From positions 1 to 64,000 of the forward strand of contig JAIETR010000002.1 of assembly GCA_019745075.1 (NCBI GenBank): DNA of 64,000 nt. The letters run 5' to 3'. Below, in pieces: positions 1-64,000 of this stretch. The stretch's first letter is position 1. The number at the start of each line of letters is the position of its first letter. The position numbers and the translations under genes are program-made. Source of the stretch: Qipengyuania sp. Lineage in GTDB: Bacteria > Pseudomonadota > Alphaproteobacteria > Sphingomonadales > Sphingomonadaceae. Below the pieces are notes generated by a model. The model had not been told where the DNA came from. It did no database searches and saw nothing but the letters and a program-made list of their open reading frames with translations.

Positions 1-20
1 CCTGCGCGACAGGCCCCTGG

Positions 21-97
21 GGCGGAGTAGCTCAGCCGGTTAGAGCAGCGGAATCATAATCCGCGTGTCGGGGGTTCGAGTCCCTCCTCCGCTACCA
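21..97 (+). tRNA. tRNA-Met (CAT), elongator type
   Basis: A 77-nt cloverleaf is complete, including an encoded CCA at 95-97. The anticodon stem GCGGA/TCCGC encloses a 7-nt loop with CAT at its centre. The T-arm has GGTTCGAGTCC and the acceptor arms GGCGGAG/CTCCGCT(A) pair. It looks like the alphaproteobacterial elongator tRNA-Met; an Ile2 tRNA, which also has a CAT anticodon, is less likely. An integrase starts 178 bp downstream, so the 3' half probably also serves as the integration target of the element. Confidence 0.95.
61..97 (+). other. candidate attachment site (attL) in the tRNA 3' end
   Basis: P4-type tyrosine integrases commonly recombine within the 3' half of a tRNA and restore it on insertion. 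Here the tRNA is intact and an integrase lies just inside it. The exact core cannot be fixed because the second copy (attR) is not in this window; I saw no second copy of the T-arm/acceptor sequence. This is inference from layout. Confidence 0.55.
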
Positions 98-221
98 CCC
101 CACATTCCGGACGCTTCCAGAAGCGTCCGCATTTTTCCAAAAATCAAAGAAATTCAAACTCTTGCGGGTGATTCGCGTCCGCACGCTGCCGCTTGTTTCC
201 GCATGCAGCCAGATTTGGTGT

Positions 222-243
222 GGGGGTATTTTGGGGGTATTTT
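222..243 (+). repeat. tandem 11-bp direct repeat beside integrase
   Basis: GGGGGTATTTT occurs twice back to back (222-232 and 233-243), between the tRNA and the integrase start. Short direct repeats in this position are often arm-type binding sites for integrase or excisionase. That role is inferred from position only. Confidence 0.6.
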
Positions 244-274
244 CCCCAGGTGTCGGAAAGGAGCGATACCCCCA

Positions 275-1528
275 ATGCCTCTGACGGAACTTCAAGCCAA
301 GAATGCCAAGCCTCGCGAGCGGGCGTACAAGCTTGCGGACGGGGAAGGCCTGTTCCTTCTGGTCCAGCCCAAGGGCGCGAAGCTCTGGCGGATGAAGTAC
401 CGATATGGGGGCAAAGAGAAGCTGCTCTCGTTCGGCGCCTATCCCGACGTTGGCATAGCGGCTGCCCGTGAGAAGCGGACTGCGGCGAAAGGGTTGCTCG
501 TCGAGCGCAAGGACCCGATGAAGAACAAGCTCGAAATGAGCCCGGAAAACGCAGAGACATTCCGTTCTGTCGCCGAGCGTTGGCACGACAATCGGGCATC
601 GGCGCTTGATCCAGCACACGCAGCCCGCGTCTGGTCGCGTCTCGAGCGAGATGTGTTCCCTGTCCTTGGCAACAAACTGATGCACGAAATCGCGCCGCCG
701 GATGTTCTCGAGATGGTGCGCAAGATTGAGGCCCGCGGCGCGCTCGATATCAGTCGCCGCGCGAAACAGGGCGTCGGGCAAGTTTTCCAGTTCGCGATCG
801 CCTGCGGCTTGGCGTCTGCGGATCCCACAGCCAACTTGCGCGGGGCTTTGAAGCCCCGTCGCCGCGTCAAGCACATGAGCCGGGTGCCCCTGAGGGAATT
901 GCCGGCGCTCGTCGACAAAGTGCTGGCGTATCAGGAGGAGGGTGAGCGTCGATCGACGATTACCCGAGATGCGGTTCTTTTTGCCTTGCTGACATGGGTG
1001 CGGACGAAGGAACTGCGGTTTGCGGTCAAATCCGAATTCGAGGACCTCGATGGCAAGGGGCCCGTCTGGCGGATCCCTCCTGAGCGGATGAAAATGGGGC
1101 GAGAGCATCTCGTGCCGTTGTCGGTGCAAGCCGCCGAGATTGCGAAGCGGATGATCCGAGCGAGCACGGGCGACTATCTTTTCCCTGGATCAACTCCGGA
1201 GAAGCCGTTGTCCGAGAACACGATGATCTATGCCCTTTACCGGCTGGGCTATCACAGCAGGCAAACCGTGCATGGATTTCGGGGCCTGGCCAGTACCTGG
1301 GCCAACGAGCAGTTGGTGGAGTTTGGCAAGCCGCCTGTGTGGGTCAGAAAGTATCACGAGGACTGGGTGGAAATGCAGCTTGCGCACTCGGATGAAAACG
1401 AAGTGCGAGGCGCCTACAATTCAGCGGAATATATCGTTCCACGCCGCCGGATGATGCAGGACTGGGCCGACTTTGTTCTCACCGGGAAAGTGATCGACAT
1501 CAAGAGGGCGAGAAAGCGGGCTGCCTGA
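275..1528 (+). CDS. int: P4-type tyrosine site-specific integrase
   Basis: This 417-aa tyrosine recombinase would integrate and excise the element at the tRNA-Met gene. The N-terminus (about 1-90) is the DUF4102/P4-integrase arm-binding domain, with the motif LADGEGLFLLVQPKGAKLWR. The C-terminal catalytic domain shows Arg243 (VRTKEL), His333-x-x-Arg336 (HGFR), His371 (LAH) and the nucleophile Tyr381 (AYN). I chose ATG 275 because AAAGGAG lies just upstream and the family normally begins M-x-L-T. The longer open frame from 65 runs through the tRNA and is not used. The tRNA neighbour fits its function. Confidence 0.95.
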   Translation: MPLTELQAKNAKPRERAYKLADGEGLFLLVQPKGAKLWRMKYRYGGKEKLLSFGAYPDVGIAAAREKRTAAKGLLVERKDPMKNKLEMSPENAETFRSVAERWHDNRASALDPAHAARVWSRLERDVFPVLGNKLMHEIAPPDVLEMVRKIEARGALDISRRAKQGVGQVFQFAIACGLASADPTANLRGALKPRRRVKHMSRVPLRELPALVDKVLAYQEEGERRSTITRDAVLFALLTWVRTKELRFAVKSEFEDLDGKGPVWRIPPERMKMGREHLVPLSVQAAEIAKRMIRASTGDYLFPGSTPEKPLSENTMIYALYRLGYHSRQTVHGFRGLASTWANEQLVEFGKPPVWVRKYHEDWVEMQLAHSDENEVRGAYNSAEYIVPRRRMMQDWADFVLTGKVIDIKRARKRAA

Positions 1529-1547
1529 AGCCCGCGCCCGTATCGTA

Positions 1548-1814
1548 TCAAGCCTCACCTATCCAGTCGACGCTCAGACGATCGTATCCGACCAGCGAGC
1601 CCTCTGCCGTGACCAGCTGACCCACCGAGGGTCGCAGGGATTCTTCGAGATCGAGTACCCAGCGGTCCCCTGCTTCGGTAACGATGAATAATCCGCGCGG
1701 CCCAAGCTCAAGGGTGCCGGTGACGCGCTTTCTGCCGCGGTTCAATGGAGGCCCCACGAGATCAAAATCGCCAACGTTTGATGACGTTGCGTACATAGGC
1801 TGGCGTCTCGCCAT
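1548..1814 (-). CDS. small DUF5818-type protein
   Basis: An 88-aa protein whose core (VTGTLELGPRGLFIVTEAGD, then RWVLDL and a GQLVTAEGSL turn) resembles the DUF5818 family of small beta-rich proteins common in sphingomonad mobile elements. Function is unknown. There is no signal peptide or membrane segment. It overlaps the 3' end of the transglycosylase gene in another frame, which suggests translational coupling. An internal ATG at 1796 is an alternative start. A second DUF5818-like gene lies at 47727-48032, on the other side of the element. The family call comes from recognised sequence pattern only. Confidence 0.7.
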   Translation of the reverse strand: MARRQPMYATSSNVGDFDLVGPPLNRGRKRVTGTLELGPRGLFIVTEAGDRWVLDLEESLRPSVGQLVTAEGSLVGYDRLSVDWIGEA

Positions 1815-2418
1815 TTAACGGAATTCCGCGAGCGCGTTCAACGGCACCGGGGCCCGCATTGTAACCGGCGAGCGCCATGTGCACCGTTCCGAACCTGTCG
1901 AGCATCTGTCGCAGATATCTGGCGGCGCCGGACAGGTTGGCCAGGGGGTCGAAGCGATTGGCAACCCCCAGCTCCTTTGCCGTTCCAGGCATCAGCTGTC
2001 CCAAGCCGGCAGCGCCGGCTTTGCTGATGGCAAACGGGTTGTATCGAGATTCCGTCCAGATCAGCGCGTCCAGCAATCCGGCCGGTAGGCCGAATTGAGC
2101 TTCGGCAGCATAGACATGTGGAAGGTACGCCGCGCGACGAAAGCCGTTTGGACCGGTGGTCGTGCTCGGTCGCCCGCTATCGCGCTGCCCGGTTCCCCGA
2201 GTTGTGGTGCTGTCGGAAGCTGGCACCACAGGTACATGCGACGCTTCCCAGATGCCGTGCTCTACGAGCTGGAAGCCGTCAGCAGTCTGAACGAGGCGAT
2301 AGCCGTCGTGATTCTCGGCAGGGGGACTGCTCACATGGCTGGTGGGTAGGGCTCCCTGAGCGTGGGCTGACGTTGCGAGCGCTATCCCCGCAGCGATTGA
2401 TGCAACGCGCAGAAACAT
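1762..2418 (-). CDS. lytic murein transglycosylase (SLT, VirB1-like)
   Basis: A 218-aa secreted protein. Residues 1-21 form a signal peptide ending AHAQG, followed by a variable Ser/Thr-rich linker. The SLT goose-lysozyme-like domain spans about residues 100-215. It shows the catalytic Glu in IWTESRYNPFAISKAGAAGL, then GLGQLMPGTA and the ALAGYNAGPGAVERA motif. Such enzymes cleave peptidoglycan in the periplasm and in conjugative elements open a path for the secretion channel (VirB1/Orf169 role). It lies far from the T4SS genes, near the integrase. The family call is sound; the conjugative role is inferred. Confidence 0.9.
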   Translation of the reverse strand: MFLRVASIAAGIALATSAHAQGALPTSHVSSPPAENHDGYRLVQTADGFQLVEHGIWEASHVPVVPASDSTTTRGTGQRDSGRPSTTTGPNGFRRAAYLPHVYAAEAQFGLPAGLLDALIWTESRYNPFAISKAGAAGLGQLMPGTAKELGVANRFDPLANLSGAARYLRQMLDRFGTVHMALAGYNAGPGAVERARGIPLNGETPAYVRNVIKRWRF

Positions 2419-2525
2419 CTCTCTCGATTCCTTTTCTGGCCGAATCGAAGGAGAACATATAGAGAACAGATATTGTAGGAAAACGCATTGGCGCGGGCGC
2501 GGAGAGGAGGCTGCGCTGGAGAGGC

Positions 2526-3440
2526 ATGCAGCTGGAGAGAATCATGCCCCGAACCGGTCATTCAGAGTGTCTCGAGCGCCGCGCGCGGGAGATTGTCGAC
2601 AACCTTGGCGGAGTATGGCGTCAGGGCCGCGGGATGTGCCGTTGCCCGGCGCATGATGATCGCACCCCGTCGCTGAGCGTCAGCCTCGGCCGGCGCGCCA
2701 TTCTGTTCCACTGCTTTGCCGGCTGCTCCAACGATGAGATCATCGCGGAACTCGGCCGCCGCGGCATACGCGCGAGGGAGTTGTTTGACGGCTCGGGCGA
2801 TCCGCTGCCCGAGCGCTTTGTGGAGGAGTCCGCTGACCGGAACGCCTGCCGATTATGGCGAGCTGCGGCGACGCTCCTGGACAGCGCTGCCGAGCAATAT
2901 CTTCACAACCGGAGTATCCGGCAGACCTCCTCGGAACTGCGCTTTCATGGCCGAACGCCGCTTGGTCCGCGCGGCGCCGTCCGATTTCTCCCGGCGATGC
3001 TGGCGGCCGTCCGCACCGATCTTGGCGTGATCGCCGTTCACCGCACCTTTCTCGATTCTGAGACATGTCGGCTTGCTCCAATGGAGGCGCCCAAGCGCGC
3101 CTTGGGAAGCCTCGGACGGGGCGCCGTGCGGCTGTCCGGGCCAAGGGAAGGGCGTCTCGGCCTTGCCGAGGGAATTGAATCGGCGCTCTCGGCGATGCAG
3201 CTGTTCGGCGTGCCCTGCTGGGCTACGCTGGGAAACGAGCGCTTCGGTCTCGTGTCGATTCCGGAGAGCGTGCGCGAGCTTCACCTTTTCCTGGACAACG
3301 ATGCAGGCGGCGACCTTGCCGAGGAGCGCGCCCGCGAAGCCTACGCCTGCGCCGGCCGGCGCATCGCGGCCATGAGGCCCATCACCCTCGACGAGGACTG
3401 GAACGATGTCCTCATGAACGGGGCACTGGCCGTGACCTGA
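2526..3440 (+). CDS. CHC2 zinc-finger/TOPRIM primase-like protein
   Basis: A 304-aa protein with a primase-type zinc finger near residues 36-68 (CRCPAHDDRTPSLSV, then FHCFAGCS). A TOPRIM-type segment in the C-terminal half includes LAEGIESALSA and the acidic motif LFLDNDAGGD. The layout matches the DUF7146/TOPRIM proteins of alphaproteobacterial plasmids and ICEs, which are thought to prime or process DNA after transfer. ATG 2544 (MPRTG), with GGAGAG seven bases upstream, is a possible alternative start. It precedes the strawberry-notch-like gene in the same direction by 73 bp and may share its transcript. The exact biochemical activity is inferred. Confidence 0.8.
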   Translation: MQLERIMPRTGHSECLERRAREIVDNLGGVWRQGRGMCRCPAHDDRTPSLSVSLGRRAILFHCFAGCSNDEIIAELGRRGIRARELFDGSGDPLPERFVEESADRNACRLWRAAATLLDSAAEQYLHNRSIRQTSSELRFHGRTPLGPRGAVRFLPAMLAAVRTDLGVIAVHRTFLDSETCRLAPMEAPKRALGSLGRGAVRLSGPREGRLGLAEGIESALSAMQLFGVPCWATLGNERFGLVSIPESVRELHLFLDNDAGGDLAEERAREAYACAGRRIAAMRPITLDEDWNDVLMNGALAVT

Positions 3441-3513
3441 TCGGGGTCAGAGGGGAGGAACGCCTTGGTCTCCGCGAGGCCAGAACTCGTGATCGGCCTC
3501 GTCAGGAGGTCCC

Positions 3514-6500
3514 ATGTCACGCTCATCCCCCGCCTTTGCCTTTCCCGATTGCAGCGAGCCGCCGGTCTTGTCCGCAGCCCGCGAGCTTGTTGGCCTCATC
3601 GAGGCAGAGGAGGTGGTCTCTCGCGCGCGGCTCAATGCCGTCCTCAGCGATGAATTTGGCGGGACCGATGCCGATGGCCGCTGGTCGGTGCGCGACGCCC
3701 ACGCGGCGCTCGAGCTCGCCCAGGTGCTGTGGCTGCGCGATAGCGCTGGTCTGACTCCGGCTTCGCCAGCCGCCGCTGCTGACGCAGCGTTCGCCCGGCC
3801 CGAGGCACTGCTGCCGAGCCATACCGTGCGCAGCGAGGAGCAGATCGAGCTGCAGCAATTCGCGACGCCGCCGCGTATCGCCTGGCTTCTCGCACGCGCC
3901 TGCGCCCTTCGTACGGGCGAAGCCGTCCTCGAACCGTCGGCCGGCACGGGCATGCTGGCGATCTGGGCGGCGAAAGCGGAGGCGCGCCTGATCCTCAACG
4001 AGATATCGCCGCTGCGCCGCAACTGCCTCGGCCTCCTGTTCCCCGACGCCGAGGTGAGCGGTCACGACGGCGAGCTCATCGACGAGCTGCTCAACCCGCT
4101 TCACGTGCCGAGCGCGGTACTCGTCAACCCGCCCTATTCGGAAGGCATCGAGCGCGGGCACGACGGGCACACGGGCGCACGGCACTTGCGTTCGGCCTGG
4201 AAGCGTCTCGCCGCCGGCGGCCGGATGGCTGCCATCATGCCCGAGTGGTTCGACGTGCATCGGTTCCTCGCCGCCGTCCGAGAACCGGTCGCGCTGCACC
4301 TTAACGTCACGGTGGAGCGTGCTTTCGCGAGGCACGGCACTTCGATCACCACGCGCCTGCTGATACTCGATAAGACCGAAGGAGGAGCAGAGCCGGTCGT
4401 GGCTCGCGCCTGCGACTTCCGCGCGCTCTGCGAACTGGTCGACGCGATACCGGCACGGCCGCTGCTAACTTCGCCGAAGCCGTCCGGCACCTTGCCCGGG
4501 CTTGCTCCGTTCCGGCTCGCGGGTCTGGTGACCAGGCCGCGCCCGGTTACGCCCAAGCCCATGGCGGCGGCGCTTTCCAGCGAGCCGTGTGTCTACGAGG
4601 CACTCGACGTCCCGGCTCCCATCGCCGAGCAGGTCGGGCACTACTTGCCCTATCGGCCGAGCCGGATCGCGATACCGGGCACGACCGAGCATCCAACGCA
4701 GCTGGTGGAATCGGTCGCGATGGGCTCGATCACCGCGCCGATTCCGACCGAAGTTCCGCAGCTTCCGGCAGAGGTCATTGCTCGAGGCCTGCTCTCGGCT
4801 GCCCAGGCCGAGACGCTGATCTACGCAATCAGCGCCCACGCGCGCGACCTCCCCGGCCGCTATATCCCGCAGGACAAGGGCTCTTCGCTTGCGCCGAGCC
4901 CGGAGGGCGTCGCCTACCGCATGGGCTATTTCCTCGGCGACGGCACCGGGGCCGGGAAGGGGCGCCAGGTCGCCAGCGTGATCCTCGATCGTTGGCTCCG
5001 CGGCGAACAGCGCCACATCTGGATCTCGAAGAACGAGGCGCTGCTCGAGGACGCGCGCCGCGACTGGTCGGCGCTCGGTGGGCTTCCGATCGACATCCAG
5101 CCACTGGGCCAGTGGAAGCTCGGCCAGGAGGTGACGATGCGCGAGGGTATCCTGTTCGTCACCTATCCGACGCTGCGCTCGGGCAGGACCGAGGCCACCC
5201 GGCTCGACCAGATCCTCAAATGGGCCGGTGATGACTTCGAGGGCGTGATCGTGTTCGACGAGGCTCACGCGATGGCCAATGCCGCAGGCGGTGAGGGCTC
5301 GCGCGGCAAGGTCAAAGGCTCCGAGCAAGGTGTCGCCGGCGTCCGCCTGCAGAACCTGCTGCCGCGCGCCCGCGTCCTCTATGCCTCGGCCACCGGTGCG
5401 TCCGACGTCAACAATCTCGCCTATGCGACACGGCTTGGCCTCTGGGGTCCAGAGACGGCGTTCGCAAACCGCGAAGCGTTCGTGAGTGACATCCGCGAGG
5501 GCGGCATCGCAGCGATGGAGCTGGTTGCGCGCGACCTGAAGTCTCTCGGGCTCTACACGGCCCGCGCGCTGTCCTTTGCCGGCGTCGAGTACGAGATCCT
5601 CGAGCACAAGCTTACCCCTGAGCAGATCGCGGTCTATGATGCCTATGCGGAAGCTTGGGCGATCATTCACGCCAATCTGCGCGAAGCGCTCGAAGCGACC
5701 CGGATTGTCGACGCGGACAGCGGCGACACGCTCAACAGCGGCGCCAAGTCCGCTGCATTGTCGATCTTCGAAGGCACGAAGCAGCGCTTCTTCGCCCAGC
5801 TACTGTTGTCGATGAAACTGCCGAGCATGCTGCCCGCGATCGAGGGGGCGCTGGCCGATGGTAACGCTGTCGTGGTCCAGCTGGTCACCACGGCTGAAGC
5901 CATGCTCGACCGGCGTCTGGCGGAGCTGTCGGACGAGGAACGCGAAGCGCTTGAGATCGACCTTTCCCCGCGCGAATACGTAATCGATTATCTTGCGAAG
6001 AGCTTCCCGGTCCGCCTGATGGCGGTGTTCACCGACGAGAACGGCAACCCTCGCTCCGAGCCCATGGTCGACGATGAGGGACGTCCGGTGCTGTGCCGTT
6101 CGGCCCTCGCGGCACGGGACCGGATGATCGAGCAGCTCTGCGCTCTGCCGCCGATCGCCACGGCGCTGGATGCGATCATTGAGCGGTTCGGTGTCGAGCA
6201 GGTCGCCGAGGTGACCGGACGGAGCCGGCGGCTGATCATCGGCCCGGACGGACGACAGAAGCTCCAGCCGCGCAGTCCACGCTCAAACGTCGCCGAGACC
6301 CAGGCCTTCATGGACGGCGGCAAGCGCATCCTGGTCTTCTCCGACGCCGGGGGCACGGGCCGCAGCTATCACGCCGACCTCTCTGCCAGGAACCAAGCCC
6401 GGCGCGTTCACTTCCTGCTCGAGCCCGGCTGGCGCGCCGATGCCGCGATCCAGGGGCTGGGGCGCACGAACCGCACCAACCAGGCCTCGGCGCCGCTGTT

Positions 6501-7770
6501 CCGCCCCGTGACCACCGACGTTCGCGGCGAGCGGCGTTTCATCTCGACCATCGCCCGTCGCCTCGACAGCCTTGGCGCCCTTACCCGCGGGCAGCGCCAG
6601 ACGGGCGGGCAGAATTTGTTCGATCCGGCCGACAATCTCGAAAGCGTCTACGCCAAGGAGGCGCTCAATCGCTGGTTCAGCCTGCTTTTCATGGGCAAGC
6701 TCGAAGCGGTGGGTCTGGCCAAGTTCCAGGAGCTGACCGGCCTCCGGATCGAGGGGGTCGACGGCGCCATGGTCGACGACCTTCCCACCATCCAGCGCTG
6801 GCTCAACCGAATACTCGCGCTGCCGATCGCCTTGCAGAACGCGATTTTCGATGAGTTCCTGGCGCTGGTCGAAGCGCGGGTCGATGCCGCACGACAGGCC
6901 GGCGCGCTCGATCTCGGCGTCGAAACGATCGCGGTCGAGAGCTTCGAGGTCCTCTCCGATACTTTGCTTCGCACCGACGCCCTCTCGGGCGCAACGACGC
7001 ACCTGCTTGAACTGGAGATCGCCCGAGCGCTCAAGCCCCTGACGCTGGCGAAGCTCGACGAACACTACGGCATCGAGGGCCCGCGGCACCGCCCGCTGCG
7101 CAACGGCCGTTCGGGTCGTGTCGGGCTCCTGGTGCCGGCGCGCAGCCTACTGACCGACGAAGGAGCGCGGATTGCGCGTTTCGAACTTTATCGTCCGCTG
7201 AAGCGGGGATATCTAACCGTCGATCAGTTGGCCGACAGCAGCTGGGAGCCGGTCGACGTCGAGGAATTCCGGCGCCTGTGGCAGGAAGAAGTCGACGAGG
7301 CGGCATCGAGCCTCAAACACGAGCGCCTCCACCTCGCGACCGGCTTGCTGCTGCCGGTCTGGGACAAACTTCCAACTGATCACGTTCGAGTGAGCCGGAT
7401 ATGCGCGAGCGCTGGCCGTTCGCTGCTCGGCCGCGAGGTTCCGGTTCACTGTGTTGCCGAAATATGTCGCGCTCTTGGGCTGGAGCATGGTCACACCATC
7501 TCAACGGACGACATCGTGCAGGCGGTTCTGGCGACCGGCCGTCCCATGGAAGTGAGGGGCAGAGAGGAACTCACGATCAAGCGCAGCCTCGTCAACGGCG
7601 GGCAGCGGCTCGAGCTGACCGGGTGGAGCGCGGCCCGCCTCGACTGGTACAAGGCAAAAGGCTGCTTCACCGAGATCATCCGCTACCAGACCCGGCTGTT
7701 CGTGCCGCTCGCGGACGCTTCGAGCATTATTGCGACGCTTCGATCGGATAACCTTGCCAAATGGCCTTAA
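3514..7770 (+). CDS. methyltransferase-like/strawberry notch helicase-like protein
   Basis: A giant 1418-aa protein with two recognisable enzyme regions. Residues about 110-300 look like a Rossmann DNA methyltransferase: motif I PSAGTGM at 141-147 and catalytic-type NPPYSEG at 205-211. Residues about 450-1000 form a superfamily-2 helicase/NTPase core of the strawberry-notch type: Walker A GDGTGAGKGRQ near 476-486, DEAH near 582, and a motif VI-like GLGRTNRTNQ near 980. The C-terminal 400 residues are unassigned. Such proteins recur on alphaproteobacterial plasmids and ICEs. An anti-restriction or DNA-remodelling role during establishment is inferred. CAGGAGG lies upstream of ATG 3514. Confidence 0.85.
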   Translation: MSRSSPAFAFPDCSEPPVLSAARELVGLIEAEEVVSRARLNAVLSDEFGGTDADGRWSVRDAHAALELAQVLWLRDSAGLTPASPAAAADAAFARPEALLPSHTVRSEEQIELQQFATPPRIAWLLARACALRTGEAVLEPSAGTGMLAIWAAKAEARLILNEISPLRRNCLGLLFPDAEVSGHDGELIDELLNPLHVPSAVLVNPPYSEGIERGHDGHTGARHLRSAWKRLAAGGRMAAIMPEWFDVHRFLAAVREPVALHLNVTVERAFARHGTSITTRLLILDKTEGGAEPVVARACDFRALCELVDAIPARPLLTSPKPSGTLPGLAPFRLAGLVTRPRPVTPKPMAAALSSEPCVYEALDVPAPIAEQVGHYLPYRPSRIAIPGTTEHPTQLVESVAMGSITAPIPTEVPQLPAEVIARGLLSAAQAETLIYAISAHARDLPGRYIPQDKGSSLAPSPEGVAYRMGYFLGDGTGAGKGRQVASVILDRWLRGEQRHIWISKNEALLEDARRDWSALGGLPIDIQPLGQWKLGQEVTMREGILFVTYPTLRSGRTEATRLDQILKWAGDDFEGVIVFDEAHAMANAAGGEGSRGKVKGSEQGVAGVRLQNLLPRARVLYASATGASDVNNLAYATRLGLWGPETAFANREAFVSDIREGGIAAMELVARDLKSLGLYTARALSFAGVEYEILEHKLTPEQIAVYDAYAEAWAIIHANLREALEATRIVDADSGDTLNSGAKSAALSIFEGTKQRFFAQLLLSMKLPSMLPAIEGALADGNAVVVQLVTTAEAMLDRRLAELSDEEREALEIDLSPREYVIDYLAKSFPVRLMAVFTDENGNPRSEPMVDDEGRPVLCRSALAARDRMIEQLCALPPIATALDAIIERFGVEQVAEVTGRSRRLIIGPDGRQKLQPRSPRSNVAETQAFMDGGKRILVFSDAGGTGRSYHADLSARNQARRVHFLLEPGWRADAAIQGLGRTNRTNQASAPLFRPVTTDVRGERRFISTIARRLDSLGALTRGQRQTGGQNLFDPADNLESVYAKEALNRWFSLLFMGKLEAVGLAKFQELTGLRIEGVDGAMVDDLPTIQRWLNRILALPIALQNAIFDEFLALVEARVDAARQAGALDLGVETIAVESFEVLSDTLLRTDALSGATTHLLELEIARALKPLTLAKLDEHYGIEGPRHRPLRNGRSGRVGLLVPARSLLTDEGARIARFELYRPLKRGYLTVDQLADSSWEPVDVEEFRRLWQEEVDEAASSLKHERLHLATGLLLPVWDKLPTDHVRVSRICASAGRSLLGREVPVHCVAEICRALGLEHGHTISTDDIVQAVLATGRPMEVRGREELTIKRSLVNGGQRLELTGWSAARLDWYKAKGCFTEIIRYQTRLFVPLADASSIIATLRSDNLAKWP

Positions 7771-7791
7771 TTTAGCTATATGATGCCATAT
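7754..7791 (+). promoter_or_regulatory. promoter and operator of the Xre/RES pair
   Basis: TTGCCA (7754-7759), a 17-bp spacer and TATATG (7777-7782) form a sigma-70-like promoter. The -10 is covered by an inverted repeat, ATATG (7778-7782) with CATAT (7787-7791), which fits autorepression by the downstream antitoxin. The start codon is at 7803. Confidence 0.65.
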
Positions 7792-7802
7792 GGAGACACA
7801 GC

Positions 7803-8216
7803 ATGCTTGCGCTTGAGCCCGTCGCTACCGTTCCCGAGGCATTCCGTCCCGATCCTGTAACTCAGCAGGAAGCGGCCGCCATGTTCCGGGCAGCACTCAA
7901 TCTCTTTGCCAAATGGGAACTGACCGACGAGCAGGCAGCGACCTTGCTCGACATGCCGGTCCGGTCCTACCGGCGCTGGAAAGCTGAAGGGCCGGGGCGG
8001 ATCTCGCGCGACGGCCGGGCGCGCCTCTCCAACCTGATGGGCATCCACAAGGCGCTCAGGATCATCTTTTCCGAGCCGCAGCGGGGCTATGCCTGGATCC
8101 GGGCCGGAAACACCGCCTTTGCCGGAGCAAGCGCTCTTGATGTGATGCTCGGCGGCGAGCTTACCGACATCATGCGGGTGCGCCGCTATCTCGATGCCGA
8201 GCGCGGTGGTTGGTGA
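7803..8216 (+). CDS. Xre/MbcA/ParS-type antitoxin
   Basis: A 137-aa antitoxin. An N-terminal helical Xre-like region (LFAKWELTDEQAATLLDMPV, RSYRRWKAEG) is followed by the DUF2384/MbcA-ParS toxin-binding domain (about 80-137), which includes IFSEPQRGYAWIRAGNTAFA. Proteins of this kind bind and neutralise RES-domain toxins and repress their own promoter. The RES toxin gene follows with a 4-bp overlap (GTGA), a classic toxin-antitoxin arrangement. A promoter with a palindrome over its -10 lies just upstream. Confidence 0.92.
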   Translation: MLALEPVATVPEAFRPDPVTQQEAAAMFRAALNLFAKWELTDEQAATLLDMPVRSYRRWKAEGPGRISRDGRARLSNLMGIHKALRIIFSEPQRGYAWIRAGNTAFAGASALDVMLGGELTDIMRVRRYLDAERGGW

Positions 8217-8932
8217 CGTCGGAGGAGATTCCGGTTTCGCGCGTTGAGTGGAAAGGTGCTGTCAGGATCATCCGCAGTGCCTTTCCGCCGATCGATCTGT
8301 TTGAGGACATCGCCGATCCAGCTGACTGGCCGCTTCTGATCTCCGCGGAGCAGAAGACGAACCCCCGCGTCATGGCGAGCCTCGGCAATCTCGATCTCGT
8401 TCCGGTCGAGCGTCGGGTCGGCGGCAATGGCGCGTCTTACCTGATGGCGCCGTTCACGCATGTGAGCACCGACAGGCCGAGCCGCTTTACCGACGGCACC
8501 TTTGGCGTCCTCTATGCGGGGAATGCCTTCGAGACGGCCCTGTTCGAGACGATCCATCATCATGAGCGCTTCATGACCAGGACCGCTGAGGAACCTGGTT
8601 GGACGTCGCAGTTCCGGGAGATCGTGCTGTCGGTCGATGCCGATCTGCACGATCTAAGAGGACCTGAGCGGCATGGCCATTTGGCCCTCGATCCGGACAC
8701 CCACAAGGCATCGCAAGAGTTGGCGAAGAGCCTCAAGGGCGCTGGCTCGGACGGGGTCGTATATCCCAGCGTTCGGCATCCCGGCGGCGAATGCGTAGGC
8801 CTCTTCTACCCGGATTGTGCTTCGGCGCCGGTCCAGGGCCGCCATCTCGACTACCACTGGGACGGCGAGCGCGTCGATCTTGTGCGCGATTCAGGGTCCG
8901 GGGAGGTCTTCCGGGTGGTGGACGTTGGTTGA
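8213..8932 (+). CDS. RES-domain toxin (NAD+-degrading)
   Basis: About 239 aa, assigned to the RES family, whose members deplete cellular NAD+ by phosphorolysis or hydrolysis. The segments RPSRFTDGTFGVLYAGNAFE and ALFETIHHHERF fit the Arg-Glu-Ser triad family (Arg near FTDG, Glu in FETIHHH). A late GSDGVVYPSVRHPGGECV segment carries the conserved Ser. GTG 8213 overlaps the antitoxin stop (GTGA) and is preferred; a TTG at 8210 is an alternative. It would act as an addiction module stabilising the element, at the junction between the integration module and the alginate cargo. Confidence 0.92.
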   Translation: MTSEEIPVSRVEWKGAVRIIRSAFPPIDLFEDIADPADWPLLISAEQKTNPRVMASLGNLDLVPVERRVGGNGASYLMAPFTHVSTDRPSRFTDGTFGVLYAGNAFETALFETIHHHERFMTRTAEEPGWTSQFREIVLSVDADLHDLRGPERHGHLALDPDTHKASQELAKSLKGAGSDGVVYPSVRHPGGECVGLFYPDCASAPVQGRHLDYHWDGERVDLVRDSGSGEVFRVVDVG

Positions 8933-9129
8933 ACCGGTTGACCACGGACGAGGTTACGATGGCAGTTTCGCGCCCAATCCCGGACATTCACACCATGATT
9001 CGGTCCACCCAAAAGGTGCCATTCTCGCGCCTCTTAAGTGAGCTCGCTGGGCGGCGAAAATGGAAGTCGTCTTCACGACAAGGTACCTCTTGGTCGTGCG
9101 AAGTGGATGAATACGAACTTGTGAGAGAT

Positions 9130-10038
9130 CTAGCGGCGAGACCCTGAACCGCAGCCCGATATAAAAATGGCGCCGAAGTGGCCGAGCGTCTCCCGCGCTA
9201 GGGCCTGCGCCTCCTCGATGGCTGCGGCCGGATCCGCGCCACCGAGCCGCGCCTGAAGGAAGCCCGCGTTGAATGCGTCTCCCGCACCGCTGGAGTCGAT
9301 CACTTCAGCGCGATGCGATGGAAATGCCAGCTTCGCATCGGGCCCGGCGTAAACGCAGCCTTGCTCACCCGCCTTCACGACTACCTCGTCGCATCCCATC
9401 GCGTGCCAGCGGTTCGCGATATCCTGTTCGCTATCGGCGCAGGTGAAGAGCTGCCGCTCGTCAACGTTCGTTGGCAGCCCCAAAGTAGCCGCTGAAACCG
9501 CGGCGGAAGAGACGACCTGCGCTTCGGACGGGTTTCGCCAAAGCGCTGGCCGATAATTGCTATCATAAGCCACGGCTCGGCCCCCGGCCTTGCGCGCATT
9601 CGACAGGCCGAGCAGCGCGCTTCGCCCCCGATCGTCCACTACGGCAAGCGAGATCAGGCTGAAGTAGATGAGTGCGCAATCGAGCGCTTCCTCGAGGGTC
9701 GCCTCCATTCCGGGCAAGTCGAACATCTCACGCGCCGCGCTGCGATCGCGCCAGTAGAGGAAGCTGCGCTCCCCGGCCGGGTCGAGATAGATGGCGTAGA
9801 TGCCCAGCGACCGTTCGGGGTGGCGGTGAACGTGCGCGGTGTCGATCCCTTCGGCCACCCACGAAGCCACCAGCGCATCGCTTATGGGATCGATCCCGAC
9901 TGCAGTGACATAGGCCACGTCGCATCCACGGCGCGCCATGTGGATCGCCGTGTTCAACGTGTCCCCTCCGTACCGCAGGCCGGCGCCGCCGTGGCTGTGG
10001 TACTCGAGCATCGCCTCGCCGAAGATGAAGGTTTTCAT
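9130..10038 (-). CDS. kdgK: 2-keto-3-deoxygluconate kinase (PfkB family)
   Basis: A 302-aa PfkB-family sugar kinase. It begins with the family-type FGEAMLEY and has the glycine-rich GGDTLNTAIHMARRG. The C-terminal ATP/catalytic signature is DSSGAGDAFNAGFL, containing the catalytic Asp. In alginate catabolism KDG kinase phosphorylates 2-keto-3-deoxygluconate to KDPG, which an Entner-Doudoroff aldolase then cleaves. The aldolase is not in this window and is presumably chromosomal. It is the last gene of the minus-strand alginate locus, 23 bp after the SDR gene. The substrate is inferred from context; 2-dehydro-3-deoxygalactonate kinase is the main alternative. Confidence 0.85.
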   Translation of the reverse strand: MKTFIFGEAMLEYHSHGGAGLRYGGDTLNTAIHMARRGCDVAYVTAVGIDPISDALVASWVAEGIDTAHVHRHPERSLGIYAIYLDPAGERSFLYWRDRSAAREMFDLPGMEATLEEALDCALIYFSLISLAVVDDRGRSALLGLSNARKAGGRAVAYDSNYRPALWRNPSEAQVVSSAAVSAATLGLPTNVDERQLFTCADSEQDIANRWHAMGCDEVVVKAGEQGCVYAGPDAKLAFPSHRAEVIDSSGAGDAFNAGFLQARLGGADPAAAIEEAQALARETLGHFGAIFISGCGSGSRR

Positions 10039-10061
10039 GCCGGTTTCGCCTTTGCCTGCTA

Positions 10062-10817
10062 TCAGGAGAAGAATGTGCCCCCGTTGATGTCGATGTTGGC
10101 CCCGTTGACGAACGCGGCCGCATCGCTCGCCAGCCAGGCGACGGTGGTGGCGACTTCCTCGGAGATGCCCTGGCGGCGCAGCGGAGTCGAAGCCGCGACG
10201 TTCGCGCGCACTTCGTCCTTGGTGAACCTGTCGTGGAAGGTCGTCGCGATCATGCCGGGGCACAGCGCGTTGACCCGGATGCCGCGCGGGCCGAGTTCCT
10301 TGGCCATCGAGCGGGTGAAGGTCATCACCGCGCCCTTCGACGTTGCATAGGCGCAAGCTCCTGGGCCCCCACCGTCGCGCCCGGCCTGGGAGGCAAAGTT
10401 CACAATCGCCGATCCTGCGGGCATATGCGGTACGACCGCTTGCGTGACTAGAAACGTCGAGGTGACGTTGAGCTGCATGACGTGGTTGAAGAAATCCTCG
10501 TCCATCGCATCGAGCGGCCGCCGCTCGACCATTCCGCCGGCGACATTGACGAGGATGTCGATGCTCTCGCCAAAGGCCTCGCGCGTCTCACTTACAAGGC
10601 GGACCCCGTCGCCCGCCTTGGTCACGTCCGCGCGCACCTTGACGGCCTCGCCTCCTGCCTGCCGGATTTGGTCGACAACTGCGTCGGCAACGGCCTCATC
10701 GGCGCGGTAGTTGACCGCCACCTTCGCGCCGCGGCGCGCCAGTTCGATCGCCACGGCGCGGCCGATGTCGCGGCTCGCTCCGGTCACGATGGCAACCTTG
10801 CCCTTCAATTCAGTCAT
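10062..10817 (-). CDS. SDR oxidoreductase, probable DEH reductase
   Basis: A 251-aa classical short-chain dehydrogenase. The cofactor motif is TGASRDIG at 13-20; the usual TGASRGIG has Gly instead of Asp at the seventh position. NVAGG, a catalytic-type Ser (FASQAG), YATSK with catalytic Tyr and Lys, and LCPGMI also match. Alginate degradation needs a reductase that turns the unsaturated-uronate product DEH into KDG, and the known sphingomonad A1-R enzymes are SDRs of this size. Its position between kdgK and the MFS transporter supports this. The substrate is an inference; a generic 3-oxoacyl-ACP-reductase-like label would fit the sequence alone. Confidence 0.8.
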   Translation of the reverse strand: MTELKGKVAIVTGASRDIGRAVAIELARRGAKVAVNYRADEAVADAVVDQIRQAGGEAVKVRADVTKAGDGVRLVSETREAFGESIDILVNVAGGMVERRPLDAMDEDFFNHVMQLNVTSTFLVTQAVVPHMPAGSAIVNFASQAGRDGGGPGACAYATSKGAVMTFTRSMAKELGPRGIRVNALCPGMIATTFHDRFTKDEVRANVAASTPLRRQGISEEVATTVAWLASDAAAFVNGANIDINGGTFFS

Positions 10818-10834
10818 CTAAAGTCCCCGTCCTT

Positions 10835-12133
10835 TCAGGTATTCGGTGCGACATCCGGTCGCGATGCAGGTGGATTGAGCGGCTTGATGTTCGGGCACAG
10901 CAGGAACACCGACAGCACGGTGAGGATCGCCAGCGCGGCTCCAACCGCAAACGCGGGCGCGTAGCTGTCCATGGTGATCACCGGGATCAGGAAATTGAGC
11001 CCGACCACCGCGAGTTTCGCAGCCGTCCCAGCGAAGCCCGCGAGCGTACCGACCGAGGCGCCGCTGTAGAAGTCACTCGGCAGCGTCTGGATGTTGCCGA
11101 TCGCGGTCTGGAAGCCGAACAGGATCGCCGCCATCAGCAGCACCGCCATTAACGGCGTTGCCGCCTCGATTGTTAGCAGCAGCGATACCAACATGATAAT
11201 GCCACCCAGTGCTATCACCGCCTTGCGGGTTCGGTTTACGTTCCAGCCGGCCTTGATGCGGTTCTGGGCGAGGATGCCGCCGAACCACGCGCCGAACATC
11301 GCGCCTACGTAGGGCACCCAAGCGTAGAGGCCGATCTCTGCCACGCCGAAACCGTATGTCTCAGCCAGATAGAGCGGCAACCAACCGACAAATAGCCACC
11401 AGATCGGGTCGATAAAGAACGAAGCGAGGATTACCCCCCAGCTCTCTTTGCGCGTCAGAATCTGCTTGGCCGACGGTGCGTACGAGGCGACTTCGTTGGT
11501 TTCGACGTCGCGCTGCCCCGTAAGAATATATTCGCGTTCCTCGGCGCTCAGCCAGGGGTGAGCCTCGGGCCCGGTCTTGTAGACGATCAGCCAGGGGATC
11601 AGCCAGAGGAAGCCCAAGGCGCCGATGGTAATGAAGGTCGCCTGCCAGGAATCGAGGAAGACGAACAACCAGGCCACTACCGGGGCCGAAACAATCCCGC
11701 CGATCGCCGCGCCCGAGTTGAAGATGCCCTGCGCCAACGCGCGTTCGCGTATGGGAAACCATTCCGCATTGGCCTTGGTCGCCCCGGGCCAGTTGCCAGC
11801 TTCGGACACGCCGAGAAGCGCGCGAAAAACCGAGAAGCTCAGGATACCCTGTGCCGCGGCGTGAAGCATCGTTGCGGCGGACCAGACAACGATCGACAGC
11901 ACGAAACCTAGGCGCGTGCCGATCCAGTCGAAGATCTTGCCGAACAGCGACTGTCCGAAGGCATAGGCGAACGTGAAGACGTTGAGGATGATCGCGTAAT
12001 CGAGCTTGCTCATCCCGAGGTCTTCGGAAATTTCGGGCCACAGCAGGCCCAGCGCGCCGCGATCGATGTAGTTGATCACTGTTGCAACGGCGACGAGCGT
12101 CACGATGGTCCAGCGGAGACGGTTGCGCAGCAT
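10835..12133 (-). CDS. MFS uronate transporter (ExuT-like)
   Basis: A 432-aa inner-membrane protein with about 12 hydrophobic helices, of the anion:cation symporter subgroup that includes ExuT. The first helix carries INYIDRGALGLLWPEISEDL. GKIFDWIGTRLG is the loop 2-3 signature, and SEAGNWPGATKANAEWFP is a strong ACS-family mark. It probably imports unsaturated uronate monomers or DEH produced in the periplasm by the two lyases. ATG 12133 was chosen because the protein then starts with helix 1; upstream residues are not protein-like. It lies 2 bp after the cupin gene and is probably co-transcribed. Confidence 0.88.
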   Translation of the reverse strand: MLRNRLRWTIVTLVAVATVINYIDRGALGLLWPEISEDLGMSKLDYAIILNVFTFAYAFGQSLFGKIFDWIGTRLGFVLSIVVWSAATMLHAAAQGILSFSVFRALLGVSEAGNWPGATKANAEWFPIRERALAQGIFNSGAAIGGIVSAPVVAWLFVFLDSWQATFITIGALGFLWLIPWLIVYKTGPEAHPWLSAEEREYILTGQRDVETNEVASYAPSAKQILTRKESWGVILASFFIDPIWWLFVGWLPLYLAETYGFGVAEIGLYAWVPYVGAMFGAWFGGILAQNRIKAGWNVNRTRKAVIALGGIIMLVSLLLTIEAATPLMAVLLMAAILFGFQTAIGNIQTLPSDFYSGASVGTLAGFAGTAAKLAVVGLNFLIPVITMDSYAPAFAVGAALAILTVLSVFLLCPNIKPLNPPASRPDVAPNT

Positions 12134-12135
12134 GA

Positions 12136-12498
12136 TCAAACCTCCGTAGCTAGGAAGTCCTCGCGCGCGGGGCTGAAGGCGTCGAGGATCACTCCGGTCT
12201 CCACGCAAATCGCTCCGTGCTCGAGGTCGGGCGCGACAAAGAAGGCGTCGCCGGCACCTAGTTCGCGCTGCTCACCGTCAACGGTCACGCGAAAGCGCCC
12301 GCTCTCGATGTAGCTTGTCTGACTGTGGGGGTGGGAATGGACCTGGCCCACCGCGCCTTGCTCGAACCAGACTCGGCAGAGCATAAGATCCGGCCCGTAG
12401 CCGAGCATTCGTCGGCTGATGCCCGGCTCAAGCCGCTCTATCCTACCGTCAGCCGCATGGCAGAAAGGCGTCGAGCGCCCCTCCAGGACCTGACCCAT
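12136..12498 (-). CDS. kdgF: KdgF-like cupin
   Basis: A 120-aa single-domain cupin. Metal-binding residues appear in VHSHPHSQTSYIESG (His, His, Gln/Glu) and in the second motif APDLEHGAI. Its size, and its setting beside alginate lyases and a DEH reductase, match KdgF. KdgF helps convert 4,5-unsaturated monouronates to the linear ketone DEH in pectin and alginate pathways. ATG 12498 (MGQVL) lies 2 bp after the PL17 stop, consistent with an operon, and the longer upstream frame lies inside PL17. The cupin fold is clear; the KdgF assignment rests partly on context. Confidence 0.8.
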   Translation of the reverse strand: MGQVLEGRSTPFCHAADGRIERLEPGISRRMLGYGPDLMLCRVWFEQGAVGQVHSHPHSQTSYIESGRFRVTVDGEQRELGAGDAFFVAPDLEHGAICVETGVILDAFSPAREDFLATEV

Positions 12499-12500
12499 GC

Positions 12501-14684
12501 TCACTTCCCCTCTGGTGCGAGCGGGATCACGGCTGCAAAGCCAGTCCACTCGATCGTGTCCTTGCCCAGTTTGGTGCGGTGTCCCTTGGCGGGATCGGTA
12601 TCGTGCGAGACGACGACGGCCGCGCGCCGCCCGTCGTTGAGCGTCAGCCGGACAACATCCATCCCGGAAACCCGGTCGTGGCGCATGGTGGACACGCGGC
12701 TCCGGCTGGCGACGGTCTGCTCCGAGGCGCCGTCGTAGCGGCCGTGGCTTTCGAGCATGGTAGCGAACGATGCGCCGCCAGACTTCTCCTGGCGCAGGAT
12801 GACGACGGGCTCGCGCCGCAGATTGAATTCGGGGTCGTTGGCACCGCTTTCGGCGAGGATCGCCTTGGTCCTGCCGTCGGTGGCGAAGCGATAGGTATAG
12901 AACCGCCCATCGAGCAGCCAGGTCAATGCGCCATCGCCAACGGCAGGAGTGGCGGTCGCATCAACCCAAATGTGCTGGTAGCCGTGGTCTTTGCCAAGCA
13001 CCGGCCGGTTCGCGGCGTTACTCGCAACCGGAAACCCGATTTCCATCAGGTGCCCCTGATAGTGCAACGGCAGGTCATAGGTATGCGCTGACCGGCTGTC
13101 CGATGACACAAGGTCAATCACCGTCGGTTCTTCCAGCCCGGGAATGTCGGCCATAACCAGCGTGCGGGTGATCGTCGCGTCCGGATAGGCTCCAGTCACG
13201 CGGCCACTGGATACCTGCAAGCCAGGCGCCGCAGAGAAATACAATTGCTGCGGAGCGATACTGTCCGCCAGTTTTACATCGCCATCAAAATGGCTGCGCT
13301 GATCGACCACGAGCGCATTGTGCGCGACGGTCTGCTTGGCCCAGCTCTCGTTCTCGGGCAGGTAACGTCCGCCCTGCTTGGCTTCGATGTTGAGGAAACG
13401 CGCTGCGCCGTAGTCGCGCACGATCTCGTGCCCATTATCGTAGAGCTGCCAGCTCAGCTTGTCGAAATGACCGTGGCCCATTCCTTGCGACGAGTTCTTG
13501 GCAACGAGCGCGGTGTGCCGCGGTCCTTCGCCCCGGCGCAGGATGGCGACGGCGCCAAGATCGCCCTGTGGGCCGTCGCGCAGCAGCATCGAGCGAAAAG
13601 GAAACGGCTCAGCCTTGCCCGCCGCGAGATCGCGGGCGAGCATGAGACCGTCTGGCGTCAACACGGTGCGCCCTTGGCCGCGCGCGACCGACAGCAGCGC
13701 CGGATCACGGGTCTGGCCATAAGCGATGGCGACCCCTTGGTAGAGTTCCTCGGTCTTGAGGCTCTTGTCCTTCATCGCGTCGTTGAATGGGAAGAAATAG
13801 CCGTCGTAGGTAAGCTGCACCGTCGTCCGCAGCGCTTTCAGCAAGATCCCGTCGCGCCGCTCGAAAATCCGGCGGTCTGGGTCGTTGCGCTGGATCGCGT
13901 CAGCGAAGACCATGAACGGCATCAGCGCGTAGCGCTGATAGTAGGGGCCTTCGGCGTAGTAACCGTCGGGAGAGAACAGCTCCTCGGTCTGGCGAAGAAA
14001 CCCGCTCTTGCCGCTCATGTCGGAGCCGAGCAGCGCGCGATCGACCAGGTTCTTGTCGTCCAGCAGGTAGCCGGTCATGCCGACGCCCGCAGTCGCCCAG
14101 GTCGCGTGGTTATGGATGCGGTCGAAGGTCGCCTGTGAATCCACCGACAGAAAGTGCGCCGCGCGGCGGAATACCTGCGCGTCGATCTTCTCGCGATCGG
14201 CAATCGTCAGACCATCGCGTACATCGCCGTAGCCCTGCACCGCGTTGACCAGCCACACCGCGTCGTTGAGCACCTGCCAGAACAGGCGCCCCGTATACTG
14301 GTTGCTCGCGGCCGGATGGTCGCCAAGCGTCGGATAAAGCTCGGCATAAGCGAGCAGCACGTCGCGCACATAGTCGGCGTAACGCTTCTCACCGGTGATG
14401 CGGTAGAGCTGCCCCCCGAGGTAGATCGCGCGATAATTACGCTTGTGCTGCTCGTGCGTGTAACCGCCCCCCGGGTCCGTGGGAACCGGGACCACGACGC
14501 CTGCCTGCAGCATGCCCTCGACAAAGCTGCGCGCGTTTTCGAGCTCGGCGGCATAGAGCGGCGGCAGGTTGGACAGGTTAGCGGGGCTCGGCGCGCTTGT
14601 AGCGGCAGTCGACGGGGCAGGCGAAGCCGCGAGAACCGCCGCAGCAGCCGCAACGGCAAGGCGGAAGGGCAAAGGACGCCTCAC
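12501..14684 (-). CDS. PL17 oligoalginate lyase
   Basis: A 727-aa exported polysaccharide lyase. Residues 1-28 form a signal peptide (hydrophobic Ala/Val stretch ending STAAT). An alpha/alpha-toroid (about 45-370) carries Asn192-His193 (HNHATWA) and Tyr249/Tyr252 (GPYYQRY). The spacing matches catalytic Asn/His and Tyr in the PL17 enzyme Alg17C. A heparinase II/III-like beta domain (about 390-720) opens with GMGHGHFDKLSWQL. PL17 enzymes release unsaturated monouronate exolytically from alginate oligomers. The gene overlaps the PL6 gene by 4 bp, so the endo and exo enzymes are translationally coupled. A periplasmic site is inferred from the signal peptide. Confidence 0.93.
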   Translation of the reverse strand: MRRPLPFRLAVAAAAAVLAASPAPSTAATSAPSPANLSNLPPLYAAELENARSFVEGMLQAGVVVPVPTDPGGGYTHEQHKRNYRAIYLGGQLYRITGEKRYADYVRDVLLAYAELYPTLGDHPAASNQYTGRLFWQVLNDAVWLVNAVQGYGDVRDGLTIADREKIDAQVFRRAAHFLSVDSQATFDRIHNHATWATAGVGMTGYLLDDKNLVDRALLGSDMSGKSGFLRQTEELFSPDGYYAEGPYYQRYALMPFMVFADAIQRNDPDRRIFERRDGILLKALRTTVQLTYDGYFFPFNDAMKDKSLKTEELYQGVAIAYGQTRDPALLSVARGQGRTVLTPDGLMLARDLAAGKAEPFPFRSMLLRDGPQGDLGAVAILRRGEGPRHTALVAKNSSQGMGHGHFDKLSWQLYDNGHEIVRDYGAARFLNIEAKQGGRYLPENESWAKQTVAHNALVVDQRSHFDGDVKLADSIAPQQLYFSAAPGLQVSSGRVTGAYPDATITRTLVMADIPGLEEPTVIDLVSSDSRSAHTYDLPLHYQGHLMEIGFPVASNAANRPVLGKDHGYQHIWVDATATPAVGDGALTWLLDGRFYTYRFATDGRTKAILAESGANDPEFNLRREPVVILRQEKSGGASFATMLESHGRYDGASEQTVASRSRVSTMRHDRVSGMDVVRLTLNDGRRAAVVVSHDTDPAKGHRTKLGKDTIEWTGFAAVIPLAPEGK

Positions 14685-16939
14685 TTGGGATCCTTCGCAT
14701 CGAACACATTGCCCGACATCTGCACTCGGACTGGCCCTTCGTAATTCAACTCCTGCACTTCCGGCTGCGGGGTGCCGGCAAAGGTATTGTCGCTCACACG
14801 GGTCGAAGGCGTCCCGACGGTATGCGCGATTCGGATCGGCGCGGACGCGGCGAGCGCGTTACGGGCAACCTCGGCGGTCTGAACCCCCTGAAGTAGGATC
14901 GACGCTCCCGCAGTTTTTCCGACGTTGGCGATCGCGTTTCCGGTGATCGTGACGAACGGACCGAAGGTGCTTTCGTCGGTCCCGCCGCGATATACGGTGG
15001 CGATCGGCCCACCGAGGTTTGCGAACTGGCTGTCGACGATGTCGAGGTACTCGACGTTGTACCGGCCATAATCATCGGTTTCGGAATCTGCTGCGACGAC
15101 GGCACCGCTGATGTCGGCGAACGCGCTGTTTCGAATGGAAACGCGGTCGGCAAGCGTACCCTTGCCGAGCGTCAGGACATTGAAGGACTTGTTCACCGTG
15201 AGGTTGCGCACGCTGACCCCGTCGATCTCCACCCTCATGTTGCTCTGTAGCGGGAAGGCGGTCGTGCGAATGACGGCGTTGCCGACCGAATCCGGGGCAA
15301 GTTCGCCATCGATCGTCAGATTGGCGAGCTGCAGATTGCCGCCTTCGCGTAGTTCGACGAGCGATGGGCGGGTGAAGCGGATGGTCGCAGGCGAGCGGTT
15401 GTCGGCCTTGGCTCCGCGAATGGTCAGCGTCTTGTCGAGCCCGATCGTCCAGTGAACGACATAATCCCCGGGCGCCAGCATGAGCACGTCGCCATGGCCC
15501 GCCGCATCGGCGGCGAGCGCGAGGGTGTCCTCGCCCAGCGTGACATGGTGCACCTTGCCCGAGGCGCCGAACCTCTCCTCTTCGCCAGGCTTGGCGTACC
15601 AGGCCACGCCGACCTGCGAGAGCTCCATCGGCTTCAAATCGCGCGGTGCGCCGATACCTTCAAGTGCTGGGTCATCCGGATAGAGAAGGCCGTTGGCCGC
15701 ACGAACCATCTTCGCAGCCTTGCGTTCGAGCGAGGGTCCTTCGCTGGCCGTTGCACTCCCGATCAGCACATTGGACTGCATGGCGATGCCCGATATGTCG
15801 TCCTCGATCCGGAACAGCGCATCCTCGCCGCTCGCGACGAAGAGGTTTTTGCGCATGACCGAATTGACCGGCGGCGCGGAGCGCTCCGCGCTTGCGCCGC
15901 CTGCGAGGGTGACTCGGGTGCTGTCGACGACCGTGTTAGTCTCGATCAGCGCGTCGTCGACTTGGACGTAGCGGTTGACCGGCGAGTTCGGCACTCCGTT
16001 CATCACCGTCAGAGCACTGGAGAAAGCCGTTCCGCGCAGGCCCTCCATGTAGTTTCCGCGCACCGTCTGGTTGCGATTGATCACGCGAATTCCGCCGGTG
16101 TAATCCTTTCCCTGGCCGAGGAAGACGTTGCGTTCGACCAGTGCGTCGTCGCCGTGGCGCAGCGTGAGCGTGCCCCGAGAGCGAAGAAACAGGTTCTCGC
16201 GGAAGACGTTGCCGTTCGATTTGCTGGAAATAATTTCTACTTCGCCATCGCAGCGATCGAAGACATTGTTCTCCACGATCGTCCCCGAACGGAACATGGA
16301 GTACTGGCTGGTGCCTATGCGGATCGTCTCGCCGCCATTGGAACCGAGCACGGGCCTCGGTCCGAAATAGTTGTGGTCGATCCGGTGCCCGTTTTCGCGG
16401 CTTTCCTCGCTATCTAGGCGAACCGCGAGCGTTACCCCCTGATTGGTCTTGCCCACCAGGTGGTTGTGATCGAACCGATTGTTGCGTCCGTAGAGGCCGA
16501 CCCAGTAGTCATCGTCGAACCGGTCAGGCTTGCTGAAGCGGTCGATGACGACTTCGGTCACCCGGCTGTTGCGAGCGACATCGTCCTTGCCGCGGCGGAA
16601 CGCGATGACCTCGCCCCGCGGGCTGTGACCATCCTTGAATACGAGGCCCGAGACGTGGATGTGTTCGCCGCCGATGCGCAGGCTAGATTGACCCGTAAGG
16701 AAAACCTTCCCGGCCTCCTCGGGGCGCACCATTATCGGCTTGTCGGGCATTCCCTTGCCGGTGATGACGAGTTCGAAATCGTGCCATTCGCCATTGGCAA
16801 GGATGATCGCATCGCCAGCGCGAACCTGTTTCAGCGCGCGGACATATTCGCTCTGGTCACGCACGCGGTATTCCTCGGCGTGCAATGGCAGCGCCGCCGT
16901 ACCCACAAGCACCAGCCACAGGATTCCAAGCTTCAGCAT
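14681..16939 (-). CDS. PL6 alginate lyase (two beta-helix domains)
   Basis: A 752-aa exported protein with a cleavable signal peptide (1-21, ending LHAEE). Residues 25-390 form the chondroitinase-B-like right-handed beta-helix. Lys240 (ISSKSNGN) and Arg261 (LTLRHGD) are 21 residues apart, the same spacing as the catalytic Lys/Arg pair in PL6 enzymes such as AlyGC. The second half (about 470-745) is another beta-helix with IRNS, VDSQ and VTITGN turns, giving the two-domain PL6 layout. It would depolymerise alginate in the periplasm or outside. It is the first gene of the lyase-transporter-catabolic operon, with a probable operator immediately upstream. Confidence 0.94.
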   Translation of the reverse strand: MLKLGILWLVLVGTAALPLHAEEYRVRDQSEYVRALKQVRAGDAIILANGEWHDFELVITGKGMPDKPIMVRPEEAGKVFLTGQSSLRIGGEHIHVSGLVFKDGHSPRGEVIAFRRGKDDVARNSRVTEVVIDRFSKPDRFDDDYWVGLYGRNNRFDHNHLVGKTNQGVTLAVRLDSEESRENGHRIDHNYFGPRPVLGSNGGETIRIGTSQYSMFRSGTIVENNVFDRCDGEVEIISSKSNGNVFRENLFLRSRGTLTLRHGDDALVERNVFLGQGKDYTGGIRVINRNQTVRGNYMEGLRGTAFSSALTVMNGVPNSPVNRYVQVDDALIETNTVVDSTRVTLAGGASAERSAPPVNSVMRKNLFVASGEDALFRIEDDISGIAMQSNVLIGSATASEGPSLERKAAKMVRAANGLLYPDDPALEGIGAPRDLKPMELSQVGVAWYAKPGEEERFGASGKVHHVTLGEDTLALAADAAGHGDVLMLAPGDYVVHWTIGLDKTLTIRGAKADNRSPATIRFTRPSLVELREGGNLQLANLTIDGELAPDSVGNAVIRTTAFPLQSNMRVEIDGVSVRNLTVNKSFNVLTLGKGTLADRVSIRNSAFADISGAVVAADSETDDYGRYNVEYLDIVDSQFANLGGPIATVYRGGTDESTFGPFVTITGNAIANVGKTAGASILLQGVQTAEVARNALAASAPIRIAHTVGTPSTRVSDNTFAGTPQPEVQELNYEGPVRVQMSGNVFDAKDPK

Positions 16940-17012
16940 CCCAATCCTCTTACCGCTATACGGAATGGACTACAGTCGGAGCTGATTCATGTCAATCAAT
17001 CTGGCATGTAGA

Positions 17013-17040
17013 TATTACTAGTTATGTAATACCAATTTAG
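17013..17040 (-). promoter_or_regulatory. probable operator upstream of the PL6 operon
   Basis: An inverted repeat TATTAC (17013-17018)/GTAATA (17026-17031) overlaps a TACCAAT half-site (17030-17036), about 75-100 bp upstream of the PL6 start. A similar TTACTAG...CCAATTT arrangement precedes the GntR gene (17800-17835), and TACCAAT recurs upstream of the alginate TonB receptor. TACCAAT equals half of the known enterobacterial ExuR/UxuR palindrome. Binding by the neighbouring GntR protein is inferred. Confidence 0.5.
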
Positions 17041-17041
17041 C

Positions 17042-17782
17042 CTAGCGCGTTCGGGACGCTACGAGGAAGCGCTCGCGGCTGGCGCTGGATCGCTGCTGCA
17101 CCTCTTCCAGGGCCAATCGCTCGGTGCAGTCCAGCATCGCGTTGATAAGGCGATGGAAATGCTCGCGCATCGCCGCGCGTGCGCCGGCGGCATCGCGATC
17201 ATTGATCGCGTCGAACACAGCGCGGTGCTCGGCAGTGCGTGACTCGGCATCGTCGACGCAGACCGCCTCGTAGGTTGCCTTCACCTCAGGAAGGTCCTCT
17301 CGCATGCGCCAGAGCGTCTTGATTGTGTATACAAGCGCGGCGTTGTTCGACGCTTCGGCAATCGTCTGGTGAAACAGCTGGTCGGCTTCGTTCGCCTCGT
17401 CGTGGTCCCCTGTGCGCATCTGTTCGATGAGCTGGGCCAGCCGGGCGATCCCGTCCTCTGTAATGTTGTGCGCCGCTAGCGCGGCCGCCTCGGATTCGAC
17501 CAGCAGGCGCGCCTCGGTTACTTCGAACGCACTCGCCTTGGGCAACGCGCCGTGTTGTACTGCCCGGTTCTCGCTGACGTAGACCCCGGAGCCGGTCTTG
17601 ATCTCAAGTCGGCCCACCGCCTGAAGGGCGATTTCGGCCTCGCGAATGGTAACCCGGCTCACTCCCAGCCGCTCGGCCAGCTCCCGTTCGCCCGGAAGGC
17701 GTGTGCCCGGCGGGAAAGCACCATGGTCGATAAGGCCGGCAATCTGCTCGGCGACCGATTGGAAAAGACGTTTCGAGCTCAT
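17042..17782 (-). CDS. GntR/FadR-family regulator of alginate genes
   Basis: A 246-aa regulator. The N-terminal winged helix (about 5-72) shows LPGERELAERLGVSRVTIRE and the wing LEIKTGSGVYV. The C-terminal FCD all-alpha effector domain (about 90-225) has ADQLFHQTIAEASNN and EHRAVFDAINDRDAAGARAA, with conserved acidic and His residues for metal or ligand binding. The UxuR/ExuR branch of this family responds to uronate catabolites. Lying between the lyase operon and the TonB receptor, it is the natural local repressor. Similar motifs occur at its own promoter and upstream of PL6. The ligand (KDG, KDPG or DEH) is unknown. Confidence 0.9.
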   Translation of the reverse strand: MSSKRLFQSVAEQIAGLIDHGAFPPGTRLPGERELAERLGVSRVTIREAEIALQAVGRLEIKTGSGVYVSENRAVQHGALPKASAFEVTEARLLVESEAAALAAHNITEDGIARLAQLIEQMRTGDHDEANEADQLFHQTIAEASNNAALVYTIKTLWRMREDLPEVKATYEAVCVDDAESRTAEHRAVFDAINDRDAAGARAAMREHFHRLINAMLDCTERLALEEVQQRSSASRERFLVASRTR

Positions 17783-17799
17783 TGAACTGGGGTCTCCGC

Positions 17800-17835
17800 A
17801 TTTACTAGCTGCGTTGCTCTATGCCAATTTTCCTA
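17800..17835 (-). promoter_or_regulatory. shared motif upstream of the GntR gene
   Basis: ATTTACTAGCT followed by TGCCAATTTTCCTAG resembles ATTACTAGTT...TACCAATTTAGCCTAG upstream of PL6 (17014-17044). The match includes the CCAATTT core and the trailing CCTAG. It lies 18-53 bp upstream of the start codon, so autoregulation is plausible. Confidence 0.4.
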
Positions 17836-17961
17836 GCCAGATTCTGCGGCGAAAGCCAGCGACTGCCTATGGGGCCAGTCGCGGGTTCGCCGCCTCTCGC
17901 CCAATGTCAGAACTTTGCCCGCACGCCCGCGGATCCTAACGACGTATAGGCAGCGTCCGAC

Positions 17962-20900
17962 CTAAAACTTGACCGAAGCGCCAAACGTGAGCCTGCGATC
18001 CGGAAGACCCTGGAAGCACAGGAGTGCGCCGTCATTGACGCAGAATTGCGAGATTTTGGACTTGGTGAGGTTCACACCCTCGACCCCGATGTTGATATTG
18101 TCGGTCAGGTCATAGGTAATGCTGCCGTTCAGTTGTCCGCGTGCCGCCGTGACGACCGGAAAGCCCAGCGTGCTGCCCAGTGTCGCTCCGCCCGCAGTGT
18201 CCAGCGTTCGAAATGCGCTGCGCCAGGTGTAACGTGCGCGCGCCGACAGTCCGTACTTCTCGTAGAACAGCGTGACGTTGTATGCGTATTTGGAGAAATC
18301 GAGCAGGCCCTGAACTGCGGTATACGGTGCCGCATTAAGGCCACTGCTGGAGTTGAAGATTGCGTTTGCGCGGCTGTCGGAGGCCGAGGTGTTGGTGGCC
18401 TGCCCGCCGCCGAACTTCTGGTAAGTGAAGTTCGCAGCGAGACCGAAGCCAGATGCGAAGCCGATACTGTCTTCGAAAGATGACAGATCTCCCTGCGCGG
18501 CGACTTCAACGCCTGTCTGCGTTGTTGCAGCCGTATCGTTGATCGTCGTCGTAATGGGAACGCATAACCCGGTGCCGGCGTTCGCGGGGGCGACAAAGAC
18601 ATTTCGGTCCGCGATGGGGTTGTATATGCCGCCGCCTTCACATGGCGGGGTGAAATCCTTGAAGCCATTGGCATCCACTGCGGGCGCGAATTCCTGCGTC
18701 ACGAACAGGTTCGTCCGCCGTTTGTGGAAGACACCCACGCTGAGCACCGCCGCCGGAGCAAAATACCAGCTGACCGAAGCGTCGTACGCTGTCACTTTTT
18801 CCGGGGCGAGACCCGGATTGCCTATGACTACGGCAGTGTTCGGACCAGTTGTGAACCGGACCGAGGTCTTCAAATCGTTGAAATTCGGCCGGTTGATATC
18901 CTGACCATAGCTTGCTCGCAGGACGATATTGTCGGTCACATCAGCCGCCAAATTGATCCGCGGTAAGAGCATTTGATATTTGCCGGGGGTATTCACCTGC
19001 GTTATCGCACCACCAGCGCCGATGTTGTTGCCAAGCGAGTTGATGATCGAATCGACATAGCGCAAGCCGGCATTGCCGCTGAGCATGCCCGCTTCAAAAT
19101 TGAGCTGTCCGTAGACGGCATGGGTCGTTTCGCGGACCTTATAGAAAGATGCAGGATTGAAGGTGGGGTCGGCCAGAACCCTCGCTCCCGGTTCAGCCAA
19201 GAGAGCCGCCTGCAACGTGCTCAGCACGCCTTCACGGTCCGAATAGGCAAGCTTCGGGTCGATGATCAGGAAATCGCCGAAAAAGAGCGATCGCCCATCG
19301 GCGCGTCCGAAGATCGACGGACCGGGGACCAGAAGGTCCGAGAACGCCGTCCCTCCCGGGGAATCGCGCAACAATGACAGACCGATGGTGGACCTGAACT
19401 CGTTAAACTCAGTCGACGTCTTGTTGTAACGGTAACCCCAGTTGAACGACGTGAAGAACCCCGTCAGATCCTCAAGATCGAGCTCGAAGTCCATGCGGCC
19501 AGTGGCTTCGACATTCCGGGTGGTGTTGTCGCCCACTGTGACCGCATCCAGCACCACGTTGGCCGGATCGAGAAGCTGCGCCACCGTCGGTGCAAAGGCC
19601 GACGATGTATCGATGCCGAATGCCAGAGCACCCCCGGTCAAGTCGTAACGGAACGGAGTGCCATTCTCATTCGGAGGCCTAGTTCCGGTCAGCGCGGTTT
19701 TAGGATTGATGAAGTTCAGCGTTGTGCTGAGGTCTGGATTGCGCGTGCTTGACAGCGTGCGTGTCGCTTCGACTCGCGCCCTGAAGCGGCCGCTCTCCCA
19801 TTCCGTGCCCACCCGGAGAAGATTGCTGTCGGTCAGGCGAGCACCGACATCGCTCGAAAAGCGAAGGTTCGGCCGGTTGGCAACGGTTGGTTGCAGCGTC
19901 CCGGTCAGTGCGGCCTGAATACTGCCGAGATCGACACCGCCAAGCGACCGGAAATCGACCGTTTCAAATGAGTCGGGGGCGTTGGTCCTCTGGACGCTGC
20001 TTACCCCTGAAGCCTGAATTCTGGTGCTTTCCTGCCTTCGCGTCTGCTTGTTGTAGAAGCCGTCGAAATAGAATTTCAGATTATCAGTCGGGGCATATTC
20101 AAGTGTGCCTGCCAGATTGTAGGTTTCATATTTGAAATCCTCGAGCTCTTGATTGAGGAACTGTATGCCGAGATAGTCGAAGGCTGGTCCCGGAGCGCCT
20201 GTGGCTGTTACCCCGGTGCCTTGTGCGGTCAGCGTGTCCCGGTCGACGCGGGGCCGAAACGACAGCGCGTCTTGCTTCGCGTAGCTGCCGCTGAGCACGA
20301 CCCCGAGTTCACCGTCACCGACGGTCCATTTGTTGCCGAAGCTGGCAGAAATCCGGGGCCGGAAGCTCTCAGAGAGCTCAGAGTACTCGCCCTGCACACG
20401 TGCGGCGATCAGGGGATCGCGCAAATTAAGCGGTCGGATTGTGCGCAAGTTGATCGTGCCCCCCACCGATCCTTCGGTGGTCATCGCGGTTGGCGCCTTT
20501 ATGACCTCCACCGATGCGATAATCGCTGCGTTGACGTCCTCGAAACTGATGCCGCCCCGGCCAGAACCCGAACCCACCGTGCCGACACCGTTGATCTCCG
20601 TCCGGTTGTCGTTCGAACCACGGATCTGGACCCCGGTGCCGATACCCGCGTCTCTCGTAATCTGGACGCCTGGGATGTTCTCGAGCACCTCGGCGAGGTT
20701 CTGGTCGGGTAACTTGCCGATGTCTTCGGCCTGGATGACCTCGACCAGGCTGTCCGCGTTGCGCTTTTCGTTCAGTGCGCTTTGCAGCGACCCACGAATT
20801 CCTGTGACGACAATGGGGCTGCCCGCGTCCGCGCTGTCGCCCGCTCCGGCATCCTGGGCAGATGCTACCTCGGGAAGCATCAGTGCGATCGCGCACGTGC

Positions 20901-20970
20901 TGATCAGTGCTCGCGTCAATACGGCAGTGACATTCGCGTCGAATCGGCCTCCGTTGACGGAAACAGACAT
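17962..20970 (-). CDS. TonB-dependent receptor (alginate oligomer uptake)
   Basis: A 1002-aa outer-membrane receptor. A signal peptide ends near residue 39 (EVASAQDAG). A TonB-box-like SPIVVTGIRGSLQSALNEKR leads into the plug domain (about 55-175), which has IGKLPDQNLAEVLENIPGVQ and TEGSVGGTINLRT. A long beta-barrel ends LTFGASVKF with terminal Phe. This form is typical of the large sphingomonad/Caulobacter carbohydrate receptors. Its place next to PL6, PL17 and the GntR regulator points to alginate oligosaccharide import. GAGGAGGG precedes ATG 20970. A TACCAAT half-site lies upstream near 21060. The substrate is inferred from neighbours. Confidence 0.92.
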   Translation of the reverse strand: MSVSVNGGRFDANVTAVLTRALISTCAIALMLPEVASAQDAGAGDSADAGSPIVVTGIRGSLQSALNEKRNADSLVEVIQAEDIGKLPDQNLAEVLENIPGVQITRDAGIGTGVQIRGSNDNRTEINGVGTVGSGSGRGGISFEDVNAAIIASVEVIKAPTAMTTEGSVGGTINLRTIRPLNLRDPLIAARVQGEYSELSESFRPRISASFGNKWTVGDGELGVVLSGSYAKQDALSFRPRVDRDTLTAQGTGVTATGAPGPAFDYLGIQFLNQELEDFKYETYNLAGTLEYAPTDNLKFYFDGFYNKQTRRQESTRIQASGVSSVQRTNAPDSFETVDFRSLGGVDLGSIQAALTGTLQPTVANRPNLRFSSDVGARLTDSNLLRVGTEWESGRFRARVEATRTLSSTRNPDLSTTLNFINPKTALTGTRPPNENGTPFRYDLTGGALAFGIDTSSAFAPTVAQLLDPANVVLDAVTVGDNTTRNVEATGRMDFELDLEDLTGFFTSFNWGYRYNKTSTEFNEFRSTIGLSLLRDSPGGTAFSDLLVPGPSIFGRADGRSLFFGDFLIIDPKLAYSDREGVLSTLQAALLAEPGARVLADPTFNPASFYKVRETTHAVYGQLNFEAGMLSGNAGLRYVDSIINSLGNNIGAGGAITQVNTPGKYQMLLPRINLAADVTDNIVLRASYGQDINRPNFNDLKTSVRFTTGPNTAVVIGNPGLAPEKVTAYDASVSWYFAPAAVLSVGVFHKRRTNLFVTQEFAPAVDANGFKDFTPPCEGGGIYNPIADRNVFVAPANAGTGLCVPITTTINDTAATTQTGVEVAAQGDLSSFEDSIGFASGFGLAANFTYQKFGGGQATNTSASDSRANAIFNSSSGLNAAPYTAVQGLLDFSKYAYNVTLFYEKYGLSARARYTWRSAFRTLDTAGGATLGSTLGFPVVTAARGQLNGSITYDLTDNINIGVEGVNLTKSKISQFCVNDGALLCFQGLPDRRLTFGASVKF

Positions 20971-21313
20971 AACCCACCCTCCTCAGTTCGCTATTGGGTG
21001 TCAAATGCCTCGCTAGTCCGTTTATGTCAACCACCTTGATATGCCTTTGTGTTTATGTTTGTCATACCAATGCTGTTACCCAGCGATTTACCCCGGCAAG
21101 GCGTCACCGTGTCCCGGGGACGTGGCAACCTTGCTCCTCACGTGGGCCAGTTCGCTTAGAGCTCCAGTAATGCCTGTCCGCCCAGCGACCAAGCTTTGGA
21201 CCAATCACGCGGCCCTTGTTCTCATTGACTCAAGGCGGCCTAGCAGAGTCTCCGGTTGAGTCGCCGAAAGCCGCCGGTCGGCTTCTGGCCCAGGTACGGC
21301 CGTCTAACATAAG

Positions 21314-21339
21314 GCATCTGCCGGCGGGCCGGCAGATGC
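21314..21339. repeat. 12-bp perfect inverted repeat
   Basis: GCATCTGCCGGC (21314-21325) and GCCGGCAGATGC (21328-21339) are exact reverse complements separated by GG. It lies in the roughly 750-bp stretch between the TonB receptor and copD, 15 bp before a broken HTH gene. No T-run follows, so an intrinsic terminator is unlikely. It could be an operator or a scar of a mobile element. Confidence 0.6.
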
Positions 21340-21354
21340 TACAAGGGTGTTCAT

Positions 21355-21660
21355 ATGCACTCCGAACACTTCCTCGCGCTCCCCGCCGACGTCATCGCCC
21401 TCGACTGATCGGCGCCTCTGCGCGATCTTGCCCAGACAGTCGGCATTAGCGAAGTAGGCCTGAGGGAGCTGCTTAATGCGCCAGGCCATCGTCACCCCCG
21501 CCGCAGGGCTACTGGAACCACGCGAGGCTCGGCTGGCCCGTAATCGCCCCGCCGAGTTCGCAGGCACGGGGGCCAGGTGAGAACGGGCGCACCCGGTCGA
21601 CGCTCGGCTCCACAGCCACACTCGCGCGCCGGCCAAAAAAATTGATGGACGTCCTCCAAA
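21355..21660 (+). pseudogene. decayed HTH-type gene (stop plus frameshift)
   Basis: From ATG 21355 the frame reads MHSEHFLALPADVIALD and then meets TGA at 21406-21408, where related proteins have Trp. It continues in frame as SAPLRDLAQTVGISEVGLRE. Near 21497 a one-base shift moves to another frame that reads PPQGYWNHARLG. The LAxxxGIS-x-V-GL...PPxGYW pattern is typical of a DNA-binding protein family with a short HTH. The rest of the 20971-21723 gap holds the TonB receptor promoter region and an inverted repeat, and I see no other gene there. The 3' end is approximate. Confidence 0.5.
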
Positions 21661-21723
21661 AATTTCCCGCTGCTTCCGACTGCGTTTGCGGCATTGCTAC
21701 CTATTCCGTGGAGCGATTTCCGG

Positions 21724-22599
21724 TCAGCTCGCGGCGACCGGAGGTTCGAGCGTTCCAAGCCAAGCGACCAGCGCAAGGATGGCGATCGCAGCGGCGGTTT
21801 CCAGGGCCAAGCTGCGGCGAAGCTTTGATCGGGTGACAGGTTCGCCGTCAAGAAGGGCAGGCGTTAACCGAAAACGGTTCATCGCCGCCAAGGCCAGCAT
21901 TACGACAAACAGCACCAGCTTTAACAGCAACAGCTGCCCATAGCGCGTCTCAGGGAGCTCGGCGACGCCGGACCAACCGATCAGAAAGGCGCTGCTCGAC
22001 AAACCGGTGGCGACAATCGTGGCGACAATGACCGTTCCCGCCTTCGCGAACCGGTCAAGCGCTTGCTGGGCGACAAGGACATCGGTGGAGCCGAAGACCA
22101 TATGCGAAAGTACGACCAGCGCACCGAGCCAAGCGGCCGCGGCGAAAAGGTGGACGATGTCACCAATGAGCAGAAGGTTGGCTGAAGCTCCCTCTCCGGC
22201 GGCGCCATGGCCGGTCCAGGCGAGCGAACCCAGCGCAACCCCAGCAAGAAGTACACCTAGCCCCGTCCGCGGACGAACCGAGAGGAGTGCCGCCAGCATC
22301 ATCAGCGCGATCACCCGCGCCAGCCAGGCGTGCCCGATCGACGTGTCGACGATCATCGCCTCGACATCGGCGAGCATCAGCTCCGCCAGCCCCACCCATG
22401 CCATGGAGGCGGTCATGGCGGCTATCGAAAGCACCGACAAAGCCAAGCCTAGAAGTGCTAGCGCACCCAGAACTTTCGGGGAGATGGCAAACAATCGGCG
22501 TTGGAGTGGGGTGTAGAGCGCGAACAGCGGCAAGCCGAAGAGCAGCATCAGGTCCACATAGAGCGCGAACCTGACGCCGATCGTGAGCGCGTCGCCCAC
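21724..22599 (-). CDS. copD: copper resistance membrane protein CopD
   Basis: A 291-aa polytopic inner-membrane protein with about eight hydrophobic helices. Family-type histidines sit in helices: TSIGHAWLARVIALM, AWTGHGAAGE and IGDIVHLFAAAAWLGALVVL. CopD (or the CopD domain of YcnJ) moves copper across the inner membrane with CopC as periplasmic partner. It follows copC directly (copC stop at 22600), so the two form an operon. It reads away from the alginate genes and may be separate cargo. Confidence 0.9.
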   Translation of the reverse strand: MGDALTIGVRFALYVDLMLLFGLPLFALYTPLQRRLFAISPKVLGALALLGLALSVLSIAAMTASMAWVGLAELMLADVEAMIVDTSIGHAWLARVIALMMLAALLSVRPRTGLGVLLAGVALGSLAWTGHGAAGEGASANLLLIGDIVHLFAAAAWLGALVVLSHMVFGSTDVLVAQQALDRFAKAGTVIVATIVATGLSSSAFLIGWSGVAELPETRYGQLLLLKLVLFVVMLALAAMNRFRLTPALLDGEPVTRSKLRRSLALETAAAIAILALVAWLGTLEPPVAAS

Positions 22600-22980
22600 T
22601 TATTTGACAGAGAAGCTGAAGCTGCCCTTGCGGCGATGCGTGTCGGCGCCCGCCGCGTGCCAATTGACGATGTAGCTGCCCGAAGCCAGCGGCTTCGGAT
22701 TGGTCAGGGTCAGCGTCTTGCCATCGCTGCTCCACGCCAGCTTCAATCCCTTCATTTGCATCGGTGCGTGTTTTGCCATGCCGGGCATTCCGGTCATCAC
22801 CAGTTCGGCGCCCGAAAACCGTGCCACGACCTTCTCGTTGAAGGTAAGCCGAATAGCGTTCGTCTTGGCGATGGTCGCGTTCGCCGTGGGGCTGGAGGTT
22901 ACCAGCGCAGCGTGCGCATTGGCGGCACCGGGGACCGAGGCAAGGGCGGCCAAGGCCAGCAAGAAGCCTGATTTCGACAT
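22600..22980 (-). CDS. copC: periplasmic copper-binding protein CopC
   Basis: A 126-aa secreted beta-sandwich protein. A signal peptide (1-22) ends ANAHA, so His1 of the mature protein is available for Cu(II) binding, as in the CopC family. The family segment NAIRLTFNEKVVARFSGAEL and the late IVNWHAAGADTHRRKGSFSFSV, with the second and third histidine ligands, are present. A Met-rich loop (MTGMPGMAKHAPMQM) could bind Cu(I). It is the first gene of a copCD pair. The 130 bp upstream, to the ABC operon end, hold no gene. Confidence 0.93.
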   Translation of the reverse strand: MSKSGFLLALAALASVPGAANAHAALVTSSPTANATIAKTNAIRLTFNEKVVARFSGAELVMTGMPGMAKHAPMQMKGLKLAWSSDGKTLTLTNPKPLASGSYIVNWHAAGADTHRRKGSFSFSVK

Positions 22981-23109
22981 GGAAGTTCCTTTCGATAATT
23001 GGGAGGTCGCCCGCTTCGGCTCCGAATTGGATCAGGATCCCATTTCGCGGACACTCGGGATGTCTGCCATTCTGCGCTGCGGGATTAACGGAAGCTGGAA
23101 TAGCGTGGA

Positions 23110-23874
23110 TCAGATCAGGATCTGGTCTAAAAACTGGCGGGTACGCGCGTGGACGGGATTGTCGAAGAACGCATCGGGCGTGGCGGATTCGACGATCCTG
23201 CCCTCGTCCATGAATATGACGCGGTCGGCCGCCTGGCGGGCAAAACCCATCTCGTGAGTTACGACGATCATCGTCATGCCATCGTGAGCGAGGCCCAGCA
23301 TGGTCTCCAGCACTTCCTTGACCATTTCAGGGTCAAGCGCAGAGGTCGGCTCGTCGAACAGCATGATCTTGGGGTTCATGCACAGCGAGCGCGCGATCGC
23401 CACGCGCTGTTGCTGCCCGCCCGACAGCTGGCCCGGATACTTGTGCGCCTGTTCGGGAATGCGAACCCGTTCGAGGAAGTGCAAAGCCGTGGCTTCCGCT
23501 TCGGGTCGCGATTGCTTCAACACCCACAGCGGAGCGAGCGTACAATTCTCGAGGATCGTCAGATGGGGAAACAGGTTGAAGCTTTGAAACACCATGCCGA
23601 CGTCGCGGCGGATGATTTCGAGTTTCTTGGGCTCCCGGCACACTACCCTGCCACCCACCCGGATCGAACCCTGCTGATGGTGCTCAAGCTGATTGATGCA
23701 TCGGATCAGGGTCGATTTACCCGAGCCCGAGGGCCCGCACACGACGATCCGCTCGCCAGCCTCGACGCGAAGATCGATGTCCCGCAGCGCGTGGAAGTCA
23801 TCGAACCACTTGTTGAGCCCCACGATCTCGATTGCCGGCTCAGCCACGTCGTGTGCAAAGGATTGCATCGTCAT
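23110..23874 (-). CDS. polar amino-acid ABC transporter ATPase (AapP/GlnQ)
   Basis: A 254-aa ATP-binding subunit. Walker A is GPSGSGKST, the Q-loop sits in [11 protein letters not shown], and the ABC signature is [19 protein letters not shown]. Walker B is [15 protein letters not shown] and the H-switch is VVTHEMG. This is the polar amino-acid uptake subfamily (HisP/GlnQ/AapP). It is the last gene of the minus-strand operon and overlaps the upstream permease by 4 bp. The first of two adjacent ATGs (23874) was chosen for that overlap. It powers import through the two permeases. Confidence 0.94.
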
Positions 23875-24962
23875 CGGGAAACCTTTCGCCGGCGCTCGAG
23901 ACTGTCGGCGAAGCGCCCGAACCCGAAGCAGAGGATGAAATAAATCGCCGCAATGAAGAGATAGGTCTCCGCCGCGGGGGAACTCCAGGACGGGTCGGCC
24001 AGGGCAGCCTTGCCCGAGCTCACGAGATCGAACAGCCCAACGACCAGCACGAGACTGGTGTTTTTGATCATCACGATGATGGTGTTGGTAAGCGCCGGGA
24101 TCACGATCGTGATGGCCTGCGGCAGGATAATCAGTCGTTGCCTCTGCCAATACGACAAGCCGAGCGCCTCGGCGGCCTCGCTCTGCCCTTTCGGAAGAGC
24201 CTGGAGGCCGCCACGGACGACCTCTGCCATATAGGCGGCCGCGAACAGCAACAGCGCTAGCAAGGCCCGAAAGAATTTGTCGGGAAGAAGCGCCTCGGGA
24301 AGCAGGAGCGGCAACATGATGGACGCGATGAACAGGATGCTGAGAAGCGGAAGCGCGCGGGTCGTCTCGATGAACAGAACGCTGAGCGCGCTGACCGCAG
24401 GCAGTTTCGATCGGCGAGCAAGCGCCAGCATGATGGCAAGCGGAAACGCGGCGCCGATGGCGACGACGGTCAGGATCAGCGTTATCGGCAGCCCGCCCCA
24501 GAGCGCGGTGGGGACGAATGTCAGCCCCGGCACGCCCCCAAGCATGAGCACGAAGACGGCGACAATGGCCGCGACCCAAAGACCGAAAAGCCGTGGACCC
24601 CAGGAAGCTGGGCGCACCGAGTAGATCAGGAGGCCAATTAGAAGCAAGCAGACCAGGGCCGGCCGCCATCGCTCTTCAGGTGGATAGATTCCGAAGAGTA
24701 TCTGACTGTGCTTTGCGATGACGAAGCTCCAGCAGGCTCCCTGGGCCGCCTGGCAGCTTGCGGGCTCGGCAGGAAAGAAGGCGGCGTTTATAATAGCCCA
24801 GTCCACCAGCCAAACGGACATTCGCGCGATCGCCATTCCGAAGATGATTGTCAGCAGCGCGTTCAGTGGCGTGCCGAACAGGAGTTTCAGCCACGAGCGC
24901 CTTTTGGCGACGGGTGCCGCCCTCGCGTCGGGTACTGGATCAGCCAGAGCGACCGCGTTCAT
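23871..24962 (-). CDS. amino-acid ABC permease (AapM-like)
   Basis: A 363-aa inner-membrane permease with a long N-terminal extension and a periplasmic loop before the BPD transport domain (about residues 155-350). The domain shows the HisM/AapM pattern [20 protein letters not shown], the coupling EAA loop with [16 protein letters not shown], and [15 protein letters not shown]. Its length and extra loop match AapM rather than the shorter HisM type. It lies 4 bp after the other permease gene and overlaps the ATPase gene, so it is one half of a permease heterodimer. Confidence 0.92.
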
Positions 24963-24966
24963 CGTC

Positions 24967-26130
24967 TCAGCGCTCCCTGATCATGACGCGGCGGTTATAG
25001 AGGTTCATCATCGCCGAGAGAGTGAGATTGATAAGAAGATAGGCTGCGATAATGATCGCCGTCCCTTCTACAGCCCTGCTGGTCTTGTTGATCACGGTCC
25101 CCATCACGACCATCAGATCCGAATAGCCGATCGCCAAGGCGAGTGTGCTGTTCTTGACGACGTTGATGTATTGACTCGTCATTGGCGGAACGATGACCCG
25201 CATCATCTGGGGCAGGATGATCAGGCGCAGGATCTTGCCTGATGATAACCCCAGCGCCCGCGCCGCCTCCCACTGGCCGCGGGGAACTGCATTGATCCCG
25301 CTGCGCACGATCTCGGCAATGAAGCCGGTCGTGTAGAACACCAGCCCCAGCAGCAGCGTTGCGGTCTCGGGCGTGAGCGTGGCCCCGCCCTGAAGTGATG
25401 TGCCCACCTGCCGCGGCCGATCGAGAGTCCCGCCCGTCGCCAAGAACGCAAGCATCACAATGATGGCGGCGCCGCCTGCTGCCAAACGCAGATAGGGTGG
25501 CCTGCGGCCGGTCCGCCGGCCAACGATAGTTGCGGCGGTCGCGGCGACGGCAAGCAGGGCGATCACCAGCGCGACGAGAAGTACAGCCGTTCCTGGGCTC
25601 CATGCGGCGTCGAACCAGGGTACGGCTAACCCGCGCATCGAGGCATATACCCCGGGCACCAATTGATTGGCGGAGTCCGCCGGCAAGGACCACCAGATGG
25701 TGTAGATGAACAGTAGCAACAGTAGTAGCGGAGTGTTGCGCGCGGTCTCGACCCATACTCTGGCGAGAGCCGAAACCAGGGGGTTGGTGCTCAGTCGAGC
25801 GATCCCAAGGAGCGTGCCGGTAACCGTCGAGATGACGATAACGAGCAGGGACGCGGCGACCGTGTTCCCTACCCCCGCCAAGATGGCCCATAGGTTAGAG
25901 TCATTCGGACTATAGGAGATCAGCGATTCCGAGATGGTGAAGCCAGCTCTGCCGCTGAGGAAATCGAAACCGATCGGAATGCCCCGGGCGGTAAGATTGC
26001 CCAAAGTGGTCAGGACCACCAAACCCACCGCGCAAAGCGCGGCGGTCACTGCGCCCGCCTGGATGGCAATCGCGCGTACGTTGACAGGCTCGCGAACGGG
26101 CGCGCCTCGGGGACCGATATTGGGGGCCAT
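24967..26130 (-). CDS. amino-acid ABC permease (AapQ-like)
   Basis: A 387-aa inner-membrane permease of the AapQ/GltJ kind. The BPD domain starts with ILAGVGNTVAASLLVIVIST. A long central insertion (about 150-270) with extra helices is typical of AapQ. The EAA loop follows: EIVRSGINAVPRGQWEAARA, GLSSGKILRLIILPQ and VVKNSTLALAIGYSDL. ATG 26130 places the start 3 bp beyond the solute-binding gene stop; an upstream in-frame ATG at 26142 would overlap it. It pairs with the next permease in the operon. Confidence 0.92.
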   Translation of the reverse strand: MAPNIGPRGAPVREPVNVRAIAIQAGAVTAALCAVGLVVLTTLGNLTARGIPIGFDFLSGRAGFTISESLISYSPNDSNLWAILAGVGNTVAASLLVIVISTVTGTLLGIARLSTNPLVSALARVWVETARNTPLLLLLLFIYTIWWSLPADSANQLVPGVYASMRGLAVPWFDAAWSPGTAVLLVALVIALLAVAATAATIVGRRTGRRPPYLRLAAGGAAIIVMLAFLATGGTLDRPRQVGTSLQGGATLTPETATLLLGLVFYTTGFIAEIVRSGINAVPRGQWEAARALGLSSGKILRLIILPQMMRVIVPPMTSQYINVVKNSTLALAIGYSDLMVVMGTVINKTSRAVEGTAIIIAAYLLINLTLSAMMNLYNRRVMIRER

Positions 26131-26132
26131 GT

Positions 26133-27173
26133 TCAATCCCACGGCAGGGGGAATTGCAGGCCACCATTCGCCTGCAGCGCGTTCAAGCGCCGCTCAGCCT
26201 TGATCGGGGAATTGGCGCCAAGATTGCGATCCCAGATCTCACCGTAATTTCCGACCTGCTTGATGACATTATAGGCCCATTTCTGGTCCAGTCCCAACGC
26301 GCGGCCATAGGCATCATCGGCGCCCAGGACGCGCTTGATTTCGCTGCTGCCAGAGGCCAGCTGCTGGTCGACGTTGGCCGACGTTATGCCATTCGCCTCG
26401 GCCCAGATCAGCAGATTTGCGGTCCAGCGAACGATGTCGAACATGCGATCGTCGCCACGGGGAATGGCGACCCCATTGGGCTCGATCGTCTTGCCGATGA
26501 AGAGCAGATCGTGCTCCTGCGGGTTCTTGACCACCGTGGCCAGCTGGCTCCGTGCGGCCAGTCCGTCGGTCACGTACAGATCGCAGCGCCCCGCCAGATA
26601 GGTGTCCCGCGCCGTGATCGTGGAATCGAAATAGACGCGCTCAAGCTTGATCTTTTCGGCCTCCTCGAGCTCGTCGAGGGCATTTTCGACGAGGCTGCCG
26701 CCGCCTTGCATGCAGACAGTCTTGCCGCCCAGGTCAGCGGGGCCCTTCACCCCGAGCGACTTTCTGACGAGCACGGCGTCGCTATCGTACAGAGTGACCG
26801 CCACGAACCGGACCGCCATGTCGCGCGTGAAGGTAAGCGTACTCGTGCGCGAGAGAACATCGATCTCTCCGGTCTGGAGAGCGGGCAGTCGCTGGGCCGC
26901 GTTTAAAGGGACGAAACGCACCTTTTGCGCATCCCCCAGAATGGCCGCAGCGAACGCCCGGCACACGTCGCTGTCGAATCCACGCCAGACCCCCTTCTCA
27001 TCGGGCCGGGACAAGCCGGGGATCCCCTGGCTGCCGCTGCAGGACAGATAGCCGCGGGCCTTGATCTTGGCGACGCCGCCGGCATCTGTGGCCGACCCTC
27101 CCCCGCCGGTGCACCCGCTCAGCACCGCTGCGGCCAAGGCCATCGCAGTGCATCCCCGCCAGAACGAAATCAT
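26133..27173 (-). CDS. amino-acid ABC solute-binding lipoprotein (AapJ-like)
   Basis: A 346-aa periplasmic binding protein of the AapJ/YhdW type. The N-terminus has a lipobox, VLSGC-TGG, so it is probably a lipoprotein. The SBP_bac_3 fold shows GYLSCSGSQGIPGLSRPDEK, GVWRGFDSDVCRAFAAAILG, LQTGEIDVLSRTSTLTFTRD and DLYVTDGLAARSQLA. AapJ-type proteins bind a broad range of L-amino acids. ATG 27173 overlaps the stop of the C-S lyase gene by 4 bp (ATGA), which fixes the start and places the lyase and transporter in one operon. The ligand is inferred to be a sulfur amino acid because of that coupling. Confidence 0.92.
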   Translation of the reverse strand: MISFWRGCTAMALAAAVLSGCTGGGGSATDAGGVAKIKARGYLSCSGSQGIPGLSRPDEKGVWRGFDSDVCRAFAAAILGDAQKVRFVPLNAAQRLPALQTGEIDVLSRTSTLTFTRDMAVRFVAVTLYDSDAVLVRKSLGVKGPADLGGKTVCMQGGGSLVENALDELEEAEKIKLERVYFDSTITARDTYLAGRCDLYVTDGLAARSQLATVVKNPQEHDLLFIGKTIEPNGVAIPRGDDRMFDIVRWTANLLIWAEANGITSANVDQQLASGSSEIKRVLGADDAYGRALGLDQKWAYNVIKQVGNYGEIWDRNLGANSPIKAERRLNALQANGGLQFPLPWD

Positions 27174-28390
27174 TGGCTTCCTCCCCAAGCAAGTTTATCT
27201 TTTTGCGCATACGCTGCGTCGAAAGCTTCGAAGGCGCGCGAGAGATCGTCGCGGAGGTCTTCGACGTGCTCCAGGCCGATGCTGAAGCGGATGATCGGGC
27301 CGTCGTGGCGCGTGGCTTCGATGGTCCGGGGCGGCATCCGTTCGAGCACCGCAACGACGCTTCTTGTCCCCCCCCAGCTCGCGCCGATCGAGAAAAGCTG
27401 GAGCGATTCGATCGCTGGCGCGATTTGCGCGGCGACACGCGGGTCCACGAACACGGAAAAGACACCGCTCGAGCCTGAAAAATCGCGGCTCCAGAATTCA
27501 TGGCCGGGGGTATCAGGGAATGCAGGGTGGCGTAGAGCGCGCACCCATGGGCGGTTGGAAACCCACTTAGCGAGATCGAGAGCGCTCGCCTCGCTGCGGT
27601 CGAGACGAACCGCCAGGGTCTCGATCCCGCGCAGTACAAGACCGGCATCGTCGGATGATGCACCCATACCGAGATAACGCGAAAAATCCTTGAGGCGCCG
27701 GTAAAGCGCGATATCCTGTACCGCGACGGAACCCATGATGGCGTCGGAATGCCCGTTCAGATATTTCGAAAGCGGGGATATCGAGAAATCGCAGCCATGT
27801 TCGAGCGGCCGGAAGCGCAACGGGGTGGCCCAAGCGTTGTCGGCGGCCACCTTGACACCTCGGGAGTGTGCCGCGCGGACGATCGCCGGTACGTCCTGCA
27901 CCTCCATGGTGACCGAACCGGGAGATTCGACCCATAGGAGGGCTACGCTGTCCTCCAGCAAGGATATCACGTTTGCGCCCATTGCCGGATCGTAGAACTG
28001 CGCTTCTATTCCCAGCCCGGCCAGAAAGGTGGTCGCGAAGGGCCGGATGGTGTCATAGCAGTTGTCGGGGAACAGGACGCGCTGGCCCGATTGCGCCGAA
28101 GCAAGCGTCGTCACCGCGATCGCAGCGAACCCTGATGGCAGGACCAAGGCGCGCTCCGCCTGCTCCAGTTCGGCGATCCGGATTTCGAGAGCTCGCGTCG
28201 TGGGCGTGCCGTACAGGCCGTAGGAGTAACCGTCGTAAATGGCTTCGCGCCGGTTCTGATAGGCCTCGACCGTCGGGAAAGTAACGGTCGATGCCCGGTG
28301 TATCGGGACGGTAAGGCTCGCAAAGCCATCGGCCGATGCGCTGCGGACTGGCAGACACAAGGTGTCCTGGTGCATGCGGTTGGAGCCCAT
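27170..28390 (-). CDS. PLP-dependent C-S lyase (cystathionine beta-lyase-like)
   Basis: A 406-aa Cys/Met-metabolism PLP enzyme. Features in order are YGLYGTPTTRALEIRIAELE near the N-terminus, a phosphate-binding LPSGFAAIAV, VADNAWATPL (the Asp that holds the PLP ring), and the Schiff-base Lys in ISPLSKYLNGHSDAIMG. The late WGGTRSVV segment is like that of MetC-type cystathionine beta-lyases. Such enzymes split cystathionine, cystine or S-substituted cysteines to pyruvate, ammonia and a thiol. It is the first gene of the operon with the amino-acid ABC transporter, which suggests catabolism of an imported S-amino acid. It is divergent from a LysR gene. Confidence 0.88.
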   Translation of the reverse strand: MGSNRMHQDTLCLPVRSASADGFASLTVPIHRASTVTFPTVEAYQNRREAIYDGYSYGLYGTPTTRALEIRIAELEQAERALVLPSGFAAIAVTTLASAQSGQRVLFPDNCYDTIRPFATTFLAGLGIEAQFYDPAMGANVISLLEDSVALLWVESPGSVTMEVQDVPAIVRAAHSRGVKVAADNAWATPLRFRPLEHGCDFSISPLSKYLNGHSDAIMGSVAVQDIALYRRLKDFSRYLGMGASSDDAGLVLRGIETLAVRLDRSEASALDLAKWVSNRPWVRALRHPAFPDTPGHEFWSRDFSGSSGVFSVFVDPRVAAQIAPAIESLQLFSIGASWGGTRSVVAVLERMPPRTIEATRHDGPIIRFSIGLEHVEDLRDDLSRAFEAFDAAYAQKDKLAWGGSQ

Positions 28391-28472
28391 ATGCCAAGAC
28401 TAGACGACGCTTACCGCTTTACCAAATAGCCAATCCGCCTTTAGTATGCGCCAGAGTTATAATGGTGGCGTC

Positions 28473-29405
28473 ATGAACCTGAGCCTTCTGGAAGCCTTCA
28501 GCGCGGTCATGAAGACCGGCTCGACCACGCAGGCCGCAACGCTACTCGGGATCTCGCAGCCCGCGATCAGCCGGTCGCTCAAGCGGCTAGAGGATACCAC
28601 CAAGCTCAAGCTGTTTCAGCGAGCGGGGCCGCGTCTTTCGCCGACGCCGGAGGCGCAGCTGCTCTATCAGGAGATCGTCGATACCTACGTGGGGCTGGAT
28701 CGCCTGCGCCAAGCGGTAGCGCGGATTCGGGCCGTCGGGACAGGCTCCCTACGCATAGCGAGCTCGGCCGCTCTGGGCCTCACCTTCGTGCCCAAGGTCC
28801 TGAAGCTATTTCTGGACAAGCGGCCGGATGTGTCCGTCACGCTCGAAATCGCCAACTCCGCCGCTGTTCGCAACCTCGTCTCGAGCGGCACCCACGATCT
28901 CGGCCTATGTGCCGATGAGATCGAGCGAGCCAATCTTGTGAGCGAACATTTCATGGAAACAATGGGCGTCTGCGTAATGCGCGCGGACCACCCTTTGGCA
29001 AAAACCCAACTCATCACTCCGCATCTTCTTGATGGCGTATCCCTCATCTCGCTTTCGCCCGACGATACGGCTCGAAAACAATTCGACCAATCGATGACGG
29101 AGGCGGCTGTCACCCCGCGCATCGTGGTGGAGACGCAGTTCGCCGCGACTGTCTGCGAGCTCGCGCTCGAAGGCGCGGGCGTGGGACTGACCAACTCTCT
29201 GACATTCATCTCGGGCGACTATGCAGCCCAGGGATTGGTCGCGCGGCCGTTCGCGCCCGACATCGCCTTCCGTTCCCTCCTGATCATGCCACCGCATCGG
29301 GCGCGTTCGCGGCTGATAGATGAGCTCGTCGCGGTCCTGGCTGCGGAACGGGATGAGCTCTCGGCCGCGTGCACTGCGCAATTCGGACCTGCAGCCAAGC
29401 GGTGA
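28473..29405 (+). CDS. LysR-family transcriptional regulator
   Basis: A 310-aa LTTR. The N-terminal helix-turn-helix (about 1-60) shows LEAFSAVMKTGSTTQAATLL and ISQPAISRSLKRLE. The substrate-binding domain (about 90-295) has SLRIASSAALGLTFVPKVLK and GAGVGLTNSLTF. It lies divergent to the C-S lyase/ABC operon with about 80 bp between starts, the classic layout for an LTTR activating its neighbour. A TATAAT at 28458-28463 is only 10 bp before ATG 28473, so the mRNA may be nearly leaderless; ATG 28446 is another option. The co-inducer is unknown and probably a transported amino acid. Confidence 0.9.
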   Translation: MNLSLLEAFSAVMKTGSTTQAATLLGISQPAISRSLKRLEDTTKLKLFQRAGPRLSPTPEAQLLYQEIVDTYVGLDRLRQAVARIRAVGTGSLRIASSAALGLTFVPKVLKLFLDKRPDVSVTLEIANSAAVRNLVSSGTHDLGLCADEIERANLVSEHFMETMGVCVMRADHPLAKTQLITPHLLDGVSLISLSPDDTARKQFDQSMTEAAVTPRIVVETQFAATVCELALEGAGVGLTNSLTFISGDYAAQGLVARPFAPDIAFRSLLIMPPHRARSRLIDELVAVLAAERDELSAACTAQFGPAAKR

Positions 29406-29470
29406 CGAGAAGGGCGACGCAGAGACACTTCTTCACCACCGGTTCCGGGCTGGCTGCGATAGCGCAGCGA

Positions 29471-32017
29471 TCAGAAGCGTGCGGTCCCCTTTACGTACCA
29501 GAACCCTCCGCTGAAACCGAAGGGCGAGAACTGCGGATAGACGATGCCATTGTTCTGCTGCCCGCGTCGCATGTCCTTGTCCGGGTAGACATCGAACAGA
29601 TTGTCGGCCCCGATCGCCAAGCGGAAATTGTCGTTGAGATCGTAGCCGAGTTCGGCATCGACCAACCACTTATCGCTGAAGGTCTGATCGAAGGATATCG
29701 CGGTTGGAACAGCGTTGGGCACCGCGTCGGTCCATTCCCCGTAGTAATTGACGCGCAGGAGCGCGCTAAGCGGCCCGGATTCCAAGCTGCCCGTCACGTT
29801 GCCCCGCCACTTGGGGTTGAAATTGCTGATCTCAATGCTCCGCTCACGATCGACCGCACGCGCATCCCGGATGTTTGTCAGGCGATTCTTCGTATAGTTG
29901 GCAGCCGCACTCAGGGTGAGCTTGCTGTCGAGCCCAAAGTTGAAGGATTTGGAAAAGACCGCGTCGAAGCCTTCGGTTTTGGAATCAAAGAAATTTCCGA
30001 AGAATCGCACAGTCTGCAAATCTCCCGCGGACAAGCCCATCGCGGCGAGCGCGGCTCTGTCTGCCGCGGTGATGGGAATACGCGACGTCAATGCAATACG
30101 GTCTTTGACTGCGATATTGAAATAGTCGAGCGTCAGGACATAGCCACCCGGGAGGTCGAATACCACGCCGGCGGCATAGTTCTTCGAGGTTTCGCGATCG
30201 AGCGGTTGCGCACCATAGAAGCGAGCAATGGGATCGGACGGTGGCCGGGTCGCCGTCAGAAGAAGGCCACCCGTCGTGATGTCGATATTGGTCGCCACGT
30301 CCGAGATATTCGATTGGCCCGGGGTCGGGGCGCGGAAGCCGGTATTGGTCGAGCCGCGCAGCGCAAGCCAGTCGGTCAGCTCGAATCGTCCCGACAGCTT
30401 CCAGTTGAATGTGCTGCCGAAATCGGAGAATTTTTCGTAGCGCGCTGCCGCTCCGACCGTGAGACCGTCGATAATGTCCGTTTCGAGGTCGAGATAGGTC
30501 GCCCAGTTCGAGCGCGAGAAGGTTCCCGCGCTCGCAGGATCGTATCCAGGAAAGCCGCTGGATGCGGGAGCAAGGCCGATGAAGCGGTTAGCGTCGGGAT
30601 CGAACACGCGCGCGAAGGGGCCGACTTGATATGACGCGAGATCGCCTGGTTGGATCTCGAAGGTTTCCCGGCGCCATTCGGCCCCGAAAGCGACATTGAG
30701 CGGCGATGCAAAGGCCCCCGTTTCCCAAGGATAAACGAAGTCCGCATTGAACCTCGTTTCGCGCTGCTGCACCTCGCCCGGTCGGAAAGTCGTAGGGGAG
30801 TTCGGACCCAACGACGCATTGACGGTGTTCGACAGCCGGTAGGTAATTTGGTTCTGGGCAAGCCCGCCGCTGAAGTCATAGTTCAACCCGCCCCAGTCCC
30901 CCTTCGCACCGGCAGTAAGGCTCATGTCCACGATCGTCGTGCCGAAAATTGGGGTAAAGCCGCCGGGAAACTGCGTGCGAAACGAAAACCGGGCGCCACC
31001 CGGAGTGGCGGTCAACGGGACACTGGTGAAGATATCGGTGCGGGTATTCGGATTTCGATAGAAAAATTCGGTGTCGCCGGAACTCCAGCTGTAATTGCCG
31101 AACGCATAGGCGGTTACGGTATCGGTAGCAGGAACTTCCGCATTGAAGAACATGCGCGCGGCTTCGGTGTTGACGTTCCCCCAGCGTTGAGCGGGCACGG
31201 GCACGGCGGTGTTCCCGGCATTGATCAGGGCCTGTGCGTCCGGCCGTTGCGCGCCGCGCGACGTCGGCTTCGACCTCACGTATTCGGCGCTGATGTTGAA
31301 GAAGCCGTCGGCAGTCAGCGGCAGGCCCGCGTTGGCCTGGATTGTGAAATCCTCCCCGTCACCAGCATAATGCTGGCCGTAGCGACCGATAACAGTCAGC
31401 CCGTCGGCATCGCGCTTCAGGCGAAAATTGATCACGCCGGCAATCGCGTCGGAGCCATATTGGGCGGCTGCGCCGTCGCGCAGGACCTCGATTTGGTCGA
31501 TTGCTATCGACGGGATCGACGCCAGATCCGCACCTTGTGCCCCGGCAGCCAGGGGCTGGTTGGTGATTTGAACTAGCGCGGAGCGATGACGACGTTTGCT
31601 GTTGACCAGCACCAGGGTCTGGTCCGGTGGGAGCCCGCGCAAGCTGAAGGGACGAAGAAATGCGGACCCATCCTGGGCTACGAACTTCTGAACATTGAGC
31701 GAAATAACGGAGGTCTTCAGCACGTCGTTGAGATCGGAAGAACCGGACTTTTCCAACATCTCGCTGCTGACGACATCGATCGGCCGGGGCGAGTCCACCA
31801 CGGTCACGCCTCCTCGCCTGCTTCCGGTGACCACGATTTCCTGGCCCGGCGCATTAATCGCGTTCGACGGATCGGAGCTCTGAGTCGGAGTCTCTTCCGC
31901 ATCTTCGTTAGCTGCCTGCGCAGCGACACCGGTGGGAAGCCCTACCATGAGAAGGGATAAGGTCACTTTCGAAACGTTCGCAACCAAGGCGAAGCCATTT
32001 ACAAGGCGTGATCTCAT
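29471..32017 (-). CDS. TonB-dependent receptor (siderophore/vitamin-type barrel)
   Basis: An 848-aa outer-membrane receptor. The signal peptide ends near GVAAQAANE. The TonB box region reads QEIVVTGSRRGG. The plug has GSSDLNDVLKTSVISLNVQK, FSLRGLPPDQTLVLVNSKRR and DGAAAQYGSDAIAGVINFRL. This plug type is common in sphingomonad receptors. The barrel ends FWYVKGTARF. ATG 32017 is preceded by GGGGGA. It converges on the LysR gene and faces the IS110 element. The substrate is unknown; uptake of a sulfur-containing compound for the neighbouring operon is one possibility. The 500 bp upstream contain its promoter and the left flank of the IS. Confidence 0.9.
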   Translation of the reverse strand: MRSRLVNGFALVANVSKVTLSLLMVGLPTGVAAQAANEDAEETPTQSSDPSNAINAPGQEIVVTGSRRGGVTVVDSPRPIDVVSSEMLEKSGSSDLNDVLKTSVISLNVQKFVAQDGSAFLRPFSLRGLPPDQTLVLVNSKRRHRSALVQITNQPLAAGAQGADLASIPSIAIDQIEVLRDGAAAQYGSDAIAGVINFRLKRDADGLTVIGRYGQHYAGDGEDFTIQANAGLPLTADGFFNISAEYVRSKPTSRGAQRPDAQALINAGNTAVPVPAQRWGNVNTEAARMFFNAEVPATDTVTAYAFGNYSWSSGDTEFFYRNPNTRTDIFTSVPLTATPGGARFSFRTQFPGGFTPIFGTTIVDMSLTAGAKGDWGGLNYDFSGGLAQNQITYRLSNTVNASLGPNSPTTFRPGEVQQRETRFNADFVYPWETGAFASPLNVAFGAEWRRETFEIQPGDLASYQVGPFARVFDPDANRFIGLAPASSGFPGYDPASAGTFSRSNWATYLDLETDIIDGLTVGAAARYEKFSDFGSTFNWKLSGRFELTDWLALRGSTNTGFRAPTPGQSNISDVATNIDITTGGLLLTATRPPSDPIARFYGAQPLDRETSKNYAAGVVFDLPGGYVLTLDYFNIAVKDRIALTSRIPITAADRAALAAMGLSAGDLQTVRFFGNFFDSKTEGFDAVFSKSFNFGLDSKLTLSAAANYTKNRLTNIRDARAVDRERSIEISNFNPKWRGNVTGSLESGPLSALLRVNYYGEWTDAVPNAVPTAISFDQTFSDKWLVDAELGYDLNDNFRLAIGADNLFDVYPDKDMRRGQQNNGIVYPQFSPFGFSGGFWYVKGTARF

Positions 32018-32460
32018 AACATCCCCCTTCGACACCCCGCCGCGCTCCAACCCAAAGTCCGCCGATCTTATCCGGGGACCAGGCTGGGCGTCTGGGTGCT
32101 AGGAAAAGAGCATGCAACGAACCTAATTTCAAATAGCATTTTTACCGGCTTCTATGCGTGCGTGTAATAATGATTGTGTGGGGGCTTGCATTACCGGTGA
32201 CACATTTTCTAGCGGCGGACGGGGCGGCTGTCGGTGGATGGTGTGGTAGCTGAACTGCGCATTGCGGGTGATCTGCCTAGCCTCGCTAATAGATGGACAG
32301 CTCTGCGGATTATAACCTGCGTCGAATTTCGGGTGTCGAGGCCAATTGCCGGAATGGCCGCTAGTCGCGACGACAGCTGCTCGCTCATACGGCCATTGTG
32401 AAAGGCGGCTTTTCGAGATCGACGTTCAGAACCTTCCTGTCCGCTATTGATGCTGTGGAC

Positions 32461-32515
32461 GGCTCTCCACCCCTCCTTGCGGTATGCTCCGCGGGGTTGA
32501 GCTGGAAGGAGAGCC
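32461..32515 (+). promoter_or_regulatory. hairpin sequestering the transposase ribosome-binding site
   Basis: GGCTCTCC (32461-32468) pairs with GGAGAGCC (32508-32515), which contains the Shine-Dalgarno region 4 bp before the ATG. Inside it, ACCCC (32469-32473) pairs with GGGGT (32493-32497), and GCGG (32479-32482) pairs with CCGC (32489-32492). A read-through transcript would hide the RBS, a known way for insertion sequences to prevent transposase expression from outside promoters. It may also be part of an IS110 non-coding RNA. Confidence 0.6.
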
Positions 32516-32518
32516 ACG

Positions 32519-33547
32519 ATGGAGAAGGTTGCGACGATTGGGCTGGATATCGCCAAGTCGGTGTTCCAGGTGCATGGGGTTGCTGCGGATGGCGAGGTGC
32601 TGATCCGCCGCCGGCTGACGCGAGCGAGGATGCTCCCGTTCTTCGCCAAGCTGCCGCGCTGCCTCGTCGGTATCGAGGCATGCAACAACTCTCACTACTG
32701 GGCACGCGAGCTGATCGCGCTGGGTCACGATGTGAAGCTGATGCCGGCGCAGTATGTGAAGCCCTACGTCAAGCGCGGGAAGAACGATGCAGCCGATGCC
32801 GAGGAGATCTGCGAAGCGGTGACACGCCCGATGATGCGCTTCGTCGCGGTGAAGAGCCCCGAGCAGCAGAGCCTGATGCTGCTGCACCGGGTGCGGCTGA
32901 TGCTGAACCGGCAGCGCACGCAGCTGTCGAACGCGATCCGCGCTCACATCTCGGAGTTCGGCGTCGTGGCTCCGGTCGGCCGGCTCGGGGTCGAACGGCT
33001 GCTCGAGGTGGTCGCGGATGCCGCCGATGATCGCATCCCGGAGGATGCCCGCCTGTGCCTGCAGATGCTGGCGGCGCAGATCGATGTCGTAAAGCACCAG
33101 ATCCTCGAGAACGACCGGCGCGTGCTGGCCAGTGCGCGGCGAACGGAGCTCGGGCGCAGGCTGATGGATATCCCCGGCGTGGGGCCACTTCTAGCGAGCG
33201 CGTTCGTAGCCTCGGTCGCCGATCCCACCGTTTTCAAGACCGGTCGTGACCTGGCCGCCTGGATCGGGCTCGTGCCCAAGCAGAACTCATCGGGCGGGAA
33301 GGACCGGCTTGGCAGCATCACGCGCGCAGGCAACCGCTACCTCCGGCAGATGCTCGTGGTCGGGGCGATGGCGGTGATCCGCTACGCGGAGCGGCACGGC
33401 ACGAAGCGCCCCTGGCTGGTGCAGCTACTCGCCCGCCGCCCTGCAAAGGTCGCCGCAGTAGCGCTGGCGAACAAGAATGCGCGCATGGTCTGGGCGCTCA
33501 TGACCAGCGGTGAACGCTATCGCGAGCCGATGACGATGGCGGCGTAG
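32519..33547 (+). CDS. IS110-family transposase (DEDD recombinase)
   Basis: A 342-aa transposase. The N-terminal RuvC-like DEDD domain shows GLDIAKSVF (first Asp), LVGIEACNN (Glu) and KRGKNDAADAE (Asp residues). The C-terminal Transposase_20 domain has LMDIPGVGPLLASAFVASVA and AAWIGLVPKQNSSGGKDRLG, followed by SITRAGNRYLRQ, which contains the catalytic Ser region. It looks intact and potentially active. IS110 enzymes use an element-encoded bridge RNA. Candidate RNA regions are 32461-32515 upstream and 33548-33780 downstream. Confidence 0.95.
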   Translation: MEKVATIGLDIAKSVFQVHGVAADGEVLIRRRLTRARMLPFFAKLPRCLVGIEACNNSHYWARELIALGHDVKLMPAQYVKPYVKRGKNDAADAEEICEAVTRPMMRFVAVKSPEQQSLMLLHRVRLMLNRQRTQLSNAIRAHISEFGVVAPVGRLGVERLLEVVADAADDRIPEDARLCLQMLAAQIDVVKHQILENDRRVLASARRTELGRRLMDIPGVGPLLASAFVASVADPTVFKTGRDLAAWIGLVPKQNSSGGKDRLGSITRAGNRYLRQMLVVGAMAVIRYAERHGTKRPWLVQLLARRPAKVAAVALANKNARMVWALMTSGERYREPMTMAA

Positions 33548-33926
33548 GAGCTTTGCGCGGGCGACCGCGCTGACGATGTTGGAAAGGGCAAAGAGGAGTT
33601 GATGCACAAAGCCGGTTGAAACCGCCGGATCGGGAAAACCCATTTTGGGCCGTGGCGCTTCGAGCGCGTGCTTTAGGTCGGGACCCGGTTCGCGCGAAAA
33701 GCATCATGGCCAGCGGCGCATGACACAGCCGCATCGAAAGGCCGAACACATGGCCGCCTCGACCAGCGGAATGCAGAGCTTCAAAAACCCCTTGCCAACG
33801 GAGGGCCGTCCACACCCGGCCCACATTGGGTCAGTTGGCCCGGCAGAGGGGAGGGGGCGGTGTCCTGATTGAGCCACTTGGGCGTCGATGGTCGACGCGC
33901 CGGGCTCCCAATCAGGAGTATGTCCC
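33548..33926 (+). other. 379-bp gap: IS110 3' non-coding part and ParB leader
   Basis: No convincing gene. Immediately after the transposase stop is a hairpin, GCGCGG (33555-33560) with CCGCGC (33565-33570) and a GCGA loop. ACCCATTTTGGG follows near 33640, so a structured RNA is possible. The last part (about 33800-33926) is GC-rich leader DNA of the ParB-like gene. It ends in ATCAGGAG (33911-33918), the same ribosome-binding sequence as several downstream genes. Confidence 0.5.
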
Positions 33927-35927
33927 ATGATCAAGCCGATCCCCCTGAACAAACTCGTTCAGTCGCCCCGCAACGTCCGTCGGCACGCTGATGCCGCCGC
34001 CGATGCCGAACTCAAGGCCAGCATCGCCGCGCACGGACTTCTGCAGAACCTCATCGTGCGGCCCGCGGCCAAGGGCAAGTTCGAGGTCGAGGCCGGCGAG
34101 CGCCGCCGCCGCGCCATGCTGGCTTTGGCTGAGGATAAGGTCCTGCGGCGCGACCATGCGGTCACGTGCCTGGTCCTTGAGCAAGTCGCTGAAGCAGCGG
34201 TCGAGACCAGCCTTGCGGAGAACTTCCACCGCCTGGCAATGAACCCGGCCGACGAAGCGCAGGCTTTTGCCTCGCTCGTTGAAGGCGGGGCCTCGAGCGA
34301 GGACGTTGCACGCCGCTTCGGACTCACGGTTCGCTTCGTCGAAGGCCGGCTGCGCCTCGCCAGGCTCGCACCGGTCGTCTTCGATGCTCTCGCTTCCGGC
34401 GAGATCACGCTCGATATGGCCAAGGCATTCGGCGCGACCTCGGATCAGGAGGTTCAGGCCCGCGTCTTCGAGCAGATCTCCTCGGCATACTACGCTCCCA
34501 ATCCCGACAGCATCCGCCGCATGGTGCTTTCGGGCACGGTCCGGGGCAGCGATCCGCGGGCCCGGCTCGTGGGGCGTGACGCCTATGTCGCGGCCGGCGG
34601 ACGCATTGAGCGCGAGCTGTTCGACGACGACGACAGCGAATCCTGGGCTGATGTTGCCCTGCTCGAGAGCCTGGCTCAGGCCCGGATGGAAGAGCGGGCC
34701 GCGGCGTTCGCCGCAGAGCAGGGGCTCGCCTGGGTCAAGCCCACGCTCGATCCCTACGCCAGCCACGATCTCGTCGAAGGGCTGGTTCGGCTTCCCGCCG
34801 AGCCCGCGCCGCTGACCGAGGCGGAGCTCGCCCGACTCGACGAGCTCGATGCCTCTTACGACGAGCACGCAGCCATCCTCGAGGACGAGGAGAGCGCCGA
34901 GGAGGCTGTCGCCGCCGCTGAAGCCGCGATCGAGGCGATCGAGCGCGAGTGCCAGGACATCCGCAATCGACCGCCCGTGCTCGCGCCCGAGCTCAAGGCC
35001 GAGGCCGGCATGCTCCTCACGCTGTCGCGTGACGGCACGCCGGTGCTGCAGCCGGTCTTCTACGGCGAACGCCAGGTCGAGGCCGGAGCCGAGAACGAAG
35101 GAATCGAGATCGTCCCGGGCGATGCGGGCGACGGCAGACGTCGCTCGGCTCTATCGAAGCGGCTTGTCGACGAGCTCGCCATGCAGCGCCGCGACATCCT
35201 CGCTCTTCACATTGCGTCCGATCCGGGCCTGGCGCTCGATCTCATGGTCTTTACGCTGGCCGATTCCGACACGCTCGATTGGCGCTCGCGGTCAGCTACG
35301 ACGATCCGGGGAGGCATCCCGGCCGGCCCCATTGTCGGCTTCGAGGCAAAGGATGCGCCAGCGAGCGCAGCGTTTGCGGAACTCAAGTCGGGCCTGGATG
35401 AGACCTGGCGGGCCGGCGAGGACGTCGCCGCGCGGTTCGATCGGTTCCGGGCCCTGCCTGAGGAAGCTCGGGCCGCCTGGCTCGGTTTCGTCGTCGCGCG
35501 CGCGCTCGAGGCCAGCCTCAACATGGCCGGTGAACGGCGGATCGCCTTCCAGGATCATCTCGGCCAGCAAATCGGAATCGACACGGCACGTTGGTGGCGG
35601 CCGACCGCGGCCAACTACTTCGACCGGGTGTCGAAGCAGGTGATCCTCGATGCGCTCGCGGATGTTGGCGGCAAGGAGCTTTCCTCGCGCTTCGCCTCGG
35701 TCAAGAAGACCGATCTCGCGATGAGCGCCGAGCGCATCTTCGCCGGGACCTACATCACCGAGCCCGAAGTGCGTGAGCGCGCGCTCGCCTGGGTGCCCGA
35801 GGTCATGCGCTTCGCGAGCACCGCTGAGAACGAGCCCGAAGCCGTTCCGACGCTCGATGACGCTGAAGAGGCGGCCTCGGACGGCTCGAGCGGTGCCCAC
35901 GAGGTCCCCCGCGAGCTGGCTGCCTGA
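33927..35927 (+). CDS. ParB/RepB/Spo0J-domain protein
   Basis: A 666-aa protein with an N-terminal ParB nuclease/CTPase-like domain (about 1-110): IPLNKLVQSPRNVRR, HGLLQNLIVRP, VEAGERRRRAML and SLAENFHRLAMNPADEAQAF. A ParB HTH/KorB-like region (about 115-170) has SSEDVARRFGLTVRFVEGRL. A long C-terminal extension (180-666) includes an acidic coiled-coil-like stretch at about 290-350. No ParA is in the window. This large ParB form is widespread on sphingomonad plasmids and ICEs. A maintenance or DNA-condensing role after transfer is inferred. ATG 33927 follows ATCAGGAG. Confidence 0.88.
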   Translation: MIKPIPLNKLVQSPRNVRRHADAAADAELKASIAAHGLLQNLIVRPAAKGKFEVEAGERRRRAMLALAEDKVLRRDHAVTCLVLEQVAEAAVETSLAENFHRLAMNPADEAQAFASLVEGGASSEDVARRFGLTVRFVEGRLRLARLAPVVFDALASGEITLDMAKAFGATSDQEVQARVFEQISSAYYAPNPDSIRRMVLSGTVRGSDPRARLVGRDAYVAAGGRIERELFDDDDSESWADVALLESLAQARMEERAAAFAAEQGLAWVKPTLDPYASHDLVEGLVRLPAEPAPLTEAELARLDELDASYDEHAAILEDEESAEEAVAAAEAAIEAIERECQDIRNRPPVLAPELKAEAGMLLTLSRDGTPVLQPVFYGERQVEAGAENEGIEIVPGDAGDGRRRSALSKRLVDELAMQRRDILALHIASDPGLALDLMVFTLADSDTLDWRSRSATTIRGGIPAGPIVGFEAKDAPASAAFAELKSGLDETWRAGEDVAARFDRFRALPEEARAAWLGFVVARALEASLNMAGERRIAFQDHLGQQIGIDTARWWRPTAANYFDRVSKQVILDALADVGGKELSSRFASVKKTDLAMSAERIFAGTYITEPEVRERALAWVPEVMRFASTAENEPEAVPTLDDAEEAASDGSSGAHEVPRELAA

Positions 35928-35961
35928 CCTCCTCCTGACAGGCAGACCACTCGTATGGGCG

Positions 35962-36001
35962 AAGCGGTCCCCTGCCTTACCGCAGGGGGCCGCTTCCTTT
36001 C
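35962..36001 (+). terminator. terminator-like hairpin after the ParB-like gene
   Basis: A 14-bp stem with one G-T wobble: AAGCGGTCCCCTGC (35962-35975) pairs with GCAGGGGGCCGCTT (35982-35995), with a 6-nt loop and then CCTTTCT. The T tract is weak, so termination may be partial. It lies between the ParB-like and ArdC-like genes. Confidence 0.6.
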
Positions 36002-36081
36002 TGGAAAGAGAGCGGAGGAGGCTTCTGGCTTTGCGGTCTGGTCCGGCGATCGCGCCGGCAAGCCGGATCAGGAGACCCCTC

Positions 36082-37017
36082 ATGTCCTTTCGCAACTCGA
36101 CAAGCGGCGGCCAGTCCCCCGCCGCCCGCATCACCCAGGAAATCATCTCGCGGCTCGACGCCGGCACCAGGCCCTGGGTCAAGCCATGGCGCGGCGTGCC
36201 CGTATCGCGCCCCTTGCGCGCCTGCGGTACGCCCTATCGGGGCATGAACGTATTCTGGCTGTGGATGATTGCCGACATGTGCGGCTACACCTCGCCCTTC
36301 TGGATGACCTACAATCAGGCGCAGAAGCTCGGCGGCCAGGTCCGCAAGGGCGAGAAGTCGACCATCGCCATCTTCTACAAGAGCTACACCAGGCAGGTGG
36401 AGGAGCCCGCCAGCGGCGACAGCATCGAGGAGGCGAGGCGCGTTCTCAAGGCCTACCCGGTCTTCAACGCCGATCAGGTCGACGGCCTGCCCGCGCGCTT
36501 CCACCCAGCCGCCTCCCTCGAACTCGTCGAGCCGGAAGGGCGGGAGCAGGCCCTCGATGCCTTCTTCGCTAGGATTCCGGCCGAGCTCCGGCACCAGGGG
36601 GACGAGGCCTATTACGAGCCGATCGCTGACCGCATCACCATGCCGCGCGCGCACCTGTTCTCCGGCTTCGACCACTATTACGCTACGCTCGCACATGAGC
36701 TGTCGCACTGGACCGGCCATGCAAGCCGTCTGGCGCGCGATCTCGGGAACCGCTTCGGCTCGGCGGCCTATGCCGCCGAAGAGCTTATCGCCGAGCTTTC
36801 GAGCGCCATGCTCGGAGCCGAGTTGGGGCTGCCCGTCACCCACCTCGACAGCCATGCCAGCTACATCGACCATTGGCTGAAGCTGCTCAGGGACGACGAC
36901 CGGGCGATCCTCACCGCCGCCGCCAGGGCCGAAGAAGCATCGAGCCTGCTCCTGAACCTTGCCGGCCGCGAGGTCGCCGGGGCTGAAGAGCCCGGCGATG
37001 TTTCGCTGGCAGCCTGA
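36082..37017 (+). CDS. ArdC-like antirestriction protein / zinc metallopeptidase
   Basis: A 311-aa protein of the ArdC family. The N-terminal ssDNA-binding domain (about 15-125) has TRPWVKPWRG, PYRGMNVFWLWM and GEKSTIAIFYK. The C-terminal MPTase-polyvalent/DUF1738-type zincin domain (about 170-290) carries the zinc motif HELSHWTGHASRL and a downstream EELIAELSSAMLGAELGL with the third-ligand Glu. ArdC proteins protect incoming single-stranded DNA from restriction during conjugation. ATG 36082 follows ATCAGGAG. Its place among transfer-associated genes fits early expression in the recipient. Confidence 0.92.
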   Translation: MSFRNSTSGGQSPAARITQEIISRLDAGTRPWVKPWRGVPVSRPLRACGTPYRGMNVFWLWMIADMCGYTSPFWMTYNQAQKLGGQVRKGEKSTIAIFYKSYTRQVEEPASGDSIEEARRVLKAYPVFNADQVDGLPARFHPAASLELVEPEGREQALDAFFARIPAELRHQGDEAYYEPIADRITMPRAHLFSGFDHYYATLAHELSHWTGHASRLARDLGNRFGSAAYAAEELIAELSSAMLGAELGLPVTHLDSHASYIDHWLKLLRDDDRAILTAAARAEEASSLLLNLAGREVAGAEEPGDVSLAA

Positions 37018-37028
37018 GGGGGGTCGTT

Positions 37029-37451
37029 ATGGGCAGATCCGTCAGCTATCCCGCTCGTGCCGTAGTCGCTTTCACCGTGCTCGAGATTGAGACGGAGGAC
37101 GATTGGGAATTCGAGTACGCGTGGCTCCGCGATGACGTGCTGGACCGGGCGACACGCCACTTCCCGTCACTGGCGCCTCATGACGGCTGGCGCGGCCGCG
37201 AGGATCGGATCCTTGCGCGCAACGCGTTCGCCGACTTCGGCGTCTCGGTCTACGGGGGCCTTGTCGCGGTCTGGATCGTCGAGCGCAACGACGGTTCCTA
37301 TTGGGATGCGGACTGGCGGACCGTCCGTTCGCCTCGGGCGCAGCGCTGGCTCGCGCAGATCGCGCCGAAGTTCAACGCCGAGTTCGGGGATCACGATTGC
37401 CTCGGACACATGTCGAACGGCGAGGGCGTCTATCGCAGGCGCGTCGCCTGA
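37029..37451 (+). CDS. conserved hypothetical protein, 140 aa
   Basis: A soluble 140-aa protein with no signal or membrane segment. It is aromatic-rich (DDWEFEYAWLRDDVLDRA, VAVWIVERNDGSYWDADWRT), with a GWRGREDRILARN segment. I recognise no characterised family. It starts 11 bp after the ArdC-like stop in the same direction, so it is probably co-transcribed. Coding evidence is the operon spacing and a protein-like composition; the overlapping frames here read as Arg/Pro-rich shadow. Confidence 0.7.
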   Translation: MGRSVSYPARAVVAFTVLEIETEDDWEFEYAWLRDDVLDRATRHFPSLAPHDGWRGREDRILARNAFADFGVSVYGGLVAVWIVERNDGSYWDADWRTVRSPRAQRWLAQIAPKFNAEFGDHDCLGHMSNGEGVYRRRVA

Positions 37452-37753
37452 TGACCGCGGGGCTGATTGGCGATCAGCGGGCGAACATCCTCCCGGCCCG
37501 GTCCGGCCCGGGCAGCCGCTCCTGGGCTGGCGCCATGCGAGAGAGGCCCTGGGCCAGCCGGCGGATCCCGCAACCCGGCTTCGGCAGGCCCGTGTTGGCG
37601 CGGCCTTCGGCCAGCGCCTGCCCGCGCCAGCCCGCCGAAGCGGGTTCCCCTGCGGTGCGGGCGTCCGCCTGACCGCTGGCCCTGACGGGCTCTCGCTGGC
37701 GCAGTCCATGAAGGGCGGTGCCGGCGTCAACGCCAGTCAGGAGGAAAACGCTC
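37452..37753 (+). other. 302-bp GC-rich structured leader
   Basis: No gene is supported. The stretch is unusually GC-rich with many short inverted repeats. It carries GGTCCGGC at 37500-37507, a motif shared with the leaders before the genes at 36082, 38832 and 40033. It ends in GTCAGGAGG (37736-37744) before ATG 37754. Long open frames through here are composition artefacts. Confidence 0.55.
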
Positions 37754-38707
37754 ATGCATACGTCATTCGCCGACCAGCTCGCGGGGCTCGATCTAGCCGG
37801 ATTCTCGATAGGTCCAGCGCCGGTCACCAGTACCGACTTTCCCGAGCGCCAAGCCGTCGCCCAGACGCTCGAAGCGGTCTGGTCCGACCTCTTCGCAATG
37901 ATCTCGGGGACCGCGCTCGAGGCCGATGCCGAGGATCTCGGCTGGGCGTTCGTCAACATCTTCCACCGCTCGGCGGCGCGCAAATCAACAGCTCTCGACC
38001 GGGCAACCGACGAGGTGCGAGCGCTCGTCGCCACCGCCGATGGTTCGGAGGTCCAAACACACGAGCTCGAGACCCAGATCGAACGCGCGCAGTGCGCCGA
38101 AAGCGCCATGCTGGCGCTCGAGGAGATGCGCGAGGTCGCGGCAAGCCTCTACCTCAACGAGTTCGGGAGTTCCTGGAAGCCTGTCTCCAGCTCCCGCTTC
38201 AATCACAGCGCGATGCTGACCTCGGCGCTTGTCGAGGGACGCGATTTCCTGCGCGCTCGTGCCGAGGCCAAGCGCCGGGCCGCTATGCCCGAAGGGACGC
38301 CGGTTGTCTTCGCCGGGGGACGCACCCGCCACCCCACCGACGAGGAGGCTCTGACCTTCGCGAACAACGTCTGGGCGACTCTCGACAAGGTCCGCGACCG
38401 GGTGCCCGACTTGGTGCTCGTCCACGGCGGCGACACGAAGGGCGTCGACCGCCTAGCCTCGTCCTGGGCCGAGCGGCGGCAGGTGCCGCAGGTGAGCTTC
38501 TCGCTCGACATGAGGCTGGGAGCTCGGGCGGGCTTCAAGCGCAACGAACGCATGCTCTCGCTCGACCCGCGTTACGTCGTTGCCTTTCCCGGAAACGGCG
38601 TCCTCGAACGCCTGGTCATCGAGGCCAAGGCACGGCGGATCACCGTCGTCGACCGCCGGGGCCCGCTCGGGACAAGCCCCAAAAGCGCGTCCGGCGGCAG
38701 CGACTGA
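37754..38707 (+). CDS. DUF2493/SLOG-family protein
   Basis: A 317-aa protein. The N-terminal 170 residues are helical and unassigned. The C-terminal domain (about 175-300) is a SLOG/YspA (DUF2493) Rossmann-like fold with VVFAGGRTRHPTDEEAL, LVLVHGGDTKGVDRLASSWA and YVVAFPGNG. These are the nucleotide-binding GGR, GGDxKGVD and FPG motifs. SLOG proteins bind or cleave nucleotide-derived ligands and are frequent on mobile elements. The function here is unknown. The start follows GTCAGGAGG, matching its neighbours. Confidence 0.85.
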   Translation: MHTSFADQLAGLDLAGFSIGPAPVTSTDFPERQAVAQTLEAVWSDLFAMISGTALEADAEDLGWAFVNIFHRSAARKSTALDRATDEVRALVATADGSEVQTHELETQIERAQCAESAMLALEEMREVAASLYLNEFGSSWKPVSSSRFNHSAMLTSALVEGRDFLRARAEAKRRAAMPEGTPVVFAGGRTRHPTDEEALTFANNVWATLDKVRDRVPDLVLVHGGDTKGVDRLASSWAERRQVPQVSFSLDMRLGARAGFKRNERMLSLDPRYVVAFPGNGVLERLVIEAKARRITVVDRRGPLGTSPKSASGGSD

Positions 38708-38708
38708 G

Positions 38709-38751
38709 GGCCGGTCCGGCCTTCGCGCCAGCGCCTGACTGGCGCTGGCGC
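38709..38751 (+). promoter_or_regulatory. palindrome and 11-bp hairpin in an intergenic leader
   Basis: GGCCGGTCCGGCC (38709-38721) is a perfect palindrome. GCGCCAGCGCC (38725-38735) pairs exactly with GGCGCTGGCGC (38741-38751) across a TGACT loop. No T-run follows, so this is not a canonical terminator. It could act as an RNA stabiliser or operator ahead of the 38832 gene. Confidence 0.6.
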
Positions 38752-38831
38752 AGCTGCGTCAGAGAAGAGGCGGGCGCCTGCCTCTGCGAGCCGGGCGAGC
38801 GACGTCCGGCCGCAGCAGAGGAGGACATTTC

Positions 38832-39293
38832 ATGGTCGATTTTAGCGCGTCAATCGCCGAGTTCGCGGTCCGTCAGGCGGAGCGTGCAGCGCAGACCGAT
38901 ATCGAAATCCAGCACCTCAAGGGCGTGATTGTTCCGGCGCTGCAGACTACCGGGATAGCTCGCGTCGAGATACGCTTCGACGGCTGCGGCGACAGCGGCG
39001 CGGTCGAGGAATGCGTCTGTTACAACGTAGCTGGCGCTGCCGTTCCATGCCCCGAGGTCACGGTCGAGCCCTTCCGCGGTCTGGACGCGGAAGCGCATCA
39101 CGAAGCCGAGCATCCCACGCTCGCTTTGGCGCTGGAATCACTTACCTATCTCGCGCTCGAACGCCACTATCCCGGCTGGGAGATCAACGACGGCGCGTAC
39201 GGCGCGCTCTTGATTGAGGCGGCGAAGGCCAACGTCATTCTCGATTGCAGCCTGCGCTTTACCGCCACCGACGATCATTCGACCGAGCTGTAG
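38832..39293 (+). CDS. DUF6878-like hypothetical protein
   Basis: A 153-aa acidic soluble protein. Recognisable segments are IARVEIRFDGCGDSGAVEEC near the middle, LALESLTYLALERHYPGWEI and NDGAYGALLIEAA near the C-terminus. These resemble the DUF6878 family of sphingomonad/rhizobial accessory genomes; the match is from memory of sequence pattern. Function is unknown. GAGGAGG precedes ATG 38832. The next gene starts 10 bp downstream, so they form a pair. Confidence 0.7.
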   Translation: MVDFSASIAEFAVRQAERAAQTDIEIQHLKGVIVPALQTTGIARVEIRFDGCGDSGAVEECVCYNVAGAAVPCPEVTVEPFRGLDAEAHHEAEHPTLALALESLTYLALERHYPGWEINDGAYGALLIEAAKANVILDCSLRFTATDDHSTEL

Positions 39294-39303
39294 GAGAAGG
39301 CAG

Positions 39304-39732
39304 ATGTCGCATTGTTACTATCACGCACTCTCCTCGGTCCGGAAATGGGGCGGTGTGGTCGAAGACTATCTCCCGCTTCACCAGTGGTTCGATCAATCCA
39401 AGGCGATCCTTGCGGATCCCAGGCACCGCGCACTGCGGCACCATGCCGAGGGAATATTCATGCTCGAAGCGCTCTTCGGAGCAACCATCGTCAACGCCGA
39501 CGGCCGCACGGTTCCGGTACGCCTTGTCGGGGAGCAGCACGTCCGCGAGGACTTGGGTTCGATCCCTTCGTTTGCCGATTGGGCGCGCCTAATCACACCG
39601 CAGGCCTGGATGCTCAGGGGGCACCGTTTCGACGATGCGGTTGCAGCACCGGCTGGTGGCGTTGCCGATGCCGGTGCAATTCCGTCCGGCAGTTTGCCTT
39701 CCGCCGGAGAGCCGTCGCGCATCGTGATTTGA
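39304..39732 (+). CDS. DUF6915-like hypothetical protein
   Basis: A 142-aa protein that begins MSHCYYHALSSVRKWGG. It continues YLPLHQWFDQSKAI, RHRALRHHAEGIFMLEALFG and VGEQHVREDLGSIPSFADWA. The His-rich HHAEG and EQHVREDLG pattern occurs in a small family (DUF6915) on alphaproteobacterial mobile elements; possible metal binding is inferred from the histidines. Function is unknown. GGAGAAGG lies just upstream of ATG 39304. It is probably co-transcribed with the preceding gene. Confidence 0.7.
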   Translation: MSHCYYHALSSVRKWGGVVEDYLPLHQWFDQSKAILADPRHRALRHHAEGIFMLEALFGATIVNADGRTVPVRLVGEQHVREDLGSIPSFADWARLITPQAWMLRGHRFDDAVAAPAGGVADAGAIPSGSLPSAGEPSRIVI

Positions 39733-40032
39733 AGCTTTCTCCGGGTGGGCAATGTGCCCGCCTGGTTCAGGCGGCTCGGGACAGTGACGGGAGCATGGCG
39801 TTCCTGCCCAGGGCATTCGTGACCAACCAGGCTTCAATGCAAACCTGTCCCTAAAGCAACCCTCGTCGAGACGCGCAACCCGGACCAGGTCCGGCCGTGT
39901 TGCCGGGCTTTGCCCGGCTGCCCGCACCACCCGAACCAGTTCCAGGTTCCCCTTCGGTGCGCTTCGCCGTGGGCCGCTTCCTGTCGGGTTTGCAGCCGGG
40001 ATGGACCCGGATGCTCGATCAGGAGAAGACCC
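39733..40032 (+). other. 300-bp leader upstream of ssb
   Basis: No supported gene. It contains GGTCCGGC at 39888-39895, a GCCGGGC/GCCCGGC hairpin just after it, and ATCAGGAG (40018-40025) before ATG 40033. These parts are shared with the other structured leaders of this region. A regulatory or lead-region role in conjugative entry is speculative. Confidence 0.5.
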
Positions 40033-40422
40033 ATGACCAATCTCGTTATCCTCGTCGGCCGCATCGCCCGCGACCCCGAAACCCGCACCACCAACGGTGG
40101 AACCAGCATCACCTCGATCTCGGTGGTGACCGACCGGCCAGCCCGCAAGGAAGGCAAGACCTACAAGGACGAGAACGGCTACACCGCCAAGGACAGCGAA
40201 TTCCACCGCGTCACCTGCTTCAACGGGCTCGGTCAGAACGTCGCCAAGTACTGCACCAAGGGCCAGCTGGTGACGGTCGAAGGGCGCATCCACTACACCC
40301 AATGGGAGGACCAGAGCGGCGCCAAGCGCTACGGCTGCGAGATCATCGCCGACAAGGTCGACTTCCTCTCGAAGGGCCGCTCGGCCGCCAACGAAGGCGC
40401 TCCCGACATCGACGACGACTGA
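40033..40422 (+). CDS. ssb: single-stranded DNA-binding protein
   Basis: A 129-aa OB-fold SSB. It shows the family start MTNLVILVGRIARDPETRTT, then ITSISVVTDRPARK, EFHRVTCFNGLGQNVAKYC and GQLVTVEGRIHYTQWEDQSG. The C-terminus ends in the acidic tail PDIDDD, which usually recruits partner proteins. At 129 aa it is shorter than the roughly 170-aa chromosomal SSB because the linker is brief, as is common for plasmid/ICE SSBs. It would coat transferred single strands. A strong terminator follows. Confidence 0.95.
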   Translation: MTNLVILVGRIARDPETRTTNGGTSITSISVVTDRPARKEGKTYKDENGYTAKDSEFHRVTCFNGLGQNVAKYCTKGQLVTVEGRIHYTQWEDQSGAKRYGCEIIADKVDFLSKGRSAANEGAPDIDDD

Positions 40423-40442
40423 CCAATCTGTTCCCACGACAA

Positions 40443-40478
40443 GGCCCCGGTGGTACGCGCCATCGGGGCCTTTTCTTT
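40443..40478 (+). terminator. Rho-independent terminator after ssb
   Basis: GGCCCCG (40443-40449) pairs with CGGGGCC (40464-40470), extended by TGG/CCA, and is followed by TTTTCTTTT. It begins 20 bp after the ssb stop. Confidence 0.85.
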
Positions 40479-40539
40479 TGCTCGCCGACTTAGGCGGCGG
40501 TGCGGGGCATCGAACCCGCGCACCGCCGCCCGTTGCTCA

Positions 40540-40773
40540 TCAGGCAGGGGCGAGGCGCTTCAACGTCTCGTCGATCCCGAGCGTCATCGATGCGCGAACG
40601 AGCTGGCGAAGTTGCGCCGGTTCGATCGTCTCGGCGCCGCACTCGACGAGCACCTTGCTGAGCTCGGCGGCCGCTTCCTCGCGGAGCCGGGCTTCCCGGG
40701 CATCAAGCTCCTCGCGCTGTTCGCGCAGCTTCTTGAGCGCATCCCGCGCGCTCGGTTTGGACCTGGCCATCAT
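40540..40773 (-). CDS. DUF6437-like small protein
   Basis: A 77-aa soluble, strongly helical and charged protein. It begins MMARSKPSARDALKKLREQR and continues EELDAREARLREEAAAELSK, with a C-terminal IEPAQLRQLVRASMTLG. This resembles the small DUF6437-type proteins found beside transfer genes in sphingomonad elements. The helical N-terminal half could form a coiled coil. Function is unknown. It is divergent from the 41101 gene; the 327 bp between them hold a notable inverted repeat. Confidence 0.7.
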   Translation of the reverse strand: MMARSKPSARDALKKLREQREELDAREARLREEAAAELSKVLVECGAETIEPAQLRQLVRASMTLGIDETLKRLAPA

Positions 40774-41100
40774 GGAATCCTTTCGCTGGCCGTTGGTCCC
40801 CTCCGCCGCTGATTCTGCCATCGTCGCGGCGTGTAGGAAAATGGTTTGTGAGGCGGCGGCAGCGCGTACCCGCAACCGTTGGAAGAGGTCTCTCTCGCAG
40901 ATAGCCCAAGTCTGATGCAGGCTTTGGGTCCGCGTCAAGGACGACGGGGCCCCACCATTTTTGCCGGGGCGGGCCCCGACAAAAATCGTTTCCCCCATCG
41001 CCGCTTCGCGGCCGCGTGTTCCACGCGGTCCCTGACCCGGACCGTCACCCGCATCGCGTGAGCTCCTGATGCGACGCATCGAACATCAGGAGGACAGCCC
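40774..41100. other. 327-bp divergent intergenic region with long inverted repeat
   Basis: No gene is supported. It contains the 30-bp inverted repeat at 40957-40986, described separately. ATCAGGAG (41085-41092) precedes ATG 41101. Confidence 0.6.
40957..40986. repeat. 30-bp A/T-flanked GC inverted repeat
   Basis: ATTTTTG (40957-40963) pairs with CAAAAAT (40980-40986). Inside, CGGGG (40965-40969) pairs with CCCCG (40974-40978). There is one C/A mismatch and a 4-nt centre. The T-run precedes the GC stem on both strands, so this is not an intrinsic terminator in either direction. An origin, oriT-like or protein-binding role is possible. Confidence 0.7.
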
Positions 41101-41337
41101 ATGTACGCTTCATCGAACATTGCCCGCGGCGGTTTCCAGGCCGATCAGGCGGCCTTCGTTGCCGCCCTTGATCAGGCCCATGCCCGAGCCTTTCACTCCT
41201 ACTTCACGCAGTACGTTCTGATCGACGGCGAGGGCGGATACATTGCCGTCGACGAGGGCGACTATGACGCCCTGCCGAAGGCCATGCTGGACCGTGTCGT
41301 CGACACGGTGCCAAGCAAGCTCAGCGACGAATTCTGA
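41101..41337 (+). CDS. small hypothetical protein, 78 aa
   Basis: A 78-aa acidic protein with segments NIARGGFQADQAAFVAALDQ, FHSYFTQYVLIDGEGGYIAV and LPKAMLDRVVDTVPSKLSDE. I recognise no named family. Support for coding comes from a canonical ATCAGGAGG ribosome-binding site 9 bp before the ATG, acidic protein-like composition and a strong terminator 12 bp after the stop. It is a monocistronic gene in the maintenance module. Confidence 0.7.
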   Translation: MYASSNIARGGFQADQAAFVAALDQAHARAFHSYFTQYVLIDGEGGYIAVDEGDYDALPKAMLDRVVDTVPSKLSDEF

Positions 41338-41349
41338 CCACGCCGGCGA

Positions 41350-41385
41350 GGAGGAAGCCCGTTCAGGGCTTCCTCCTTTCTTTTT
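41350..41385 (+). terminator. strong Rho-independent terminator
   Basis: GGAGGAAGCCC (41350-41360) pairs perfectly with GGGCTTCCTCC (41366-41376) around a GTTCA loop and is followed by TTTCTTTTT. It ends the transcript of the 78-aa gene. Confidence 0.92.
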
Positions 41386-41850
41386 GCTCGGCTCCCACGC
41401 GCGAAACACCAGCACAGATGCAGGAACGCCCCGTCGTGTGAGCGATAAGCGCTGGCCTTGGTACTCCTAACCTGGCGCCCGGACGTGGCCTTGTCAGCGG
41501 CCTTAGCGCCCATCGTTTGCCTCCGGTCGGACGTCGCATGATCCTCCAGTCCGGTTCAGGATCGTTCACTGGTCCTATCCTCCGAAGCGGGGAAAAGGGG
41601 CACACCGTACGCGACCAGTCGCCGGAAAAGAGTAAGAAAAAACAAGGTGATACCTGGAGGAACCTCTGGTGGCAGCTTCTCCGTCAAATCTGACTTGGAG
41701 CGCTGCTCTTCCGTGGAAGTGACCGAAGGAAGAGCGCGAATGGCGGAATTGCGCCAGCGCGGATGTTCTTGACCTGTTCTTGTTTTTGACTTAGACCATC
41801 TCCTGCCTTTCGCAGTGTGAACCGGGCTCCTGACCACAAGGAGTCCGTGC
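41386..41850 (+). other. non-coding region before the transfer genes, candidate oriT
   Basis: This 465-bp stretch has no supported gene and lies just upstream of the RHH accessory gene, traD and the relaxase, where MobF systems usually keep oriT. It contains an A-rich run (GAGTAAGAAAAAACAAGG near 41633) and an inverted repeat CTCTTCC (41706-41712)/GGAAGAG (41728-41734). It is less GC-rich than the flanks. The nic site cannot be assigned by eye. Confidence 0.45.
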
Positions 41851-42177
41851 ATGACACGGCCAATCTGCCTCCAGGTCTACATCTCCGACGAGCTCAGCTC
41901 GCTCATCCGCAAGGCTGCTAGAGCCAAGGGGATCAGCATGAGCGAGTGGGTCCGCTCGCTGCTCGCCAATGCCTGCGCGGAGGATGAACTCGCCTCGCGC
42001 ATGAACACCTCCATCGAGCGCATTTCGCGTCAGTCGGTGTTCCTTATGGTGGGGATCGATGCGCTCCTCGCCGGGCATCCCGATCACGCGCTGCGTGACC
42101 GCGCGCATCAGGCCTATGCCCGCAAGTGCAGGGAATTGGGTCTTGCTCCGACGCTAGGCGAAGGAGGCGACGCATGA
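41851..42177 (+). CDS. RHH-type mobilisation accessory protein
   Basis: A 108-aa protein with an N-terminal ribbon-helix-helix (about 5-50): ICLQVYISDELSSLIRKAAR followed by KGISMSEWVRSLLANACAED. A helical C-terminal part follows. Its position, with its stop overlapping the traD start by 4 bp (ATGA) and the relaxase next, matches the TraY/MobC/TrwA-type proteins that bind oriT and help relaxosome assembly. CAAGGAG lies upstream. DNA binding at the adjacent non-coding region is inferred. Confidence 0.78.
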   Translation: MTRPICLQVYISDELSSLIRKAARAKGISMSEWVRSLLANACAEDELASRMNTSIERISRQSVFLMVGIDALLAGHPDHALRDRAHQAYARKCRELGLAPTLGEGGDA

Positions 42178-44531
42178 AGCGCAACCTCGTCAATTTCACC
42201 CGCGGCAGCCAGCTCCTCGGCCACTTCAGCTTCATGTTCGCAGCCGGCCTTAAGGGGCCGCTAATCGTCGCCGGCATCGTGATTGCGTGGACCTCGTGGT
42301 GGACGCTTTCGGGGAGCCTCTCGGACCACGAGATCTACCTCGTCGGGATGCGCATCTATGCGGCGATCTACGGCTTCATGGAGTTCGATCCCGAAAAGCA
42401 GATCGCACTTGAAACCGCGTTCGGCGGGACCATTCAGGTCCCCGTCGCAACGCTCGCCAGCTTCCCGCCGGTGGCGCGGGCGTGGGACCATATGCTTGCC
42501 CTGCTCGGTGATGCGTTGGCCCGATCGGCGCTGTTGCTGGTGCCCGCTTTCGCGCTCTTCTACTGGTTCGCGGCGCGCTTCGGCGGCCGCTCGAAGGAAC
42601 GCAAACACGAGCGAGGCGCGCTGCTCGTCACGCTTCCCGAACTTGTCGATGAGCTGCGCGTGCACAACCGGCGTGAGCGGACCCGCGAGCTGACCGAGGC
42701 CCTCGGTTGGAAGTGGCGGTTGTGCAGCCGGCGCGAACTCGCCGCCGCCTTTCCGTATCGGCCTTCGCATCTCGCGACCGCCGTCTATCCGTGGCGGCTC
42801 GAGCAGAGCCACGCAATTCTCATCGGCACGACCGGCATGGGCAAGACGGTCGCCATGTCGGACATGATCGCGGAAGCTCGCGCAAAGGGGCAGCGCTGCG
42901 TCGTTTTCGATCTCACAGGCGCCTTCATCGAGCACTTCCACGACAGCCGCCGCGACATCATCCTAAACCCGCTCGACGCCCGTTGCCCGCACTGGAGCCT
43001 GTTCGACGAGTGCCGCAGCGAGGGCGAGTTCTGGGCGGCCGCCGAAGCCCTGGTGCCTCACGACGGAGGCGGGGAAGCGCAGTTCTGGGTGATCGCCGCC
43101 CGTGCTCTTTTCGTCGAGTTCTGCCTCAAGCTGGTGGCCGAAGGTAGGGGCACGAACGACGCCTTGGCGCGGGAGCTGATGACCGCCGATCTTTCGCGGG
43201 TCCATGCGATGATGCGGGGAACGATCGCCGATCCGCTGACCGCTCCGGAAGCGGCGCGGATGGCGGAATCGATCCGCGCGGTGTTCAACGTGAACGCGAA
43301 GGTACTCAAGCTTCTGCCCACATCAGGCCCGCGCTTCTCGGTTCGCCAGTGGGTCGAGGAAGACGACGGCAGGGGCTCGGTCGTGTTCATTTCGGCGCGC
43401 TATGTCGACATGAGCGTCTGCGCGCAGCTGCTCACGCTCTGGCTCGACATGGCGATGAACACGTTGATGACGACGGCCCGAACGCATGACTTGAAATGCT
43501 GGTTCTTCATCGACGAGCTCGGAGCGCTTCATCGTCTGCCCGCACTCGAGAAAGGGCTCCAGACTGCGCGCAATTTCGGCGGGGCGATCGTCCTCGGGCT
43601 CCATGCCTACGCCAAGCTCAAGGAAGTCTATGGAGAGAACATGGCGATGACCTTGTCGTCGCTCGCTCGGACCAAACTGATACTGGGCACGGCCGACCGG
43701 GAGACTGCGACCTGGTGTTCGGACTTCATCGGTCACCGCCAGGTCCGGGACATGGAAGAGGGCTATACCTACGGCTACAACAATGCCCGCGACGCGGTCA
43801 GCCTGACGCCGCGCAAGCACATCGAGCCGCTGCTCCTGCCCGACCAGCTGATGAACCTGCCCAGGCTGTCGGGCTACATCAAGTTCCCCGATGGCTTCCC
43901 CGCCGCACCGGTCAAGCTGAAGCCGACGAGCCGCCCGAAGGTCGCCGAAACCTTCATCGGCAGGGCCAAGGATCGGCCATCGGCGGGGACGCCGCCGGCG
44001 CAGCTGCCAGCTTCTCAATCGCCTCCCGAACCCTCGCCGCTGAAGGCGGAGCATCCGTCCGCCAACGACGATGGCGCGGGCAAGCCGGTGGTTCCCAAGC
44101 AGGGCGTTCTGGCGCTCGAACCGCACAACCCTGAAGGCAGCGTCGAGCCCCGGATGCAGGCCGGTCAGGACGTTCGATCAGGTCTGCCGGATGGTGCCGG
44201 CAGGCCCGCGGAGGCCGAGCTCAAGGACGGGAAAGCGAAGGATATCAGGGCGCACCCGGAGCGCATTGCTCCTGTCGTTCCGCTTTCCAAGGATGCCGTC
44301 CTTCGTGCCGATGCGGCGGCTACCGAAAACGACCCCGCCAGGGATGCCAGAGAGCCGGGCCGTCCGGATGCTCCGAGGGTTGGGGTGCCCGAAAGCCGGC
44401 CGCACGCTTCCGATAATGCTGCGGACCGGCAAAGCGATGCCGAGGCGCGGAAGCTGATGCTTGAGGATGGCATGCGCGAGCCCGACACGCCGACGCGCGA
44501 GGGACCCGATCTCGGCGATCTGGAGCTTTGA
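42174..44531 (+). CDS. traD: type IV coupling protein TraD
   Basis: A 785-aa inner-membrane VirD4/TraD ATPase. Two N-terminal membrane helices lie near residues 25-45 and 115-135, separated by a periplasmic loop. Walker A is LIGTTGMGKT near 217-225 and Walker B is WFFIDELGALHR near 443-450. TRA motifs include ARNFGGAIVLGLHAYAKLKE and LILGTADRETATWCSDFIG. The last 190 residues are a Pro/Glu-rich low-complexity tail. It brings the relaxosome to the F-type channel. The start overlaps the RHH gene stop; the relaxase follows 37 bp later. Confidence 0.95.
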   Translation: MKRNLVNFTRGSQLLGHFSFMFAAGLKGPLIVAGIVIAWTSWWTLSGSLSDHEIYLVGMRIYAAIYGFMEFDPEKQIALETAFGGTIQVPVATLASFPPVARAWDHMLALLGDALARSALLLVPAFALFYWFAARFGGRSKERKHERGALLVTLPELVDELRVHNRRERTRELTEALGWKWRLCSRRELAAAFPYRPSHLATAVYPWRLEQSHAILIGTTGMGKTVAMSDMIAEARAKGQRCVVFDLTGAFIEHFHDSRRDIILNPLDARCPHWSLFDECRSEGEFWAAAEALVPHDGGGEAQFWVIAARALFVEFCLKLVAEGRGTNDALARELMTADLSRVHAMMRGTIADPLTAPEAARMAESIRAVFNVNAKVLKLLPTSGPRFSVRQWVEEDDGRGSVVFISARYVDMSVCAQLLTLWLDMAMNTLMTTARTHDLKCWFFIDELGALHRLPALEKGLQTARNFGGAIVLGLHAYAKLKEVYGENMAMTLSSLARTKLILGTADRETATWCSDFIGHRQVRDMEEGYTYGYNNARDAVSLTPRKHIEPLLLPDQLMNLPRLSGYIKFPDGFPAAPVKLKPTSRPKVAETFIGRAKDRPSAGTPPAQLPASQSPPEPSPLKAEHPSANDDGAGKPVVPKQGVLALEPHNPEGSVEPRMQAGQDVRSGLPDGAGRPAEAELKDGKAKDIRAHPERIAPVVPLSKDAVLRADAAATENDPARDAREPGRPDAPRVGVPESRPHASDNAADRQSDAEARKLMLEDGMREPDTPTREGPDLGDLEL

Positions 44532-44568
44532 CCATGAAGGCAGGCGCTGCCCGGCCGAGGGGTGGACC

Positions 44569-47493
44569 ATGCTCTCGGTAGCCAATGTCCGCACGGCCGG
44601 CGGCGCCGCCAACTACTTCGCCGCCGACAATTACTACACGCGAGCCGATGCCGATCGCTCCGGCGAATGGCTGGGCAGGGGAGCGCAGGAGCTCGGCCTC
44701 GAGGGTCGGATCGAGGCCAGGCAGTTCGAGGCCGTGCTCAAGGGCCTGCTGCCGGACGGAAGCCGCGTCGGCAGCGACAACCGTGTGCACCGCGCAGGCA
44801 CGGATTTTACCTTCTCGATGCCCAAGAGTTGGTCGCTCCTCGCGCTGGTGGGCGGGGACCGGCGGATCCTCGACGCCTATTCCGCAGCGGTTAGGGAGAC
44901 GCTTACCTGGGCCGAGAAGAACCTCGCCGAGACGCGGATGGAGGTGAGGGGCAGGGAGCGTGTGGTATCGACCGGCAACCTCGTCATCAGCCTGTTCCAG
45001 CACGACACCAACCGCAATCAGGAGCCGAACGCGCACCTCCACGCGGTCGTTGCGAACGTGACACAGGGGCCGGACGGTAAATGGCGGGCGCTGCGGAATG
45101 ACAAGCTCTGGGAGCACAACACGCTGCTCAATGCCATGACCATGGCGCGCTTTCGGTTGTCGGTCGAAAAGCTCGGCTACGAAGTCGGGGAGTTCGGGAA
45201 GCACGGCAATTTCGAAGCCGTCGGCGTGCCCCGGACTATTCGCGAGGCCTTCAGTTCGCGCCGCGCGGAAATCCTCGATCGACTGGCGACAATGGAAGGC
45301 AAGGGGCTGGCGGCGCGCAACGTCGCGAACCTGATGACGCGCGCCGACAAGGGCAGGGTCGAGGACCGCGATGCCTTGGCCGGACAGTGGAAGGAGGCCG
45401 CGGCGAAGCTCGGCTTCGATCCCGCGACCGTTATTGCCAAGGCCAATGCGCGGGCCGCCCAGGACCTCGGAAACGTGCCGGGTTTTGGCCGAACGGTGCG
45501 GGAGCTTGTCGAGCGCGGACGCTCGCTCGCCGCATCCTTTGCCGAGCGTCTCGGCCTGCGCGAGGGCGATGCGCTCGTGCCGGCGCATATGGGGAATCGG
45601 ACGGCAGAACAGATCGCCGCCGTGCACGCGGTCGCCTCGGCCATCCGCCATCTGGGCGAACGCGAGGCGGCGTTTTCGCGCACCGAGATCTATCGAACGG
45701 CGCTCGGCTTTGCCCTGCCGACATCGATGCCCGAGATCGAGCACCGCGTTGATCAGTTGCTGCGCCAGGGGCATTTGCTCAAGGGTAAAGGGGCTGACCG
45801 CGAGCTTGTGACGACGCGCGACGCGATCGGTCTTGAGCAGCGCATCATCGCCGGCGTCGAAAGCGGTCGCGGGGTCGCTCCCGTCATCGTGCCGCCGGAC
45901 GTCGCCGGCGAGCGGCTTCAGGCGCTCGCGCAGCTGAAATATGGGATGACGTTGAATGCAGGCCAGGAAGGAGCCGGGCGCCTGCTTCTCGGCTCGCACA
46001 ACCGGATCGTGGCGATCCAGGGCATTGCGGGGGCCGGCAAGAGCACGGTCCTCAAGCCCGTCGCCGACATCCTGCGCGAGGAGGGACGGACGGTGCTTGG
46101 CCTCGCGGTCCAGAACACGCTGGTTCAGATGCTCGAGCGCGAGACCGGCATCCCCTCCATGACTGTCTCCCGCTTCCTGCGCCGGTATCGCAACCTCCTC
46201 GAAGGGGGCAATCCGGCCCAGCTCGCCGAAGCCAGGGCCGCCATGCGCGGCACCGTCGTGCTGCTCGACGAGGCCTCGATGGTCGGCAATTCCGACAAGG
46301 AAAAGCTGGTCCGGCTCGCCAACCTGCTCGAGCTCGACCGCTTCGCCAGCAGCGGCGACCGCAAGCAGCTCGGGGCGGTCGACGCAGGCAAGCCCTTCGA
46401 TGTGATGCAGCAGGCCGGCGTCGAGACCGCAGTCATGAACATCAACGTGCGCGCCCGCGAAAAGGCGCTTCGCCAGGCTCAGTACGCAGCCCAGGGCGGT
46501 CACATCGATGAGGCGCTGCGGCATCTGGGGAGGCATGTCGTGGAGGTAGCGGACGGCGCAGCCGTTCAAGCCGCGGCAGCCTGGCTCTCCCTCTCACCGG
46601 AGGAGCGCGAGAGGACATCGATTTATGCTTCAGGCCGGGCCTTGCGCAGTCAGGTCAATGAGGCGGTCCAAACCGGGCTGCGCGCGAACGGGGAGCTGGG
46701 GGCGGCGAAGATGAGCCTGAACACGCTTTCCCGCATCAACGTCACCCGCGAGGAGCTGCGTTACGCCCGCACCTATGCACCGGGGATGGTAATCGAGGTC
46801 GATCGGCGCCAGCGCGGACAGAAGCTGCTCAAAGGCCAGTATCGCGTCGTCGAGAGCGATGCAGCACGGGAGCGGGTGACGCTCGAGAACGAGCGTGGCC
46901 GTCGCTTCGAGTTCCGCCCCGGTCAGCTCCGCCCGCAGGGCGAGCAGGATGCGCTGCGGCTGTTCGAAGTTCGTGTCCTCGACATTTACGCCGGCGATCG
47001 GATCCGCTGGACCGAGACCGACCACAAGCGCGGGCTTCTCAATGCCGACCAGGCCCGCATCGTTGCGATCGACGATCGGCGCGTGACGGTGAAGACCTCG
47101 CTCGGGGCCGAGCACCAGCTTTCGCGCGACGATCCGATGCTCGAACGGGTCGACCTCGCCTACGCCCTCAACGCGCACATGGCGCAGGGATTGACCTCTG
47201 ATCGGGGGATTGCGGTCATGGACAGCCGCGAGCGCAACCTGTCGAACCAGCAGACGTTCCTGGTGACGATAACCCGATTGAGGGACGGCCTGACGCTCTT
47301 CGTCGACAATGCGGCGAAGCTCGAGGCGGCCGTCGAACGCAATCCGGGCATGAAGCGATCGGCTCTCGAGACGGCTGACCTGCTACGCGACGCTGCCGCC
47401 ACCGGTCAGGCGAAGGGGAGGGCGCCAATCCCCGAGCGCGAGCCGCCCGAGCGCGACCGTTCGCTCATCAGGCCGTTCGAAATCGGGATCTAG
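44569..47493 (+). CDS. mobF: MobF conjugative relaxase-helicase (TrwC/TraI family)
   Basis: A 974-aa bifunctional relaxase. The N-terminal relaxase domain (1-300) has the catalytic tyrosines Tyr16 and Tyr22-Tyr23 (NYFAADNYYTRAD). The metal-binding His motif is PNAHLHAVVAN near 153-160, with DFTFSMPKSWSLLAL before it. The TraA/RecD2-like helicase follows: Walker A GIAGAGKST near 485-493, Walker B VVLLDEASMVGN, and late helicase motif YALNAHMAQGLTSDRGIAV. It nicks oriT and unwinds the transferred strand. It is shorter than F TraI (1756 aa), like TrwC. The large opposite-strand open frame is a shadow. Confidence 0.95.
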   Translation: MLSVANVRTAGGAANYFAADNYYTRADADRSGEWLGRGAQELGLEGRIEARQFEAVLKGLLPDGSRVGSDNRVHRAGTDFTFSMPKSWSLLALVGGDRRILDAYSAAVRETLTWAEKNLAETRMEVRGRERVVSTGNLVISLFQHDTNRNQEPNAHLHAVVANVTQGPDGKWRALRNDKLWEHNTLLNAMTMARFRLSVEKLGYEVGEFGKHGNFEAVGVPRTIREAFSSRRAEILDRLATMEGKGLAARNVANLMTRADKGRVEDRDALAGQWKEAAAKLGFDPATVIAKANARAAQDLGNVPGFGRTVRELVERGRSLAASFAERLGLREGDALVPAHMGNRTAEQIAAVHAVASAIRHLGEREAAFSRTEIYRTALGFALPTSMPEIEHRVDQLLRQGHLLKGKGADRELVTTRDAIGLEQRIIAGVESGRGVAPVIVPPDVAGERLQALAQLKYGMTLNAGQEGAGRLLLGSHNRIVAIQGIAGAGKSTVLKPVADILREEGRTVLGLAVQNTLVQMLERETGIPSMTVSRFLRRYRNLLEGGNPAQLAEARAAMRGTVVLLDEASMVGNSDKEKLVRLANLLELDRFASSGDRKQLGAVDAGKPFDVMQQAGVETAVMNINVRAREKALRQAQYAAQGGHIDEALRHLGRHVVEVADGAAVQAAAAWLSLSPEERERTSIYASGRALRSQVNEAVQTGLRANGELGAAKMSLNTLSRINVTREELRYARTYAPGMVIEVDRRQRGQKLLKGQYRVVESDAARERVTLENERGRRFEFRPGQLRPQGEQDALRLFEVRVLDIYAGDRIRWTETDHKRGLLNADQARIVAIDDRRVTVKTSLGAEHQLSRDDPMLERVDLAYALNAHMAQGLTSDRGIAVMDSRERNLSNQQTFLVTITRLRDGLTLFVDNAAKLEAAVERNPGMKRSALETADLLRDAAATGQAKGRAPIPEREPPERDRSLIRPFEIGI

Positions 47494-47529
47494 CCGCGCT
47501 CCGGCCAGGCCGGCTAATCAACGCGCCGA

Positions 47530-47727
47530 TCAATGGGGCGGCGCTTGCCCGTCTTTTCCGGAAAGCTGTGCGATGCGCCTTACGATCCCCTGCCAAGTGC
47601 GAACGCCCTCGGCATCGCCCGTCAGCGCCAAGGCTCCGATCTGCTCGGCGACATGGAAAGGAGCGTTCTCGCCGTGGGTCTGCAGCACCCGGTTGGCGCA
47701 GGCCCACAGCTCCCATTCGCTGAGCAT
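47530..47727 (-). CDS. DUF6961-like small protein
   Basis: A 65-aa protein: MLSEWELWACANRVLQTHGE, then APFHVAEQIGALALTGDAEG and VRTWQGIVRRIAQL. This short pattern is familiar as the DUF6961 family in sphingomonad mobile elements; function is unknown. The ATG at 47727 overlaps the stop of the upstream DUF5818-like gene by 3-4 bp. It is therefore the last gene of a tight four-gene minus-strand operon that includes the nuclease and, 12 bp further upstream, the repressor. Confidence 0.75.
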   Translation of the reverse strand: MLSEWELWACANRVLQTHGENAPFHVAEQIGALALTGDAEGVRTWQGIVRRIAQLSGKDGQAPPH

Positions 47728-48032
47728 CAGCTGAAATAGCCGACCAGACCGGCGAGTATGGCAATGAAACCATAGCCCACGAGCCCCGCGGCCAGGAGAT
47801 ACTCGATGTTGATCTTCGACGGCCGGGGGCGGGGCTGTCCGGCAGGCCATATCTGATCGCAGCTGACACTGTTGAATCCGGCGCGGTGCCCGACGACTTC
47901 AACCTCCTGGCCGACTAGACGGCGTGCTCGGCGGCGCGTCTCAACTTCCCACGCGCCCCCGCCGCCGATCCGAAGTACGAGACCGTAAGGTCCACGTTCA
48001 AGGCGGCCTCGCAGGTGCAGCTCGGCGCTCAT
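47727..48032 (-). CDS. DUF5818-like protein with a C-terminal membrane helix
   Basis: A 101-aa protein. Residues 1-66 resemble DUF5818 (MSAELHLRGRLERGPYGLVL, AWEVETRRRARRLVGQEVEV). A proline-rich linker leads to a hydrophobic helix at about 78-100 (YLLAAGLVGYGFIAILAGLV), so it is membrane-anchored. ATG 48032 overlaps the nuclease stop and its own stop overlaps the next start. It is a paralogue of the soluble protein at 1548-1814. Function is unknown. Confidence 0.75.
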   Translation of the reverse strand: MSAELHLRGRLERGPYGLVLRIGGGGAWEVETRRRARRLVGQEVEVVGHRAGFNSVSCDQIWPAGQPRPRPSKINIEYLLAAGLVGYGFIAILAGLVGYFS

Positions 48033-48454
48033 CGGCACGCCGGTCCTTTCCAGTAGCGGTCCCACCGAAGGACGGTGCGCGTGCGGATCATCGCGCACGA
48101 CAAGTCTGTGCCCGTGGGCAGACGACACCAGGCCGCCGTTCTGTTCCCGCCGGCAGAGCCTTCCGAGCGGCAGGTCAGCCTGGGACCTTCGACGACAACA
48201 TGACCCGTCGAAATGCGTCCGCGGGCACCGCCCAGCAATCGAACAAGCGCGTCACGAGCTTCGGATGACGAGGCGTCGGGGCAGGGTTGGTTGGTCCGGC
48301 AGGTGCCGTCCATCTCGCGCGCGGCGATCCCTGCGATGCGGATGTGCGGCCCTTCCGCGCACCAAATGGGACCGTCGCCGTCCCAGACATGGGTCGGGGT
48401 GCAGGTGAAAGTCTGTCCGGCGGCAACGATCGAGGCGGCAAGGAAGGTCAACAT
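48029..48454 (-). CDS. thermonuclease-like (SNase) exported protein
   Basis: A 141-aa protein with a short hydrophobic N-terminus (MLTFLAASIVAAGQT) suggesting export. The SNase OB-fold follows: CTPTHVWDGDGPIWCAEGPH (the DGD metal site), IRIAGIAAREMDGTC (the conserved Arg and Glu), and a late TAAWCRLPTGTDLSCAMI. Several cysteines could form disulfides in the periplasm. Such nucleases are common in conjugative-element cargo; degrading extracellular or competing DNA is a guess. The gene overlaps its downstream neighbour and lies 12 bp after the repressor gene. Confidence 0.82.
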   Translation of the reverse strand: MLTFLAASIVAAGQTFTCTPTHVWDGDGPIWCAEGPHIRIAGIAAREMDGTCRTNQPCPDASSSEARDALVRLLGGARGRISTGHVVVEGPRLTCRSEGSAGGNRTAAWCRLPTGTDLSCAMIRTRTVLRWDRYWKGPACR

Positions 48455-48466
48455 GCGGCGGCGAGA

Positions 48467-49111
48467 CTACTGTAGCGCGCGGCCGAACCAAAGCACCCGT
48501 CCGACAATGTTGATGCTGCGACGCTCGAGGCCCCGCCAGCTCGGATAAGCCGGGTTGTCGCTCACCACGGAAATCCTGCGGCCCTGCGGCTCGATCGCGA
48601 TCCGCTTCACGTTGAGCGCGTCGTCCATGCGAAGGACGTAAATACCGTCGCGCAGCCGCGATTGGCCATCGCTAAGATCGATCATGACCTCATCGCCGTC
48701 GTGCAGGGTCGGCTCCATCGAATCGCCGTGCACGCCGATGATGGAGAGGCTCGAGGCCTTGCTGGCGGTCAGGCGACGCAGCCACTTGTCGTCGAATCCG
48801 AACTGGGCGCACTGCGATTCCATCTCGGCAAGCGCTCCGTGACCGGCGGATGCCTCGACGTTGATCACAGGGACGTGGACGAGTTCGACCACAGGGCCTG
48901 AGCGGTAGGAAGGGGCTCCGAGGACAGTCTCATCGACCCCGAAAAATTGGGCGAGGATGGCGCGGTCTCGCTCGTCTAGGTTACGCGGGCTGCCTCGCCG
49001 AATATACTGCTGGATATAGGCAGCATTGCGACCCAGCAGGCGCGAGATCGAGGCATAATTGTGACGCCCTTTATGGATCAGTTCGTCCAGCGCTGCCCGT
49101 GCTTCATCCAT
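48467..49111 (-). CDS. S24-family repressor (LexA/CI-like)
   Basis: A 214-aa repressor. The N-terminal HTH (about 5-65) has NYASISRLLGRNAAYIQQYI. The self-cleavage-type region is VEASAGHGALAE. The S24 peptidase domain (about 75-214) shows the catalytic Ser in IGVHGDSMEPTLHDGDEVMI and the Lys in DALNVKRIAIEP. Proteins like this hold phages and ICEs silent and are inactivated through RecA* during DNA damage. A perfect 17-bp palindrome lies 36 bp upstream, ahead of a small divergent gene, making a CI-like switch plausible. RecA-triggered cleavage is inferred. Confidence 0.9.
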   Translation of the reverse strand: MDEARAALDELIHKGRHNYASISRLLGRNAAYIQQYIRRGSPRNLDERDRAILAQFFGVDETVLGAPSYRSGPVVELVHVPVINVEASAGHGALAEMESQCAQFGFDDKWLRRLTASKASSLSIIGVHGDSMEPTLHDGDEVMIDLSDGQSRLRDGIYVLRMDDALNVKRIAIEPQGRRISVVSDNPAYPSWRGLERRSINIVGRVLWFGRALQ

Positions 49112-49146
49112 CGCCGTTTGTCCTGCCGATTTCGCCGAGGAAACGA

Positions 49147-49163
49147 ATCCTAGACTCTAGGAT
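49147..49163. promoter_or_regulatory. 17-bp perfect palindromic operator
   Basis: ATCCTAGACTCTAGGAT has 8-bp arms exactly complementary around one central base. A further CCTAG half-site follows at 49169-49173. It lies between the S24 repressor gene and a divergent small gene, as expected for the repressor's own operator. Confidence 0.8.
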
Positions 49164-49216
49164 GCCTTCCTAGTATGAACATAACAGGAACGCAAGAGCA
49201 ATGCGAGTCGAGACCA

Positions 49217-49402
49217 ATGGAGCTTCTGGAGCAGGTCGAGTCATATCTGGAGCGGACCAGAATACCGCCAAGCAAGTTTGGGCGGATGGCATTGGGAGAT
49301 CCGCGTTTCGTGGACGACTTGCGAGCCGGCCGGAAATTACGGAGCAAGACGCAGGAGCGAGTGAGATGCTACCTCACGCAATCCCAAAGCGGCGTCACAT
49401 AG
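49217..49402 (+). CDS. small conserved hypothetical protein, divergent from repressor
   Basis: A 61-aa basic protein: MELLEQVESYLERTRIPPSK, FGRMALGDPRFVDDLRAGRK, then an Arg/Lys-rich end. The F-G-R-x-A-x-x-DPRFV-x-DLRxGR pattern occurs in many short alphaproteobacterial genes, possibly HTH-like, of unknown role. An upstream in-frame ATG at 49175 lies too close to the operator and lacks a ribosome-binding site. Its place opposite the S24 repressor suggests a Cro-like or activator position, which is inference. Confidence 0.6.
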   Translation: MELLEQVESYLERTRIPPSKFGRMALGDPRFVDDLRAGRKLRSKTQERVRCYLTQSQSGVT

Positions 49403-49533
49403 TGGGCCGGTAACGGACAGGCGGCTTTGCAACCACGCGTCAGGAGGATTTGCTGTTCAGCACAGCATTCCAAGCAGCGAAGTCGAACAGGAGAGCCGAT
49501 AGCGCGACTGGCAGGTGAATGGGCGAAGAAAGC

Positions 49534-49704
49534 CTATTTGGACCAGTGTCCCAGAACCCATTCCCATGCATGACGATCATAGTCCCAGCGCCAATGCGCG
49601 CGAACCCACTTGTTCTTTCCTAGTGGCTTGAGGGTCTTGGGGTTCTGCAACCGATCCGGCGGCTTCGGCGGGCGCGGTGGTCTGATCTTCTTTGGTGGCC
49701 TCAT
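49534..49704 (-). CDS. small Trp/His-repeat protein, 56 aa
   Basis: A 56-aa open frame. A Pro/Lys-rich start (MRPPKKIRPPRPPKPPDRLQ) leads to an aromatic end NKWVRAHWRWDYDRHAWEWV and LGHWSK. The W-x-x-x-HW...WxxGHW repeats recall short tandem motifs of envelope proteins, but there is no signal peptide. It lies downstream of the DUF6527-type gene in the same direction and may be the last gene of the ubiquitin-like operon. Support is only composition and motif periodicity. Confidence 0.5.
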   Translation of the reverse strand: MRPPKKIRPPRPPKPPDRLQNPKTLKPLGKNKWVRAHWRWDYDRHAWEWVLGHWSK

Positions 49705-49832
49705 CGGCTGCTCCTTGCTTGCGCGCCTTGCGATCTTCTATCCGAAAGCGGCTGAAAAGGTCGGGTCTTTCGGGCCGTGATCCCACTCTATGAGTAGGGG
49801 CCTGTATTGATGTCTTCGGGCCAATCGCACGA

Positions 49833-50228
49833 TCAACGGGACAGCCTCTCGCGTGTCCAAGCAAAGAGGCGGGCCCACCACGGTCGCTTCGCGCGACCTT
49901 GAAAATGGCGCGAACGGCGGGCGGCTTCCCGGTTCCGTCCGCGCGCAATCTGGGCAGGGGTCCAAGCCGGAGCCCACTCAATGGCACCATCCGAGATGAC
50001 GTAATGAGAGCGGCACGGAAATTGCCAGTTGCCGATTGAAGGCCAGAGGCTCGGCCCATGCGCGCCTGCGCTTACCTCCCACTCGGTGGGTCCCAGTGGA
50101 GTGCGGACTTTGCGACCGCAAGCGCACGCACACAAATGTGCCGCCGTCTCGAATTCTCGCGAAACGTAGAGCACCCCAGGCTCTAGATTGGCCGGTATCG
50201 ACCGGACTTCCTCAAGCCGCATGCGCAT
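49833..50228 (-). CDS. DUF6527-type cysteine-cluster protein
   Basis: A 131-aa protein (ATG 50228; ATG 50222 two codons later is also possible). It has a zinc-site-like cluster: HLCACACGRKVRTPLGPTEW, then WQFPCRSHYVISDGAIEWAP. A basic, Trp-containing tail ends RLFAWTRERLSR. This fits the DUF6527 family, which I recall beside ThiF/multi-ubiquitin genes. Its start overlaps the E1-like gene end by up to 17 bp, so it is translationally coupled to it. A substrate-binding, E2/E3-like or effector role is unknown; zinc binding is inferred from the CxCxCG...C pattern. Confidence 0.75.
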   Translation of the reverse strand: MRMRLEEVRSIPANLEPGVLYVSREFETAAHLCACACGRKVRTPLGPTEWEVSAGAHGPSLWPSIGNWQFPCRSHYVISDGAIEWAPAWTPAQIARGRNREAARRSRHFQGRAKRPWWARLFAWTRERLSR

Positions 50229-51411
50229 CGAACCCGGTCTCTCCCACCGACGACAAGTCGTTGATCGCGAACAGCAGGTGCTTGTAGGCGGCGTCCTCGC
50301 GATAGAAGCCGCGGAGCTGTTTGTAGCGCACCAGCGCCAGCGCTGCATTGATGGCATTGAGCTCGCCGATCTGAATATTGGTGCGATAGAGATCGGCGGG
50401 TCCGTCGTTCAGCTCCGCCAAGCCGAGCTGCATCATCGCCTGCGCCTCTTCCGCCGGATAGTGCGTCACGCGGAGCATCCCGGCGAGTCCGTCATGCTTG
50501 CGTTTCAAACCCATGCCGACGTCGATGAAGGCAATACCCAGCTCGGTGAGCACCGTGAAGATCGCGGCGCGGGCGGATCCCTTATCGACGCAGACGAAAG
50601 CAAAGGTCACGCCTTCGAGCTCGGCGCGCGAGGTCTCATCGATGTAGATCGGTTTGAGCGTGAGCCCATGACGGAAGTGGGCGTAGCGCTCGCGGTAGAC
50701 GTCGGCCTTGAACCGGCCGAGCTCGCGCTCGTCGAGGCGTCCGGGCGAACGAAAGCTCGTGTGGACGTGGAACCGGTCGCCGTCGAACCCGCGGATCTCG
50801 CGGACCGGTGTCTTGACGAGGCCATCGAGCAAATGGCCGCCCGTTCCCCCTAGGCCAATAATCGCGACGACATCGTTCTCAAGCTTCGCGGTGAGGTCAC
50901 CGATCTGAGCGCGGCTGGTGAGCGTATCCTGAAACTTGAACACCGAATGGTCGGCAACGGTCTCGCAAACGCGGAAGGTGAACGGATTCGCCGCGTATTT
51001 CTCGATAGCGGGCCCGCCGATGATAGCGACATAGCTCTCAATCTTGTCAAAGAAATCGGCGAACCGGCCCGTGATCCGCGGCTTGTTCGAGAAGGACCGC
51101 TCGACCACAACGTCGCTGCATGCTGCCGAGAGCTGAATCGTGGCGGGGCCGCCACCGAGGTTGCGGATCGCCTGCCCATCGAGTCCATGCGGCAGCGAGC
51201 CGGCGAAATAGACCTGGTGATCGTCCTGCTCGACGCGTTCGCGGTCGATAAAGACGAGCTTGGTGACGAGCGCGCCCCACGCGAGCGTGCCCGTCTGATC
51301 GAGATAGGGGACATCGCGAACGATCAGGCAATTGCTGTCGAAGGCGATCGCGTATCCCTTGTCGGCCAAGCGGCCGAGGTCGGGATTACGACTGACCAGT
51401 TTCCGATACAT
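50212..51411 (-). CDS. ThiF/E1-like adenylyltransferase with N-terminal extension
   Basis: A 399-aa protein. Residues about 165-330 form a ThiF/E1 Rossmann domain: ATP loop VVAIIGLGGTGGHLLDGLVK, then REIRGFDGDRFHVHTSFRSP, the Asp/Arg pattern expected for acyl-adenylate chemistry, and a later FAFVCVDKGSARAAI strand. The N-terminal roughly 130 residues (MYRKLVSRNPDLGRLADKGY, LTKLVFIDRERVE) resemble the DUF6791 extension of ThiF proteins, sometimes regarded as E2-like, but I see no clear catalytic Cys there. ATG 51411 overlaps the ubiquitin-like gene by 26 bp. It would activate the small ubiquitin-like partner. Confidence 0.85.
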   Translation of the reverse strand: MYRKLVSRNPDLGRLADKGYAIAFDSNCLIVRDVPYLDQTGTLAWGALVTKLVFIDRERVEQDDHQVYFAGSLPHGLDGQAIRNLGGGPATIQLSAACSDVVVERSFSNKPRITGRFADFFDKIESYVAIIGGPAIEKYAANPFTFRVCETVADHSVFKFQDTLTSRAQIGDLTAKLENDVVAIIGLGGTGGHLLDGLVKTPVREIRGFDGDRFHVHTSFRSPGRLDERELGRFKADVYRERYAHFRHGLTLKPIYIDETSRAELEGVTFAFVCVDKGSARAAIFTVLTELGIAFIDVGMGLKRKHDGLAGMLRVTHYPAEEAQAMMQLGLAELNDGPADLYRTNIQIGELNAINAALALVRYKQLRGFYREDAAYKHLLFAINDLSSVGETGFDAHAA

Positions 51412-51640
51412 TGAAGAGCATCCCCTCCTTGACCTTGACGCTCGCGCCTGGCGAGAGCGTCCCTTCCGGCTTGTTGCCCTGCCCGCGCTTGTAGAGCACG
51501 GAATAGGTAATTTCGGGGTGCTGCGCATAATCGGGCACCTCCAGGGTCACGACTTCCGCGTAGCTGATGTCACCCTTGGGCCACTCGTGCTCGGTGCCTT
51601 CGACGATGATCGTTACGGTCTTTTTGTCGGGTTTCTTCAC
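51386..51640 (-). CDS. ubiquitin-like protein (multi-ubiquitin domain type)
   Basis: An 84-aa protein consisting of a single beta-grasp-like domain: TVTIIVEGTEHEWPKGDISY, AEVVTLEVPDYAQHPEITYS, VLYKRGQGNKPEGTLSPGAS and VKVKEGMLFNVSETGQS. The order fits the bacterial Multi_ubiq family (PF14452). The C-terminus ends ETGQS without a Gly-Gly, so conjugation would need trimming, an unusual linkage or no covalent transfer. It is 26 bp overlapped with the E1-like gene and 11 bp after the 46-aa gene, in one operon. The family assignment is from sequence pattern and neighbours. Confidence 0.8.
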   Translation of the reverse strand: MKKPDKKTVTIIVEGTEHEWPKGDISYAEVVTLEVPDYAQHPEITYSVLYKRGQGNKPEGTLSPGASVKVKEGMLFNVSETGQS

Positions 51641-51651
51641 GAGCTAAGCTC

Positions 51652-51792
51652 CTACTTCTTGGTGCGGTTGGGACGCTGGGTCAGCGCCGACGCAGCCGCC
51701 GTCCTGGCGGCCTTGCTCGAGCGCGGATCGCGCAGGACCTTGGATGCGGCGCTGGCAGCGCGGGCGCTGGTCACTTCGGATTTACGTTTCAT
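51652..51792 (-). CDS. 46-aa Ala/Arg-rich protein, first gene of the ubiquitin-like operon
   Basis: A short but convincing gene: MKRKSEVTSARAASAASKVL, RDPRSSKAARTAAASALTQR, then PNRTKK. The same Lys/Ala/Ser-rich pattern is common in alphaproteobacteria as a small conserved protein of unknown role. ACCGGAG lies 4 bp before the ATG. A well-spaced promoter (TTGACT-17-TATCTA) is about 55 bp upstream. It precedes the ubiquitin-like gene by 11 bp. It could be a DNA/RNA-binding or target peptide of the system; this is not established. Confidence 0.7.
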   Translation of the reverse strand: MKRKSEVTSARAASAASKVLRDPRSSKAARTAAASALTQRPNRTKK

Positions 51793-51844
51793 GGCATTCA
51801 CTCCGGTTGCTTGGCAGGCCTCCTGATGATGGCACCCGGATAGC

Positions 51845-51873
51845 TAGATAATAGCCGTAATATAGCTAGTCAA
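51845..51873 (-). promoter_or_regulatory. promoter of the ubiquitin-like operon
   Basis: On the minus strand TTGACT (51873-51868), a 17-bp spacer and TATCTA (51850-51845) form a sigma-70-like promoter for the operon starting at 51792. The spacer contains ATAGCC and TAGCTA, elements of the symmetric operator. Confidence 0.7.
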
Positions 51874-51880
51874 TGGCTAT
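51851..51880. promoter_or_regulatory. symmetric operator, ATAGCC-N6-TAGCTA-N6-GGCTAT
   Basis: ATAGCC (51851-51856) and GGCTAT (51875-51880) are reverse complements placed exactly around the palindrome TAGCTA (51863-51868). A second TAGCTA is at 51841-51846, and ATGGCTA repeats at 51873-51879 and 51884-51890, 11 bp apart. RHH regulators typically bind such arrays. It covers the minus-strand promoter and ends 17 bp before the plus-strand -35. Confidence 0.7.
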
Positions 51881-51897
51881 TGCATGGCTAATTTTTG

Positions 51898-51926
51898 TTG
51901 ACATGGCCTCCACCTGACGTTATCTG
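51898..51926 (+). promoter_or_regulatory. promoter of the RHH-GNAT pair
   Basis: A consensus -35 TTGACA (51898-51903), an exact 17-bp spacer and TATCTG (51921-51926). The RHH start codon is at 51948. The operator array lies directly upstream. Confidence 0.75.
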
Positions 51927-51947
51927 CGCGAAGCACGGAGCAATCAC

Positions 51948-52163
51948 ATGAACGACAAGCGGACTATGACGCTGAACCTCAGCGCCATTGAGATGGACAT
52001 CGTCGAGAAGCTGGCCGACGAGAAGGGTCTGTCGAAGACCGCGCTCGTGCGCCAGGCCCTGCGCCTGTACCAATCGATTTCGGATCGTATCGCGCGAGGT
52101 GAAAAGGTGTTCGTGGAAGACCCGGCGACCAAGGACAAAGCGGAACTGATGGTCCTGAGCTGA
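51948..52163 (+). CDS. ribbon-helix-helix regulator/antitoxin
   Basis: A 71-aa protein with an N-terminal RHH fold: beta strand RTMTLNLSAIEMDIVEKLAD, then KGLSKTALVRQALRLYQSIS. The C-terminus has the shape of an antitoxin tail (GEKVFVEDPATKDKAELMVL). It is followed 10 bp later by a GNAT-like acetyltransferase, the order used by GNAT toxin-antitoxin pairs such as AtaRT/TacAT. A consensus promoter with a symmetric operator lies upstream and would suit autoregulation. It could equally be a plain regulator. Confidence 0.75.
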   Translation: MNDKRTMTLNLSAIEMDIVEKLADEKGLSKTALVRQALRLYQSISDRIARGEKVFVEDPATKDKAELMVLS

Positions 52164-52173
52164 GTCCACGCGC

Positions 52174-52806
52174 GTGCTCGATAAACCGCTCGCGACATTC
52201 TCGGTTGTCGATCGGGAAACGAACACACCCACGGCGCTCGAGCTGTGGAGCCCGATCGCCAAACGGCACAAAGATCAATTCGTGAAGCAATGGCGCCCCA
52301 TCTTCGATCGCCAGCTCGACGAGATCCGGGCCAAGGGCGGGAATGTCGACGAAGTTGTCCAGATGCGCATGATCCAGGATGCACACTGGCAATGGGCAAG
52401 CAAGGCCGATGCCCTCGAGGGTCGGCTGGACTGGGTGTCTTTCGCGCTCGAGGGCCAGGGCGTCGCGCAAGGCTTGATGTTTGCGCAGACGGCAGGGTTT
52501 GCGAAGGAAGCGTCACAGAAAGGCAAGCCGCTCGTAAAGGTCGTGCTGCTCGCGAGCGCACCGTGGAACCGGCCGACTTTGGCCGCTGTTCCTCGCTTCA
52601 AGAGCATCGGGCGGATTCTGCTCGGCGCGGCGATCTCCCTTAGTTTCCATGAGGAGTTCGCCGGGCGCGTAGGCCTACACGCCCTACCTCAGGCCGAGAC
52701 CTGGTATCGCGACGTTTGCGGGATGACCGACCTCGGGGTCGACGGCACGGGCATGCGGTATTTCGAAACCACCGAGGACCAGGCAAAAGCCTTCCTCGCA
52801 ATTTAG
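52174..52806 (+). CDS. GNAT-like acetyltransferase, RHH-linked
   Basis: A 210-aa protein starting at GTG 52174, 10 bp after the RHH stop. The acetyl-CoA site is suggested by RFKSIGRILLGAAISLSFHE and the following GRVGLHALPQAETWYRDVCG, where GNAT motif A/B and a conserved Tyr would fall. The N-terminal half (IAKRHKDQFVKQWRPIFDRQ, HWQWASKADALEGRLDWVSF) is helical. It is longer than usual GNAT toxins (about 160-180 aa). It may be a toxin paired with the RHH antitoxin, or an ordinary acetyltransferase. No catalytic test is possible from sequence. Confidence 0.65.
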   Translation: MLDKPLATFSVVDRETNTPTALELWSPIAKRHKDQFVKQWRPIFDRQLDEIRAKGGNVDEVVQMRMIQDAHWQWASKADALEGRLDWVSFALEGQGVAQGLMFAQTAGFAKEASQKGKPLVKVVLLASAPWNRPTLAAVPRFKSIGRILLGAAISLSFHEEFAGRVGLHALPQAETWYRDVCGMTDLGVDGTGMRYFETTEDQAKAFLAI

Positions 52807-52820
52807 GAAAGGAGCTCGAG

Positions 52821-53324
52821 ATGGAAATCCTCATCTCTCAGGATTGGCTCCAGCGCCGGATCGACACGGACCCCATCGTCGATACCGATGCAGGAGCGCC
52901 GATAATGATCCTTCAGGACATCGGTATGTTCTTGTCGCCCGAGCTTTGCGGCGACAATCCAGAGCGTAGCGACCGGCTCGCGCACAGCTTCGGCGTGCTC
53001 GTTCGCCAACTACGACGACGCGACAGTCTGTCGATCGAAGATCTGGCTAAGAAGGCGCGGATCGACCCCGAGGATCTACGCCAAGTCGAGCACGATCCGC
53101 ATTACCGGGCCAAACCCCGGCTGATCCACCAACTCGCGGGCGTGTTCGAGATTCCGGAGCGATCGCTGATGGTTCTGTCCGGAGCCATGGTCGCCAATGA
53201 CAATGCGCTCGAGGAGGAAGCCGAACGGTTCGCGGCAATGAGCGACGATATGTCGAAACTGACCCGGGACGAACGGCGCTTGCTGAATGATTTCGTCAAG
53301 TTCCTGTCGGAACGGGTCCACTGA
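52821..53324 (+). CDS. XRE-family transcriptional regulator
   Basis: A 167-aa protein. An HTH_XRE domain lies in the middle (about 60-115): SFGVLVRQLRRRDSLSIEDL, AKKARIDPEDLRQVEHDPHY, then LAGVFEIPERSLMVLSG. A helical C-terminal tail follows. ATG 52821 has AAAGGAG upstream. An ImmA/IrrE metallopeptidase follows 7 bp later. XRE repressor plus ImmA is a known ICE and prophage control pair in which the peptidase cleaves the repressor. It may regulate the adjacent transfer or toxin genes. Confidence 0.88.
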   Translation: MEILISQDWLQRRIDTDPIVDTDAGAPIMILQDIGMFLSPELCGDNPERSDRLAHSFGVLVRQLRRRDSLSIEDLAKKARIDPEDLRQVEHDPHYRAKPRLIHQLAGVFEIPERSLMVLSGAMVANDNALEEEAERFAAMSDDMSKLTRDERRLLNDFVKFLSERVH

Positions 53325-53331
53325 GCGAAAC

Positions 53332-54249
53332 ATGCTTATCGGGCAAGTCGGTGAATACGAGGCGAGCGATATCGAAGCCATCGTCACTCGCCTCCTGAAG
53401 GACCTCGGAAATCCCGAACCCCCGCTCGATCTGGAATCGGTGCGCCGCCAGCTCGATCTCGATCTCAAATACTACAGCTCTAACGATGTCGGCGTGTTCG
53501 ACGAGGTGGCCCACCGGTTGAAAATGGCCGGGAAACAGCTGTTCGACAAACCCACGGCACTCTTCGATGCCATCCGTAAGGCCGGCCTTTCCGCCTTGTG
53601 GGTTCCCTCATCGCGGCGGATTATGATCGACCAGGAGGTGCCCCAGCCCAAACACCGCTGGATCGAAGGGCACGAGATCGGACATAGCCTGATCCCATGG
53701 CACCGTGAATTCCTCTTCGGCGATGACAGCGTGACCCTCGACCCTTCGTGCCATGCGACGGTCGAGGCGGAAGCGAACTTCGCCTCGGCGCGGTTGCTCT
53801 TCCTCCAAGAGCGCTTCGGCGCGGAAGCCCGCGATTGCGACTTGGACTTCGACACGATCAAGATGATGGCCAAGCGTTACGGAAACACTCTGACCTCGAC
53901 CTTTTGGCGGATCGTCGAAGACAGGGAGCCCGATCGACCGGTTTTCGGTATGATGACCGCCCACCCTCGCCATCCTGACATCGGGACTGGCGAGAATGGC
54001 GAGACGATCCGCTACTTCATCCGATCGAAGGCATTCCGCGAGAAATTTGCCGGGTTCAGCCCCGAGCAGGGCTACGCGCTGATCGAGAAACATGCGACCG
54101 GGCGAAGGCGGGGACCGGTATTCGAAGAAACGGACACGATCATCAATGACCGTGATGAGCCATGCGAGTTCTATTTCGAAAGCTTCTGCAACGCCTATAG
54201 CTTGCTCACGGTCGGCTCATTCTTGGGTCAGCGAGGAATCACCGTCTAA
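53332..54249 (+). CDS. ImmA/IrrE-family metallopeptidase
   Basis: A 305-aa zinc metallopeptidase. The N-terminal part is helical (ASDIEAIVTRLLKDLGNPEP). The HExxH motif is HRWIEGHEIGHSLIPWHREF near residues 103-122. VEAEANFASARLLFLQERFG follows and contains the third zinc-ligand Glu. The C-terminal half (about 200-305) is unassigned, making it longer than minimal ImmA. In ICEBs1-type elements ImmA cleaves the XRE repressor ImmR upon a signal. It lies 7 bp downstream of an XRE gene, so the same relation is likely. Confidence 0.9.
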   Translation: MLIGQVGEYEASDIEAIVTRLLKDLGNPEPPLDLESVRRQLDLDLKYYSSNDVGVFDEVAHRLKMAGKQLFDKPTALFDAIRKAGLSALWVPSSRRIMIDQEVPQPKHRWIEGHEIGHSLIPWHREFLFGDDSVTLDPSCHATVEAEANFASARLLFLQERFGAEARDCDLDFDTIKMMAKRYGNTLTSTFWRIVEDREPDRPVFGMMTAHPRHPDIGTGENGETIRYFIRSKAFREKFAGFSPEQGYALIEKHATGRRRGPVFEETDTIINDRDEPCEFYFESFCNAYSLLTVGSFLGQRGITV

Positions 54250-54517
54250 CCCAACCCAGCGACCAGAAGGCCTGTCGGCGAGCGTTCGCAAACCACGCTA
54301 TCAATGAGCTGATTTGATCTCGTCCCTTCACTTCGAAAGCGACGGCAGCTTACGGGAACCACGATCACATTGCTCAATGTCAGCGATTGGGGCGCACTGC
54401 TGCCATCGGGAGGGGGAGGGGGCGCTAGCCGGCGATGCAAGTGGGGAGCGAATATCGCTGAAATCGAATTCCCTCCCGTCGCTCGCAAGTTTCGGCTATG
54501 TTCTGAGGAGCAGCAAG

Positions 54518-54748
54518 ATGAACGCAATCATGACTGATTTCCACCGTCACCGCACAGGCCAGCCAGTCCCCCGAAATTGGGAGGGCTTCGCCGAAATCGA
54601 TCAGGCGATCCATGAGAATCGACTAACGGAATATCGGATCAGGAAATCGTGGGCGGACCCATTGGCGAGGAAGCTGACGATTGCGGGTACGCTCGTGATC
54701 CTGGCGGTATTCTCGTTCTTAATCGGTGCGTCTTTTGGACTATGGTGA
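54518..54748 (+). CDS. small single-pass membrane protein
   Basis: A 76-aa protein: MNAIMTDFHRHRTGQPVPRN, then IHENRLTEYRIRKSWADPLA, and a C-terminal membrane helix LTIAGTLVILAVFSFLIGAS. GAGGAG precedes ATG 54518; the longer frame upstream is not protein-like. I recognise no family. It faces traG tail to tail with 12 bp between stops. The 268 bp upstream contain no other gene. Confidence 0.6.
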   Translation: MNAIMTDFHRHRTGQPVPRNWEGFAEIDQAIHENRLTEYRIRKSWADPLARKLTIAGTLVILAVFSFLIGASFGLW

Positions 54749-54760
54749 CCTGGCTCCAAA

Positions 54761-57463
54761 TCACCACTCCTTCACATCGTCGGCCGCCTCAGCACTCGCT
54801 CCCCGGGCGCCTCTGGTGACGGCGTCGAGGCGCTCTCTCGTTCCACCTATCTGCTGCCGGCCAGCGGCCTGAACACGCCCAACCTCATCGCGGATGCCGT
54901 CAGTATCCACCTGCGGCACGCTTGAAGGCATGCTCCCGCCGATCGCAGCACGGCTTCGAACTGCTTCAGCGTCAGAGATGCTTGGGCGAGAGACAGGCTG
55001 TCCGGCAACAAGCACCAGACGATCCTCGATTCCATCGCGGAGCTGTTCAGCATAGCTTTCGATGAACTTCGCCTGCAGCGCCTGGCCTTCCGGACTGAGT
55101 TGGAACGCCACGTCGTCGAAGCGGACGTCTCCATAGAAATCCCGATTGCGCTCGATCTCAACCAGGCCCCATTCGCGGTAGGCTTGGGACAGGTTGAGGC
55201 TACCGGCCGCACTTTTGCCTTCGAAGAACGACGCCTGGTTTTCCAAACGGTTCGCAAGTTCTTCCGCGCGCCGCGCCTCGCGGCTGTAGCTTTGCGCTTC
55301 CGTCAGAGAGGCGTTCATGCCGCTCGCTGTGGTCGAGATCGATGAGCTCGACGAGGTGCTGACCGAGCGGATGAAACTGTCTCGCGTGCTCGACCAGTTA
55401 CGACTGTCCGACATCTGCTGAAGACTACCCGTAATGCGGGATCGGTCTTCCGAAGCGATGCCGAGGTCGCTGTCCGTCCAGGTACGGGTGCCGCCGCCCC
55501 TGGCACCGATACTTCCGGATAGAAGACCAGCTTCTCCACCTACCTTTACGCCAGCTTCACCGCCGAGGAACCATGCGGAACTGATATCGTCCGCAGCGCG
55601 GCGTGAGAGGCCGAACTGGCGCTGCAGGTTGGTCGATGCCTGATCGACTTCGCTGAAGGCGGTCTGGATGCTGTCCGAGCTGGACTGGCCGGTGGCGGTT
55701 TCGAAGGAACTGCCGCGGCTGAATTGATCTCGGAGCTCGCGGAACCTGGTGACGGCGCTGGTCGTCGATTCCGTGGCGATGTTCGAATAGGTCTCGCTGT
55801 TGGAGCGGGCTTGCGAGGCCATCGTCGAGAGGCGCGAGGTGAACTCCTGGCCGAGCGTGGGAGTGAAGGGGTAGCTCGAATTGGGGAGCTGGTCGTAACT
55901 TGCCTCGGCAAAGCTCGTGGTCATCGAGCCGGTGTCGCTGAATGTCCGGGTCTGGCCGGCGCCGTAGGTGAAGCTCGGCGCGATCGTCCCTTGAGCGAAC
56001 TGCCGGGTGAGCACGCTCGAATTCTCGAAGCTGGTATTGCCGAGCGCGACATTGCCGGTGCTCGCCTCGCGCGCCGCTTCCTCTGCGGCATTCTGGCTCG
56101 GGTTGAGATAGCTCGTCGCGTGATGCGAGATCGCCATCGCGCCCTTGGCAACCCCGCCGGCCAGGAACGGCACCGAGGCGATGAGGTAGCCGGCCAGCAC
56201 GCCGATGTCGCTGTTCACGTCGGCCATGCCGGTGAAGCTGGCGAGACTGAGGCCGCTGGTTCCTGCGACCGCGGTCATGTCGGCCGCTCCCTTCACCATC
56301 AGCATCATGTGCAGAATCACGAAGAGGGGACCCCATGCGGCCAGATAGAAGAAGCCGGTGACATAACCCTTCAAGGCGAGCGGGCCGGTCTTCGGCATGA
56401 GAAACAGGGGGAAGAGGACCGGGAACAGCGCGTAGAAGAGGACCGTCAGCACGACGTTGAGCAGGGGAACCCATTTCATCGCATTGCTGGCGATCGAGCT
56501 GTAGGTCCGCTCGGTCTGAATGTCGGCGCGCGTCTGGGCGTAGACATCCACATTGCCGGCGCCGCTGCTGCCCGACATCGAATGCATGGCCTGGCTCATC
56601 GCGTTGATCGTCAGCGTCTGCTTGAAGATGTCGGCCGCATTGGCCGAGACGCCGCTGAGGTACTGATAGGCGAGCGGAAGGTCGGCGAAGAGCTTGGCCT
56701 TGGCGAGCGCCGCCGTCTGGTTGGGGTAAAGCTGGCGGCCGAACACCGTTCCCATGCCGTCGATCAGGCTCGCCCACTGGCCGTTCAGCGCGCTGTAGGC
56801 ATCGCGGCAGGTGACGATATTCGACGTCACTTGTCCGGATGACGGATCGCGCGTGAGGAAGCGCTGTGCGCGGGCCTGGCTGCCCGGTGCGATCGTCGTC
56901 CAGATGTCATTGGTCTCCGCAAGCTCCTTCATGGAGTAGCGGCCGAGCAGCACGTCGTAGAACACACACTGCCGGAAATGCTCGTCGAGATTGGCGGCAA
57001 ATTCGGGGTCGGAGATGCGCAAGCTGCGCGTGGCGTCGTAGAGCCGCGCTCCGTAGATAATGCCGTTCTTCGAGTAGTTGAGGTCGCCCGGCAAGCCGAA
57101 GACCACCTCGGCCGAGCCAGTAAGGTAATCTCCCACCTGGCTGGTAAAGCTCGCCATCAGTGCAAGGCCCAGCGGCACGTTGCTGACGTTGGCGGGGGCG
57201 AGGCCCGGGTTGAGCCGGTCGGTCACATGGACGTCGAGCCGCGGCACCATCAGGCACGAGTAGATCAGCGTCGCGCCGAGGAACCAGTTGATCCAGGCGC
57301 GCCAGTCCTGGTTGAACGCCAGCGTCAAGGCGGAAAGGCCAAGGCCCATCACCAGCACCACCTGGATCAGGCTCTTGTAGCCGCCATTGCCGGTCCAGGC
57401 GGCGACGGCCTGGAACACGTTGACCAGATAGTCGCCACCGCCGACCGTGAAGACCTCGACCAT
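54761..57463 (-). CDS. traG: F-type mating-pair stabilisation protein TraG
   Basis: A 900-aa inner-membrane protein. The N-terminal half has several membrane helices (IQVVLVMGLGLSALTLAFNQ, WINWFLGATLIYSCLMVPRL, LLNVVLTVLFYALFPVLFPL). A long Ser/Thr/Gln-rich periplasmic C-terminal domain follows (about 530-900). This fits F TraG (938 aa), which works in pilus assembly, mating-pair stabilisation and entry exclusion. ATG 57463 (MVEVFTVGGGDY) matches the usual start; the preceding 73 codons of open frame lie within traH. It is the last gene of the T4SS operon in this direction. Confidence 0.93.
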   Translation of the reverse strand: MVEVFTVGGGDYLVNVFQAVAAWTGNGGYKSLIQVVLVMGLGLSALTLAFNQDWRAWINWFLGATLIYSCLMVPRLDVHVTDRLNPGLAPANVSNVPLGLALMASFTSQVGDYLTGSAEVVFGLPGDLNYSKNGIIYGARLYDATRSLRISDPEFAANLDEHFRQCVFYDVLLGRYSMKELAETNDIWTTIAPGSQARAQRFLTRDPSSGQVTSNIVTCRDAYSALNGQWASLIDGMGTVFGRQLYPNQTAALAKAKLFADLPLAYQYLSGVSANAADIFKQTLTINAMSQAMHSMSGSSGAGNVDVYAQTRADIQTERTYSSIASNAMKWVPLLNVVLTVLFYALFPVLFPLFLMPKTGPLALKGYVTGFFYLAAWGPLFVILHMMLMVKGAADMTAVAGTSGLSLASFTGMADVNSDIGVLAGYLIASVPFLAGGVAKGAMAISHHATSYLNPSQNAAEEAAREASTGNVALGNTSFENSSVLTRQFAQGTIAPSFTYGAGQTRTFSDTGSMTTSFAEASYDQLPNSSYPFTPTLGQEFTSRLSTMASQARSNSETYSNIATESTTSAVTRFRELRDQFSRGSSFETATGQSSSDSIQTAFSEVDQASTNLQRQFGLSRRAADDISSAWFLGGEAGVKVGGEAGLLSGSIGARGGGTRTWTDSDLGIASEDRSRITGSLQQMSDSRNWSSTRDSFIRSVSTSSSSSISTTASGMNASLTEAQSYSREARRAEELANRLENQASFFEGKSAAGSLNLSQAYREWGLVEIERNRDFYGDVRFDDVAFQLSPEGQALQAKFIESYAEQLRDGIEDRLVLVAGQPVSRPSISDAEAVRSRAAIGGSMPSSVPQVDTDGIRDEVGRVQAAGRQQIGGTRERLDAVTRGARGASAEAADDVKEW

Positions 57464-57483
57464 GGCTCGTGTCCTCGCGCGGA

Positions 57484-58908
57484 TCAGTGGGTGAGGGAGC
57501 GGGTCTGGACCCCGCGCGACCAGTCGAGCGAGGCAGCCATGCCCGGCGACATCGAGGCGGCGAGGACGTTCTCGATGAACGCCGTCTTCTCGATGATCTG
57601 CATGATGGCATTGACCTTGAGGTGCGTGTTGGTTTGGCGGTCGGCGAGGGCCTGGCGCACCACGTTCACCTGGTTCTGCCACATCGCGATCTTGGCTTCG
57701 TCCGCGCCGATGAAGCTCGACATCGAACGGCCCGCTTCGCTGACGATCCGGTCGAGGACCGCGAACAGGAGGTCGACGCTGGCTATCTCGGCCAGTGTCT
57801 CGCGATCGTCGATCAGCATTCCGCGCCCGTAGGCGGCTTGGACGGTGAGGATCTTGTAGAGCGGCACCGAGGCGACTTGCAGCAGCTCCTTCTGCGCCTC
57901 GGTGATTGCCGTGTCATCGCGGATCGCCTGCACCATGCCGGCAATCAGCGCGACGACACGCGGGCGCAGCGCCTTGGATGCGGGAACGCTCAGTGTCTTG
58001 AACGTGGGGTTGAGGCACTGATCGGCCTCGTCGCAGTCGAAGACCTTCACGCTACTACCGGGGGTGCCATCGAGCAGCGCGGTCACCAACGTCGAAGACG
58101 CATCGCCCGCGAATGGCACGAACTTGCCCGCCTGTTCGTCCTTGGGCGGCACGTAGATGATCGTGCCGATCAGTGTCATGGAATATTCGGCGAGCTCACG
58201 GTCGAACGTGCCGTTCGGCGAGAAGAAGGCCGACTTCTTGAGGATGGTCCAGGTGTAGTTGCGCGGCACCGCGGGGTTGACGTCGGCGTATTCGCCGTCG
58301 CCTTGGGCAGTGGTGCTGGCCCGCTGGCCTTTGGTGCCACAGCCATGCTTGGCCGCGGCATAATCGGTGAAGATGCCTTCCGAGTTGCCGATCGCCTCGC
58401 AGATCGCCTTGTCGGCGAGGTCGCCTTTCGGCCAGATGCCACCGACCAGTCCCTGCGCCAGCTCGCAGCTGTTGATGTTGAGATTGTTCATGAGCTGAGC
58501 CTTCTGGCTGAACTCCTGCATGATCTTCGAGCATTCCGGGCAGACGGTGTCGATCGCCAGGCTGAAGGCGAATCCCACCGCATTGTTGGCGACTGCCTTG
58601 AGCATCGCGACGAGCTCGCTCGCATTGATGAAGCTGAAGGAGCCGGCGAAGATATCGATGCCCCCGCAGCCCGCGCGCGCCCGCGGCAGCTGCAGGTTGG
58701 CGATATTGGAGGTCTTCTGCGGAAAGCGCGTCCAGACGTTGCCGAGGCTGTAGTAGCCGGCCGACTGCCCTTCGAAAGCCGTGGGCCCGTTGACGTTGGA
58801 GGCGCCCCCCACGTCTTTCAAGAACGCATCCATCGAGCTGCCGACGCCCGCCTGCGCGGACGCCACGGGGAGGGTGATCGCCAGCAGCGCAGCGACCATG
58901 CGCTTCAT
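57484..58908 (-). CDS. traH: F-type pilus assembly protein TraH
   Basis: A 474-aa secreted protein. The signal peptide is MKRMVAALLAITLPVASAQA. The body carries the TraH pattern AGCGGIDIFAGSFSFINASE and LVAMLKAVANNAVGFAFSLA, followed by a CPECSKIMQEF Cys pair. The C-terminus is coiled-coil-like. F TraH is a periplasmic/outer-membrane-associated protein needed for pilus extension and retraction and interacts with TraF. ATG 58908 lies 1 bp before the traF stop. It is 20 bp upstream of traG. Confidence 0.94.
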   Translation of the reverse strand: MKRMVAALLAITLPVASAQAGVGSSMDAFLKDVGGASNVNGPTAFEGQSAGYYSLGNVWTRFPQKTSNIANLQLPRARAGCGGIDIFAGSFSFINASELVAMLKAVANNAVGFAFSLAIDTVCPECSKIMQEFSQKAQLMNNLNINSCELAQGLVGGIWPKGDLADKAICEAIGNSEGIFTDYAAAKHGCGTKGQRASTTAQGDGEYADVNPAVPRNYTWTILKKSAFFSPNGTFDRELAEYSMTLIGTIIYVPPKDEQAGKFVPFAGDASSTLVTALLDGTPGSSVKVFDCDEADQCLNPTFKTLSVPASKALRPRVVALIAGMVQAIRDDTAITEAQKELLQVASVPLYKILTVQAAYGRGMLIDDRETLAEIASVDLLFAVLDRIVSEAGRSMSSFIGADEAKIAMWQNQVNVVRQALADRQTNTHLKVNAIMQIIEKTAFIENVLAASMSPGMAASLDWSRGVQTRSLTH

Positions 58909-58909
58909 T

Positions 58910-59746
58910 CTAATAGTCACGTCCGGCTTCCTTCGATGTGAGGAGGTAGATGCGGTCCTGGAGCTCATCGGCCGACATCACGCCGTAGCCGATGGGAATG
59001 GCCCGGCGCGTCACCGCGTCCCAGAGCACGACCGCCGGAGTTACCTTCGGCTCGAGGCCCATGCGCGTGCGCTGGTTGGTCTCGACGGTGTAGTTGGGGA
59101 AGTGGCGCGAAGGACCGCCGTCGGTGGAGATCGCGCGCACCGCGATATGCCACGTCGATGCGACGCTTTGAACGATCGGCGACATGACCTCGCATGCGCC
59201 GCAACTCTGGGCGAAGAAATAGAACAGCCCGTAGCGCTCGGACAGCTGCGCCATCGCCGCGTTGCGGTCCGCATTGCGAGCGTCTTGCCACTGCCGCTTG
59301 CCGAGCGTCGAGACGGGCCGCTGCAGCGTATAGTCGAGCTCGGGATCCTGCCAGATCGCCCGCTGCCAGACATCGCTGAACAGCGAGGCGCGATCGAGCT
59401 GCTCGCGCTGGAACCGGATATAGGCCGTGACGTTGGCCGGCGTCGGCTCGAGGATCGCCTTCGCCTTCAACTCTCGCAGCTCCGCGGTGATTGCATCAAG
59501 CTGGCTCGTCGCGCTCGCCGGCGGCGGGGCAGGGGGGTGGGGCTGCTCGACCGGCCTCGGCCTGGCGCAATAGAACCAGTAGCCGAGCCGGCGTTCCGCG
59601 CAGTAGAAGCTGTCCTGACCGTCATCGGTCGCGACGAGCGGCGGCTCCTGCGCGTGCGCCGGAGTAGCGAACAGGGGCGGGACGGTGGTCAGGGCGAAGC
59701 ATCCGGCCAGGAGCCGCCGGGCGGCCTTATTGGCGTGCGCGGGCAT
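58910..59746 (-). CDS. traF: F-type conjugal protein TraF (thioredoxin-like)
   Basis: A 278-aa exported protein. The signal peptide ends near ATPAHAQEP. The body includes a proline-rich linker, then a helical region. The C-terminal thioredoxin-like domain has YGLFYFFAQSCGACEVMSPI, so this homologue retains a CxxC redox pair (F TraF lacks it). It helps fold pilus assembly components with TraH in the periplasm. The start overlaps the traN stop by about 20 bp. Confidence 0.93.
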   Translation of the reverse strand: MPAHANKAARRLLAGCFALTTVPPLFATPAHAQEPPLVATDDGQDSFYCAERRLGYWFYCARPRPVEQPHPPAPPPASATSQLDAITAELRELKAKAILEPTPANVTAYIRFQREQLDRASLFSDVWQRAIWQDPELDYTLQRPVSTLGKRQWQDARNADRNAAMAQLSERYGLFYFFAQSCGACEVMSPIVQSVASTWHIAVRAISTDGGPSRHFPNYTVETNQRTRMGLEPKVTPAVVLWDAVTRRAIPIGYGVMSADELQDRIYLLTSKEAGRDY

Positions 59747-61451
59747 AATAGTCCTCGATTTTCTGCTGGATTTCGCTGGCCGCCTGCAGCTCGTCGGGCA
59801 GGCGGGCGGTATCGGTGAACTCGGCGTAGACTTCGCTGAAGTCCATCTTGGAGAGATCGAGCCGCGCGAACTCCTCGATCGTGAAGCCGAGGCACTGTTC
59901 GATCTTCGGCTTGCCCCACGGCTTGTTCAGCTGCCGGCGGCCCTGCTCTTGCAGAATCCGCGAGAGCTTGGATTCAAAACAGCAATAGACCTTCTTCTTC
60001 GTCAGGCAGACGCCGAGGAAGCTGTCCGAGCAATAGCTGCCGACATAGGCGCACAGACCCTGCGCATCGCGCTGGTGAAGCAGCATCTCCTCGCGGCTGC
60101 AGCCTAGCGCCACGAGCAGCTGGATCCCCGGAATGAGCGGAAAACCCTTGCCTCTGCAGCAGTTGAGCGCGCCGAACACCTTCGAAGAGCACGTGTTGCG
60201 CGTGCCCCGGAACAGCGTGAGCGTGTCGGAATCGAACTCGCGCCTCGCCTGGTTCATCGCGTTTAGCGCGACGACCGCATCCTTGAACTCGTCATTGGCC
60301 TCGCGCTCGATCGTCTCGCACGAGCCGTCGATGCAGTAGACATCACCATCGCAGATGAACTGGTTGGTGCTGGCCGGCTGATCGGGCACCGGGCAGTCGT
60401 AGACCCGTTCCCAGGTCCGGCAGGGCTCGTCGGTCAGGCAATCCTCGCGCACGAGCGTGCAGCCCGACGTGCTTTCCAGCGTCTGGCAATCCTGCGCTTC
60501 GGTGAACTGCGTGCAGGTGTAGCTGCGCGACCAGGCCCAGCAAGGCTGGGTGACCGCCACGCCATTGATGACACGCGTGACGGGATCGCTGTCGGTGCAG
60601 GTTTCGGCGTCCTGTTGGCAGGTGCTGTCGGCGGCAAGGCTCGCGCATGCACTCTCGTCGCGCCTTGTGCTGATGACGTTCCGCGATCTGGTCGAGACGA
60701 TTTCAAAGCCGGGTACAGGGGCGCTGCACCAATATTCGAGCACTGGTTCGCCGGGTTCGCTGCACCAAGGCCGTCCATTGGGGTCTCGCGACCATTGCAG
60801 GCAGCGACCGGGACGCATGCCTGCCTGGGCGCATCCGGCGGCGTCGAGAGGTTCGCAGGTGAACTCACCGCCAAAGCCACCATACGAACAAAGATGTAGA
60901 TAATCGGCACCTGCAGTCACCGCTGCCACAAGCGCGATGGCGCAGGTTCGCGTCTCCTGGCTGGCGGTGTAGCCGGTGTTGCAGGTCGCCATGTAGCGGC
61001 CGGCGCTGGCCGTGCCCCGGGGCAGCGGCACGCAGCGGCCCTGCGACCCGCCGACCGCCATGCCGCTGGTATAGGACAATGGGTCCTGGCTGATGGTTCG
61101 GCTGCGCGCGATCACCGCGTCGAGATCCTGCGGCGCGAACTTGGCGCGCCGGTCCATCGACTCCCGCATGGTCCGGTAGCCGGTATTGGACGTCGCCCGG
61201 CTCGCGGCGTCCCGGCTCATGCGGTCGGGATCGTCGAAATAGTCCGACTGGCTCGGGCTCCCGTTGAAATTGGGAACCCGGTTCGCGTCGGGCCGAACCG
61301 TTGCCGCGTCCTGCGCGTCGGCGGCCTTTTCGCGGCCGAACGCCTTGCCGTCGGCTTTGGCGGCCTCGGTCGTGCTCTGGGCATGGACGCCGCCGCCGAG
61401 TACCAGGCAGGCCCAGGCAAGGGACAAGGGGACTAGCAGAAGGCGTTTCAT
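59727..61451 (-). CDS. traN: F-type mating-pair stabilisation protein TraN
   Basis: A 574-aa cysteine-rich outer-membrane protein. The signal peptide ends VHAQSTTEA. Numerous cysteines run from about 165 to 400, in repeat-like runs such as CAQAGMRPGRCLQWS and CQQDAETCTDSDP. The C-terminal CCRGKGFPLIPGIQLLVALG and CSREEMLLHQRDAQGLC segments are characteristic of TraN. It contacts recipient outer-membrane proteins to stabilise mating pairs and so sets recipient range. ATG 61451 overlaps the trbC stop by 4 bp. Confidence 0.94.
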   Translation of the reverse strand: MKRLLLVPLSLAWACLVLGGGVHAQSTTEAAKADGKAFGREKAADAQDAATVRPDANRVPNFNGSPSQSDYFDDPDRMSRDAASRATSNTGYRTMRESMDRRAKFAPQDLDAVIARSRTISQDPLSYTSGMAVGGSQGRCVPLPRGTASAGRYMATCNTGYTASQETRTCAIALVAAVTAGADYLHLCSYGGFGGEFTCEPLDAAGCAQAGMRPGRCLQWSRDPNGRPWCSEPGEPVLEYWCSAPVPGFEIVSTRSRNVISTRRDESACASLAADSTCQQDAETCTDSDPVTRVINGVAVTQPCWAWSRSYTCTQFTEAQDCQTLESTSGCTLVREDCLTDEPCRTWERVYDCPVPDQPASTNQFICDGDVYCIDGSCETIEREANDEFKDAVVALNAMNQARREFDSDTLTLFRGTRNTCSSKVFGALNCCRGKGFPLIPGIQLLVALGCSREEMLLHQRDAQGLCAYVGSYCSDSFLGVCLTKKKVYCCFESKLSRILQEQGRRQLNKPWGKPKIEQCLGFTIEEFARLDLSKMDFSEVYAEFTDTARLPDELQAASEIQQKIEDYYARARQ

Positions 61452-62212
61452 TGAACCGGCCTTTCAAGTCGGGCGAGGTGCTGGGCGGCGAGGAGCGCAC
61501 CGGGACCACCCCCGCGCGCAAAGGTCTCAAGCGCGTGCGCGGCGCTCACATTACCCGTCATGCGGTCGTGCGGCGGAACCTGCGTCGTGCAGTCAAAGCC
61601 GTCGCACAGGTCGAAGTCGCTGCTGGCGACGACATAGGTCGGTACCACCTCGATCCCGAACGCGCGGAACAGCCGCGGATCGATCCCCACGCTCGCCAGA
61701 TCCTCGCCCGGCCGCGCGACTTTCGACAGCGCGGCCGTCAGCACTTTCGCGCTGTTCTGCGGCAGGCCGCGCAGAACGATCACACCGCCCGCCCGGGTGA
61801 CGTCGCCGATCATCGCGCGCAGCGCAGCCGGCGGCATCGACAGCGAAGCAAAGGCGATGAAGCGCGGGGCCTCGCCCATGCTTTCGCTCGCCATCATGCC
61901 CGCATCGGCGACCATCCTGTCGAAATCGAAGGGTTGCGCCGGATCGGGCCTCGCGCTCCTTCCGGCCTGGCCGGCGAAGCGGCGGCCGTGGGCCTGGGCG
62001 TCGGCAGCGCTGGTCCGCGCCTGCTCGGCCACTTGCTCGGCCCGGGCACGCGCTCTGGCCGCAAGCGCGTCGGCTTCGCCGGCCTGTTCGGCGGCCCGCG
62101 CGCGGATCGCCTCGAGGTCGAGGTCTTGCTCGGCGGTCTGGGCCGCGGCGCCGGCGAAGGCGGCAGCGCCCGCGAGCGCGGCGATGGCGAGGAGATGGGG
62201 GAGCGTCTTCAT
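61448..62212 (-). CDS. trbC: F-type pilus assembly protein TrbC
   Basis: A 254-aa exported protein. The signal peptide is MKTLPHLLAIAALAGAAAFA. An Ala/Glu/Arg-rich coiled coil lies at about 28-85. The type-F TrbC domain (about 110-225) follows with PRFIAFASLSMPPAALRAMI, GGVIVLRGLPQNSAKVLTAA and GIEVVPTYVVAS, a thioredoxin-like fold. It is required in the periplasm for pilus assembly. Overlaps of 4 bp with both traU and traN show tight translational coupling. Confidence 0.93.
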   Translation of the reverse strand: MKTLPHLLAIAALAGAAAFAGAAAQTAEQDLDLEAIRARAAEQAGEADALAARARARAEQVAEQARTSAADAQAHGRRFAGQAGRSARPDPAQPFDFDRMVADAGMMASESMGEAPRFIAFASLSMPPAALRAMIGDVTRAGGVIVLRGLPQNSAKVLTAALSKVARPGEDLASVGIDPRLFRAFGIEVVPTYVVASSDFDLCDGFDCTTQVPPHDRMTGNVSAAHALETFARGGGPGALLAAQHLARLERPVQ

Positions 62213-63237
62213 AGCGCGCAGCAGTTCCGTTTGCGCCAGACCAGATAGCCCATGTCCTCGCCGATGGCGGGATAGACCTGGCCTGCCGACATGAAGGTGG
62301 TGGAGGCGCCGATGGGCGCGCAGGCGTAGCGTCCCTTCGTCTGCGGATTGGGGTTGGTGGCCTGGAAGCGGTATTGCTGCTTGCGCATCACCGGCATCAG
62401 ATACTTGCCGCACAGCCCCCTGCTGCCCATCGTGCCCCAGGCGACGAGCTCGCGATGGAGCTTGTAGGAGAAGCGGGCGAGCGCGAGGCGTGAGGCCTGG
62501 ACATGGCCGATCGTCGCCGAGACGTTTCCGTTCAGCGGATACATCGTTCCCTGGCAGCCGGCGCACCAGAACAGCTCGTCCGTCGGCAGCTTCGCCGTCG
62601 CGGCTACGCAATCGGCGGCGCAGGCAGCGAGCGCGAGCGGATTGGCGAACAGCACCGCCTCCGGATTGATGATCGCGGTGAGCTCGCTGTCCTGCCAGAG
62701 CGGATCGATCTCGGTGATGTAGAGGATGTCGACCGAGCCGGATTCGAGGCACAGGAAGTCGGCGACGAGCTCCATCCAGTAGATCAGCGGATAGGCGTAC
62801 CAGTGGACGTGCCACTGCGAATTGTACTGCGTCGCACCGCCGACGGCGGATGGCCCGGCCATCGTCTTGAAACCGATGTCGAAGCCGGGGTCGAGCTTCA
62901 TCCCGCCGAGATTGACGAAGCACCACGGCTTCATGCTCACATCGGCAAGCCGCACCGGCTCCCAGAACCCCATCGCGATGCCGGGCCTCAGGCCGCACAG
63001 GCACACCGGCGAGTCTGGGTTGTCGGTGTCGGGCCGGCTCGACGGCCAGATCTTCAGGGCCCCGACCGAGATCGGGAACAGGCACGACCAGCAGATGTCG
63101 GTGATCGGGTTGACGAACTTGCCGGTGCAGCGCCCGGGTCCGGCCGCGGCCTGGGCTGGCGTGCTCGCCGCCACGCTCAGGCTGACGAGGAGCATCGTCC
63201 CGCAAATCCATGATAGCAGGTGCTTTCTCTTGCTCAT
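62209..63237 (-). CDS. traU: F-type conjugal protein TraU
   Basis: A 342-aa exported protein. The signal peptide ends near TPAQAAAGP. The mature protein starts with the TraU signature CTGKFVNPITDICWSCLFPI. It continues CLCGLRPGIAMGFWEPVRLA and CFVNLGGMKLDPGFDIGFKT. Many conserved cysteines suggest disulfides. F TraU is periplasmic and acts mainly in DNA transfer. It is coupled by 4-bp overlaps to traW upstream and trbC downstream. Confidence 0.95.
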   Translation of the reverse strand: MSKRKHLLSWICGTMLLVSLSVAASTPAQAAAGPGRCTGKFVNPITDICWSCLFPISVGALKIWPSSRPDTDNPDSPVCLCGLRPGIAMGFWEPVRLADVSMKPWCFVNLGGMKLDPGFDIGFKTMAGPSAVGGATQYNSQWHVHWYAYPLIYWMELVADFLCLESGSVDILYITEIDPLWQDSELTAIINPEAVLFANPLALAACAADCVAATAKLPTDELFWCAGCQGTMYPLNGNVSATIGHVQASRLALARFSYKLHRELVAWGTMGSRGLCGKYLMPVMRKQQYRFQATNPNPQTKGRYACAPIGASTTFMSAGQVYPAIGEDMGYLVWRKRNCCAL

Positions 63238-63881
63238 GATGGTGCGCGCTCCTTGCGCTCGATCGCCTGTTCGGTGACGACGAGGACGCGGCCCTGCTGC
63301 TCGACGGTCGCGGGGACAGCGCGGATGCCGAAGTGTTTCACAAGGCTGCCGCCCTGGTCGAAATAGAAGCGTCGCTGGCGGGTCTTCATCAGCTCGAGGG
63401 GCGCGCCGCGCACGAGGATCAGCTTGGCACGGGTTGGGCCGAAGCGGCGCGCCGCCCAGGCAAGCTGCGCCGGATCGTCTCCGTCGAGGAAGACGAGCGG
63501 CACCCGCAGCGGGACAGTGTCGAGCGGATTGACGCGCGTCCCCGCGGCAATGATGACCCGGCCCTTGTCGTCGGCAATGTTGCGCTCGACCGTAATGGTC
63601 GGATCGAAGCGCCAGCTGCGCGTCGCCGAGGCGGAACCAACACCGGACACGGGCTCCGGCCGGTTGACCCGCGTGATGGTGCGGCGCTTCAGCTCCTCGT
63701 TGAGCCGCGCCGTCTCGCCGGTTTTCTCCAGATGGGTCAGGCGGGCGCGGATCTGCGCGAGGATGTCGGGCTCGACGATCGGCCAGACAGCGCCCTGCTG
63801 ACCGTAATCGCGGGCGAACGCCGGCGCTGCCGCGCCCAGGCAGGCGACAAGGAGCGCGATCATTGCGGGCAAGAGCTTCAC
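63234..63881 (-). CDS. traW: F-type pilus assembly protein TraW
   Basis: A 215-aa exported protein starting at GTG 63881, whose GTGA overlaps the upstream stop. The signal peptide (residues 1-23) ends APAFARDYG. Family segments are WPIVEPDILAQIRARLTHLE near the N-terminus, then VIIAAGTRVNPLDTVPLRVP, LILVRGAPLELM, RRFYFDQGGSLVKHFGIRAV and PATVEQQGRVL. It works with TrbC in the periplasm for pilus formation. An internal ATG at 63863 would cut into the signal peptide, and GGGGAGG stands before the GTG. Confidence 0.93.
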   Translation of the reverse strand: MKLLPAMIALLVACLGAAAPAFARDYGQQGAVWPIVEPDILAQIRARLTHLEKTGETARLNEELKRRTITRVNRPEPVSGVGSASATRSWRFDPTITVERNIADDKGRVIIAAGTRVNPLDTVPLRVPLVFLDGDDPAQLAWAARRFGPTRAKLILVRGAPLELMKTRQRRFYFDQGGSLVKHFGIRAVPATVEQQGRVLVVTEQAIERKERAPS

Positions 63882-64000
63882 AGGATCGGCCTCCCCACGC
63901 CAAGGATACGGGGAGCGCAGATCCATCCGATCGCCGCATAGCGGCTGTCGAAGCCGTCCTTGTGCGCGGTGGTGACGAAGTAGCAGCCGGCCGGAACCTG
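63878..64000 (-). CDS. S26-family signal peptidase, C-terminal end (partial)
   Basis: The last 40 codons of a gene entering from beyond the window edge. They read QVPAGCYFVTTAHKDGFDSR, then YAAIGWICAPRILGVGRP. The VPxGCYFV...DGFDSRY pattern is that of conjugative S26 (TraF/LepB-like) peptidases, which mature pilin or other exported T4SS proteins. The catalytic Ser and Lys lie outside the window. Its stop overlaps the traW start by 4 bp, so it belongs to the same operon. Confidence 0.8.
   Translation of the reverse strand, partial: QVPAGCYFVTTAHKDGFDSRYAAIGWICAPRILGVGRPIL

Follow-up and report, generated by a model that had tools for sequence, protein, structure and literature searches.

How bacteria control costly immune operons is an open question, and several small controllers have been described that bear on it. 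CapH and CapP were reportedly characterized by Lau et al. in 2022 as controlling CBASS, Bub, and further immune operons, and CopG, a repressor of the RHH type, controls plasmid copy number. PMC13373217 presents CapH as a repressor that DNA damage releases, with CapP as its peptidase, both encoded beside immune operons. The same paper describes CapK-CapS, and PMC9122588 describes CapW/BrxR, as swappable controllers next to immune operons. RptR, the repressor of type I R-M islands, recognizes the palindrome TAGCTA, which a defense promoter carries as three tandem repeats, according to PMC12255303. We analyzed a 64,000-nucleotide stretch of DNA (the window) in which two operons diverge from a short gap. 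From sequence comparison, we consider it quite probable that this gap is the operator-promoter region of a portable RHH-GNAT-CapH-CapP cassette, in which RHH would coat an operator array and shut off the divergent defense promoter, while CapH-CapP would link the switch to DNA damage.

The gap spans 155 bp, from the start codon of a 46-aa minus-strand ORF (ending at 51792) to the RHH start at 51948. This length and the two promoter-like hexamer pairs within the gap are as the first-pass annotation gave them and were rechecked by coordinate. The first gene on the plus strand encodes a 71-aa CopG-type RHH DNA-binding protein (51948..52163; model pLDDT 87), the predicted array binder, which matched Pfam RHH_1 at 23.6 bits (cut-off, 20.5). 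The best PDB sequence match to this protein was CopG (E 4.6e-6; entries 2cpg, 1b01, and 1ea4 are CopG/RHH repressor structures). HU proteins headed its first Foldseek list at E >0.05, and a second fold comparison was topped by RHH proteins. The next gene (52174..52806, plus strand) encodes a 210-aa GNAT-fold protein of a divergent subfamily with APWN and GR motifs (model pLDDT 94). It had no Pfam match, and a PDB sequence search with the GNAT profile returned two matches, both at E >0.3 and neither of them a GNAT. Its model matched GNAT enzymes over nearly the whole length (Z up to 13.7), and 13 columns, including Tyr178, were invariant in 41 aligned GNATs. These two genes are followed by a CapH-like HTH repressor of 167 aa (52821..53324, plus strand; PADLOC capH, E 5.3e-9) and a CapP-like ImmA/IrrE metallopeptidase (53332..54249, plus strand; PADLOC capP, E 1.3e-13) with an HExxH motif, the residues of which (H114, E115, and H118) were invariant in 14/14 sequences. 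The window thus matches both the capH and the capP profile of the CapH+CapP controllers. The first-pass annotation had suggested a layered defense, and this idea appears strengthened, since the two genes after GNAT resemble the DNA-damage pair CapH-CapP.

On the minus strand, the gene nearest the gap is the 46-aa ORF (51652..51792), for which no Pfam or NCBIfam family was found. The ubiquitin-like gene comes next (Multi_ubiq; 51386..51640, minus strand; Pfam E 6.4e-15) and is the first large gene of the operon predicted to be controlled. It is followed by an E1-like protein with DUF6791 and ThiF (50212..51411, minus strand; with the start set at residue 40 on the basis of the NCBIfam alignment, whereas the mechanical ORF extends to 51528) and, as the third gene of this operon, a DUF6527 protein (49833..50357, minus strand; Pfam E 1.7e-21; a mechanical ORF with a provisional start). 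The locus thus holds the ubiquitin-like protein and ThiF E1 of Bub-type cargo, and we take the set of Multi_ubiq, ThiF, DUF6791, and DUF6527 to be what authors call Bub. The 46-aa ORF, which heads the ubiquitin-like operon, is rich in Ala, Lys, Arg, and Ser, and a motif scan of the loci described below found it elsewhere only in L020 (7703-7852). Beyond the ubiquitin-like operon, at 48467-49111, lies an S24 peptidase-type (LexA-like) regulator, possibly a further damage-responsive regulator nearby.

Sequence and conservation both point to an operator array (51841..51890, no strand) of five TRGCYA-like 6-bp sites set at exact 11-bp steps in one register. The sites are TAGCTA at 51841, TAGCCG at 51852, TAGCTA at 51863, TGGCTA at 51874, and TGGCTA at 51885. 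A symmetric operator had been proposed earlier in the form of the 30-bp palindrome ATAGCC-N6-TAGCTA-N6-GGCTAT. This palindrome is indeed exact at 51851-51880, and 100 shuffles of the window gave 0 matches with up to 3 mismatches, but it comprises array sites 2-4 plus one flanking base on each side and is only part of the unit. The single large palindrome was rejected as the operator unit because five in-phase sites account for it.

The predicted promoter of the ubiquitin-like operon (51845..51873, minus strand) has a -35 of TTGACT at 51873-51868 and, 17 bp away, a -10 of TATCTA at 51850-51845. Array site 1 overlaps its -10, sites 2 and 3 fall in its spacer and -35, and site 4 directly adjoins the -35. 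The predicted promoter of the RHH operon (51898..51926, plus strand) pairs TTGACA at 51898-51903 with TATCTG at 51921-51926, also over 17 bp, and its -35 begins 13 bp past the start of site 5. The minus-strand -10, TATCTA, is weak in the window, and a promoter scan of the window, which accepts a -10 only if its sixth base is T, flagged neither promoter. Both are predicted from conservation in relatives rather than from the window alone.

These repeats and promoters could be accidental features of an AT-rich gap, and the failure of the promoter scan to flag either promoter is consistent with this, as is the finding that TAGCTA alone is not rare across the window (4 found, 1.95 expected). However, the three-site TRGCYA pattern (11-bp steps, up to 2 mismatches) matched the organism's own 3.02-Mb genome only at this gap, with 0-1 mismatches; a reversed-letter control gave 3 matches per strand, so that an isolated 2-mismatch match means little. 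Because the operator is exact, short, and present nowhere else in its genome, it is directly testable and could become a tool to find new defense operons.

Conservation of the array was assessed upstream of RHH homologues. A tblastn search with the RHH gave 19 plasmid records, 17 of which were examined (the remaining two share an organism with examined ones), and the best 80 of 202 RHH relatives supplied the genome loci. The resulting 98 cellular loci, namely the window, 17 plasmid loci (L003-L019), and 80 genome loci (L020-L099), were chosen by RHH similarity, which favors cassette members. L046 was left out for its short upstream sequence, leaving 97 loci, and removal of 6 near-duplicates left 91. 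All 17 plasmid loci had TRGCYA-like sites at 11-bp multiples upstream of RHH, with L006 and L019 the weakest. An array score was calculated for each spacing as the highest total of matching bases over three TAGCTA sites (maximum, 18). At 11-bp spacing, the score was at least 14 in 59/97 upstream regions, at least 15 in 51/97, and at least 16 in 37/97; with near-duplicates removed, 55/91 loci scored at least 14. Spacings of 8, 9, 10, 12, and 13 bp gave 0/97 at this threshold, and 14 bp gave 1/97. Among 4850 shuffles, 3 (0.06%) scored at least 14 and none reached 15. An earlier random-stretch control that did not exclude the gap itself had given 1.05% at 14 or more, and the recount on stretches away from the gap gave 0/4850. 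The distances between exact TRGCYA sites peaked at 11 (78 pairs), 22 (44), 33 (24), 44 (10), and 55 (6). Scores were below 14 in 38/97 loci, and 12 had no in-phase exact site. The nine loci of viral RHH relatives (L100-L108) had no array.

Promoter geometry was compared in the 91 non-redundant loci by aligning rows that hold a site and, after it, a TCAA-like word; a few of the placements look like chance. One consensus was shared by 48/91 loci: a divergent -35, TTGACT, between two sites, two sites in the spacer, and a -10 like TATAT (read by eye from the consensus) approximately 17 bp from the -35. The -35 of the RHH operon lay 13-14, 24-25, 35-37, or 46 bp past the start of the last site in 64/66 loci having both elements, and the RHH promoter of the window has this same phase to the array. 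In L026 and L070, the sites sit in the spacer of the RHH operon's own promoter; the genes after the L026 cassette are co-oriented with it and include a Beta_protein gene. Taken together, the alignments suggest that the array blankets the cargo promoter and ends short of the cassette's own promoter. The shuffle counts for palindrome and array, the uniqueness in the genome, this promoter geometry, and conservation of the array across several phyla all contradict accident. An accidental promoter-rich gap was rejected on the shuffle, random-stretch, and locus-conservation results, and we regard chance as almost certainly the wrong explanation. The geometry also bears on the earlier proposal that loss of RHH would free both operons, which is not supported as stated, as the array stops upstream of the RHH operon -35. 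Autoregulation of RHH is possible, but it would be different in kind from cargo repression because the array covers the core of the cargo promoter and only reaches a point upstream of the RHH operon -35.

Gene content was counted in the 90 loci with 3 kb of downstream sequence. RHH followed by GNAT, CapH, and CapP, with all four genes present, was found in 78/90 loci. GNAT came after RHH in 88/90, the other two being without GNAT; CapP was undetected in 12/90, and one locus (L007) had RHH alone. The genome loci belonged to Pseudomonadota, Planctomycetota, Acidobacteriota, and six other phyla, and many were metagenome bins. When 385 genomes of the window's class were searched, RHH and GNAT were found in the same two, one of which was the window's own.

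The cargo divergent from the cassette varied widely. It included ubiquitin-like/ThiF operons, Bil-like operons (with a BilD match at 3e-9 in L006), CBASS cyclases with SAVED, AAA, or Cap17-like genes (L008, L061, and L043), a type I R-M system (L077), a NurA-HerA-like pair (L052), and an OLD-like ATPase (L098). The cargo of L067 was an MBL-type gene with a sub-threshold Pfam match, for which the best PADLOC match was PDC-M48B. In L004, L005, and L068, the first divergent cargo gene was a DUF2188 gene, and YegP is presumably a DUF2188 protein. A YegP-like gene has been reported next to a CapK-CapS controller in PMC13373217. No defense cargo was recognized in several loci.

A tree was built from concatenated cassettes of 70/98 loci, which have all four genes near full length and were left after five near-copy loci, including L020, had been taken off by hand. 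Cargo changed at least 9 times on this tree, counting labeled cargo and leaving out unknowns. The label Bub denotes a ubiquitin-type ThiF profile match anywhere in a locus to which no earlier rule applied, and it includes L019 and L086, in which ThiF lies downstream. The labels CBASS (L043 and L061), Ubl-JAB, MBL, RM, and HerA were set by hand before later profile checks; the MBL label of L068 was assigned by eye, and some cargo was first taken from record annotation. The window formed a group with L021 and L024, both ubiquitin-like loci, and this group was joined next by L003, L022, and L023, which have an operon with a JAB-like gene. These comparisons indicate that RHH-GNAT-CapH-CapP is probably a portable control cassette beside varied phage-defense operons, and it looks like a reusable on/off switch. 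Because the cassette fronts many operon types with mostly one operator code, one set of experiments would address many defense systems.

RHH is the likely reader of the array. This assignment draws together locus L007, the CapH-CapP loci without RHH, a co-change of RHH strand and operator, and CopG as the closest solved sequence. L007 has RHH and ubiquitin-like cargo with no detectable GNAT, CapH, or CapP, and its array is kept (score, 16). Five CapH-CapP loci found via CapP (L121-L125), four of which face a ubiquitin-like gene, had no RHH or GNAT profile match; the absence of RHH was first taken from record annotation and then checked with the profile. None of the five had an array, there being no exact TRGCYA site in 220 bp and no array score >10. 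L120, which has CapH-CapP, co-oriented ThiF cargo, and no RHH or GNAT match, had no array in the 420 bp before the gene at 3709 and was left out of this count because the placement of its promoter was uncertain. TAGCTA was present upstream in 75/90 loci with the RHH strand [KR]TMT[LI]NL and in 0/7 loci with the strand QMTL[IVM]L, all with Bil-like cargo, while a GGCC-type site was found in 7/7 of the QMTL[IVM]L loci versus 42/90 others. The seven QMTL[IVM]L loci come from six records (L006 and L032 being on the same record) and form one clade (Bil), so strand and operator changed together in a single event rather than in seven, and the Fisher p of 1e-5 overstates this association. These comparisons support what the first-pass annotation had proposed, namely that RHH may bind the repeats and repress the divergent ubiquitin-like operon: the array tracks RHH rather than CapH or cargo, the operator differs in the clade with an altered RHH reading strand, and the sites fall within the cargo promoter.

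The other candidate reader is CapH, in which case RHH-GNAT would be an ordinary, self-regulating toxin-antitoxin passenger. CapH is found in most loci and is the DNA-binding repressor of the published CapH-CapP systems, as given in PMC13373217. We nevertheless consider it very unlikely that CapH reads the TRGCYA array, given an array with no detectable CapH in L007, the lack of one at the five CapH-CapP loci with no RHH profile match, and an operator altered in the clade in which the RHH strand is changed. CapH as the array binder was rejected on L007 and L121-L125. By eye, no separate conserved CapH operator near the RHH promoter held across clades. L121-L124 face ubiquitin-like genes, and 3/4 of them repeat a TCAAGCA-type word in the gap (by eye), which is a candidate CapH operator.

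With RHH as the likely array reader, the role of GNAT can be considered. We infer, with less confidence, that the role of GNAT is to set the switch or to arrest growth when induced. If RHH-GNAT were a type II toxin-antitoxin of the TacAT/AtaRT/KacAT kind, freed GNAT would block translation, and the pair's own operator would have captured a defense promoter. The RHH and GNAT genes are adjacent or overlapping, AtaT was first in the GNAT Foldseek list, GNAT aligned with TacT3 at Z 13.2 (rmsd 2.8 over 154), and the best fold matches of RHH include such antitoxins (TacA1; Z 6.6, rmsd 1.6 over 52). GNAT-RHH pairs were also tabulated as TA-like in PMC2701414, which judged them more likely to be resistance genes than true TA. 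However, the fold ranks tie with those of unrelated GNATs, and since toxins tie with other GNATs, the fold rank of GNAT gives no function; the antitoxin matches of RHH are likewise ties among many RHH proteins. DUF1778 was absent among the Pfam matches of the window RHH up to E 1, RHH occurs without GNAT in L007 and L098, and the six GNAT homologue loci examined outside the cassette are without a cassette-type RHH in the stretch covered. In one of these, L109, a 92-aa protein just upstream of GNAT could by eye be a different RHH. The median pI of 41 GNATs was 5.8 (range, 4.9-9.2; window, 6.9), and a pI near 5.8 would be unusual for tRNA-binding toxins. We therefore view a toxin-antitoxin role as possible but doubtful.

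Five of the six non-cassette GNAT loci are cyanobacterial and one is from Azospirillum; in the cyanobacterial loci, GNAT is directly followed by a different protein. Plasmid records with this cyanobacterial GNAT-partner protein numbered 32; a by-eye comparison placed a GNAT match in 24 and none in eight. Adjoining same-strand matches were seen in 20 of the 24, and the other four list other places. The GNAT subfamily beside a small protein on cyanobacterial plasmids (L109-L112 and L114) may be a separate two-gene module. In L111, GNAT and the small protein lie between a DNA methyltransferase gene and the DISARM drmD gene.

The CapH proteins of the cassette share an N-terminal tag. A start of approximately 28 aa was conserved in the 89 cassette CapHs with a placeable start, and the tag in the window (52821..52904, plus strand) is a divergent member, related to a stretch of phage proteins. 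Of 80 distinct versions, 78 keep Trp9 and 79 keep the GAG-motif Gly, the profile having been built from the same sequences. The tag was not seen in four canonical CapHs (L121-L124) or in the CapH-like protein of L120, where scores were at shuffle level. In L109, L110, and L111, the protein that follows GNAT has a tag-like start that scored above 200/200 shuffles with a 58-aa profile, as did the start of the IrrE-type protein in the same position in L026; L114 was beaten by 3/200 shuffles, and L112 and L113 were negative. The resemblance in GNAT-following proteins outside the cassette is only suggestive because a shorter 34-aa profile finds none of them (L109-L114 at E 0.01; L026 at E 1).

These tag-like starts directly after GNAT, the presence of GNAT in nearly all of the loci counted, and the lysines K4, K26, K30, and K64, invariant in 20/20 aligned RHHs (none from the Bil clade), are in line with an acetylation-gated switch, in which acetylation of RHH or the CapH tag by GNAT would set repressor affinity. 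We consider such a switch fairly unlikely, given the negative result with the 34-aa profile, a tagged CapH without GNAT in L098, and the lack of a GNAT match in the phage stretches examined. That the tag is confined to GNAT loci was rejected, as tagged phage stretches had no GNAT match and L098 is tagged without GNAT.

The resemblance of the tag to phage proteins, in contrast to that outside the cassette, is strong. When the tag profile was run against 14,309 ORFs, a phage ORF was matched at E 2e-10. A DNA pattern written from the tag, which therefore selects for it, found 27 stretches on 26 viral contigs. The viral ORFs of these stretches carry the tag at E 1e-9 to 3e-16 (extracted ORFs) or 2e-7 to 4e-13 (six-frame segments), and it lies within the first 16 residues in 23/27 proteins and further in for L132, L139, L146, and L148. 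The bodies of the tagged phage proteins are unrelated: they may be cysteine-rich, helical, or RHH-strand-like, and some proteins have almost no body, as with L152 and L155, which at 47 and 44 aa are little more than tag. No GNAT or CapP was matched at E 0.01 in these stretches, which are parts of contigs. Across the 385 class genomes, tag profile matches were listed only in the two with the cassette, and the 34-position profile used can miss members. A PHROGs search with seven tagged phage proteins gave one weak match of unknown function. Against named phages, tblastn with the CapH tag peptide gave no match, and tblastn with a phage tag gave weak matches (E 0.01 to 4) to Caulobacter phages CcrColossus and CcrPW and Burkholderia phage FLC10. 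The viral contig of L104/L131 encodes an RHH relative and, approximately 0.8 kb on, a tagged protein with RHH-strand-like sequence. No description of the tag was found among the literature matches listed.

The tag is a putative shared docking or processing peptide, and the meaning of its link to phages is a lead, not a result. If it is a recognition peptide on which CapP or GNAT docks, tagged phage proteins could either trigger the switch by competing with CapH or be phage mimics that jam it. We regard this proposal as speculative and rather improbable, the more so as the link of the tag to GNAT outside the cassette proved weak, which does not affect the phage link; if true, phages would themselves make the peptide that gates immune control. 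A tag common to CapH and phage proteins offers a concrete and testable phage-to-switch link.

The comparisons establish the array, its geometry and conservation, the cassette, the exchange of cargo, and the tracking of the array with RHH at the level of sequence. From these, we infer RHH binding, repression, and filament formation. The two-stranded beta ribbon of each RHH dimer would dock on a single 6-bp TRGCYA palindrome, and the 11-bp spacing of the sites would align the dimers along one face of the DNA. The filament formed over the divergent -35 and -10 would keep the defense operon off, in this case the ubiquitin-like conjugation operon. Its other end would stop just upstream of the cassette -35, so that the cassette would remain on or be mildly modulated. 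CapH and CapP would make up a second, damage-sensing layer, in which DNA damage would activate CapP, CapH would be cleaved, and repression would be relieved. The route by which CapH-CapP might relieve the RHH block is proposed with less confidence than the rest.

Compared with known systems, the cassette is most like the CapH+CapP controllers, having an HTH repressor and an ImmA/IrrE peptidase beside diverse immune operons with presumed release by DNA damage. In those controllers, CapH binds the promoter of the neighboring immune operon, and CapP cleaves CapH upon ssDNA. The cassette differs from them in that genes for RHH and GNAT precede the pair, its operator, a TRGCYA array with 11-bp steps, tracks RHH rather than CapH, and CapH has an N-terminal tag that is missing from the four canonical CapHs scored. 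CapK+CapS and CapW/BrxR are likewise swappable controllers, but their protein families differ from those of the present cassette. The operator word is the same 6-bp palindrome, TAGCTA, that is recognized by RptR; however, RptR is all-helical with 9-bp repeats, whereas the cassette has an RHH fold and 11-bp spacing, and 0/97 loci reached 14/18 at 9 bp. This looks like convergence of the two on one operator word. As is typical of RHH repressors, short palindromic sites lie in tandem over the predicted target promoter. CopG has the same RHH fold, but the target predicted here is a defense promoter. TacAT, AtaRT, and KacAT are similar in gene order, with RHH directly before GNAT, and in folds; here, in contrast, RHH has no DUF1778 match, and the pair is part of a four-gene cassette. 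No description of a four-gene RHH-GNAT-CapH-CapP cassette was found among the literature matches listed, although it may have been mentioned before. Control by CapH-CapP is already known, and the RHH-GNAT layer, the operator code, and the tagged CapH constitute an added variant of it.
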